From Anaerolineae bacterium (GTDB taxonomy: Bacteria; Chloroflexota; Anaerolineae; DTLA01), in contig JARYMK010000007.1 of the NCBI GenBank assembly GCA_029907165.1, positions 1-38,069 on the forward strand: DNA of 38,069 nucleotides. Reading direction: 5' to 3'. Below the pieces are notes generated by a model. It ran no database searches, was not told where the DNA came from, and saw nothing but the letters and a program-made list of their open reading frames with translations. A program made the position numbers and the translations under genes. The first letter of the stretch is position 1. Each line of letters opens with the position of its first letter. Positions 1 to 38,069 of this stretch are shown piece by piece.

Positions 1-113
1 CCCAGGTCCCTGAGTTGGAAGCAGGATTGCACGGCTACTTCCGGTTCTACAACCACGAGCGCCCTCATCAGAGCCTGGGCTATCGGACGCCGGCCGAGGT
101 GCACCATGCGTGA
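1..113 (+). CDS. Transposase, C-terminal end only (rve/IS3-IS481 type)
   Basis: The reading frame enters from the left edge and ends at TGA 111-113. Its last 36 residues include FYNHERPHQSLGYRTPAEVH, the usual C-terminus of DDE integrase-core transposases of the IS3 and IS481 groups, just after the catalytic Glu region. Catalytic residues lie outside the window, so activity cannot be judged. A long hairpin (122-180) follows nine bases later and may mark the end of this element. It points the opposite way to the broken transposase at 366-1103, so the two are not halves of one gene. Confidence 0.8.
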   Translation, partial: QVPELEAGLHGYFRFYNHERPHQSLGYRTPAEVHHA

Positions 114-121
114 GCCGCTTG

Positions 122-180
122 GGCTGTGGACATGTGGAAAACTCTCCGCTGCGCTGCGAGTTTCCCACATGTCCACAGCC
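122..180. repeat. 23-bp inverted repeat (hairpin) after the transposase end
   Basis: Arms 122-144 and 158-180 are reverse complements with one mismatch, around a 13-base loop (145-157). The arm begins GGCTGTGGACATGTGG. Bases 125-127 are TGT and 175-177 ACA, the dinucleotide-type ends seen in many insertion sequences. It could be an IS terminal repeat plus its subterminal copy, or a transcription-blocking hairpin at the end of the element. There is no U-tract, so a simple intrinsic terminator is less likely. Confidence 0.75.
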
Positions 181-365
181 CCGACGACGGCGACTCGCTC
201 CCGCAGGGGCTATGGGTTATGGGTGCGTTGGCGAATTTGACATGCAGCGGGATCGGAGGTATGATGTGATTGGATGCACTGTTGATCGGCAGTGCGTGCC
301 CAAGTCGGAGGGGTGGGGATCCACCTTATTTTGGCCGATCCGTGGTCCAAAGAATGGGGCCAACC

Positions 366-1103
366 TCACACCTGGATCGCCTTTACCGGAAACGGCATGC
401 GCTCCAAGATCTCGTCCACGAATGCCGCCGCTGCTTTCGCAGTCGCACGACTGCTCACCCCCAACACATCCCACCGAGATACCACGTCCCGGGCCGTGAA
501 TTGCTTGAACACCCTCCCTATCTCCGGCCGAACATCCAGCGTGTCCACCTCCACCAGGTCCCCTGGCGCCTCAACGGCATAGTCCCTTGGCTTCCGCCTG
601 GCATATTCCCGCGCCAACCGCCGCCGTTTCCCCTTCGCTACCCCTCGCCCTATCGGCTCCACCAATGCACCTCGTTCCTTCAACTTACTCAAGATGCGCC
701 CCACCGTCGATGCCGATGTCTCAAACCCTTCCCGCCGCAGCAACACTACCAACTTGTCCTTGCCCCATCGCGGATACGTCTCGCGCAATCCCTGTATCGC
801 CACGACCAGGTCCGTTGTGTATTCCGGTCGCCGACATCGCTTCGGCCGACACGAACGATCCTCTAGCGTCCGAAGGTTCTTGGGATCGTATCGGGACTTC
901 CACCGGTAGAAGGTCTGGGGAGAAATCCCGAAGTAACGGCACGTTAGTCGGGCATTGCGTCCGTGGCTCTCGTAGTAGTCGAACCACTTCAGGCGAGTCT
1001 TCGCTCTCTTTGACAGGTCTACGTCAATCCGTGCCAATCTCGCTGCTCCTGGAAGTATGCTTCCGTACACACTCATAGAGCAGCCATTGTATCTTCCTTT
1101 CAT
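366..1103 (-). pseudogene. IS481-family transposase, truncated in the catalytic core
   Basis: The 245-residue product has an N-terminal helix-turn-helix region (about 35-95, with the GISPQTFYRWKSRYDP signature typical of IS481 transposases), a second HTH-like segment (about 96-150) and the start of the rve integrase core. The first catalytic Asp is visible in VEVDTLDV (D187). The frame stops at KAIQV, immediately before the place where these proteins normally continue with the second Asp (QVDGG). Neither the second Asp nor the Glu can be found in any frame downstream, so the core is deleted rather than merely frameshifted. The start is at 1103, with GGACAGGAG directly upstream. The protein should be unable to transpose. 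Confidence 0.85.
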
Positions 1104-1181
1104 CTCCTGTCCAGTGTCACTAACCTATCTGAACGAGCTCAAAGGGTAGCCCGCTGCGGAACTGAATCCCCGGCCGCAAGG

Positions 1182-1210
1182 TTGACCCGAAGCCCGGCCT
1201 GTGGTATCAT
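1182..1210 (+). promoter_or_regulatory. Probable sigma-70-type promoter for the 1232-2744 pair
   Basis: TTGACC at 1182-1187 and TATCAT at 1205-1210 are separated by 17 bases, 22 bases before the start of the small ORF at 1232. It sits just outside the IS remnant. Confidence 0.6.
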
Positions 1211-1231
1211 GCGTCGCGGGAGGAAGTCGCG

Positions 1232-1489
1232 ATGCCCAAGGCGGATGCGCATCTGATTCAGCGATTGCAGCAGTCGCCCGACGGCGATTTCCACCTCATT
1301 CTGCGCGTGTCGGGCGATGTGGCCGACGTGGCCGAGAGACTTCGGGCCACGCCGGTGGAGGTGAGGCACGCGCTGCGCCTCATCGGCGCGGTGGCGGTGC
1401 GCGCCCAGGGCAAGGAAGCCCTGCGCCTGCTGGATGAACCCTGGCTGGTGCGGATGGAGGAAGATCGCCCCGTCCGCGCCCTGTCGTAA
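1232..1489 (+). CDS. Small protein resembling a stand-alone subtilase propeptide/inhibitor (I9-like)
   Basis: This is an 85-residue soluble protein with no signal peptide. Residues 19-85 follow the beta-alpha-beta-beta-alpha-beta pattern of the I9 propeptide: a first strand (FHLILRVSG), a helix of the ADVAERLRA kind, and a final strand ending MEEDRPVRALS, much like the segment that precedes the catalytic domain in subtilases. The next gene, 32 bases on, is a subtilase that carries its own N-terminal segment of the same pattern. The small protein could therefore be an extra foldase/inhibitor acting in trans. That role is inferred from fold pattern and context, not from a recognised named family. 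A GGGAGGAA ribosome site precedes ATG 1232. Confidence 0.6.
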   Translation: MPKADAHLIQRLQQSPDGDFHLILRVSGDVADVAERLRATPVEVRHALRLIGAVAVRAQGKEALRLLDEPWLVRMEEDRPVRALS

Positions 1490-1520
1490 CACCTGCGAAT
1501 CCTTGGCCGGCGAGGAGCGT

Positions 1521-2744
1521 ATGGAAGGTCAGAAGATCAGCAAAGCCCTATCGGCTGCGATGCTGCAGAAGCCCGAGACCGAGTCCCTGCCTGTCATCGT
1601 GAAGTACCGCCGGGAGCAGTTGGCGGTGAAGGCCCTGGTCAAGGGGGTTGCGCCCACGTACCAGTACAGCCTCATCCCGGCGGCGGCCATGCGGCTGAAC
1701 CGCGAGCAGATTACCTGGCTGGCCGAGCAGGCCAGCGTGGAGCACCTCTGGCTGGACATGCCGGTGCACGCGCTGCTGGACGAGTCGGTGCGCCTGATTC
1801 AGGCCCCGGCCGTCTGGCAGGCGGGGTTCCGCGGGCAGGGAATGCGCATCGCCATCCTGGACACCGGCATAGACCCCAACCACCCCGATGTAGCGGGCCG
1901 CATCGCTGCCACCGCGACGTTCGTCGGGAACTCCTACCGCGACGACAACGGGCACGGGACCCACGTGGCGAGCATCGCGGCGGGCAACGGCGCGGCCAGC
2001 CACGGCCTCTACGTCGGCGTCGCCCCGGAGGCGAGCCTGTACGTCGCCAAGGTGCTGGCGGCGGACGGGAGCGGCATGATGAGCGACGTGATGGCGGGCG
2101 TAGAGTGGGCCGTGGAGCAGCGGGCGCACGTCATCGGGCTATCGCTGGGGAGCAGCGGCCCGTGCGACGGGACCGACGCGCTGAGCGTTACCTGCGACGC
2201 TGCCGTGGAGCGGGGCGTGGTCGTGTGCGTGGCGGCGGGGAATTCGGGGCCGGGTCGCTACACCTTGGGGTCGCCCGGATGCGCACGCCAGGTCATCACC
2301 GTCGGCGCGTCCGATGACCAGGACCAGGTGGCGTCGTTCTCTTCGCGCGGGCCCACGAGCGACGGCCGCGTGAAGCCCGACATCGTGTTCCCGGGCGTGG
2401 GCATCGTGGCGGCGCGCGCGGCAGGTACGGCCATGGGCCAGGTGGTGGACGAGCACTACACCAGCGCCTCGGGCACCAGCATGGCGACGCCCCATGCGGT
2501 GGGAGCCGTGGCCTTGCTCCTGCAGGCGAACCCGTCGCTGACCCCTCGCGAGGTCAAGGAACTCCTCATGCGCACTGCCCGCAACATCGGTTACGAGGCC
2601 AACGCCCAGGGCGCGGGCCGCGGCGATGTGTATCAGGCGTACCTGGGCGAGCCGTCGCCGCCACCGCCAGAGCCGCCCCAGCCGCCGGAGCCTGGCGAGG
2701 GGTGCTTCACGACGCTCCTGCGACTGCTGCGCGGGGGACGATAG
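1521..2744 (+). CDS. Subtilisin-like serine protease (S8 family)
   Basis: A 407-residue subtilase with all active-site blocks: Asp114 in ILDTGID, His145 in NGHGTHVA, oxyanion Asn241 in AAGNSG and Ser320 in SGTSMATPH. Residues about 20-90 look like an I9-type propeptide. There is no clear signal peptide, so it may work inside the cell or be exported by a route not visible here. The C-terminus is a Pro-rich segment (378-393) followed by a short basic tail (CFTTLLRLLRGGR). ATG 1521 is preferred to the upstream in-frame ATG at 1434, because GAGGAG lies 4 bases before it and the 1434 start would overlap the preceding gene. The small I9-like gene just upstream probably belongs to the same transcript. 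Confidence 0.93.
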   Translation: MEGQKISKALSAAMLQKPETESLPVIVKYRREQLAVKALVKGVAPTYQYSLIPAAAMRLNREQITWLAEQASVEHLWLDMPVHALLDESVRLIQAPAVWQAGFRGQGMRIAILDTGIDPNHPDVAGRIAATATFVGNSYRDDNGHGTHVASIAAGNGAASHGLYVGVAPEASLYVAKVLAADGSGMMSDVMAGVEWAVEQRAHVIGLSLGSSGPCDGTDALSVTCDAAVERGVVVCVAAGNSGPGRYTLGSPGCARQVITVGASDDQDQVASFSSRGPTSDGRVKPDIVFPGVGIVAARAAGTAMGQVVDEHYTSASGTSMATPHAVGAVALLLQANPSLTPREVKELLMRTARNIGYEANAQGAGRGDVYQAYLGEPSPPPPEPPQPPEPGEGCFTTLLRLLRGGR

Positions 2745-2820
2745 GACATCATTTTTCACGGGGCCGAACGCCGCACCTGCGGTTCCCGCATCCAGAAAAT
2801 CACGCAAAGGAGGCTTGGGG

Positions 2821-3726
2821 ATGAAGTGCCCGAATTGTGGACAGGAATTGCCGGAAGGCACGCGGTTCTGCACGTCATGCGGAGCGCCCACCGGCGCGGT
2901 GGCGGCCTCGGCCCCTTCGGCCGGCGACGAGCCGCCTGTGCCCGTGCTGGACATGGAGTCCGAGCATGTGAAACGGGAGTTCGTCGGCGGCAAGGGGCGC
3001 GTGTCCTACCGGATTGACGGTACGATCATGCAGGTGGTGAGCATCCAACTGGAGCCGGGCGAGGTTATCTACTCCGAGTCGGGCGGCATGTCCTGGATGA
3101 GCGCCAACGTGGAGATGCGCACCCACACGGGCGGCGGCCTGGGCAAGATGCTCAAGCGGGCCGTGGCGGGCGAGTCGCTGTTCATCACCGATTTCTTCGT
3201 AACCAACGGGCGCGGGATCGTGTCGTTCGCGTCGGAGTTTCCGGGTAAGGTCCTGCCCTTTGACCTCAAGGAGGGCGAGAGCCTCATCGTGCAGAAAGAC
3301 GCCTTCATGTGCGCCGAGAAGTCGGTGGACCTGGACATGCAGTTCCGCAAGCGGCTGGGAACGGGGCTATTCGGCGGCGAGGGGTTCATCATGCAGCGCC
3401 TCACCGGTCCGGGGCTGGTCTTCGTGGAGGTGGACGGCGAGGTGGTGGAATACGACCTCAAGGCCGGCCAGACGCTGAAGGTGGACACCGGCCACATCGC
3501 CGCCTACGAGCCGACCGTGGACTTTGACGTTACGCTCATCAAGGGGCTGAGCAACATCCTGCTGGGCGGCGAAGGGCTGTTCCTGGCGACCTTGCGCGGC
3601 CCGGGCAAGGTGTGGCTCCAGACGATGCCCATGTCCAAGTTGGCGAACAAGATTGCCCAGTTCATGCCCCAGGTCGGCGGGAAGGGGTCCAGCGGGGGCG
3701 TGAACATCAAACTGTTCGGCGATTAG
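2821..3726 (+). CDS. Zinc-ribbon plus AIM24/TIGR00266-family protein
   Basis: A 301-residue protein. The N-terminus is a short zinc ribbon with Cys3, Cys6, Cys17 and Cys20. A low-complexity Ala/Pro linker follows. Residues about 55-285 form the Gly-rich all-beta barrel of the AIM24 (formerly DUF124, TIGR00266) family; visible hallmarks are GEVIYSESGGMSWMS, GEGLFLATLRGPGKVWLQ and the final VNIKLFGD. The family's biochemical role is unknown in bacteria; the yeast homologue is mitochondrial. ATG 2821 is chosen because AGGAGG lies just upstream and the Cys motif starts at residue 3; the longer open frame upstream runs antisense to nothing and lacks homology. It is probably soluble. Confidence 0.88.
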   Translation: MKCPNCGQELPEGTRFCTSCGAPTGAVAASAPSAGDEPPVPVLDMESEHVKREFVGGKGRVSYRIDGTIMQVVSIQLEPGEVIYSESGGMSWMSANVEMRTHTGGGLGKMLKRAVAGESLFITDFFVTNGRGIVSFASEFPGKVLPFDLKEGESLIVQKDAFMCAEKSVDLDMQFRKRLGTGLFGGEGFIMQRLTGPGLVFVEVDGEVVEYDLKAGQTLKVDTGHIAAYEPTVDFDVTLIKGLSNILLGGEGLFLATLRGPGKVWLQTMPMSKLANKIAQFMPQVGGKGSSGGVNIKLFGD

Positions 3727-3754
3727 GTCGCGGCTACGGAAAGCCGCCCTGGGA

Positions 3755-3829
3755 TTCACCGCAGAGGACGCGGAGACCACAGAGAATTGATATTGAACTC
3801 TCTGCGTTCTCGGCGCTCTCTGCGGTGAA
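3755..3829. repeat. CACCGCAGAG dispersed palindromic repeat, copy 1
   Basis: A 75-base element begins TTCACCGCAGAGGACGCGGA and ends with the complementary CTCTGCGGTGAA. It can fold into a long imperfect hairpin. Related copies lie at 14289-14361, 14379-14441 and 20729-20779. It fills the space between the AIM24 gene and the next gene. Confidence 0.85.
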
Positions 3830-3852
3830 AAGTGATGGCGAGGAGGCGGCCT

Positions 3853-4056
3853 GTGGAATGGCTTTGCGCGGGTGCGGCAATCTGGGTTGCGTTGGCGGTC
3901 ATCGGGCTAATCGCGCTGGCAGGGCTTATCCTCCTGCTGGTCAAACTGGGCGTCATCGTTCACTATGCCACCAAGCCGGAGCCGCAGGAAACCAGCGACT
4001 ACACCCTGGCCGACAGCCACGCACCCGATGAGACCGGAGGACAACATGGGGCATAG
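3853..4056 (+). CDS. Small single-span membrane protein, unknown function
   Basis: A 67-residue protein with one long hydrophobic stretch (about residues 4-36, rich in Ala, Leu, Ile and Val) and a short polar C-terminal tail of about 25 residues containing Glu, Asp and His. GTG 3853 is preferred because a perfect AGGAGG (3841-3846) lies six bases upstream. The in-frame GTG 3832 and ATG 3835 fall in the end of the repeat and have no ribosome site. It overlaps the next gene by 11 bases, which suggests translational coupling. I do not recognise a family. Confidence 0.6.
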   Translation: MEWLCAGAAIWVALAVIGLIALAGLILLLVKLGVIVHYATKPEPQETSDYTLADSHAPDETGGQHGA

Positions 4057-4432
4057 GACGATTCGCATTTCGGCGGGAGGGGTATCGGCGCTGGCCGATT
4101 TGAACGACACCCGCACGGCCCAGGCCATCTGGGAGGCGCTGCCCATCCGCGCCCAGGCCAGCACCTGGGGCGATGAGGTGTACTTTGAAATCCCCGTGCG
4201 GATGGGCACGGAGAAAGGGCAGGCCGTGGTGGCCAAGGGCGACGTCGGGTACTGGGCGCCGGGCCGCGCGTTCTGCATCTTCTTTGGCCTCACGCCTGCC
4301 AGCCGTGGGGACGAGATCCGCCCCGCCAGCCCGGTTACGGTTGTCGGGCGGGTGCGGGGCGACGCCACCGTCTTCCGACAGGTGCGGGAGGGCGAGGAGG
4401 TCGTCCTGGAGCGGGCCGAGCAGGCTGACTAG
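4046..4432 (+). CDS. Cyclophilin-fold protein (TM1367/DUF369-like)
   Basis: A 128-residue soluble protein. The order RTIRISAGG, a DLNDTRTAQAIWEALP helix, WGDEVYFEIP and GDVGYWAPGRAFCIFFG matches the small cyclophilin-like fold family (Pfam Cyclophil_like, formerly DUF369; the structural prototype is TM1367). The family shares the barrel of cyclophilins but lacks the proline-isomerase active site, and its function is unknown. GGAGG lies 5 bases before ATG 4046, inside the preceding gene. The strong start supports trimming the longer open frame that begins at 3965. Confidence 0.82.
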   Translation: MGHRTIRISAGGVSALADLNDTRTAQAIWEALPIRAQASTWGDEVYFEIPVRMGTEKGQAVVAKGDVGYWAPGRAFCIFFGLTPASRGDEIRPASPVTVVGRVRGDATVFRQVREGEEVVLERAEQAD

Positions 4433-4501
4433 AGGCGGACGGACATCGCGCAGCAAACGCCCGACGTCGGGCGTCAGCAATTACGCACATGGAGGAGAGC
4501 A

Positions 4502-5572
4502 TTGGATCGGACAGAGGAGTTGTTGCGGAGGCTGACCGAGGCGAGCGGCGTGCCCGGCTTTGAGGCCGAGGTACGCGCGCTGATTCGCGGCGAGTTGGAG
4601 GGCATCGCCGCCATTGAGCAGGACCGCATCGGCAGCATCGTGTGCCGCAAGGAGGGGACACAAGCCGCGCCCCGGATTATGCTTGCGGCCCACATGGACG
4701 AAATCGGGTTCATGGTCAAGCAAATCACGAAGGAAGGCCACCTGCGGTTTGTGCCGCTGGGCGGGTGGTGGGAGCAGGTGATGCTCGCCCAACGGGTTGT
4801 CGTCAAGACCGCCAAGGGCGACGTTCCGGGAATCCTGGGGGCCAAGCCGCCCCACATTCTGACGCCCGACGAGCGCAACAAGGTGGTGGAAAAGCGCAAC
4901 ATGTACATAGACATCGGCGCCACCTCGCGCGAAGAGGCAGAAGAGATCGGCGTGCGGCCGGGCGACCCGGTGGTGCCGGTCAGCGCCTTCACGCCCCTCG
5001 CCGGCGGCAAGACGTACCTGGGCAAGGCGTGGGATGACCGCGTGGGCTGCGCGCTGTTCATCCAGACGATTCAGCGGCTGGCCCAGGAACCCCACCCGAA
5101 CACGGTGTACGGCGTGGGCACGGTGCAGGAGGAGGTCGGGCTGCGCGGCGCCAAGACGACGGCCTACGTGGTGAATCCCGACGTGGCCATCATCCTGGAG
5201 AGCGACATCGCCTACGACGTGCCCGGCATGAACCACGAGGAGCCGCTAGTAGCCCTGGGCAAAGGCCCGTCGCTGCTGGTGTTTGACGCCGGCATGATTC
5301 CCAACACGCGCTTGCGGGACCTGGCGGTGGAGACGGCGACGGCCCTGGGCATCCCGCTGCAGTTCTCCAGCATGGAGGGCGGCCGCACCGACGGGAGCAT
5401 CATCCACCTGCACAACGCGGGCGTGCCCACCATCGTGCTGGGCGTGGCAGCGCGGCACATTCACAGCCACACGGGCATCATCCACCGGGACGACTACGAC
5501 CGCCTGCTGGACCTGCTCGTGGCGCTCATCAAGCGGCTGGACGCCGAGACCGTGAGCGCGCTGGTTCAGTAG
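4502..5572 (+). CDS. M42-family metallo-aminopeptidase (glutamyl aminopeptidase/TET type)
   Basis: A 356-residue protein of normal family length. All dinuclear-metal ligands and the catalytic Glu can be placed by motif: His64 in AAHMDEIG, Asp178 in AWDDRVG, catalytic Glu210 and ligand Glu211 in VQEEVGLRGA, Asp235 in LESDIA and His323 in HIHSHTG. The spacing agrees closely with the TET aminopeptidases, which form large dodecameric shells and trim peptides in the cytoplasm after proteasome-like degradation. The start is TTG 4502, four bases after GGAGGAG. The ATG at 4489 is out of frame and cannot be used. No signal peptide. Confidence 0.95.
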   Translation: MDRTEELLRRLTEASGVPGFEAEVRALIRGELEGIAAIEQDRIGSIVCRKEGTQAAPRIMLAAHMDEIGFMVKQITKEGHLRFVPLGGWWEQVMLAQRVVVKTAKGDVPGILGAKPPHILTPDERNKVVEKRNMYIDIGATSREEAEEIGVRPGDPVVPVSAFTPLAGGKTYLGKAWDDRVGCALFIQTIQRLAQEPHPNTVYGVGTVQEEVGLRGAKTTAYVVNPDVAIILESDIAYDVPGMNHEEPLVALGKGPSLLVFDAGMIPNTRLRDLAVETATALGIPLQFSSMEGGRTDGSIIHLHNAGVPTIVLGVAARHIHSHTGIIHRDDYDRLLDLLVALIKRLDAETVSALVQ

Positions 5573-5638
5573 GCGGGGCGCGGGACGGGGGTCTCTGGCC
5601 CGCGTGCGTTCGCGCCGAAAATGGCGACTCTGGGCATA

Positions 5639-5670
5639 GGTGCGACGTGCTTGGGGAAGTGCGTCGCACC
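5639..5670. repeat. GTGCGTCGCAC-type hairpin
   Basis: GGTGCGACG (5639-5647) and CGTCGCACC (5662-5670) form a 9-bp stem between the M42 gene and the atp promoter. The stem sequence recurs at 16444-16471, 22944-22979 and 31441-31477. Confidence 0.6.
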
Positions 5671-5716
5671 CTGGGCCAGCACAAGACGGAGCCGCGTGTC
5701 AAATAGGCTGCAGTTT

Positions 5717-5745
5717 TTGCGCCAATCGGCGACCTGTGTTATACT
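5717..5745 (+). promoter_or_regulatory. Probable promoter of the ATP synthase operon
   Basis: TTGCGC at 5717-5722 and TATACT at 5740-5745 have a 17-base spacer. It lies about 80 bases before the first gene of the atp operon, in a 250-base spacer that otherwise holds only a small hairpin. Confidence 0.6.
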
Positions 5746-5826
5746 TGCCGACGGCCTGGCACCGAGGGCGCCGCGCTGTTTCCGAGAACCTCCAGGCGTC
5801 GGCGGCTATCCGAAAGAGAGTCGCGC

Positions 5827-6084
5827 GTGAAACTGGACCGGAAGACCCTGCGCGCCCTAGGCTTAGCATCTGGGGTCGGTTTCTCCATTGTTGGGAGCAT
5901 TGCGTTCTGGGTTCTCGTGGGCCGCTGGCTGGACAAGCACCTGGGGACCGAGCCGTGCGCCCTCATTGCTGGCATACTCATTGGCCTGATCTCCGCGGGC
6001 AGCATCCTCTACGAACTGGCCGCGGTGCGCGAGAGGACGGATGACGAAGGGCAGCATCATCTGGATAGCAACGCTGACGACTAG
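5827..6084 (+). CDS. atpZ: AtpZ/ATPase_gene1-like small membrane protein
   Basis: An 85-residue protein with two hydrophobic helices (about residues 15-33 and 43-65). The pattern GFSIVGSIAFWVLVGRWLD followed by a short turn and a second Gly-rich helix matches the AtpZ/ATPase_gene1 family, which heads many atp operons. AtpZ with AtpI has been proposed to form a Mg2+/Ca2+ channel or assembly helper for the c-ring; neither role can be proved from sequence. Start GTG 5827 has a weak purine-rich region upstream. It overlaps the next gene by 44 bases. Confidence 0.8.
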   Translation: MKLDRKTLRALGLASGVGFSIVGSIAFWVLVGRWLDKHLGTEPCALIAGILIGLISAGSILYELAAVRERTDDEGQHHLDSNADD

Positions 6085-6466
6085 CGCAGCCTCCGCGGCT
6101 TTTGCGGCGCTGGGTCAGCCTGGCTTGGCAAGCATCAGCCTGGGTCTGGCGCTTTGCGCTGCCAACGACTTGTTTTTCATCCTAGCCATTCGTGTGCTCT
6201 CCACGCGGATTGCGACGCTGTGGCCCAAGGCCACGGCGTTGCTTTTGCCCCTGGCCTGGCTGGGCAAGCAGGCGGTGCTGTTCGCGGGCGCGTACCTGCT
6301 CCTCTCGCAGACGCATCTCCCCGTTGCGCCGTTTGCGCTGGCCGTGGCGGCCTATCAGACCGTCCGCGTCGTCGTGATGATGATCTGGCCGGAGCAGTAT
6401 GCGCAGTGCTTCGCGCACGAGCCTTCCGTTGCAAAACATGCCTTGACCGGAGGAAACGCGGAATGA
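6041..6466 (+). CDS. atpI: AtpI-like ATP synthase subunit I protein
   Basis: A 141-residue, very hydrophobic protein with about four predicted membrane helices. Sequence identity to characterised AtpI is not obvious by eye. The assignment rests on size, topology and its place between an AtpZ-like gene and subunit a. AtpI proteins help assemble or stabilise the c-ring and are often poorly conserved. The ATG starts inside the preceding gene, and the stop overlaps the atpB start in an ATGA, so translation is coupled on both sides. The short C-terminal tail is polar. Confidence 0.72.
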   Translation: MTKGSIIWIATLTTSAASAAFAALGQPGLASISLGLALCAANDLFFILAIRVLSTRIATLWPKATALLLPLAWLGKQAVLFAGAYLLLSQTHLPVAPFALAVAAYQTVRVVVMMIWPEQYAQCFAHEPSVAKHALTGGNAE

Positions 6467-7239
6467 AAATTCACGCACCCCTGGCTGCGGAAACCATCTT
6501 CCACCTGGGGCCGATACCCGTTACCAACTCCATGCTGACATCGGCTCTGGTGGTCATCCTCCTGCTGGTGATGGCCTGGCTGGTCACGCGAAAGATGCAA
6601 CTCATCCCAGGCCGCTACCAGGCCATGTGGGAGATGGTCGTGGAGTTCCTGCTGGACCTGTCGGTGGACACCGCCGGCAAGAAGGTGGGCCGCATCGTGT
6701 TCCCGCTCATCGCCACGTTCTTCATCTTCATCCTGACGGCCAACTGGATGGGCCTCCTGCCGGGCATCGGCCCGTCCATCTACGTAGAGGTGGCTGAAGC
6801 GGCGGAACATGGCACAGAGATCGTGCGCGTCCCGCTGTTCCGCGCCGCCAACGCTGACCTGAACATGACGGCGGCGATGGCGCTCCTGTCCATCACCGTG
6901 GTGCAGATCGCAGGCGTCGCGGTCAACGGCGTCAAGGGTTATGTCAAGCACCTGGCATCGCCGATTTTGCTGACCCCCGTCCACATCGTCAGCGAGTTGT
7001 CGCACATCATCTCGCTGGCCGCCCGACTCTTCGGCAACATCTTCGGCGGCGAGGTGCTGGTAACCGTCATGTACTCGCTGGTGCCGGTCGTGGTGCCGGC
7101 GGTGTTCCTGGGCCTGGAGGTGCTGTTCGGGTTCATCCAGGCGCTGATTTTCAGCGTGCTGAGCATTGTGTACATCGCCCTGGCGACCGCGGGCGGGCAT
7201 GAGGAAAACGGGGAGCCGGCCCACGCCGCCGCCCATTGA
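6463..7239 (+). CDS. atpB: ATP synthase Fo subunit a
   Basis: A 258-residue membrane protein forming the stator half-channels of the proton path. The essential Arg is Arg188 in SLAARLFGNIFGGE, the well-known helix that faces the c-ring carboxylate. Other family marks are LTANWMGLLPG (about 91-101) and the Gln/Asn-containing final helices. The start ATG 6463 overlaps the preceding stop and is preceded by GGAGG. Membrane helices occupy about 24-42, 77-100, 135-155, 172-200, 204-222 and 222-243. A 96-base gap separates it from atpE. Confidence 0.96.
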   Translation: MKIHAPLAAETIFHLGPIPVTNSMLTSALVVILLLVMAWLVTRKMQLIPGRYQAMWEMVVEFLLDLSVDTAGKKVGRIVFPLIATFFIFILTANWMGLLPGIGPSIYVEVAEAAEHGTEIVRVPLFRAANADLNMTAAMALLSITVVQIAGVAVNGVKGYVKHLASPILLTPVHIVSELSHIISLAARLFGNIFGGEVLVTVMYSLVPVVVPAVFLGLEVLFGFIQALIFSVLSIVYIALATAGGHEENGEPAHAAAH

Positions 7240-7311
7240 GACGTCTGGAATAATGCACGCAGGATCGCCTTGCGGCCGGACCCGCAGGGCAAGCCGAATG
7301 AGCATTTCTAA

Positions 7312-7566
<255 letters not shown>

Positions 7567-7588
7567 GCCCGGCATTCGGGTGCGCCAC

Positions 7589-7614
7589 GGGGGAAGTGCG
7601 GTTCGCTTTCCCCC
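7589..7614 (+). promoter_or_regulatory. Hairpin between atpE and atpF
   Basis: GGGGGAA (7589-7595) pairs with TTCCCCC (7608-7614) across a 12-base loop that can pair further. It lies 22 bases after the atpE stop in a 150-base spacer. It may slow decay of the atpE message or attenuate downstream transcription; that is inference. Confidence 0.4.
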
Positions 7615-7716
7615 TGCGGCTGCGCCTTTGCCCATGCGCCGGCATAGCGGCGGTCCGATCGCCGTGGTAGGCCCGTTGCGCGGCATGATTCTGGAAGTTA
7701 CGGAGGCATAGAACGG

Positions 7717-8211
7717 ATGGATAAACTGGGAATCAACCCGGTCGCCCTCCTATGGCAACTCATCGCATTCAGCCTGTTGGTCTTCGGGCTGTACAAACTC
7801 CTGTACAAGCCCGTCCTGCGGATGCTGGACGAGCGCGCCGAGCGCATTCGCAAGGGGATGGAGGACGCAGCCAAGGCCCGCGAGTTGGCCGAGCGCGCCC
7901 AGGAGGAGTTTGAGAAGCGCATCGCCGAGGCCAGGAAAGAGGGGCAGGAGATCGTCGCCCAGGCGACCCAGATGAGCGAGAAACTGCGCCAGGAGATTCT
8001 GGAGCAGGCCCGCGCCGAGGCCGAGCGCATGATTGCCAAGGAGCGCGAGCGGCTGACCCAGGAGCGCGAGCAGGCGATGAGCGAACTCCGCGCCCAGGTG
8101 GCCGACCTGTCCATCCTGGTGGCGCAGAAAATCGTCGGCGTGTCGCTGGATGAAGCGGCGCAGCGCAAACTCATCGCCGATTTCTTGCGTGAAGCGGGAG
8201 ACCTGAAGTGA
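7717..8211 (+). CDS. atpF: ATP synthase Fo subunit b (stator stalk)
   Basis: A 164-residue protein. A single N-terminal membrane helix (about residues 8-29) is followed by a long, highly charged Glu/Arg/Lys/Ala-rich coiled coil (about 35-140), the usual shape of subunit b. The C-terminal segment (LSILVAQKIVGVSLDEA) is the delta-binding end. It forms the peripheral stalk that links subunit a to the F1 head. GGAGG lies before ATG 7717. Its stop overlaps the atpH start in a GTGA. Confidence 0.95.
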   Translation: MDKLGINPVALLWQLIAFSLLVFGLYKLLYKPVLRMLDERAERIRKGMEDAAKARELAERAQEEFEKRIAEARKEGQEIVAQATQMSEKLRQEILEQARAEAERMIAKERERLTQEREQAMSELRAQVADLSILVAQKIVGVSLDEAAQRKLIADFLREAGDLK

Positions 8212-8735
8212 GAAAGAATCGCCTAGCCCAGACCTACGCGGAAGCGGCCTACGAAGCGGCCACAGGCATCTGGCTGCAGACGCTGGCGGCGTTGCAGCAG
8301 GCCCTGGAGAAGAACCCGACCGTGTTCGCCAGCCTGCGGGACCCCGGGCTGGACCTGGCGCAGAAGCAGGCGCTGGCCGATCCGCTGTTGCCCGCCGACG
8401 TGCCGCAGGAGGTGCGCAACTTCCTGTACGTGCTCCTGTCGCGCAACGATATCGGCCTGCTGCCCGACGTCATAGAGCAGTTCCGGCGGCTGGCGGTGCG
8501 GGGCCCCAGGGCGCAGATTGTCCGGGTTACCAGCGCCGTGCCGCTGACCGACGAGGAGAAACAGGCCCTGGCCGAGAAACTCATGGCCCAGTTCGGCGAG
8601 AACCTGGAGTTTGAGTACCGGGAAGACCCCGCCATCCTGGGCGGGCTTATCGTCCGAGTCGGCGACCGGGTGATTGACGCCAGCGTGGCCGGGAAACTGA
8701 AGGCGCTGCGGGAGACCCTGGTGGCGCGCGATTAG
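8208..8735 (+). CDS. atpH: ATP synthase F1 subunit delta
   Basis: A 175-residue soluble protein of usual length. The N-terminal six-helix domain begins LAQTYAEAAYEA. The C-terminal domain carries the family signature around GGLIVRVGDRVIDASVAGKL (about 148-167). It caps the F1 head and joins it to subunit b. The start is GTG 8208, overlapping the atpF stop. A 107-base spacer with a degenerate palindrome (8777-8798) follows before atpA. Confidence 0.95.
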   Translation: MRKNRLAQTYAEAAYEAATGIWLQTLAALQQALEKNPTVFASLRDPGLDLAQKQALADPLLPADVPQEVRNFLYVLLSRNDIGLLPDVIEQFRRLAVRGPRAQIVRVTSAVPLTDEEKQALAEKLMAQFGENLEFEYREDPAILGGLIVRVGDRVIDASVAGKLKALRETLVARD

Positions 8736-8776
8736 CCCTACCCGTTCGGGGTTGGATAGGGTGTGCGGGCGATGGT

Positions 8777-8798
8777 GGGGCAGTTCGTGAATTGCCCT
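8777..8798. repeat. Imperfect copy of the GGGGCAATTC palindrome
   Basis: GGGGCAGTTCGTGAATTGCC is a degenerate copy of the perfect palindrome at 13213-13234. It lies in the atpH-atpA spacer. Confidence 0.6.
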
Positions 8799-8821
8799 GA
8801 CGCGAATGCGTCCCCGATTGA

Positions 8822-10351
<1,530 letters not shown>

Positions 10352-10373
10352 GCGCGCCGTGAAGGAGTAGCAC

Positions 10374-11288
10374 GTGTCCAGCATCCGAGAGATACGCCGA
10401 CACATACGAAGCGTGCGCAACATCTCCAAAGTTACGCGCGCCATGCAGATGGTGGCCGCGTCCAAGATGCGCCGCGCCCAAGACCAGGTGCTCGCCACGC
10501 GCCCCTACGCGCAGAAGGCGTGGGAGTTGCTGACCCACTTGGCCGCGCTCGCCGTGCGCACCGAGCAGGACGAGCATCCGCTGCTGGCCGTGCGGCCCGT
10601 GAACGCGGTGGGCCTGGTGGTCATCACGTCGGACAAGGGGCTGTGCGGCGGGTACAACCACAACCTGCTGCGCGTGGCAACCGAGTACCTGCAGGCGCAA
10701 GAGAAGCCGGTGAAGGTCATCACCGTGGGGCGCAAGGGCCGCGATTTCATGCTGCGCATCCGGGCCAACCTGGTGGCGGAGTTCACGGGCGTGCCCGCGC
10801 TGCCCACGCTGCTGGACGTGCTGCCCATCGCGCGAACCGTGCTGGACGACTACCTGGCGGGCGTGTACGACGAGGTGCTGCTGGCCTACACCGATTTTGT
10901 GAACACGCTGGTGCAGCGGCCCGTGATCCGCAGGCTGCTGCCGCTGCGGGTGGCGGGCGACTTGACGGAGCAGGCCGTGAGCGAGTACGTGGCGGGCGGG
11001 CCGCAGGTTCGGATTCCGGAGTACATCTACGAGCCCGACCCGCAGGCGGTGCTGGCCCAGATCGTGCCCCGCTTCACCGAACTGCAAATCTACCAGGCGA
11101 TTCTAGAATCCATCGCCAGCGAGCACAGCGCGCGCATGGTGGCCATGCGCAACGCCACGGAAAACGCCAACGAGTTGGTAGACCAACTGACGCTCTCCTT
11201 CAACCGCGCCCGACAGACGGCCATCACGAAGGAGATTCTGGACATCGTGGGCGGCGCAGAGGCCCTCGCGAAGTCCGCGCAGAGATAA
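10374..11288 (+). CDS. atpG: ATP synthase F1 subunit gamma (rotor shaft)
   Basis: A 304-residue protein. The conserved N-terminal helix reads IREIRRHIRSVRNISKVTRA followed by MQMVAASKMRRAQ, and the C-terminal helix contains MRNATENANELV and NRARQTAITKEILDIVGGA. These two helices form the coiled-coil shaft inside the alpha/beta head. The middle Rossmann-like domain is normal; the SDKGLCGGYN motif is present. Start GTG 10374 follows GAAGGAG. Spacing of 22 bases from atpA and 36 to atpD fits one operon. Confidence 0.97.
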   Translation: MSSIREIRRHIRSVRNISKVTRAMQMVAASKMRRAQDQVLATRPYAQKAWELLTHLAALAVRTEQDEHPLLAVRPVNAVGLVVITSDKGLCGGYNHNLLRVATEYLQAQEKPVKVITVGRKGRDFMLRIRANLVAEFTGVPALPTLLDVLPIARTVLDDYLAGVYDEVLLAYTDFVNTLVQRPVIRRLLPLRVAGDLTEQAVSEYVAGGPQVRIPEYIYEPDPQAVLAQIVPRFTELQIYQAILESIASEHSARMVAMRNATENANELVDQLTLSFNRARQTAITKEILDIVGGAEALAKSAQR

Positions 11289-12725
<1,437 letters not shown>

Positions 12726-12738
12726 GCGAGGGCGAGCG

Positions 12739-13176
12739 ATGCCCACGACCCGACTGGAAGTTATCACAGCGGAGCGCGTCGTGTATTCCGACGACGTGGA
12801 TATGGTGCTGGTGCCCGGCGTGGAGGGGCAGTTGGGTATCCTGCCGCGCCATGCGTACCTGCTCACGGCGCTGACCGAGGGCGAACTGGTCATCCGCAAG
12901 GCGGGCCAGGAGGACGAGTACATTGCCATCGGCGGCGGGTTCATGGAAGTGGGGCCTGACCACGTAACGATTCTGGCCGACAGCGCGGAGCGGGCCGAGG
13001 AGATTGACGTGGCCCGCGCCGAGGCGGCCCGGAAGCGCGCCGAGGCGCTGCTGGCCGAGAAGCGCGACGTTACCGCCCTGGCCGAGGCGGCAGCAGCCTT
13101 GCGCCGGTCGCGGGTGCGGTTGCAGGTCGCCCGCCGGCGCAAGCGGGGTGGCCGCGGCGGGTTAGAGAACGAATAG
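12739..13176 (+). CDS. atpC: ATP synthase F1 subunit epsilon
   Basis: A 145-residue protein. The N-terminal beta-sandwich (about residues 1-85) has the usual DVDMVLVPGVEGQLGILPRHA segment (cut here at 20: VPGVEGQLGILPRHA) and the C-terminal part is a two-helix region rich in Ala, Arg and Glu (about 90-140), which can inhibit ATP hydrolysis. The tail is somewhat more basic than average. It lies 13 bases after atpD and closes the operon. Confidence 0.95.
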   Translation: MPTTRLEVITAERVVYSDDVDMVLVPGVEGQLGILPRHAYLLTALTEGELVIRKAGQEDEYIAIGGGFMEVGPDHVTILADSAERAEEIDVARAEAARKRAEALLAEKRDVTALAEAAAALRRSRVRLQVARRRKRGGRGGLENE

Positions 13177-13212
13177 GCAATTCCCAGGGGCCATTCGCAG
13201 GGGCGTTTCGTG

Positions 13213-13234
13213 GGGGCAATTCATGAATTGCCCC
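13213..13234. repeat. Perfect 22-bp palindrome GGGGCAATTC/GAATTGCCCC
   Basis: A perfect palindrome with no loop in the atpC-mreB spacer. A degenerate copy lies at 8777-8798. It may act as a weak terminator or be a small mobile repeat. Confidence 0.7.
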
Positions 13235-13260
13235 TACAGTAACACCAAAGGGGTACATAC

Positions 13261-14280
13261 ATGCTGGAAAAGCAAATCGGGGTGGACCTCGGAACGGTCA
13301 ACATCCGAGTGTTCGTGAGAGGCAAGGGCGTCGTCCTGCACGAGCCGTCCATCGTGGCGATCTCCGTGCTGGAGAACAAGATCGTGGCGGTGGGCAACGA
13401 GGCCCGCACCATGCTGGGGCGCACGCCCGAAAGCATAGAGGTGGCGCGCCCGCTCAAGGACGGCGTCATCGCCGAGTTTGACGTTACCGAGAGCATGTTG
13501 CGCTACTTCATTGAGAAGGTCTGCGGCAGGTTCCGCTTGTTCCGGCCCGAGGTCATGATCAGCGTGCCGGTAGGGGTTACGTCGGTAGAGAGCCGCGCAG
13601 TCCGCGATGCAGCCCTGCAGGCGGGCGGCAAGCAGGCCTACCTCATCCCGGAACCACTGGCGGCGGCGCTGGGCGCGGGGCTGCCCACCGGAACCCCGAC
13701 GGGCAACATGGTCGTGGACATCGGCGGGGGCACCACGGAAGCCGCCGTGATTTCCATGAACGACATCGTGGTGTCCAATTCCGTGCGAGTGGGCGGCAAC
13801 AAACTGGATGAGGCCATCGCCGCCTACATCCGCAAGAAGTACAACCTGCTGATCGGCGATTCCACTGCCGAGGAGATCAAGATTCAGATTGGCAGCGCGC
13901 TCCCGCTGAACGACGAGTTGGTGATGGAGGTGCGGGGCCGCGATCAGGTGGCGGGCCTACCGCGCACCATCCAGGTGAGTTCAGGCGAGGTAACGGAGGC
14001 CATCGCCGAGCCATTGGCGGCCATCGTCGGCGTGGTGAAGGGCGTGCTGGAGAAGACCCCGCCCGAACTGGCGGCGGACATCATTGACCGCGGCATGGTC
14101 ATCGTGGGCGGCGGCGCGCTCCTGCGCCAGGTGGACGCCATGCTCACCCAGGCTACAGGCGTGCCGTGCTTCGTGGCCGAGGAGCCTCAACTGTGCGTGG
14201 CGCTGGGCACGGGCAAGGCGTTTGAGAGCGGGCACATCATGCGCCGCCTCACCCTCCAGGCGAAGATCAGCCCCTTCTAG
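13261..14280 (+). CDS. mreB: MreB/Mbl-family actin homologue
   Basis: A 339-residue protein of family length. The actin-fold nucleotide motifs are present: phosphate 1 ([13 protein letters not shown], near residues 7-19), phosphate 2 ([15 protein letters not shown], about 157-171) and the adenosine motif ([11 protein letters not shown]). It forms filaments under the membrane that direct cell-wall growth in rod-shaped cells. The first motif reads TVN where most MreB proteins have TAN. MreC and MreD are not next to it. The gene starts 84 bases after atpC and may be read from the atp transcript or its own promoter. Confidence 0.94.
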
Positions 14281-14288
14281 GAAAGATT

Positions 14289-14361
14289 TTCACCGCAGAG
14301 GCACAGAGAGCGCGGAGAATCCAGGATCAATCTCTGCGGTCTCCGCGCGCTCTGCGGTGAA
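14289..14361. repeat. CACCGCAGAG dispersed palindromic repeat, copy 2
   Basis: It begins TTCACCGCAGAGGCACAGAG and ends CTCTGCGGTGAA. It lies just after the mreB stop, between convergent genes. Confidence 0.85.
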
Positions 14362-14378
14362 TCCCCACCCCGGCCCTA

Positions 14379-14441
14379 TCACCACAGAGAACGCGGAGAA
14401 TTCAAAATAACCTCTGCGGTCTCTGCGTGCTCTGCGGTGAA
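14379..14441. repeat. CACCGCAGAG dispersed palindromic repeat, copy 3
   Basis: It begins TCACCACAGAGAACGCGGAG and ends CTCTGCGGTGAA, 17 bases after copy 2 in the same orientation. The pair may act as a bidirectional transcription barrier between mreB and the DUF401 gene. Confidence 0.85.
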
Positions 14442-14470
14442 TCCAGCACCTTGGGCTACGACTGGTTGCC

Positions 14471-15682
14471 CTAGAGCGCGAGCGCAATCGCCACGCCGGT
14501 GGCCATTACCACAGCCTGCGCGAACAGCACCGGCCGCATCATCTTCCCCCAGTCGGCGCGGAAATAGTCGCGCGTCAGGATGAGGCACAGGTGCACCGGC
14601 GACAGCATCAACCCCGTCATCCCGCCCGCGTACATCAGCAGGACGTAGGGCAGGTGCAGCGCTCCGGCCACGTACAGCAGGGGCATGACCACCGGCACGC
14701 TGATGCTGAACGCCGCCGTGGTAACGCCCGTCGCCAGGCCCACGATGAACGGGATGGTGGCGATCATCGCCAGGGGCGGCACGCCCGCGGCTGCCAGCGT
14801 CTCCGACACCTGCTCCACCACGCCGGTGCTCTGCATGATCTGCTTGAACACCATCGCCCCGATGAGCACCAGAGCAATGTGCCAGTCCAGCCCCTTGCGC
14901 AGGACGCACCGAATCTGCGGCCACGAGAACCGCGCGGCCACGCCTAGAACCACAAGGACCACAGGCAGCGTGATGAGCAAGTCCACGTCCAGCGCCATCG
15001 TCGCCACCACGACCAGCAGCACCGGCCAGATGCTCCGCGCCAGGTTCCAGAGGCTCCGGCGGCGGTTGATGTGGGGCACATCGCTGTCGTTCTTGTGGAA
15101 GCGGGCGAGCACGACGATCCAGCCCGCCACCACCGCGGCCACGGTTAGCAGCCACTGGTTGCGCGTGAACGTGCCCAGGGGGATGGCCAGCAGCGTGGAG
15201 CAGAGCACCAGCGCCGGATACAGCGGCATGATGTACTCCCAGATGTGGCGGAACCAATAGTTGGCAAACGCCTTCTGGTTGTTGTCCACCTGGAAGTGGC
15301 GGCCCACCTCGGCCACCATGGGAGCGGAGAACATGGCGCCGCCCGGCATCGGCAGCAGGCCGGCCAGCGCGGGAACCATGGCCAGCACCACGCGCGCGTC
15401 CGTGATGAGTTCCAGCAGCGCCTGCACCATGGACTCCATGTAGCGGGAAGCCTTCAGCGCCTCGGTGAGGGTGAGGATGAGAATGACGATGACCACCAGG
15501 CGGATGGTCTCGGCGCTGGTGATGGCGCTCCAGGCGTCCAGCGCCAGGGCAGTGGGCGCGCGCCCCATGAGCAGGCCCAGGGCCAACGCCCCGGCCAGCA
15601 GTGTCGCGCCCACGTCCGCGCGGCGGTTGAGCGCAACGATGACGGTGGCGAAGACGAGCAGCAGTTTCAGGAGTGCGATCAT
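14471..15682 (-). CDS. DUF401-family membrane transporter
   Basis: A 403-residue polytopic membrane protein with about ten hydrophobic segments. Landmarks are LLPMPGGAMFSAPMV in the first half and LATGVTTAAFSISVPVVMPL plus GGMTGLMLSPVHLCLILT in the second, typical of the DUF401 family (TIGR00529), relatives of citrate/H+-type and gluconate-type carriers. The substrate is unknown. ATG 15682 is chosen because the hydrophobic N-terminus starts there; AGGAG lies about 18 bases upstream, which is rather far, so the start is uncertain (an in-frame upstream ATG at 15769 adds 29 unlikely residues). It converges with mreB. Confidence 0.82.
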   Translation of the reverse strand: MIALLKLLLVFATVIVALNRRADVGATLLAGALALGLLMGRAPTALALDAWSAITSAETIRLVVIVILILTLTEALKASRYMESMVQALLELITDARVVLAMVPALAGLLPMPGGAMFSAPMVAEVGRHFQVDNNQKAFANYWFRHIWEYIMPLYPALVLCSTLLAIPLGTFTRNQWLLTVAAVVAGWIVVLARFHKNDSDVPHINRRRSLWNLARSIWPVLLVVVATMALDVDLLITLPVVLVVLGVAARFSWPQIRCVLRKGLDWHIALVLIGAMVFKQIMQSTGVVEQVSETLAAAGVPPLAMIATIPFIVGLATGVTTAAFSISVPVVMPLLYVAGALHLPYVLLMYAGGMTGLMLSPVHLCLILTRDYFRADWGKMMRPVLFAQAVVMATGVAIALAL

Positions 15683-15930
15683 GGCGTTGTCGGCAATGCT
15701 CCTTGTTTGCGCAAAAATCGGCCGCAAGCGGCCAGGGGTGAGTATAGGCCGAAGGGGGTTGCGCGTCAAAAGCGGCGGGGGCTTCTCTGCGCGAGGGTTG
15801 CCCCACTTACCCTAACTTCTCTTCTCCCGCTGCACGCGGGGTCACCCCGCTCATCCCCATCTCCTTCTCTCCCCGCGGTGCAGGGAGAGAAGGGGGGAGA
15901 ACGCAGGGCGGGTTTCCATGCCCGCGCAAG

Positions 15931-16055
15931 GGGCGAGGCGAACCCGCGCGGGCCAGCCCGACGCTGAAGCATCGGGCGGAGCGGCCAAGCCCCTTCGGGG
16001 CTGGAGCAGCCCGCAGGGCTTTGTCCTTTCAGCGCGGGGCTTCAGTCCCGCGCGG
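15931..16055. repeat. 125-base dispersed repeat A, copy 1
   Basis: It contains the blocks GGGCGAGGCGAACCCGCGCG, CCAAGCCCCTTCGGGGCTGG and GGAGCAGCCCGCAGGGCTTT, several of them small inverted repeats. Copy 2 is at 16289-16412 in the same orientation and copy 3 at 37194-37318 inverted. Confidence 0.85.
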
Positions 16056-16077
16056 GGCACGCGCCCGCCCCATGGCA

Positions 16078-16107
16078 TGTACGGGCGACGCATGCGTCGC
16101 CCGTACA
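16078..16107. repeat. Perfect 30-bp palindrome
   Basis: TGTACGGGCGACGCA followed by its exact reverse complement, with no loop. Confidence 0.85.
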
Positions 16108-16111
16108 AGAT

Positions 16112-16148
16112 TTCCCTCACCCTAACCCTCTCCCGGCGGGAGAGGGAA
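16112..16148. repeat. CCCTCACCCTAACCC-type repeat B, copy 1
   Basis: It reads TTCCCTCACCCTAACCCTCT then CCCGGCGGGAGAGGGAA. Its inner part is self-complementary. Inverted relatives are at 37133-37159 and 37353-37387. Confidence 0.7.
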
Positions 16149-16226
16149 CATGACCTCGTCCCCTCAAGCCCCCCTCTCGTCTCGCGGAGAAGGGGACGCC
16201 GAAGGCGGGGGTGAGGTTGCGCCCGC

Positions 16227-16250
16227 AGGGGCACGGCATGCCGTGCCCCT
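16227..16250. repeat. Perfect 24-bp palindrome
   Basis: AGGGGCACGGCA followed by TGCCGTGCCCCT. It is part of the repeat-filled spacer. Confidence 0.8.
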
Positions 16251-16288
16251 ACGGGTTCACTGCGTGTGGAGGGGGACGCCGAAGGCGG

Positions 16289-16412
16289 GGGCGAGGCGAA
16301 CCCGCGCGGGCCAGCCCGACGCTAAAGCATCGGGCTGAAGGGCCAAGCCCCTTCGGGGCTGGAGCAGCCCGCAGGGCTTTGTTCTTTCTGCGCGGCGGCT
16401 TTAGCCCCGCGC
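16289..16412. repeat. 125-base dispersed repeat A, copy 2
   Basis: Nearly identical to 15931-16055 over most of its length, with differences around the CATCGGGC block and the last 25 bases. Confidence 0.85.
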
Positions 16413-16443
16413 TCCGGACGAGCATCCCCGCTGGCTGTTGCGC

Positions 16444-16471
16444 GTGCGACACGTCCGCAGGTGCGTCGCAC
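16444..16471. repeat. GTGCGTCGCAC-type hairpin
   Basis: GTGCGAC (16444-16450) pairs with GTCGCAC (16465-16471). It belongs to the same small family as 5639-5670, 22944-22979 and 31441-31477. Confidence 0.5.
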
Positions 16472-16492
16472 ATCCTCCGCCCGCCGTTGCAT

Positions 16493-16521
16493 TTGCCAAA
16501 GGCACCGCCCTATGCTAGAAT
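16493..16521 (+). promoter_or_regulatory. Probable promoter of the HtrA-like gene
   Basis: TTGCCA (16493-16498) and TAGAAT (16516-16521) are separated by 17 bases, 26 bases before ATG 16548. AGGAGG lies at 16535-16540. Confidence 0.6.
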
Positions 16522-16547
16522 ACCGCCTACCACTAGGAGGGTAGGGA

Positions 16548-17714
16548 ATGACCCGTGAGCGTTCCGGGTGCTGGACGCTGACGCTGGCAATCGTTTTCTC
16601 TTCGATGTTCGGCACGGTAGCCGGCGGGCTGGCCGGGTTTGGCGTGGCCCGCTGGATGGCGGCGCGCGCCGTTGTGCCCCCGCCAACTCCCACGCCCCAG
16701 GTCGTCCAGCAGCCTACCCCCGCCCCCGGCTCGCCCCCGACCACAGTGCTGAAGGTGCAGGAAGAATCCGCGACGATAGACGTGGTGGCGAAGGTGGGCC
16801 CGTCGGTCGTTACCGTCGTCAACCTCAAGACGCCGCGATGGGACTTCTTCGGCAACCTGCGCCAGCCCCAATCGCTGGGTAGCGGGGTCGTCATCGCCCC
16901 CGATGGGTACGTGGTTACCAACAACCATGTGGTGGAGGGCAACGCCTCGCTCAGCATCATCACCGCCAATGGGGCGAAGTACGACGCGGAACTGGTCGGA
17001 GCGGACGACCTGAACGACCTGGCGGTGCTGCGCATCGTGGGGGACCCGGGCCTGCCCATGGCGGAACTGGGCGACTCGGACGCGCTCGTGCAGGGCCAGC
17101 GCGTGGTGGCCATTGGCAGCGCCCTGGGCGAGTTCAAGAATACGGTAACCGTTGGCGTCATCAGTGGGTTGGACCGCTCCATTGACATGGGCGAGGGGTT
17201 CCGCATGGAGGGTCTCATCCAGACCGACGCGGCCATCAACCACGGCAACAGCGGCGGGCCCCTGGTGAACCTCCAGGGCCAGGTCATCGGTATCAACACG
17301 CTCATCATCCGCGGCGATGGCACAACCTATGACGTGGCCGAAGGGCTGGGGTTTGCCATCCCCAGCAACACGGTTCGCGTCGTAACCGCGCAGTTGATTC
17401 AGTACGGCTACGTGCGTCGCCCCTACCTGGGCATCAGCCATGTGGAACTGACGCCCGGCATGGCGACGTACTACGGCCTGTCGGTAACGCAGGGGACGCT
17501 GGTCGTGCGGGTTGTGCAGGGGTCGCCGGCGGACCGCGCGGGCCTGAAACCCGGCGATGTGCTCCTAGCCATCAACGACGAGAGGCTGGACGAAGAGCAC
17601 CCGTTCTTGAACGTTCTGTTGCACCATCAGCCGGGCGAGACGGTTACGCTGCACGTGAATCGCTACGGGCAGGACCTCACCCTGCAAGCGACGCTGGGCG
17701 AGAGTCCGCGCTAG
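16548..17714 (+). CDS. HtrA/DegP-like serine protease with one PDZ domain
   Basis: A 388-residue membrane-anchored protein. A single N-terminal hydrophobic helix (about 10-35) is followed by a Pro/Thr linker (44-66). The trypsin-like domain has His127 (TNNHVVE), Asp157 (NDLAVLR) and Ser235 (GNSGGPLV), so the catalytic triad is intact. One PDZ domain occupies about 295-385. Such proteins degrade or refold damaged proteins at the cell surface. Two glycoside hydrolases that share the linker style follow in the same direction, 69 bases on. ATG 16548 has AGGAGG eight bases upstream. Confidence 0.95.
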   Translation: MTRERSGCWTLTLAIVFSSMFGTVAGGLAGFGVARWMAARAVVPPPTPTPQVVQQPTPAPGSPPTTVLKVQEESATIDVVAKVGPSVVTVVNLKTPRWDFFGNLRQPQSLGSGVVIAPDGYVVTNNHVVEGNASLSIITANGAKYDAELVGADDLNDLAVLRIVGDPGLPMAELGDSDALVQGQRVVAIGSALGEFKNTVTVGVISGLDRSIDMGEGFRMEGLIQTDAAINHGNSGGPLVNLQGQVIGINTLIIRGDGTTYDVAEGLGFAIPSNTVRVVTAQLIQYGYVRRPYLGISHVELTPGMATYYGLSVTQGTLVVRVVQGSPADRAGLKPGDVLLAINDERLDEEHPFLNVLLHHQPGETVTLHVNRYGQDLTLQATLGESPR

Positions 17715-17783
17715 CGCACCTTCAGCAGTCTGCAATACGGAACACGAACGCACCACCACACCGAACGAGGAGTAACAGAAGAC

Positions 17784-20663
17784 ATGCAAAAGGACAACTC
17801 CATCTGGAAGTACCTGTCAGGCCAGCGGGCCGAGCAGATCGTAACCTTTGCGATCATCCCGCTGCTGCTGGTAGCGAGCCTGCTACTCCCACCCTTCAGA
17901 GTTGTAACTCGCATCTCCGACATCGGTTGGACGGCCGTCAAGTATGACGGCGCTACCCTACAGGACCCGGACGGGACAGTCGTCAACATCCCCGCGGGGC
18001 TTCCCGGAAAGACGCTCCGGGTGCTCTTCTCGTCGGTGCCGCGCGAGCGTTTCATGGCCAGCGAGGCGGGCGAGGAACTGGCGAAGGCCGCCAGCGCCAT
18101 CCCGCAGACCATTCTGCCGCGAAGTCCACTCTACCAGTTGAAGTTCAAGCAGGCGGCGGCCGTGCCGGTAACGCTGACCATCCCCATCCCCAACGACTCC
18201 GAGCCGGTCCAGGCGCTGGATTTGTACGCGTGGACAGGCACGGCGTGGCGTTGGCTGCCGTCCATCGTCCATCCGGATGAAGACATCATCACGGCGGAAC
18301 TGCCTGAAGCGCCGTCGGCGTTCCTGGTGGCGCTGGCGCAGCCCGCGGCGAAGAAGAACGCGTCGTCGGGCCTGAGCGGCGGGAGCGCGGCGGTGGGCAT
18401 TTCGGGCGCGCAGGCCCCCAACGCGCTGGTGCCTTCGCCGGATGGCTCGGTGCAGGCCGTGTTCCGCGCCGGGGCATCGGAGGTCTCTGCGTCTCCGTGG
18501 GCCGCGATGCCCCTGCTCACCAACGTGGACGAGAAGGGCCAGGCCGACCTGGCCACGCTGGATGCCATCTTGGGCGACGAGGCGCGCATGGCCGACCACA
18601 TCGCCGCCATTGTCAAGCGGGTAACCGACGGTAAGCACGCCGGCATCACGCTGGATTACCGCGGGTTTGACGCTGGTCTGACGGCCCGCTTCAGCGACTT
18701 CGTGGGCGACCTGGCCGACGCGCTTCATCAGGCCGGGGCCTTGTTGGCTGTGCGCGTGCCTGCGCCGGTCGCCGTGGATGGCGGCTGGGACACCGGCCCC
18801 TACGACTGGGCGGCGCTGGGGCAGCGGGCCGACGTGGTGCGGTTCGCCGCGCCTGCCAACCCCAAGGCATGCATCGCGGGCGGCGCGTTGGAACAGGCAC
18901 TCGCCTGGGCCGTGAGCCAGGTGCCGCGCCAGAAACTGGCCGTGGAGTTCTGCGCCATGAGTCTGGACGTCTCGGCGGCGGGCGTGCAGCACCTGCCCAT
19001 GACCGAGGCGCTGCTGCCGCTGAGCCAGTTGGCCGTGCAAGGCGATACGGTGGAGGTGCTGCCGGGCCAGGAAGTGAAACTCAATGCCGGGCTCGGGTCC
19101 AATGCGAAACTGACGCTAGATCCCGCGACGAACGCCTATGTCTATGAGTACGCCGACGCCCAGGGCGCGAAGCACACCGTGTGGATTGACGACGGCGCGG
19201 CGCTGGCCCGCAAACTCCAGACGCTGGCCCCCTACCGCATCGGCGGCGTGTTCCTGACCGACCTCACGGGCGACCCGGCCGAGGAGCGGATGACTAGCGT
19301 GCTAGCGCAGTACGCTGCGGATCAGGCGGCGAGCGTCAAGCCCTGCGACCTGACACTGGTGTACACGGTGCAGGGCGATGGCGGCCCTCTGGCCCAGGCG
19401 ACCCGCTCGCTCCAGGACGGCGCGTACACGTTCAGCGCCGACCAGCCCGGCGAGTACGTGGTGGCCGCGGGGATTTCGCTGGACGGCGGGCGCACGGTGA
19501 GCGGGCGCGGCGATCGCGTGGAGGTGAAAGTGGTTACGCCCACGCCCATACCGACGCCCACGCCCACGCCGAAGCCCACGGCGACCCCGGCGCCGAAGGC
19601 CGTCGCGCCGGCTGCGCCCAAAGTGGGCGGGTTCTTCGGCTACGGCATCCAGGCGCACTTCATCAACCAGGGCGATCACGACCGCATCATCGGGGCCATT
19701 CACGGACTGGGGTTCTCCTGGGTCAAGCAGCAGGTGCGCTGGGAGGATTTGGAAAAGAGCAAGGGTCAGATTGACTGGGGCGAACTGGACCGCATGGTCA
19801 ACAACTGCTCCGCCAACGGGCTAAAGATCCTGCTCAGCGTCGTTACGGCCCCCGATTGGGCGCGCCCCGGCGACACCGACCGCAGCGTGGACGGCCCGCC
19901 CGCCAACCCGGATGATTACGCCAACTTCATTGGCCAGTTGGCGGCGCGATACAAAGGCAAGGTGCAGGCCTACGAGGTCTGGAACGAGCAGAACCTGTAC
20001 TACGAATGGGGCGGCCGGGGCAAGAAACTGAGCGCCGCGGCGTACATGGAACTTCTGAAGCGGGCCTACCGCGCCATCAAGGCGGTGGACCCCAACGCCA
20101 TCGTCGTCAGCGGCGCGCTCACGCCCACCGGCTGGCACGACTACGACACGGCAGTGGACGACGCCATCTACCTGGAAGAGATGTACCAGAACGGCCTGAA
20201 GAATTACAGCGACGCCATCGGCGCACACCCCAGCGGCTACAACAACCCGCCCGATGCAACCGTGGGCTACAACGACCCCAACGAGGGCGGGTGCAAGGGG
20301 CATCGCTCCTGGTTCTTCCGCGCCACCATGGAGCAGTATCGCAACGTGATGATCAAATACGGCGACGCGGGCAAGCGCATCTGGGTTACCGAGTTCGGGT
20401 GGGCGAGCACAGAGAACCTAGGTGGAGGCCCGGCGCCGGGCTACGAGTACGCCGCCAATAACACCGAGGCCGAGCAGGCGCAGTACATCGTCCGCGCCTA
20501 CCAGATGGCCAAGAACTGGGGCTTCGTCGGCGTGATGTTCCTGTGGAACCTGAACTTCGCACCGGTGGCAGGCCCGGCGGACGAGAAGGCGGCCTTCGGC
20601 ATCGTGCGGGCCGACTGGAGCCTGCGACCGGCCTACGCGGCGCTGGCCAACATGCCTAAGTAA
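17784..20663 (+). CDS. Large membrane-anchored protein: degenerate GH18-like domain plus glycoside hydrolase domain
   Basis: A 959-residue protein. A signal-anchor helix lies at about 19-37. A beta-rich part follows (40-185), then an Ala/Ser-rich linker. Residues about 240-515 resemble the GH18/YaaH barrel, with strand GITLDYRGFD (289-298); in active enzymes this motif ends in a catalytic Glu (DxxDxDxE or DFE), but here Arg293 stands in its place, so this domain is probably non-catalytic. A TPTPTP linker (about 588-605) leads to a (beta/alpha)8 clan-A hydrolase domain (about 615-959) with acid/base Glu735 in EVWNEQN and nucleophile Glu870 in WVTEFGW. The substrate is likely a beta-linked glycan but cannot be named. 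A terminator follows. Confidence 0.82.
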   Translation: MQKDNSIWKYLSGQRAEQIVTFAIIPLLLVASLLLPPFRVVTRISDIGWTAVKYDGATLQDPDGTVVNIPAGLPGKTLRVLFSSVPRERFMASEAGEELAKAASAIPQTILPRSPLYQLKFKQAAAVPVTLTIPIPNDSEPVQALDLYAWTGTAWRWLPSIVHPDEDIITAELPEAPSAFLVALAQPAAKKNASSGLSGGSAAVGISGAQAPNALVPSPDGSVQAVFRAGASEVSASPWAAMPLLTNVDEKGQADLATLDAILGDEARMADHIAAIVKRVTDGKHAGITLDYRGFDAGLTARFSDFVGDLADALHQAGALLAVRVPAPVAVDGGWDTGPYDWAALGQRADVVRFAAPANPKACIAGGALEQALAWAVSQVPRQKLAVEFCAMSLDVSAAGVQHLPMTEALLPLSQLAVQGDTVEVLPGQEVKLNAGLGSNAKLTLDPATNAYVYEYADAQGAKHTVWIDDGAALARKLQTLAPYRIGGVFLTDLTGDPAEERMTSVLAQYAADQAASVKPCDLTLVYTVQGDGGPLAQATRSLQDGAYTFSADQPGEYVVAAGISLDGGRTVSGRGDRVEVKVVTPTPIPTPTPTPKPTATPAPKAVAPAAPKVGGFFGYGIQAHFINQGDHDRIIGAIHGLGFSWVKQQVRWEDLEKSKGQIDWGELDRMVNNCSANGLKILLSVVTAPDWARPGDTDRSVDGPPANPDDYANFIGQLAARYKGKVQAYEVWNEQNLYYEWGGRGKKLSAAAYMELLKRAYRAIKAVDPNAIVVSGALTPTGWHDYDTAVDDAIYLEEMYQNGLKNYSDAIGAHPSGYNNPPDATVGYNDPNEGGCKGHRSWFFRATMEQYRNVMIKYGDAGKRIWVTEFGWASTENLGGGPAPGYEYAANNTEAEQAQYIVRAYQMAKNWGFVGVMFLWNLNFAPVAGPADEKAAFGIVRADWSLRPAYAALANMPK

Positions 20664-20693
20664 TAGAAGGGACAACCGAGCACTCACATTCGT

Positions 20694-20729
20694 GAAGCAC
20701 GGGCCGCTCCCGACCCGTGCTTCGGTTTT
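20694..20729 (+). terminator. Intrinsic terminator after the 959-residue protein gene
   Basis: GAAGCACGGG (20694-20703) and CCCGTGCTTC (20714-20723) form a perfect 10-bp stem, followed by GGTTTT. It ends the transcript that starts with the HtrA-like gene. Confidence 0.8.
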
Positions 20730-20779
20730 GCCACAGAGGACGCAGAGAGACCCGTTATTTCTCTGTGTACTCTGCGGCA
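20729..20779. repeat. CACCGCAGAG dispersed palindromic repeat, shorter copy 4
   Basis: It begins TGCCACAGAGGACGCAGAGA and ends TCTGCGGCA. It is diverged from the other three copies. Confidence 0.7.
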
Positions 20780-20830
20780 GGAGATTTCTGCTGAACCGTA
20801 GAGGGTTTCGGCACAGGAGTGCAACCGTAC

Positions 20831-22240
20831 ATGCGACGACAACGCTGGCAACCGATTGATGGGCTGGAGCCTGAACCCCCGCCCGAGACAAAATGGCTGA
20901 AGGTGGCGACCATCGCCGTCGTCTTCCTGCTCGTCCTGGCGGTGCTGTTTGCGGTCTGGGCGGTGTTCATCTACCAGCCCGCGGCCAGCGTCGCGCCGAC
21001 GCCGACGAAGACGCCGCGGCCCCCGGCAACGGCGACTCTGGCGCCGCCGACGGCCACGCCGGTGCCGCCCACGTCCACGCTGGCGTTCGCGCCGACGGAC
21101 ACATCCGCGCCCACAGCGACCCCGGCGTCCACCGATACGCCGGAGCCGACGGCCACCGTGCCCCCACCGACACCGACGCCCAAGCCCACGCGGGCTACCT
21201 TGCCGCGCATGTCCTCGCCCGACTACGGGATGCAGATATTCGGGTGGTGGCGGCCCGAGGTCGCCGACCGCGACATGGGCTACGTGCGCGACGCAGGGTT
21301 CACCTGGATCAAGCAGATATTCGCCTGGTACGACATTGAGGGCGCGGGCAAGGGCCACTACGACTGGTCCCGCAGCGACCGCATTGTCGCCCAGTCGGAG
21401 CAGTACAGACTGAAACTGCTGGTGCGCGTGGATACCGCGCCCGAATGGGCCAGGGGCAGCAACGGCCCCATGCGCGATTTCAACGACTTCGGCGATTTCC
21501 TGTACGCCATGGCCAGCCGTTACAAGGGTCTGGTGGACGCATATCAAATCTGGAACGAGCCGAACCTGTCGCGCGAATGGGGCGATCAGCCGCCCGACCC
21601 GGCCGCCTACGCGCGCATGCTGAAGGTGGCGTACACCCGCATCAAGCAGGCCGACCCGAATGCGTTTGTGGTATCGGCGGGCCTGGCCCCCACGACGCGG
21701 GATGACGCCGTCGCCATGCCCGACGAGAAGTTCGTGCGGGGGATGTACGCCGCCGGAGCCAAACCGTACTTTGATTTCTTGGGCGTGCACGGCGCGGGGT
21801 ACAAGGCTCCGCCCGAAGCCGATCCAGCCGACGTGGCCCGCGATCCGGTGCTGACCAACAACGACCCGTCGCCCGAGTCCATGAAGCGCATCTACTGCTT
21901 CCGCCACGTGGAGGACTTGCGCAAGATCATGGTGGAGGCCGGTGACGCCGACAAGCAGGTTGTCGTGCTGGAGTTCGGCTGGACAACGGACACGCGCCCC
22001 GACTCGCCCTACCGCTGGCATGCGGTGTCGGAGGAGGAGCAGGCCGACTACCTGGTGCGCGCCTACCAGTGGGCCAGGGAGCACTGGCGGCCCTGGATTG
22101 GCCTGATGAGCCTCATTTATATCGCTAACCCCGACTGGACGGAGAACGACGAGCAGTACTGGTGGGCCATCACCTACCCGTCGTGGCCCGTGCCGAAAGT
22201 GCGCCCGGCGTACGAGCGGCTGAAGGCGATGCCGAAGTAG
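20831..22240 (+). CDS. Membrane-anchored glycoside hydrolase (clan A)
   Basis: A 469-residue protein. A short cytoplasmic N-terminus is followed by a single membrane helix (about 27-50), a long Thr/Pro/Ala stalk (about 52-125) and one (beta/alpha)8 hydrolase domain. The acid/base Glu243 is in QIWNEPNL and the nucleophile Glu381 in VVLEFGW. The domain is a paralogue of the C-terminal domain of the 959-residue protein upstream: compare GFTWIKQIF with GFSWVKQQV, and the identical AMPK/NMPK ends. ATG 20831 with AGGAG 11 bases upstream is favoured over GTG 20819, which overlaps that site. It lacks the GH18-like part. Confidence 0.88.
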   Translation: MRRQRWQPIDGLEPEPPPETKWLKVATIAVVFLLVLAVLFAVWAVFIYQPAASVAPTPTKTPRPPATATLAPPTATPVPPTSTLAFAPTDTSAPTATPASTDTPEPTATVPPPTPTPKPTRATLPRMSSPDYGMQIFGWWRPEVADRDMGYVRDAGFTWIKQIFAWYDIEGAGKGHYDWSRSDRIVAQSEQYRLKLLVRVDTAPEWARGSNGPMRDFNDFGDFLYAMASRYKGLVDAYQIWNEPNLSREWGDQPPDPAAYARMLKVAYTRIKQADPNAFVVSAGLAPTTRDDAVAMPDEKFVRGMYAAGAKPYFDFLGVHGAGYKAPPEADPADVARDPVLTNNDPSPESMKRIYCFRHVEDLRKIMVEAGDADKQVVVLEFGWTTDTRPDSPYRWHAVSEEEQADYLVRAYQWAREHWRPWIGLMSLIYIANPDWTENDEQYWWAITYPSWPVPKVRPAYERLKAMPK

Positions 22241-22280
22241 CACGCTGGCCGATCACCCTAACAAGGAGACCTGGAGACTG

Positions 22281-22937
22281 ATGCACGCGATAGAACAGCA
22301 GATTGTGAATTTCCTGTACAACTTGTTCAACACCATCGGCTGGCCGGGTGTCGTGGCGGCCATGGCTATTGAGAGCGCTTGCATCCCCCTGCCCAGCGAG
22401 GTAACGATGCCCCTGGCAGGCTGGATGCTGGTGCAGGCCAAGGGGCTTTCGGCCTGGCATGTGCTCTGGGCCGCGTTCTACGGCGGACTGGGCTGCACCA
22501 TCGGCTCCATCATCACGTACTGGATCGGCGCGCTGGGCGGGCGGCCCCTGCTGGAGAAGTACGGCAAGTACGTCCTCATCTCGCGCCACGATATGGAGGT
22601 CGCCGACCGCTGGTTCGCCAAGTACGGCGAGGCGACGGCGTTCTTCTCGCGCCTGCTGCCTGTGGTGCGCACGTTCATCTCGCTGCCCCTGGGCATGGCG
22701 CGGATGAACTTCGCCAAGTTCACCGTGCTGGCTTTCGTGGGGTCTTTCATCTGGTCGGGCGCGCTGGCGTACCTGGGCTACGTGTTCGGCGAGCACTGGG
22801 TGCAGGTGCGCGAGGCGATGCGCCCGTTTGACATCCCCATTCTCATCGCGCTGGTGGCGCTGGTGGTTTGGTACATGTACAGTCACATCAAGCGTGGGCG
22901 GAAGCACCGAGAAGCCGACGCCGAACCCGCAGCGTAG
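22281..22937 (+). CDS. DedA/SNARE-associated (VTT-domain) membrane protein
   Basis: A 218-residue polytopic protein. The family marks are IESACIPLPSE (31-41), with the conserved Glu, and FFSRLLPVVRTFISLPLG (about 121-138), with two conserved Arg. DedA proteins flip phospholipids or undecaprenyl carriers in the inner membrane and affect cell envelope stability. The basic C-terminal tail (KRGRKHRE) is likely cytoplasmic. A ribosome site (AAGGAGA) lies upstream. It converges with the broken chromate transporter gene, with a hairpin between them. Confidence 0.93.
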   Translation: MHAIEQQIVNFLYNLFNTIGWPGVVAAMAIESACIPLPSEVTMPLAGWMLVQAKGLSAWHVLWAAFYGGLGCTIGSIITYWIGALGGRPLLEKYGKYVLISRHDMEVADRWFAKYGEATAFFSRLLPVVRTFISLPLGMARMNFAKFTVLAFVGSFIWSGALAYLGYVFGEHWVQVREAMRPFDIPILIALVALVVWYMYSHIKRGRKHREADAEPAA

Positions 22938-22943
22938 TAGAGA

Positions 22944-22979
22944 AACGAGCGACGCACTTTCCCCGGTGCGTCGCTCGTT
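22944..22979. terminator. Perfect 14-bp stem hairpin between convergent genes
   Basis: AACGAGCGACGCAC (22944-22957) and GTGCGTCGCTCGTT (22966-22979) enclose an 8-base loop. It sits between the DedA stop and the chromate transporter end, where a bidirectional terminator is expected. The outer bases give A/T-rich flanks (AA/TT), but there is no long U-tract. Confidence 0.65.
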
Positions 22980-22989
22980 GTCTGCGACT

Positions 22990-24140
22990 CTACCCGACCA
23001 GCAAGAACCGCAGCAATCCCACGACCGCGCCGCCTGCCACGAGCCACCACATCTCGGCTTTATAACGCAAGAGCAGCACCAGACCAGCCACCGCGATGAG
23101 CAGGGCTCACACGTCCGGTACCGATGTCCGCGCCAGCCCAATCGCGACGGCGAGAATCAGCGCGACGACGGCGGCGTTGACGCCCTTCAGGAATGCCTGG
23201 CCCAGGGACCAGTTGCGCATCTTCGGCAGGTATTTTCCCAGGAGCGCGGTGATGAAGAACGACGGTAGGAACACGGCGACCGTCGCGACCACCGCGCCGC
23301 TCCATCCACTGACCAGATAGCCGATGAACGTGGCCGACGACAGCACCGGCCCGGGCGTCATCTGGCCGACCGCGATGGCGTCCACCAACTGCCGCTGGGT
23401 GAGCCATCCCAGGCGGTTCACCACATCCTGCTGGATGAAGGCGAACAGCACCATGCCGCTCCCGAAGATCAGCGCGCCAACTTTTAGGAAGAACAGACCC
23501 AGGCCAACCAGCCGGTCATCGGCTGCCAGCGCTGCGAAGGGAAGCGTGATTGGAAGCCCGGGCGCGAAGGCCAGCATGGCTGCGCGGGGAGCCTGTGGAC
23601 GGGCGTATAGGAGAGCGCCCGCTAGCCCCGCGCCTACCAAGATAACGGCCTGATCAGCCCCCAGCAGCGAGGCGGCCAGGCACAGCGCGGCCAGCAGGGC
23701 CAGTTTCCAGTCCTTGATTGCCGACTTGCCCAGCCGATAGGTCGCCGCCAGGATGATGGCAATGATGGTCGGGTTGATGCCGTAGAAAAGAGCGCCCGCC
23801 TGCGGCAGCGAGCCATACGTTACGTAGGCCCAGGCCAGTGCGCCGGAGATTAGCGCGGCGGGCAGGATGAAGGCCGCCCCGCCCGCCAGCAGCCCAGGCC
23901 ACCCCGCCCGCAGGTAGCCGATGTGGATGGCCATCTCGGTGGCATTGGGGCCGGGGACTAGGTTCGTGGCCGAGAGCATGTCCATGAAGTACTCGCGGGT
24001 GATCCACTTGCGCTTGTGGACGACCTCGGTCTCCATGAGAGCGATGTGCGCCGCCGGCCCCCCGAACGATATCGTGCCAACTTCAGGAACAGCGCCGCCA
24101 CTTCCCACAGTCGTTGCCGCAGCGTCGCGCCCTCGGTCAT
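22990..24140 (-). pseudogene. chrA: Chromate transporter (CHR family), frameshifted and with an early stop
   Basis: The whole two-domain CHR protein can be read only across three pieces. The N-terminus (ATG 24140, MTEGATLRQRLWEVAALFLKL) is in one frame. Near 24076 one base appears to be missing, after which the continuation GTISFGGPAAHIALME is found in another frame. That frame carries the normal CHR motifs (SATNLVPGPNATEMAIHIGY; GQMTPGPVLSSATFIGYL) to TGA 23107-23109. Beyond it the same frame continues with a hydrophobic helix (ALLIAVAGLVLLLRYK) to TAG 22990-22992, the expected last helix. So it has one frameshift and one nonsense codon. Either the gene is decaying or the assembly has errors. 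It ends the ORP-like operon, 15 bases after its last intact gene. Confidence 0.88.
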
Positions 24141-24155
24141 ACGCCTCTCGCGCCG

Positions 24156-24551
24156 CTAGTGCAGCAATTCCGTGTGGTCCACGATGTTGCCGTTGGCGTA
24201 TGCAAGCACGGCGTCATCAATCCGCGCGATGTCGGTTAGTACGGGTTTGATGCCCAGCCGCCGCATGCTGTCGTAGGCCCCCCAGCCCATGCCCCGGCAC
24301 AGGAGCGCTTCGCAGTCCGAGATGGCGCTGGCCATGCGGGTGTGCTTGTCGTGGCTGGCGGGGTCGGTGCCGTGGCGCTGGCCGTGCGTTTCCCCATGCT
24401 CCTCGTGCACGAACTGGTTGTGGCCCATCTTGTCGCGCAGTTCACGGGTCACGATCTGGCCGTTCTCCACGGTCAGCACGGCGTAGTAGGGCGCGCGCCC
24501 GAAGTGCTGGCTGATGGTGATGCCATCGTCAGTAACGCAAGCGATTTTCAT
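24156..24551 (-). CDS. NifX/NafY-like (Nitro_FeMo-Co) protein with His-rich insert
   Basis: A 131-residue protein. The MKIACVTDDGITISQHFGRA start and the Gly/Cys-containing CEALLCRGMGWGAYDS segment place it in the dinitrogenase iron-molybdenum cofactor family (PF02579), the fold used by NifX, NafY and the orange protein. Between residues 44 and 70 lies an insert with seven His (H44, H49, H52, H56, H60, H67, H70) plus acidic residues, suited to binding metal. Cys80 and Cys85 lie near the usual cluster pocket. It is a paralogue of the next upstream gene. ATG 24551 trims 23 residues of non-homologous leader. Function here: probably carries a metal or Mo-containing cofactor. Confidence 0.88.
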   Translation of the reverse strand: MKIACVTDDGITISQHFGRAPYYAVLTVENGQIVTRELRDKMGHNQFVHEEHGETHGQRHGTDPASHDKHTRMASAISDCEALLCRGMGWGAYDSMRRLGIKPVLTDIARIDDAVLAYANGNIVDHTELLH

Positions 24552-24623
24552 GATGTGTGTCCTCCGAAGGAGTAGTGTAGTTATAGCCAAGAAGCCCGCG
24601 CCGACTGCGCGCGGAGGCACCTC

Positions 24624-25037
24624 CTAATGTAGCCACTCAGTGTGATCCACGATGGTGCCTGCCGCGTAGGAGTGCGCGGCCTCGTGCAAATCCTCTATGT
24701 CCGTGATGATAGGCCGGATGCCGTTGGCGGCCAGGCATTCCCTGGAAGCCCAACTCATGCCGCCCGCTAGAACCGCCTCGCAGTCGCGGATGGCTGCGGC
24801 CACAGCCTGGTGTGCCGCAGCGCCCGCTGCGCCTTCCCCGTGGCAGTCGCGCGCGGCTCCCGGGCTGCCCCGGCGCATCTCATGCGCCTCCAAGTCCAGG
24901 CTCTCGCGGCCAGGATTGGGACGCATCTGTACGTCCTGGACACGCCCGCCCTCCAAGGTCAGGACGGCAAAGTGCGCCGCCCGCCCGAAGTGCTTGCTCA
25001 CGGTCTTCCCGTCGTCTGTTACCACTGCGATCTTCAT
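24624..25037 (-). CDS. NifX/NafY-like (Nitro_FeMo-Co) protein
   Basis: A 137-residue paralogue of the 24156 gene. It begins MKIAVVTDDGKTVSKHFGRA and ends IVDHTEWLH, the same tail as its partner (IVDHTELLH). The middle insert has fewer His but includes Cys, His and Gly (RDCHGEGAAGAAAHQA). CEAVLAGGMSW matches the cofactor-binding region. Its ATG overlaps the PadR stop by 4 bases. Two near-identical cofactor-carrier genes in a row suggest a heteromeric pair or separate metals; that is inference. Confidence 0.88.
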   Translation of the reverse strand: MKIAVVTDDGKTVSKHFGRAAHFAVLTLEGGRVQDVQMRPNPGRESLDLEAHEMRRGSPGAARDCHGEGAAGAAAHQAVAAAIRDCEAVLAGGMSWASRECLAANGIRPIITDIEDLHEAAHSYAAGTIVDHTEWLH

Positions 25038-25480
25038 TTCGTGTCCCTCCTTTCAGGGGGCTCGTCCGATTCGTGAAACTCGCCCTGCCCGTTCTCCATG
25101 TGGTGGTCGTAAGCGTCCAGGAATCGGTGCAGGATGCGGTCGGTGGCTCGCAGTTCCTCTACCCATGCCTTTAGGTGCTCATCGCCTGCGTCGGTTAGCC
25201 GGTACACGCGGCGGGGCGGCCCTGCGGTCTCCTCGGTCTCCCACTCCGAAGCAATCATGCCCGCTTGTTCCAGGTCGCGTAGGATGCGGTACACGACGCT
25301 CTGGTCTGTCGGATAGGCGTCCAGGCCGAGTTTGGCCAGCCCCTCCAGAAGGCCATAGCCATGCGTCGGCCGGTCGTGGAGCAGGAGCAGCACCGCAGGC
25401 TCAATGAAGCGGCGAATGCGCCGTGGACGCACTTCATCGCCGTCGCACGGCGGTCCCTGACATCGGCAGCGTTCGCGCAT
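25034..25480 (-). CDS. PadR-family transcriptional regulator with N-terminal Cys motif
   Basis: A 148-residue protein. The winged-helix domain reads FIEPAVLLLLHDRPTHGYGL, then VVYRILRDLEQAGMI and PPRRVYRLTDAG, the hallmarks of PadR (PF03551). A C-terminal helix for dimerisation and a charged tail follow. The first twelve residues contain Cys5, Cys7 and Cys12 (MRERCRCQGPPC), unusual for PadR and suited to sensing metal or redox state. It lies inside the operon and may control it through the palindromes at 31332-31368. AGGAG and GGGAC precede ATG 25480. The stop overlaps the next gene by 4 bases. Confidence 0.9.
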   Translation of the reverse strand: MRERCRCQGPPCDGDEVRPRRIRRFIEPAVLLLLHDRPTHGYGLLEGLAKLGLDAYPTDQSVVYRILRDLEQAGMIASEWETEETAGPPRRVYRLTDAGDEHLKAWVEELRATDRILHRFLDAYDHHMENGQGEFHESDEPPERRDTK

Positions 25481-25498
25481 GTCCCTTTTCTCCTGCGG

Positions 25499-25717
25499 CT
25501 ACGCGGCGCTCGGGATGTCCCGCATGGCAGCGGCCAGCGCCTGGTTGGCCTGCTCCAGCGCCGCGGCAGCCTCGCGGATGCGCTGCGCCGCTACGGTCTG
25601 GCCAGCCGCTTCGGCCCGCTGCGCCCACTGGCGGAACTCCTCCGCGTGCTCGGCGTTGTGCTCGGCCCAATGGGGCAGCAGAACCGCCAGTTTTTTCAAG
25701 TCATCCTTCTCGCTCAT
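25499..25717 (-). CDS. Small helical protein with His-bearing helix, unknown family
   Basis: A 72-residue, all-helical, Ala/Glu/Gln-rich protein with no signal peptide. The first helix contains LLPHWAEHNAEHAEEF, in which His16, His20 and His24 are four residues apart and would fall on one face, a likely metal site. It starts inside the CooT-like gene, overlapping by 17 bases, behind GGAGGAGG, so the two are translated together. I do not recognise a characterised family. Its neighbour makes a nickel-related role possible. Confidence 0.72.
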   Translation of the reverse strand: MSEKDDLKKLAVLLPHWAEHNAEHAEEFRQWAQRAEAAGQTVAAQRIREAAAALEQANQALAAAMRDIPSAA

Positions 25718-25922
25718 CGTCTTCTCCGACCTCCTCCGAAGGCTCCAGCGTTACGGTGTGCTTCAGGAAGTCTATCTGTCGCACCCGCGCGCGCAGGGTC
25801 TGGGGCGCGTCAAAGAAACTGCGGATGCGCACCTCGTCGCCGTCGGCTTCCAGCGCGATGACGTCGCGCATGATTTCCCGCTTCTCCTCGCCGTGCATCA
25901 GGAACACGATAGCCTGACACAT
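25701..25922 (-). CDS. cooT: CooT-like nickel-binding protein
   Basis: A 73-residue protein. MCQAIVFL with Cys2, then a KREIMRDVIALEADGDEVRI segment and VRQIDFLKHTVTLEP, agree with the CooT family (PF10133). CooT from CO-oxidising bacteria binds Ni through the N-terminal Cys2 and helps mature CO dehydrogenase; family members occur more widely in anaerobes. No CODH gene lies in this window. ATG 25922 is chosen because Cys2 must be near the N-terminus and GGGAGGTAA, which contains the stop of the preceding gene, lies just before it. The tail is acidic. Confidence 0.82.
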   Translation of the reverse strand: MCQAIVFLMHGEEKREIMRDVIALEADGDEVRIRSFFDAPQTLRARVRQIDFLKHTVTLEPSEEVGEDDEREG

Positions 25923-25926
25923 GGGT

Positions 25927-26814
25927 TTACCTCCCTTCCGCCAGCATCTGCTGAATCCGATCCCACACGCGCCGCACCTGCGCCGCCACCGCACCGTCGC
26001 CGAATTCGGTTACGGTTTGCCCGCGGACCATCGCTTGGGTAACGGTGTCATCGTAAGGGATTTCGGCAACGACGGGGATGCCCCTCGCCTGGCAGAAGGT
26101 TGCGATCTCTTGCGAGCGCGCGCGGTTGATGTCCGCCTTGTTCACGCATACCAGTGATGGGATTCGGAAGTGCTCCGTCGTCTTCAAGATTCTCTCCAGA
26201 TCGTGGATGCCCGAAAGCGTCGGCTCGGCCACGAGCAAAGCCAGGTCGGCACCGGTAGCGGCGGCGATGACAGGGCACCCAATGCCCGGCGATCCATCTA
26301 TGATGACCCAGTCGGCGCGGCGCTCGCGGCTGGCCTGCAGCGCCTTCTGCCTCACCAGCGTAACCAGTTTCCCGGAGTTCTCCTCGCCCGGGTATAGCCG
26401 GGCGTGGAACAGCGGGCCGAAGCGCGTTTCCGACCGAAACCACCGGCCGGAGATGACCTGCTCCATGCGGATCGCGTCTGCAGGGCACTGGTAGAAACAC
26501 AGCGCGCACCCCTCGCAGGCCAACTCATCCACACGGTAAGTGTCTGCGCCCGGAAGGATGGCGTCAAATCGGCAGAGTTCGGCGCATCTTCCACATGCCG
26601 TGCATAGGGCCGGGTCAATGACGGCCTTCTTGCCCGACGAGAAATCGGCCTGCTCTTGGATTTCCGGCGAGAGCACCAGTTCCAGGTTGGAGGCGTCCAC
26701 GTCGGCGTCCACCATGATCGCCGAGCCGTTCTGCGAAGCCAGATGGGCCAGCGCAGCGGCTACAGTGGTCTTGCCCGTTCCGCCCTTGCCGCTCAGGATT
26801 ACGATTTGCTTCAT
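25927..26814 (-). CDS. MinD-superfamily ATPase with inserted 2x[4Fe-4S] ferredoxin domain (ORP-type)
   Basis: A 295-residue protein. The deviant Walker A motif is GKGGTGKT (9-16), followed by DADVD (36-40). A ferredoxin domain is inserted at about 65-118 with two cluster motifs: Cys71, 74, 77, 81 and Cys100, 103, 106, 110. The second half of the P-loop domain contains VIIDGSPGIGCPV. This architecture (COG1149) is typical of the ATPases found with orange protein genes in sulfate reducers. It overlaps the paralogous ATPase upstream by 4 bases. It likely transfers or assembles a metal cluster, using ATP as a switch. Confidence 0.93.
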   Translation of the reverse strand: MKQIVILSGKGGTGKTTVAAALAHLASQNGSAIMVDADVDASNLELVLSPEIQEQADFSSGKKAVIDPALCTACGRCAELCRFDAILPGADTYRVDELACEGCALCFYQCPADAIRMEQVISGRWFRSETRFGPLFHARLYPGEENSGKLVTLVRQKALQASRERRADWVIIDGSPGIGCPVIAAATGADLALLVAEPTLSGIHDLERILKTTEHFRIPSLVCVNKADINRARSQEIATFCQARGIPVVAEIPYDDTVTQAMVRGQTVTEFGDGAVAAQVRRVWDRIQQMLAEGR

Positions 26815-27683
26815 GCGGCCCTCCCCTGGACGGTCTCGCGGATGCGGGCGAGAAGCTCCTCAAAGGCCGGCCGGTATTCCGGCAACGCGTGGATCAACGG
26901 CTGGCCCTCAGAGTACGCCTCGGCGATGCGCCTGTCCAGCGGAATGCGCACCAGGACAGGAATCCCCGCCTCGCGGCAGAAGGACTCCACCCCCTGGTCG
27001 CCGACGCCGTCCTTGTTGATGACCACGGCGGTAGGGATGCGCAGCACGTCGCGGGCGACCTCGGCCGCGAGTTTCAGGTCGTGCAGGCCGAAGGGTGTCG
27101 GCTCCGTAACCAGCAGGGCGAAGTCCGCGCCCCGCAGCGTCTCAATGACCGGGCAGGCCGTGCCTGGGGGCGAGTCCAGGATTACGGTGTCGCCGTCGCG
27201 GACTGCAAGTTTGGCCGCCTGTTTCTTCAATTGCCGAATCACCGGCGTTGCCATCGCCTCGCCCACCCGCAGCGTGCCCTGCCCGAAGGCCATCGCGCCT
27301 GCGTGTCCGAACTCCAGCACGCCGATGGAGAACGGAATCTCGCGGATGGCGTTCTCCGGACAGTTCACCGAGCAACTGCCGCACCCGTGGCACATCTCGC
27401 GGAACACCAAGACCTTCTTCGGCAGCACGGCGATGGCGTGGTATTGGCAGACCTGGCCACACTTGCCGCACAGGGTGCACAGGCCCGCGTCCACCTCGGG
27501 AATCAGGCTGATGGCAGCGACCTTGCGGTTCAGTTCCGGTTTCAGGAACAGGGCCGCATTGGGGGCCTCCACGTCGCAGTCCAGCAACGTGGTTCTTCCC
27601 CGTTCGGATGCGACGAGGGCCAGGCTCGTGGCGACGAGGGTCTTGCCCGTGCCTCCCTTGCCGCTGGCGACCGCGATTCTCAT
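26811..27683 (-). CDS. MinD-superfamily ATPase with inserted 2x[4Fe-4S] ferredoxin domain (ORP-type), paralogue
   Basis: A 290-residue paralogue of the 25927 gene with the same layout: Walker A GKGGTGKT (8-15), DCDVEA (35-40), ferredoxin domain with Cys69, 72, 75, 79 and Cys98, 101, 104, 108, and VILDSPPGTACPV. The two usually occur as a pair, and in orange-protein clusters a pair of such ATPases is also found. Its ATG overlaps the MOSC gene stop by 4 bases and its stop overlaps the next ATG, so the three are coupled. No membrane-targeting helix is visible. Confidence 0.93.
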   Translation of the reverse strand: MRIAVASGKGGTGKTLVATSLALVASERGRTTLLDCDVEAPNAALFLKPELNRKVAAISLIPEVDAGLCTLCGKCGQVCQYHAIAVLPKKVLVFREMCHGCGSCSVNCPENAIREIPFSIGVLEFGHAGAMAFGQGTLRVGEAMATPVIRQLKKQAAKLAVRDGDTVILDSPPGTACPVIETLRGADFALLVTEPTPFGLHDLKLAAEVARDVLRIPTAVVINKDGVGDQGVESFCREAGIPVLVRIPLDRRIAEAYSEGQPLIHALPEYRPAFEELLARIRETVQGRAA

Positions 27684-28153
27684 TGCGATTGCTCCTCCTG
27701 CGCGCCCTCGCGCTCCATGGGGATATGCATTACCGCGTCGCCGCGCCGGATATGCCCGCCCCGGATCACGCGGCAGAATACGCCCTCCTGCCGCAGCAGC
27801 GACACGCCGTGAAAGTCATACGTGTGCGGCGCGTCGGGTGGCTTGCCGATTTGCACGACCTCCAGGATGGCCGGGCCTACGTGGATTCGGTCGCCCACGC
27901 GAATGGCGCCGACGTCCAGCCCCTGCACGGTGAGATTGTCGGCGAAACACCCGGGGCGCGCGTCTATGCCGTACTGTTCCCGTGCCCGCGAGATGCTTTC
28001 GTAAGCGATGAGGCTCACCTCAAACGCACCCGTGCCGGCGTGGGCGTCGCCCACCAGACCGTAGTTGACGCGAAGTTCGCCACTTCCGATGTCTACCTTA
28101 GGTTCAGTGCGTTCCTTGCTGGCGCAGACTGCTATGAGGGTTCCATGAACCAT
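27680..28153 (-). CDS. MOSC-domain protein
   Basis: A 157-residue, single-domain protein. The landmarks NYGLVGDAHAG, GCFADNLTVQGLD and GVFCRVIRGGHIRRGD match the MOSC domain (PF03473), a sulfur-carrier domain of molybdenum-cofactor sulfurases and related enzymes. Cys69 and Cys127 are candidates for the persulfide-bearing residue. A MOSC protein next to Mo/Fe-S proteins fits delivery of sulfur to a Mo cofactor or cluster. It lacks any N-terminal beta-barrel, so it is a stand-alone MOSC. It overlaps the following ATPase gene by 4 bases. Confidence 0.9.
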   Translation of the reverse strand: MVHGTLIAVCASKERTEPKVDIGSGELRVNYGLVGDAHAGTGAFEVSLIAYESISRAREQYGIDARPGCFADNLTVQGLDVGAIRVGDRIHVGPAILEVVQIGKPPDAPHTYDFHGVSLLRQEGVFCRVIRGGHIRRGDAVMHIPMEREGAQEEQSQ

Positions 28154-28177
28154 AGAGGCACACTCCTCCGGGCCCTG

Positions 28178-28366
28178 TCATTCCCGTTGCATGGGCGTGC
28201 CGCACTTCGGGCATTTCACCTGATAGCACGGCTGCGCGACTTTGTGCTCCACTCGGTGGCCGCAGTTGGGGCAGATGCAGTAGCCGCCCGGCCCGGCGCC
28301 GGGGCGGTTGCCGCCTCGCCTGCCCTGGCCTCGGCCTCCCCGTTGGCCTCTAGTCCCGATAAACAT
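28178..28366 (-). CDS. Small zinc ribbon with RG-rich N-terminus
   Basis: A 62-residue protein. Residues 5-28 are a Gly/Arg-rich low-complexity stretch (GTRGQRGGRGQGRRGG). Residues 29-62 hold a zinc ribbon with CICPNCGH and CYQVKCPKCG, giving at least four metal-binding Cys. It starts at ATG 28366 after a perfect AAGGAGG; upstream in-frame codons give an unlikely leader. Such ribbons are found beside NifX-like genes in anaerobes. Its role is unknown; it may bind nucleic acid or partner metalloproteins. Confidence 0.75.
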   Translation of the reverse strand: MFIGTRGQRGGRGQGRRGGNRPGAGPGGYCICPNCGHRVEHKVAQPCYQVKCPKCGTPMQRE

Positions 28367-28407
28367 AGTAACCTCCTTATCTAGCCTGGCGGGCGCCACC
28401 GCAGAGA

Positions 28408-28653
28408 TCAGCGGCGATCCCGGTGGCAGCCTCCGCCCGAGTCGCAGGGCGGCTTCTCGCACCGCTCCTCGCGCCCGCAACAGGTGTGTCCTTTGGCGCT
28501 CTGGCCTGCGCCTACGCGATGGTGGGGTGCGGATATGCGCTTCTCAAGGAGCGGCGCGCCGCAGTTGGGACACTTGGGATCATCGTCCTTGCCCAGGACC
28601 AACACCTCAACGGTCCGCTGGCAATTGCCGCAGCGGTACTCGTAGATGGGCAT
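28408..28653 (-). CDS. FmdB-family zinc ribbon protein
   Basis: An 81-residue protein. MPIYEYRCGNCQRTVEVLV followed by CPNCGAPLLEKRIS is the FmdB pattern (PF09723), with four Cys in two CxxC knuckles. The C-terminal tail adds a further Cys cluster (CCGREERCEKPPC), so it may hold a second metal. FmdB was first seen as a regulator of formylmethanofuran dehydrogenase, a Mo/W enzyme, but its biochemical action is unclear. GGAGGG precedes ATG 28653. It sits in the middle of the run of small metal-binding proteins. Confidence 0.88.
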   Translation of the reverse strand: MPIYEYRCGNCQRTVEVLVLGKDDDPKCPNCGAPLLEKRISAPHHRVGAGQSAKGHTCCGREERCEKPPCDSGGGCHRDRR

Positions 28654-28692
28654 GTTCCCTCCTCAATACGGTCGTCCTTGGGCCGCGCGGGT

Positions 28693-29124
28693 TCAAGGTT
28701 TGCCCCTGCGCCGACGGCGGAGACGCCGCCCTTCGTTCGCGGCGCCCCGTGTGCGACCGGCGTCGCCGCCAGTGTGTCCTGCGAGCCACGTGTTTACGAT
28801 GCGGGGCAGGATTTCCCTACCGGCGAAGGCGATGGCCGTGCCTAGCGCGGGCAGCACGCTTCGGCTCAACGCCGACACAATTCCCCGCGGCGCGGGCTTC
28901 GCGGGCATCTGCACCTCGCCAGCCGGTTGAACCGCGCGGTTTTCGGCAGGCTCGGCTGCGAAGGAAATGGCTCCCTCCGGGCACGCTTGGATGCACAGCC
29001 CGCACGAGTCGCACAGCGCATCATTCACGTCGGCGTACCCGCCGGCGACGAACATCGCACCCTTGGGGCAGGCAGCCACGCACGTGCCGCACCCTGTACA
29101 ACGCTCACGGCTCACCTGGATCAT
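28693..29124 (-). CDS. 2x[4Fe-4S] ferredoxin with C-terminal membrane-binding helix
   Basis: A 143-residue protein. The N-terminal half has two full motifs, CTGCGTCVAACPKGA and CDSCGLCIQACPEGA, each for one [4Fe-4S] cluster. After a Pro/Ala linker, residues about 91-110 (SVLPALGTAIAFAGREILP) form a hydrophobic or amphipathic helix. The end is strongly basic (RRLRRRRRGKP). This suggests a membrane-associated electron carrier. ATG 29124 is chosen because GGGGAG lies just upstream and the earlier codons overlap the preceding gene. It likely supplies electrons to the cluster proteins encoded around it. Confidence 0.88.
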   Translation of the reverse strand: MIQVSRERCTGCGTCVAACPKGAMFVAGGYADVNDALCDSCGLCIQACPEGAISFAAEPAENRAVQPAGEVQMPAKPAPRGIVSALSRSVLPALGTAIAFAGREILPRIVNTWLAGHTGGDAGRTRGAANEGRRLRRRRRGKP

Positions 29125-29159
29125 CGCAGTGCTCCCCGGGCGGTGTGGGCGACGGGGCA

Positions 29160-29714
29160 TCAGCCGCCGCGTCTCCCTCCGCCACATCTGCCGCGCCCGG
29201 CACCACCGCCGCGGCCCATCCCTCTGCCGCCACCCTTACCGACGCCTTGCCCCATGCCTCTGCCGGCCCCTTGCCCTGTTCCACGGCCAGCGCCGAGCCC
29301 CGCACCCCGGCCCGAGGGCATGCTCACAGTCGTGCCGGTGATGCGCGGCGCAGACTTGCCGGCGTCGGCGGGCACGGTCGCTTCTCCAATGTTCTGCAGA
29401 TTCCCGGCACGGAACGCCTCTACGGCCTCCCGCACGGTGCCCTGCGTTACGGGATAAACGGCCACACCTGCCGCGTTCAGCACGTCCATCGCGTTGGGGC
29501 CGACGTTGCCCGTCAGCAGGGCCTGAGCGCCCTGCTCTACGATGAACTGGGCGGCCTGGATTCCGGCTCCACCCGATGCGCCCGCTGCCGGGTTGGCGAC
29601 GGCGCTCCACTCCATGCTTTCCGAATCCACGAACAGGTAGAACGGGCATCGCCCGAACACCGGGCTGACCGCCGAGTCCAGATCGTTTCCTGTGGCACTG
29701 ATCACAACTTTCAC
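29160..29714 (-). CDS. NifX-like protein with long Gly/Arg tail
   Basis: A 184-residue protein. The N-terminal 110 residues follow the Nitro_FeMo-Co fold: MKVVISATGNDLDSAVSPVF, FIVEQGAQALLTGNVGPNA and VREAVEAFRAG. This is the form closest to the orange protein of sulfate reducers, whose homologue binds a Mo-Cu cluster. From about 133 to the end, the chain is almost only Gly and Arg with a few Gln, Met and Ala (RGAGLGAGRGTGQG...), ending RGRCGGGRRGG. The tail is shared in style with the two RG-rich zinc ribbons in the operon. The ATG follows AGGAG. Confidence 0.88.
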   Translation of the reverse strand: MKVVISATGNDLDSAVSPVFGRCPFYLFVDSESMEWSAVANPAAGASGGAGIQAAQFIVEQGAQALLTGNVGPNAMDVLNAAGVAVYPVTQGTVREAVEAFRAGNLQNIGEATVPADAGKSAPRITGTTVSMPSGRGAGLGAGRGTGQGAGRGMGQGVGKGGGRGMGRGGGAGRGRCGGGRRGG

Positions 29715-29825
29715 TGCTGACTCCTTTGTTTGGATTGCCGATGCTGCTGGCGAGTGGGGGCGGGCATCACGCCCTGGACGCAGGGCCTGAACCCCGCCCC
29801 CCGCTTGTTGGGGCCTACACGTTCG

Positions 29826-30053
29826 CTACGCCCAGCGTGGCCCGCGCCCGGCGCCGCCACGTCCACGGCCTGCGCTTGCGGGGCCTCGGCCCCGACCAGC
29901 GCCCCGACCGCCGCGGTTGTATCCGCGATCCTCCTCGGCGCGATGCACGTTCTTGCTGCCGCAGTTCGGGCACGTCATGGACGCTCCGGGCGTGCCCGTG
30001 CCATAGGCGACCTCAAACGTGTGGCCACAGTCGGAGCAGCGAAACTTTCGCAT
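29826..30053 (-). CDS. Zinc ribbon with RG-rich C-terminal tail
   Basis: A 75-residue protein. The zinc ribbon occupies residues 1-37 with CSDCGH and CPNCGS. Residues 43-75 are a Gly/Arg-rich tail (RGGRGAGRGRGP). AAAGGAGG lies before ATG 30053. It follows the Mrp ATPase by 32 bases. The RG-rich tail and zinc ribbon are the same parts as in the 28178 gene, in reverse order. The function is unknown. Confidence 0.8.
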   Translation of the reverse strand: MRKFRCSDCGHTFEVAYGTGTPGASMTCPNCGSKNVHRAEEDRGYNRGGRGAGRGRGPASAGRGRGGAGRGPRWA

Positions 30054-30085
30054 TGCCGTCGGTTGTCACCTCCTTTGTATTGCCA

Positions 30086-31162
30086 CTAGAGAACCGGTTT
30101 TGTCTGCTTTTCTGGCACGCGCTTCAACAGTTCATCTGCAACGGCCCCAAACGCCGCCGACTCGTAATCTTCCAGGGCGCCCTCATCCGAAAGGGTGGCG
30201 ATCTGGGGGTCTATCGGAATCTGCCCCAGCAAGGGGACGCCCATGAGCGCCGCCGCCTCTGCCGTGTGGCTGGGGCCGAAGATTTCCAGCCGCTCGCCGC
30301 AGTGCGGGCAGACGGCGTAACTCATGTTCTCCACGATGCCCAGCATGGGCACATGGAGTTGCAGCGCCATCTGTGCGGCCTTGCGCACAACCATGCCCGC
30401 CAGTTCTTGCGGCGACGTTACCAGGATCATGCCGTTCAGCGGGATGCTCTGCATGACCGTGAGCGGCGCGTCGGCAGTTCCGGGCGGCAGGTCAATCAGC
30501 AAGTAGTCCAGGTCGCCCCAGAAGACATCGCCCCAGAACTGCTTGATGGCGCCGCCGATGAGCGGGCCGCGCCAGATGACGGCGTCATCCTCATTGGGCA
30601 GCAGTAGGTTGATGGACATGACCCGAATGCCGGTCTTGCTCTTGACCGGGGCAATGCCCAGCGGGGTGGACGCGGGGCGGTCGTTCAGCCCCAGGATTTT
30701 GGGGATGCTGGGGCCGGTGATGTCGGCGTCCAGGATGCCGACGCGCAGGCCCTTGCGGCGCAGCGCTATGGCCAACTGAGCCGTTACCAGCGATTTGCCC
30801 ACGCCGCCCTTGCCGCTCATGATGGCCAGCACGTGTTGGATGCGGTTCAGGTGGGCGGCCATGCCTTGCTCCTCTTGCTGCCCTCGTACCGATGCAAAGG
30901 CGTGAGCGCGCTCCTCGTCGGTCATCTCCTCCAGTTTGACGTCCACGCGCGCGACGCCCTCCAGCGCCTGAACGGCCTTGCGGACGTCCTCGGCGATGGA
31001 GCCGGACAGGGGGCAGGCCAGGGTGGTGAGGGCGACGGTAACCTCCACGTTGCCGCCGCGAATCTTCACGTCGCGCACCATGCCCAACTCGGTGATACTC
31101 TTGCGCAACTCGGGGTCCATGACGTTGTCCGATGCTGCAATGACTTGCTTCTCTGTAACCAC
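30086..31162 (-). CDS. mrp: Mrp/ApbC-family Fe-S cluster ATPase, first gene of the operon
   Basis: A 358-residue protein. Residues about 5-85 are a MIP18/DUF59-type domain containing LACPLSGSIAEDV. The P-loop domain has Walker A GKGGVGKS (117-124), and VCPHCG (Cys285, Cys288) gives the CxxC that binds a bridging cluster between two subunits. It moves Fe-S, and in ORP systems perhaps Mo-Cu, clusters to target proteins. It has no fused NifX domain. GTG 31162 is chosen, with GGAGG 5 bases upstream; the longer frame starts inside the repeat leader. It is first in a run of about 15 genes, behind a strong promoter. Confidence 0.93.
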   Translation of the reverse strand: MVTEKQVIAASDNVMDPELRKSITELGMVRDVKIRGGNVEVTVALTTLACPLSGSIAEDVRKAVQALEGVARVDVKLEEMTDEERAHAFASVRGQQEEQGMAAHLNRIQHVLAIMSGKGGVGKSLVTAQLAIALRRKGLRVGILDADITGPSIPKILGLNDRPASTPLGIAPVKSKTGIRVMSINLLLPNEDDAVIWRGPLIGGAIKQFWGDVFWGDLDYLLIDLPPGTADAPLTVMQSIPLNGMILVTSPQELAGMVVRKAAQMALQLHVPMLGIVENMSYAVCPHCGERLEIFGPSHTAEAAALMGVPLLGQIPIDPQIATLSDEGALEDYESAAFGAVADELLKRVPEKQTKPVL

Positions 31163-31228
31163 GCTGATCCTCCAATTCGTAGTCAGGGCTATGGGTACTA
31201 GTGCTTGACCACAGAGAAAACTACCCGT

Positions 31229-31302
31229 TGTCATTGCGAGCGAAGCGAAGCAATCTCACGCTTCGGGGATTGCTTCGGGCGCTACGCGCCCTCGCAATGA
31301 CA
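31229..31302. repeat. REP-like palindromic repeat in the mrp leader
   Basis: It starts TGTCATTGCGAGCGAAGCGA and ends CTCGCAATGACA, folding into a long hairpin. A diverged copy lies at 32495-32568. It would sit in the 5' untranslated region of the operon message. Confidence 0.8.
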
Positions 31303-31331
31303 TACCATCAAGAATCCCTGTCGTAGAGTAC

Positions 31332-31350
31332 TAGTTGCATCATGCAACTA
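31332..31350. promoter_or_regulatory. Operator-like palindrome 1
   Basis: TAGTTGCAT, one central C, then ATGCAACTA: a perfect 19-bp palindrome just downstream of the operon start region. It shares its half-site (ATGCAA/TTGCAT) with palindrome 2 and overlaps it by 3 bases. Confidence 0.65.
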
Positions 31351-31368
31351 TATGCAATTTGCATATAG
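31348..31368. promoter_or_regulatory. Operator-like palindrome 2
   Basis: CTATATGCAA, one T, then TTGCATATAG: a perfect 21-bp palindrome overlapping the -10 box of the minus-strand promoter by two bases. A bound repressor would block initiation. Its centre is 17 bases from that of palindrome 1. Confidence 0.7.
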
Positions 31369-31395
31369 TATACTACCGAATCGCCCTGTTGTCAA
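31367..31395 (-). promoter_or_regulatory. Near-consensus promoter of the ORP-like operon
   Basis: On the minus strand, TTGACA (31395-31390) and TATACT (31372-31367) have a 17-base spacer. The -35 box is perfect and the -10 box is one base from consensus. Transcription would start near 31360, about 200 bases before the mrp start. Confidence 0.8.
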
Positions 31396-31440
31396 GTTTG
31401 GCGGGACAAAAATAAAAGGGAGCCAGTAGAAGTGCCCTTT

Positions 31441-31477
31441 GAACGTGCGACGCACCTGCGAGGTGCGTCGCACGTTC
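31441..31477. repeat. Perfect 17-bp stem hairpin, GTGCGTCGCAC type
   Basis: GAACGTGCGACGCACCT (31441-31457) and AGGTGCGTCGCACGTTC (31461-31477) with a 3-base loop. It is the longest member of the family seen at 5639, 16444 and 22944. Confidence 0.8.
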
Positions 31478-31545
31478 CACGTCGGCGTGAATGGAAGAGC
31501 ACGCGAAACTCACCCAAGCGATGCCACCGAATCTGGAAAGAAACA

Positions 31546-31575
31546 AAAGGGCACCGGTGGGAGTGCCCTTTCTTC
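31546..31575. terminator. Possible bidirectional terminator
   Basis: AAAGGGCAC (31546-31554) and GTGCCCTTT (31563-31571) around an 8-base loop, with A-rich sequence before and TCTTCT after. A similar, imperfect AAAGGG/CCCTTT pair lies near 31415-31440. Confidence 0.5.
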
Positions 31576-31761
31576 TCATACGCGGGTCGCCGGAGCCTAT
31601 CCCATCCGGCCCCGCGGTTTGAGACGCTGAATCGCCTTTGGCCATTAGCCTTGCGCCATCGGTCCTTGACTCATCGCCCAGACGCTTCCCGGCACGGACT
31701 GGCTGTCAGGGGCTATAAGCGAGCGGCCAAGGGCTAGCGGCCAAAGGCTAATGGCGCGCCG

Positions 31762-32433
31762 CTATTCCCGAAACCCGCTGCCCGCGGCGCCAGGCGGGAC
31801 CAGTATCACCTCCGTTGTTCCGGCCACCTGCAGGACCGATTCGGTGTAGAACACCACCCGCACGTTGACCACGACGTACACGCCGTCTTTCAGTTTGCCC
31901 TGCCACACGATGGAGTCGCCGGACTTACGGTAGGGGTATCCCTCCACGCCATCCAGTTCCGCCCCCTTGTCTGCCTTTCCGCGGTAGGTAACCAAGGAAC
32001 CCGGAATCTTCTTACCCTTGTCCACCGTGTAGGTAACGATGGCGCGGTAGCGCAGGGGAGCCTCGGGGATGTTGGGCACCGCCTGCGGCGCGGGCTTGGA
32101 AATCGTCAGCGTGGCCGTGCCCAGGATGTGGCACGTGGTCTCGGTGTACCACACGACGCGCCCCGAAAAGTCCATCTTGGCATTCTCCACCGGCTTGCCC
32201 GACCAGTTCAGCGAGTCGCCCTTCTGCTTGTAAGCGTCCTGGCCGTCAATGGTCAGGTGCGCGCCTTTGTCGGTCAGACCCACGTAGCGGACGCCGGTAC
32301 CGGGCAGGTAGTCGCCTACTGCCACGCCCATCTCATACGGCGCGACGTACACCAGGTCGCCGTCCTTCGCGGGCTTGCACCCGGACATCAGCACGACGGC
32401 CAGGATCAGAATCAAGATAGCCCACTTTCGCAT
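31762..32433 (-). CDS. Predicted lipoprotein with two repeated domains, unknown function
   Basis: A 223-residue protein. The N-terminus is a lipoprotein-like signal (MRKWAILILILAVVLMSGC) with Cys19 as the probable lipidated residue; Met at -3 is uncommon. The mature part contains two units of about 85 residues that resemble each other: VGDYLPGTGVRYVGLTDKGA matches GKKIPGSLVTYRGKADKGAE, KGDSLNWSGK matches SGDSIVWQGK, and RVVWYTETT matches RVVFYTESV. It arose by internal duplication. AAGGAGG lies before ATG 32433. No named family is recognised. Confidence 0.78.
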   Translation of the reverse strand: MRKWAILILILAVVLMSGCKPAKDGDLVYVAPYEMGVAVGDYLPGTGVRYVGLTDKGAHLTIDGQDAYKQKGDSLNWSGKPVENAKMDFSGRVVWYTETTCHILGTATLTISKPAPQAVPNIPEAPLRYRAIVTYTVDKGKKIPGSLVTYRGKADKGAELDGVEGYPYRKSGDSIVWQGKLKDGVYVVVNVRVVFYTESVLQVAGTTEVILVPPGAAGSGFRE

Positions 32434-32494
32434 GTACTTCCTCCTTGCGTCGCCACGCGCCCCCTCGTTTCGGTCCCGACGTTTGTTGGTAGCC

Positions 32495-32568
32495 GTCGTT
32501 GCGAGAGCGCAGCACGCCCGAAGCAATCTCCCGCAATCGTGAGTTTGCCTCGCTTCGCTCGCAGTAAC
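32495..32568. repeat. REP-like repeat, diverged copy
   Basis: It begins GTCGTTGCGAGAGCGCAGCA and ends GCTTCGCTCGCAGTAAC. It is related to 31229-31302 and fills the spacer between the lipoprotein and hydrolase genes. Confidence 0.65.
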
Positions 32569-32625
32569 ACGGAAGAAAATATCCGCGCAAATCCCCAACA
32601 AAAGATAGAACCGAAACCCCCCTTC

Positions 32626-33501
32626 TTATCCTTCTCCGAGATAGCGTTCAAAGAACCCCAACACCTTCTGTTTGTACGCTTCGGGTTCCACCTCGTCCAC
32701 GTTCCGATGCCCAGCCTTGGGCACAACCCACAGGTCTTTCGGCTCGCCCGCCGCTGCGAACATGGCCCGCACTTCCTCGGTGGATGTGTACGGGTCCCGT
32801 TCGCCGTGAATCAGCAAGAGCGCCCGTGGCGCGACCTTGCTTGCCCACAGGCCCGGATCGGCTTGCTCCAGGTCGGCCCCCAGCCGCCAACCGGCAGCCT
32901 TCACCGCCAGGTATGCCAGCGGCTTCGCCACGCTGCCCGGGATGCCGCGCTCGCGCATCCCCTCAAAGATGGCATCCCTGAGCCAGACGAAGGAACCGTC
33001 GGCGGCGACGGCGCGGATGTCCTGGGCCAGCGGCGTGCCGCTGATGGCGACCGCCCCGCCCATGGAGAAGCCCAGCACGCCGATGCGACCGTAGCCGCGC
33101 TCCCGCAGGAACTTCTCCGCGGCGAGCAGGTCGCGCCGCTCAAAGTACCCCATGCTCACGTGCTTGCCGCCGCTGCGGCCGTGCCCCCGGAAGTCAAACA
33201 TCAGGACCGTGATTCCGCGCTCGTGGAACCACGGCGCGTACTTCAGGTCGGGGTCCATGCTTCCCGCGTGCCCGTGCAGGAAGATCACGGCGCGTCGTGC
33301 ATCCTGGGCCGGTATTAGCCAGCCCCGCAGCGGGATGCCATCCTCGCTTGTAAAGGTAACATCCTCGTACTCCAGGCCGTACTCCGCCGGATTCGTCGCC
33401 CTGTCGGGCCGTCTCCGCCGCACAATCTGGTCCGATGCATACCAGACGGCGGCGATGACCACAACGGCGACGATGGCCAGCGCAGCCAAAACACCGATCA
33501 T
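32626..33501 (-). CDS. Membrane-anchored alpha/beta hydrolase
   Basis: A 291-residue protein. An N-terminal hydrophobic helix (about 2-21) followed by basic residues anchors it. The alpha/beta hydrolase core has HGHAG (76-80) for the oxyanion hole, nucleophile Ser146 in GFSMGG, Asp236 in GERDPYTS and His265 in AGHRNVDE, so the triad is complete. Family members are esterases, lipases or peptidases, and the substrate cannot be told. Its ATG overlaps the PrsW-like gene stop by 4 bases (ATGA), so the two are coupled. Confidence 0.92.
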   Translation of the reverse strand: MIGVLAALAIVAVVVIAAVWYASDQIVRRRRPDRATNPAEYGLEYEDVTFTSEDGIPLRGWLIPAQDARRAVIFLHGHAGSMDPDLKYAPWFHERGITVLMFDFRGHGRSGGKHVSMGYFERRDLLAAEKFLRERGYGRIGVLGFSMGGAVAISGTPLAQDIRAVAADGSFVWLRDAIFEGMRERGIPGSVAKPLAYLAVKAAGWRLGADLEQADPGLWASKVAPRALLLIHGERDPYTSTEEVRAMFAAAGEPKDLWVVPKAGHRNVDEVEPEAYKQKVLGFFERYLGEG

Positions 33502-34658
33502 CTGTCCTCACCTCGTTCTATGTGCAAGACGTGTACCAACGGCGAAGGTTCCAGCGCCAGGCGCAGAACGATGGCCGCGCCGACACTCAAGAAGAGAAAC
33601 GCGCCGGCCACTAGCGCCGCGATCCAGACCGAGTCGGTGGCTGTCTGAAGCACCGCAACCGCGATGGCCAGCACGTTCCACGCGCTGTGCAGTCCCATGG
33701 CCAGGGCTAGCCCCAGGAAGAATCGCCCCGGCTGCCTGTGCGCGATCCATTCCCACAGGCCCCAAGCCGTGAGAGCCACCGTGCTGGTGTGGATGAGCAT
33801 GGCCCCCACGCGCAGGACGGCGATGGCCACGCCCGCGCCCGGAAACGGATTCGCGAAGGCGGCTTCGTACACGCTGAAGGTTACGCCGCACGTGATGCCC
33901 CACGTCAGGGTCTGGGCGCGGCTGGGACGGTGTGCCAGCGCCAGCACCCCCACTGCCAGCACCTTGCCCACTTCCTCAATCACAGGAACGAACCCCGCCA
34001 TGAGGACGAGCAGGAATGCGACGACCCCAGGCTGGCGCAGCATCTCCCCGCTGGTGAGGAGGAACGGGTCGGAGAACTGCTCGCGCATCTCCTCCAGCGT
34101 GCGCATGCCATCGGGTAAGAGACCAAGGACCACGCCCACGAGGACCGCCATCCCCACCAACGCAAGCACCTCCCAGAACATGCTCCACCAGAGCGACACC
34201 GTGAGCGTCGCGCTGGTTTGGGCGGCAACCTGTCGCCAGGTCGCGGGATGGGTCGCGTGGGCGAGTCGCTGGCTCACGAACGCCAGGAGCGCGATACCAG
34301 GTAGGAGCGCGCCGAGCACCTGGGCGAGTCCGCCGATGGCCTGGCTGTCGGCGCTCGCGGCGATGAGGGCAATCGCCAGCGCGAACAGGCCAACCCATAG
34401 CCACGGGCGGGAAATGCGGAAGGGGGATGAGGGCCGACGGCGCAGGCCCCTCACGCCCTGCACGATGAACCAGCCGCCCAGGAGCGCGCTCAATCCGGCC
34501 AGGCCCGCCCAGAGTCCGGTCATGTCGCCCAGCGGTATCTCGCTGTAGACGGCCGACAGAGCGAGCAGTCCCACCACCATGAACGGCAGCAGCACCGATG
34601 CCGCGCCGACCAGGATCATCCCCACGAAGCCGATGGTCTTCACAACGTCGTTGTCCAA
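33498..34658 (-). CDS. PrsW-family intramembrane metalloprotease
   Basis: A polytopic membrane protein of about 386 residues with around nine hydrophobic segments. The protease motifs of the PrsW family (PF13367) are visible: EEVGK (Glu228, Glu229), FSVYEA (Glu265), a His in LIHTST (His290) and HSAWN (His324, Asn328). The characterised PrsW of Bacillus cleaves an anti-sigma factor; no anti-sigma gene is seen nearby. The start is uncertain: TTG 34658 with GAGGTG just upstream is used, GTG 34643 is possible, and the longer open frame adds 65 implausible residues. It lies 35 bases after the helicase. Confidence 0.85.
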   Translation of the reverse strand: MDNDVVKTIGFVGMILVGAASVLLPFMVVGLLALSAVYSEIPLGDMTGLWAGLAGLSALLGGWFIVQGVRGLRRRPSSPFRISRPWLWVGLFALAIALIAASADSQAIGGLAQVLGALLPGIALLAFVSQRLAHATHPATWRQVAAQTSATLTVSLWWSMFWEVLALVGMAVLVGVVLGLLPDGMRTLEEMREQFSDPFLLTSGEMLRQPGVVAFLLVLMAGFVPVIEEVGKVLAVGVLALAHRPSRAQTLTWGITCGVTFSVYEAAFANPFPGAGVAIAVLRVGAMLIHTSTVALTAWGLWEWIAHRQPGRFFLGLALAMGLHSAWNVLAIAVAVLQTATDSVWIAALVAGAFLFLSVGAAIVLRLALEPSPLVHVLHIERGEDR

Positions 34659-34693
34659 GTGCACCTCACAATCGCAAGCCCGCCATGCGACGC

Positions 34694-37021
34694 CTATCGC
34701 AGGTTGGGGGTTGCCCCGGGAAAGGTGCGCGGGTTTGCCCCTTGTTCCTGCATGAGTGCATCCAGTATAAGCACGGCGGCGGCTTTGTCCAGCGGCTCGT
34801 TGTTGTTGCCGCACTTGGGGCTTTGCACGCACGACGGGCAGCCGTCCTGGCACGGGCAGCCCGCGATGGTCTTGCGCGTGGCGGCCCAGAGTCGCTCCAG
34901 CATCTGGAACCCCTTCTCGGCGATGCCGACGCCGCCCGGGTGCCCGTCGTAGATGAAGACCTGCGCCTCACCCGTGTCCTCGTGGCACGGCGTGGACAGC
35001 CCGCCGATGTCCAGTCGGTCGCACATGGCGAACAGCGGCAGCAGGCCGATGCTGGCGTGTTCCAGCGCGTGGAGGCCGCCCGCGAAGTCCAGGCCCGCCT
35101 GCAACACGCGCATCATGATTCCGGTGGGAACGTTGAACCACAGCGCGGAGGTTACGAAGGACTGGCTCGGCAGGTTCAGCGGCACGTTGTCCAGCACCGT
35201 CTCCGTGTACTGCTGCACGCGCTTGTAGCCGATGACCTGCTGGGTTACGCGCACCTGGCCGTAGTAGGCGTCGCACGTCGGGAAATGCCGCACCTGCCAC
35301 GAGCGCACGATGCTCACGTCGTTGATCTCGCGCGGGGTGGTGTAGTAGTCCACATCCGCCGGCCGCACGCAGGCGGTCTGCGTGTCCAGGTCCAGGCGGG
35401 TTACCAGGTACGTCTCGCCCTGGTGGAGGTACACCGCGCCCGGGTGGACGCGGAGCAGGGCAGTGGCCCCGTCCACCTGCTCCAACATGCGGTAGTTGTT
35501 GCTCTCATCCAGCAGCGTGAACGTGGAGCCGGAGATGGAGCGGATGTTGACGCGCTCGGCCGGGTAGGAGATGCCGGAGATGAACCAGCGTTCGCCGCGG
35601 TACTCCAGCACGCCAGCCCGCTCCAGTTGCACCATGGCCTCGGCGAAGGTGGGGCCAAACAGGCGCTCGTCGTCGTTGGTGAGCGGGCGCTCGTGAGCGG
35701 CGCAGGGCAGATGCTGATGCAGGAGGTACAGGTTCCCAGGGTCAATCAAGGCATGCTCAGGACTGCGCCCGAAAAGTTCCTTCGGCTCGCGCATGAAGTA
35801 CTGATCCAGCGGGTTGTCCAGACCGATGAGGATGGAGATGGAGTCCTTCTTGCCGCGGCCCGCGCGCCCCGCCTGCTGCCACACGCTGGCGATGGTGCCA
35901 GGGTAGCCTACGGTAACCGTGGCGTCCAGCGCGCCCACGTCCACGCCCAACTCCAGCGCGTTCGTCGCCGTTACGCCCAGCAGCCGCCCTTGGAACAGAC
36001 CCTGCTCTATCTGTCGCCGCTGCTCGGGCAGGTAGCCCGCGCGATAGGCGGCGACGCGGGGGGCGAGGTCGGGTTGCGTCTCCTCCAGCGCCTCGCGCGC
36101 GTAGCGGAGGATAAGTTCGGCTACCTTGCGCGTCCGCGCGAAGGTGATGTTGCGGATGCCGTGCTGCACCATCTCGCCGAACAGGAACGCCGCCTCGGCG
36201 TTGGCGCTGCGTCGCGCGGTCTTGGCCTTGTCCAGGAAGGGCGGGTTCCACAGCAGAAACTCCTTGCTCATTTGAGGGGAGCCGTCATCGTCCACGACAA
36301 CCACCTTGCGCGAGGTCAGGCGTTCGGCATGTTCGCCTGGGTTGGCGATGGTCGCGGAGCACAGGATGAACTGCGGGTGGGAGCCGTAGAACTCGCAGAT
36401 GCGCAGAAGCCGCCGCAGCACGCAGGCGACGTGCGAGCCGAAGATGCCCCGATACACGTGCGCCTCGTCAATGACCACGAACCGCAGTTTGGCGAAGAAG
36501 CGGCTCCAGAGTTGGTGGTTGGGCAGGATGCCCACATGGAGCATGTCGGGATTCGTGAGGACGATGGCCGCTCGCTGGCGCAGGCGGCCGCGCGCGCCCT
36601 GGGGCGTGTCGCCGTCGTAGGTCCCGAACGTGAGGCCGCCCAGGGCATCGGTCAGTTGCCGCAGGGCGCGGAGTTGGTCCTGGGCCAGCGCCTTGGTGGG
36701 GAACAGGTAGAACGCGCGCGCCTGCGGGTCCTGGAGGACGGCTTCTAGCACGGGCACGTTGTAGGCCAGGGTCTTGCCGCTGGCAGTGGATGTGGCCAGG
36801 ATGACATCGTGCCCGTCCCGCGCGGCGTTGATGGCCTGCGCCTGGTGGGTGTACAGGCGCGACGCGCCGATGTCGGCCAGCGCCTGCGCCAGGGGCTTGG
36901 GAAGGGGACGATCCAGTCGCCCATAGCGGGCTGGCCGCGCAGGTAGGTGCTCCTGGTGCACGATTTGCCCGCGGTAGAATGGCAGGGCCTTTAGATGGTC
37001 AATGAACTCTTGACTGTTCAC
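34694..37021 (-). CDS. DEAH-box helicase with C-terminal zinc-binding DUF1998 domain (MrfA/YprA-like)
   Basis: A protein of about 775 residues. Helicase motifs: TSTASGKT (77-84), VVIDEAH (182-188), SAT (222-224) and, in the second RecA domain, QQAGRAGR. The C-terminal part has the DUF1998-type Cys-rich site (GCPCQDGCPSCVQSPKCG), four Cys that bind zinc. The closest known relatives are MrfA/YprA DNA-repair helicases of bacteria and archaeal Hel308-like proteins. GTG 37021 gives a natural N-terminus (NSQEFIDHLKALPFYRGQ), but no clear ribosome site is seen; GTG 37030 and TTG 37081 are possible. The same-strand genes downstream may share its transcript. Confidence 0.92.
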   Translation of the reverse strand: MNSQEFIDHLKALPFYRGQIVHQEHLPARPARYGRLDRPLPKPLAQALADIGASRLYTHQAQAINAARDGHDVILATSTASGKTLAYNVPVLEAVLQDPQARAFYLFPTKALAQDQLRALRQLTDALGGLTFGTYDGDTPQGARGRLRQRAAIVLTNPDMLHVGILPNHQLWSRFFAKLRFVVIDEAHVYRGIFGSHVACVLRRLLRICEFYGSHPQFILCSATIANPGEHAERLTSRKVVVVDDDGSPQMSKEFLLWNPPFLDKAKTARRSANAEAAFLFGEMVQHGIRNITFARTRKVAELILRYAREALEETQPDLAPRVAAYRAGYLPEQRRQIEQGLFQGRLLGVTATNALELGVDVGALDATVTVGYPGTIASVWQQAGRAGRGKKDSISILIGLDNPLDQYFMREPKELFGRSPEHALIDPGNLYLLHQHLPCAAHERPLTNDDERLFGPTFAEAMVQLERAGVLEYRGERWFISGISYPAERVNIRSISGSTFTLLDESNNYRMLEQVDGATALLRVHPGAVYLHQGETYLVTRLDLDTQTACVRPADVDYYTTPREINDVSIVRSWQVRHFPTCDAYYGQVRVTQQVIGYKRVQQYTETVLDNVPLNLPSQSFVTSALWFNVPTGIMMRVLQAGLDFAGGLHALEHASIGLLPLFAMCDRLDIGGLSTPCHEDTGEAQVFIYDGHPGGVGIAEKGFQMLERLWAATRKTIAGCPCQDGCPSCVQSPKCGNNNEPLDKAAAVLILDALMQEQGANPRTFPGATPNLR

Positions 37022-37132
37022 GGCACTCACGGACGGGCGTTGTTGCGTGTGGTCGGGAGCGAAGCGCACCCCCAGCCCCAAGTTTACCCGTGTTCCGCTA
37101 GGGGCGCAAGTCGGGGGCTGTTTTCCCTCTCC

Positions 37133-37159
37133 CGTCAGGAGAGAGTTGGGGTGAGGGGC
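37133..37159. repeat. Repeat B, inverted copy 2
   Basis: TTCCCTCTCCCGTCAGGAGA then GAGTTGG; it resembles the complement of 16112-16148, with changes. Confidence 0.55.
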
Positions 37160-37193
37160 AGTCGTATACGGGCGACGCGAAAGGGCGCAGCCG

Positions 37194-37318
37194 CCGCGCG
37201 GGGCTAAATCCCGCCCTGAAAGGACAAAGCCCTATCGGCTACCCCAGCCCCGAAGGGGCTTGGCTCGGTTAGCCGATGCTTTAGCGTTGGGCAGGGCCGC
37301 GCGCGTTCACCTCGCCCC
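37194..37318. repeat. 125-base dispersed repeat A, copy 3 (inverted)
   Basis: Reverse complement of 15931-16055 with more differences, for example AGCCCCGAAGGGGCTTGGCT in place of the CCAAGCCCCTTCGGGGCT block. Confidence 0.75.
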
Positions 37319-37352
37319 CGGCCCTCGGCCTCCCCACGGAGGAGGCCGGCGC

Positions 37353-37387
37353 TCCCTCTCCCGGCGGGAGAGGGTCAGGGTGAGGGG
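37353..37387. repeat. Repeat B, inverted copy 3
   Basis: CCCTCTCCCGGCGGGAGAGG then GTCAGGGTGAGGGG, the complement of the 16112-16148 unit, with high identity. Confidence 0.7.
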
Positions 37388-37406
37388 CCGTCGCACACGG
37401 GCGACC

Positions 37407-38069
37407 TCAGTCATGGATGACGACGAGCGTGCCCACGCCGGCGGCGCTGTTGGCCCCCAGCGGCACGTGGGGCTCTGTCCACTCAAACAGCCACTTGGCG
37501 TCCTCTATCTTCAGGTTGACGCATCCGTGGCTCATGGGCCGGCCGAAGTTGTTGTGCCAGTACGCGCCGTGGAGGCCGTAGCCCTTGTAGAAGTACATGA
37601 TGTAGGGCACATTGGGCAGGTAGTAGCCAGGGCCGGACATGGGCGCACTTCGGTACTTGACGTAGATGTTGAAGCGGCCCTTGACAGTGGGCGTGGCCGG
37701 TAGGCCCGACGAGATCACCGCCCAGTACACGGCGCGGTTGCCTTCATACGCCACAAGGCGTTGCGAAGACAGGTCCACATCTATCCACTTCTCGCCGTCG
37801 CCAACGCCGGCCGGCGGCGCGGCTGTCGGCTGGGTCTTGGGCGTGGGTTTCGGCGGCACGGGCGTGGCCGTAGGTGTGGGGGTGGGCGTAGGTGTCTCGG
37901 TGGGGGTGGGCGTCGGCGTCTCCGTCGGGGTCGGCGTCGGCGTTTCGGTGGGCGTGTTCGTCGGCGTGGGCGTCGGCGTTTCGGTGGGCGTGTTCGTCGG
38001 CGTGGGCGTCGGCGTCTCGGTCGGGGTGTTGGTGGGCGTGAAGGTCGGCGTGGCGGTGGGCGTGTGGGT
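37407..38069 (-). CDS. L,D-transpeptidase (YkuD domain) with Thr-Pro repeat stalk, N-terminus outside window
   Basis: The frame runs to the right edge, so only the C-terminal 220 residues are seen. The first 70 are almost pure Thr/Pro with Glu, Asn, Phe and Ala, made of 12-residue units. Then comes a YkuD domain with WIDVDLSSQRLVAYEGNRAV, YLPNVPYIMYFYKGYGLHG and the catalytic SHGCVNL, whose Cys forms the acyl-enzyme. These enzymes make 3-3 or lipoprotein cross-links in peptidoglycan. An apparent start at 37859 is really an internal GTG. The stalk suggests a surface-exposed, anchored enzyme. Confidence 0.93.
   Translation of the reverse strand, partial: THTPTATPTFTPTNTPTETPTPTPTNTPTETPTPTPTNTPTETPTPTPTETPTPTPTETPTPTPTPTATPVPPKPTPKTQPTAAPPAGVGDGEKWIDVDLSSQRLVAYEGNRAVYWAVISSGLPATPTVKGRFNIYVKYRSAPMSGPGYYLPNVPYIMYFYKGYGLHGAYWHNNFGRPMSHGCVNLKIEDAKWLFEWTEPHVPLGANSAAGVGTLVVIHD
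37935..38042. repeat. 36-bp tandem repeat encoding the Thr-Pro stalk
   Basis: Two identical 36-base units (37935-37970, 37971-38006), beginning CGTCGGCGTTTCGGTGGGCG, and a third, degenerate unit. They encode 12 residues each on the minus strand, in frame, so the number of units can change without breaking the gene. Confidence 0.85.

Follow-up and report, generated by a model that had tools for sequence, protein, structure and literature searches.

The PadR-family protein cdPadR1 of Clostridium difficile R20291 is a PadR-s2 autoregulator, and two sets of its inverted repeats, TACT(N11-12)AGTA, lie on its own promoter and overlap the -35 and -10 elements (PMC5050560). AphA of Vibrio cholerae, also of the PadR family, is a larger, global quorum-sensing regulator that reads ATGCAA-N4-TTGCAT, and several of its reported sites start with ctatgcaa (PMC6855506). 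LmrR of Lactococcus lactis, a PadR-type repressor that controls a drug exporter, also binds its own promoter; its ATGT/ACAT repeats are 10 nt apart, and several dimers have been reported (PMC4534193). LftR is presumed to autoregulate via inverted repeats on its own promoter. With regard to gene content, the closest described systems are the ORP operons of Desulfovibrio vulgaris, in which a Mrp/NBP35 carrier, ORP/NifX-like proteins, and proteins with ferredoxin motifs are encoded together in an anaerobe, and which depend on sigma54, a cognate regulator, and IHF (PMC6345978, PMC3897727).

The stretch analyzed here (38,069 nt from an Anaerolineae bacterium; hereafter the window) contains a similar gene set, headed by a near-consensus sigma70-type promoter with two overlapping palindromes. 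A putative PadR-2-type repressor that autoregulates an operon resembling those of Desulfovibrio is, in our view, the best reading of this locus. We put at about 0.86 the probability that both palindromes, predicted from sequence to be sites for PadR dimers, serve the autorepression of the regulator's own operon. The promoter elements and palindromes are the following, with positions relative to the start site inferred from the -10 hexamer:

31390-31395, minus strand: -35 hexamer TTGACA, exact consensus
31367-31372, minus strand: -10 hexamer TATACT, separated from the -35 hexamer by a 17-bp spacer
31347-31369: palindrome 2, putative primary operator, perfect over 23 bp (core motif 31348-31368), at about -8 to +13
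31332-31350: palindrome 1, putative auxiliary operator, perfect over 19 bp (21-bp motif 31331-31351), at about +10 to +30

The TTGACA-17-TATACT promoter already proposed in a preliminary description of this DNA was found on the minus strand at 31367-31395. It matches 11 of 12 consensus positions and was the sole promoter-like match when positions 23000-32000 were scanned. An Rfam search of 29000-33000 returned nothing but one chance-level match to a CRISPR repeat. Palindrome 1 reads TAGTTGCAT-C-ATGCAACTA and palindrome 2 reads ACTATATGCAA-T-TTGCATATAGT, the core motif of the latter being CTATATGCAAATTGCATATAG. A single motif, CTATnTGCAnnnTGCAnATAG, fits both, palindrome 1 deviating from the 21-bp operator motif by three mismatches. 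The same description had given two perfect palindromes of 19 and 21 bp, of which the first length holds while the second is in fact perfect over 23 bp. The proposed distance of 17 bp between the centers was reproduced (31341 and 31358), as was the overlap with the -10 box, three bases of which lie within palindrome 2. The two palindromes overlap each other by 4 bp and share an arm. Shuffling the local 120 bp never yielded two palindromes with arms of at least nine (0 of 20,000 shuffles), and one such palindrome appeared 23 times in 20,000. In the 3.2-Mb genome, no further copy of either palindrome was found with up to three mismatches; likewise, the shared consensus occurred at this threshold in two copies, i.e. 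the two palindromes themselves.

In several respects the motif is reminiscent of the described systems. Its outer arms ACTAT/ATAGT resemble the TACTAT/ATAGTA of cdPadR1, but TGCA forms the inner arms, at a fixed spacing, and its predicted target is an ORP-like operon. A single target promoter was found in the genome of the window, in contrast to about 200 predicted sites for cdPadR1 (PMC5050560). The ATGCAA/TTGCAT half-sites are those of AphA, but they are separated by one nucleotide rather than four; the sequence similarity between AphA (1yg2) and the PadR protein of the window is weak but detectable. Both the inner TGCA and the spacing differ from the ATGT/ACAT repeats with an 8-10 bp linker that several PadR proteins use. 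The motif combines, at a spacing of its own, an outer arm similar to TACTAT with an inner TGCA. Where the Desulfovibrio operons are sigma54-dependent, the promoter recognized at this locus is of the sigma70 type and has predicted PadR sites.

Downstream of the promoter, the genes follow each other on the minus strand:

30086-31162, minus strand: Mrp/NBP35-type Fe-S carrier, a MrpORP relative and the first gene, with a GTG start after GGAGG
29826-30056, minus strand: FmdB-type zinc-ribbon protein (Pfam PF09723)
29160-29714, minus strand: ORP/NifX-like protein with a Nitro_FeMo-Co domain, matching the ORP structure 2wfb (2.1e-16)
28693-29124, minus strand: ferredoxin-type protein with two 4Fe-4S motifs
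28408-28653, minus strand: second FmdB-type zinc-ribbon protein (Pfam PF09723)
28178-28360, minus strand: small Gly-rich, zinc-ribbon-like protein with weak Pfam matches, kept in the clusters of relatives
27680-28153, minus strand: MOSC-domain protein
26811-27683, minus strand: MinD-like ATPase with an inserted ferredoxin domain
25927-26814, minus strand: second MinD-like ATPase with an inserted ferredoxin domain
25701-25925, minus strand: CooT-like protein (Pfam PF10133)
25499-25720, minus strand: 73-aa protein without a Pfam match, kept beside CooT in some relatives
25034-25480, minus strand: PadR regulator (Pfam PF03551, 62.5 bits), proposed ligand of both palindromes
24156-25037, minus strand: two more NifX-like proteins (24624-25037 and an ORF ending at 24156; Pfam PF02579)
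23107-24108, minus strand: chromate-transporter-family protein (Pfam PF02417), probably the last gene

This row is tight, with gaps of at most 111 bp and several overlaps, and a scan for terminator-like sites between the Mrp gene and padR found none. The genes from Mrp through padR are probably transcribed as one operon, although padR, its twelfth gene, lies 5.7 kb downstream of the promoter. A chromate-transporter-family gene accompanies the cluster in both genomes of the same genus. In these two genomes, the 73-aa gene is also separated from padR by about 1 kb of sequence absent from the window (L041:4880-5860 and L042:6870-7960); the end of this insert reads as coding.

An ORP-type protein, proteins with ferredoxin motifs, and a P-loop carrier are all encoded together here. 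The Mrp-type carrier reached 333 bits against NF041136, below the cut-off of 450, because it lacks the ORP domain and matches positions 1-240 of 365. The Mrp and ORP-like domains are separate genes, and since a fused MrpORP is absent, we refer to the operon as ORP-like rather than ORP. Besides PadR, the only candidates from DNA-binding families found in the operon were the FmdB-type zinc ribbons.

The protein itself belongs to the PadR family, its winged-helix domain (PF03551) scoring 62.5 bits against a cut-off of 27. The closest solved structure is TM0937 (2esh), followed by relatives of LmrR. With 148 residues and ends that are not conserved (orthologues have 124-155), it may belong to the PadR-2 (s2) type, which has about 100 residues and a short C-terminal dimerization part. 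In BsPadR, Y20 and Y42 are the reported signature tyrosines of the winged helix-turn-helix. Among 32 aligned orthologues, Y42 (HGY) and Y64 (VYR) are invariant and 22 residues apart, as are those of BsPadR; judged by spacing and motif rather than by direct alignment, they are probably the equivalent residues. In the genus of the window, PadR starts with the Cys-rich sequence MRERCRCQGPPC (25440-25480), at a place where the other aligned orthologues are rich in Arg and Gly. Sensing of metals or thiols via these N-terminal cysteines, at which the preliminary description had hinted, was rejected: among the 32 aligned orthologues CRCQGPPC is confined to this one genus, and for this reason the cysteines are weak evidence for such a role.

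Among relatives, PadR was sought in 150 genomes; 40 neighborhoods were extracted and 80 named loci added, giving 100 distinct padR-upstream regions that were searched with up to 3 mismatches in 16 positions. The motif was present in 48 of the 100 regions, compared with 0.1 expected from shuffles, a count that overstates the number of separate events because related sequences are not independent. In many neighborhoods, padR is found alongside Mrp, NifX-like, ferredoxin, and ATPase genes. CTATnTGCAnnnTGCAnATAG precedes padR (or Mrp, in the two same-genus genomes) on promoters of the TTGACA-17-TATAAT type, which places an inverted repeat on the promoter that serves padR itself or its operon. The motif is common to Chloroflexota and Fermentibacteria, i.e. 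at least two phyla, and Bacillota orthologues have looser forms resembling TATATGT/ACATATA. One orthologue (G014) has the site CTATATGCATTATGCATATAG directly 5′ of padR. The search for the palindromes before homologous operons, which had been suggested as a check, thus found their shared motif conserved far beyond chance, so that the lack of conservation named in the preliminary description as a refutation was not observed.

Two placements were distinguished. In class A, which includes the window, the site starts inside or just past the -10 box, with its center at about +3 to +5 counted from the hexamer. In class B, the site is CTATTGACAnnnTGCAnATAG, whose left arm contains the -35 hexamer TTGACA. 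The PadR tree comprised 101 rows, of which 53 were class A, 16 class B, and 32 (about one third, mostly outside Chloroflexota and Fermentibacteria) without a recognizable site at up to four mismatches. On this tree, which is based on 118 columns only, the class labels cluster far beyond shuffled labels.

Across the 150 genomes, the motif occurred at 15 places with at most one mismatch, compared with one for the reversed control. Ten of the 15 places are directly 5′ of padR, Mrp, or other cluster genes; one of these ten is before a second operon in G144, headed by an FmdB-type gene. Four matches (L083-L086) lie, by eye, within coding genes and were taken as chance. The genome G062, in which padR is unlinked to the cluster, has copies at two places: (i) the last of the 15, without mismatch and some 25 bp 5′ of a small ORF that has no known family and adjoins an integrase gene (L081:9912-9932); and (ii) one with a single mismatch on the promoter of a DUF5320 gene that stands alone (L082:4446-4466), which suggests that DUF5320 proteins are part of the same PadR regulon.

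Position of the site and position of padR were compared in three situations. In the genus of the window, padR is twelfth in the operon and the operator stays at the operon head. Within family f28, padR has moved out of the cluster and no longer has the site, which is nonetheless kept before a ferredoxin-NifX-ATPase operon (L181, three mismatches, class B form) and before the DUF5320 gene (L082). Where ATPase clusters have no linked padR (four cases, L169-L172), no site was found at up to four mismatches, a control that is incomplete because some of the contig stretches end near the cluster. Autoregulation by the PadR protein at 25034-25480, previously named as a candidate, is in our judgment strongly supported by these sequence comparisons: the enrichment upstream of padR, the absence from the four clusters, and the retention in f28.

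The role of palindrome 1 is less uniform among relatives. At +17 from the primary site, the two same-genus genomes have four and five mismatches and L059 has four, and in the remaining relatives the signal is scarcely above the control at -17. A second site as a general feature was rejected, since part of the signal arises artefactually from the shared ATAG/CTAT arm and the -17 control rises too; the site looks real only in the genus of the window, perhaps also in L059. From its sequence, palindrome 1 is best read as an auxiliary site at the level of this genus. Instead, it could act mainly as a small RNA hairpin close to the transcript's 5′ end, where at about +10 to +30 it would be able to pair. 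By eye, a GUUGC/GCRAC stem is kept in the two congeners despite the decay of the DNA motif (four and five mismatches), a comparison of three genomes and so too few to decide between hairpin and operator. The palindrome fits the operator motif and has one arm in common with the primary site, and no such hairpin appears in the minimum-energy fold of the leader; we therefore consider the hairpin an improbable though not negligible reading. The leader does have a strong fold, which is due to a dispersed MITE-like inverted repeat between the promoter and Mrp (31222-31305, present at least 40 times in the genome) that neither same-genus genome has at this place.

Dispersed repeats lie on both sides of the promoter, the other being a near-perfect 37-bp palindrome upstream (GAACGTGCGACGCACC...GGTGCGTCGCACGTTC, at about 31440-31478) with tens of matches across the genome. 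Other perfect palindromes also occur in the window, one of 30 bp at 16078-16107 (TGTACGGGCGACGCATGCGTCGCCCGTACA) and one of 24 bp at 16227-16250. That the operator-like palindromes are themselves chance or dispersed-repeat sequence is nevertheless scarcely credible: they are unrepeated in the genome and not yielded by shuffling, and their conservation at the same promoter in relatives refutes it. Dyads like these fit several winged-helix families, and conserved operators do not by themselves identify their protein. An unlinked, different regulator might thus bind the palindromes, padR being merely one of its targets. We regard this as highly unlikely, as the site goes along with linked padR in different phyla, is found at no other promoter of its genome, and has class A and B placements that cluster on the PadR tree; moreover, among the neighbors recognizable with the genes of the window as queries, a second conserved regulator did not appear. 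PadR might also bind and activate, or do both depending on a ligand. AphA, of the same family and with the same half-sites, is an activator at tcpPH and a repressor at other genes. Activation here is quite unlikely, since a promoter already near consensus needs no activator and the sites lie on -10/+1 or on -35, and protein bound at either place would normally keep polymerase away. Repression is favored because the class A and class B placements would both hinder polymerase; the -10/+1 placement in the window suggests it, short of proof.

Under autorepression by PadR, a dimer bound to the 23-bp palindrome would keep RNA polymerase out by occupying the start site together with the end of the -10 box. 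Binding of another dimer to the 19-bp palindrome, which overlaps the first, may strengthen or tune this block. Since padR sits within the operon, the result would be negative feedback, keeping the near-consensus promoter down until an effector, perhaps tied to the status of Fe-S or metal clusters, frees PadR.

Mechanistically, this would be a known type of switch; what appears to be undescribed is the motif, together with the range over which it occurs and the operon it targets. We found no literature joining PadR to the Mrp/NifX-like cluster, and this novelty is provisional, as our literature set is incomplete. More tentatively, and with some doubt, the orthologues of Chloroflexota and Fermentibacteria, to which those of Bacillota would be cousins, might form an undescribed PadR subfamily of dedicated repressors that sense redox or metal-cluster state and control ORP-like Fe-S/Mo carrier operons via a sigma70 promoter, a task that in Desulfovibrio falls to sigma54 and its activator.

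These results provide a concrete candidate operator and regulator for a gene set that is widespread in anaerobes but poorly understood. With the motif, regulon members that lie apart from padR can be sought, the DUF5320 gene in G062 being a candidate, and the signal that releases PadR would reveal the metabolite or metal state to which the ORP-like cluster answers.
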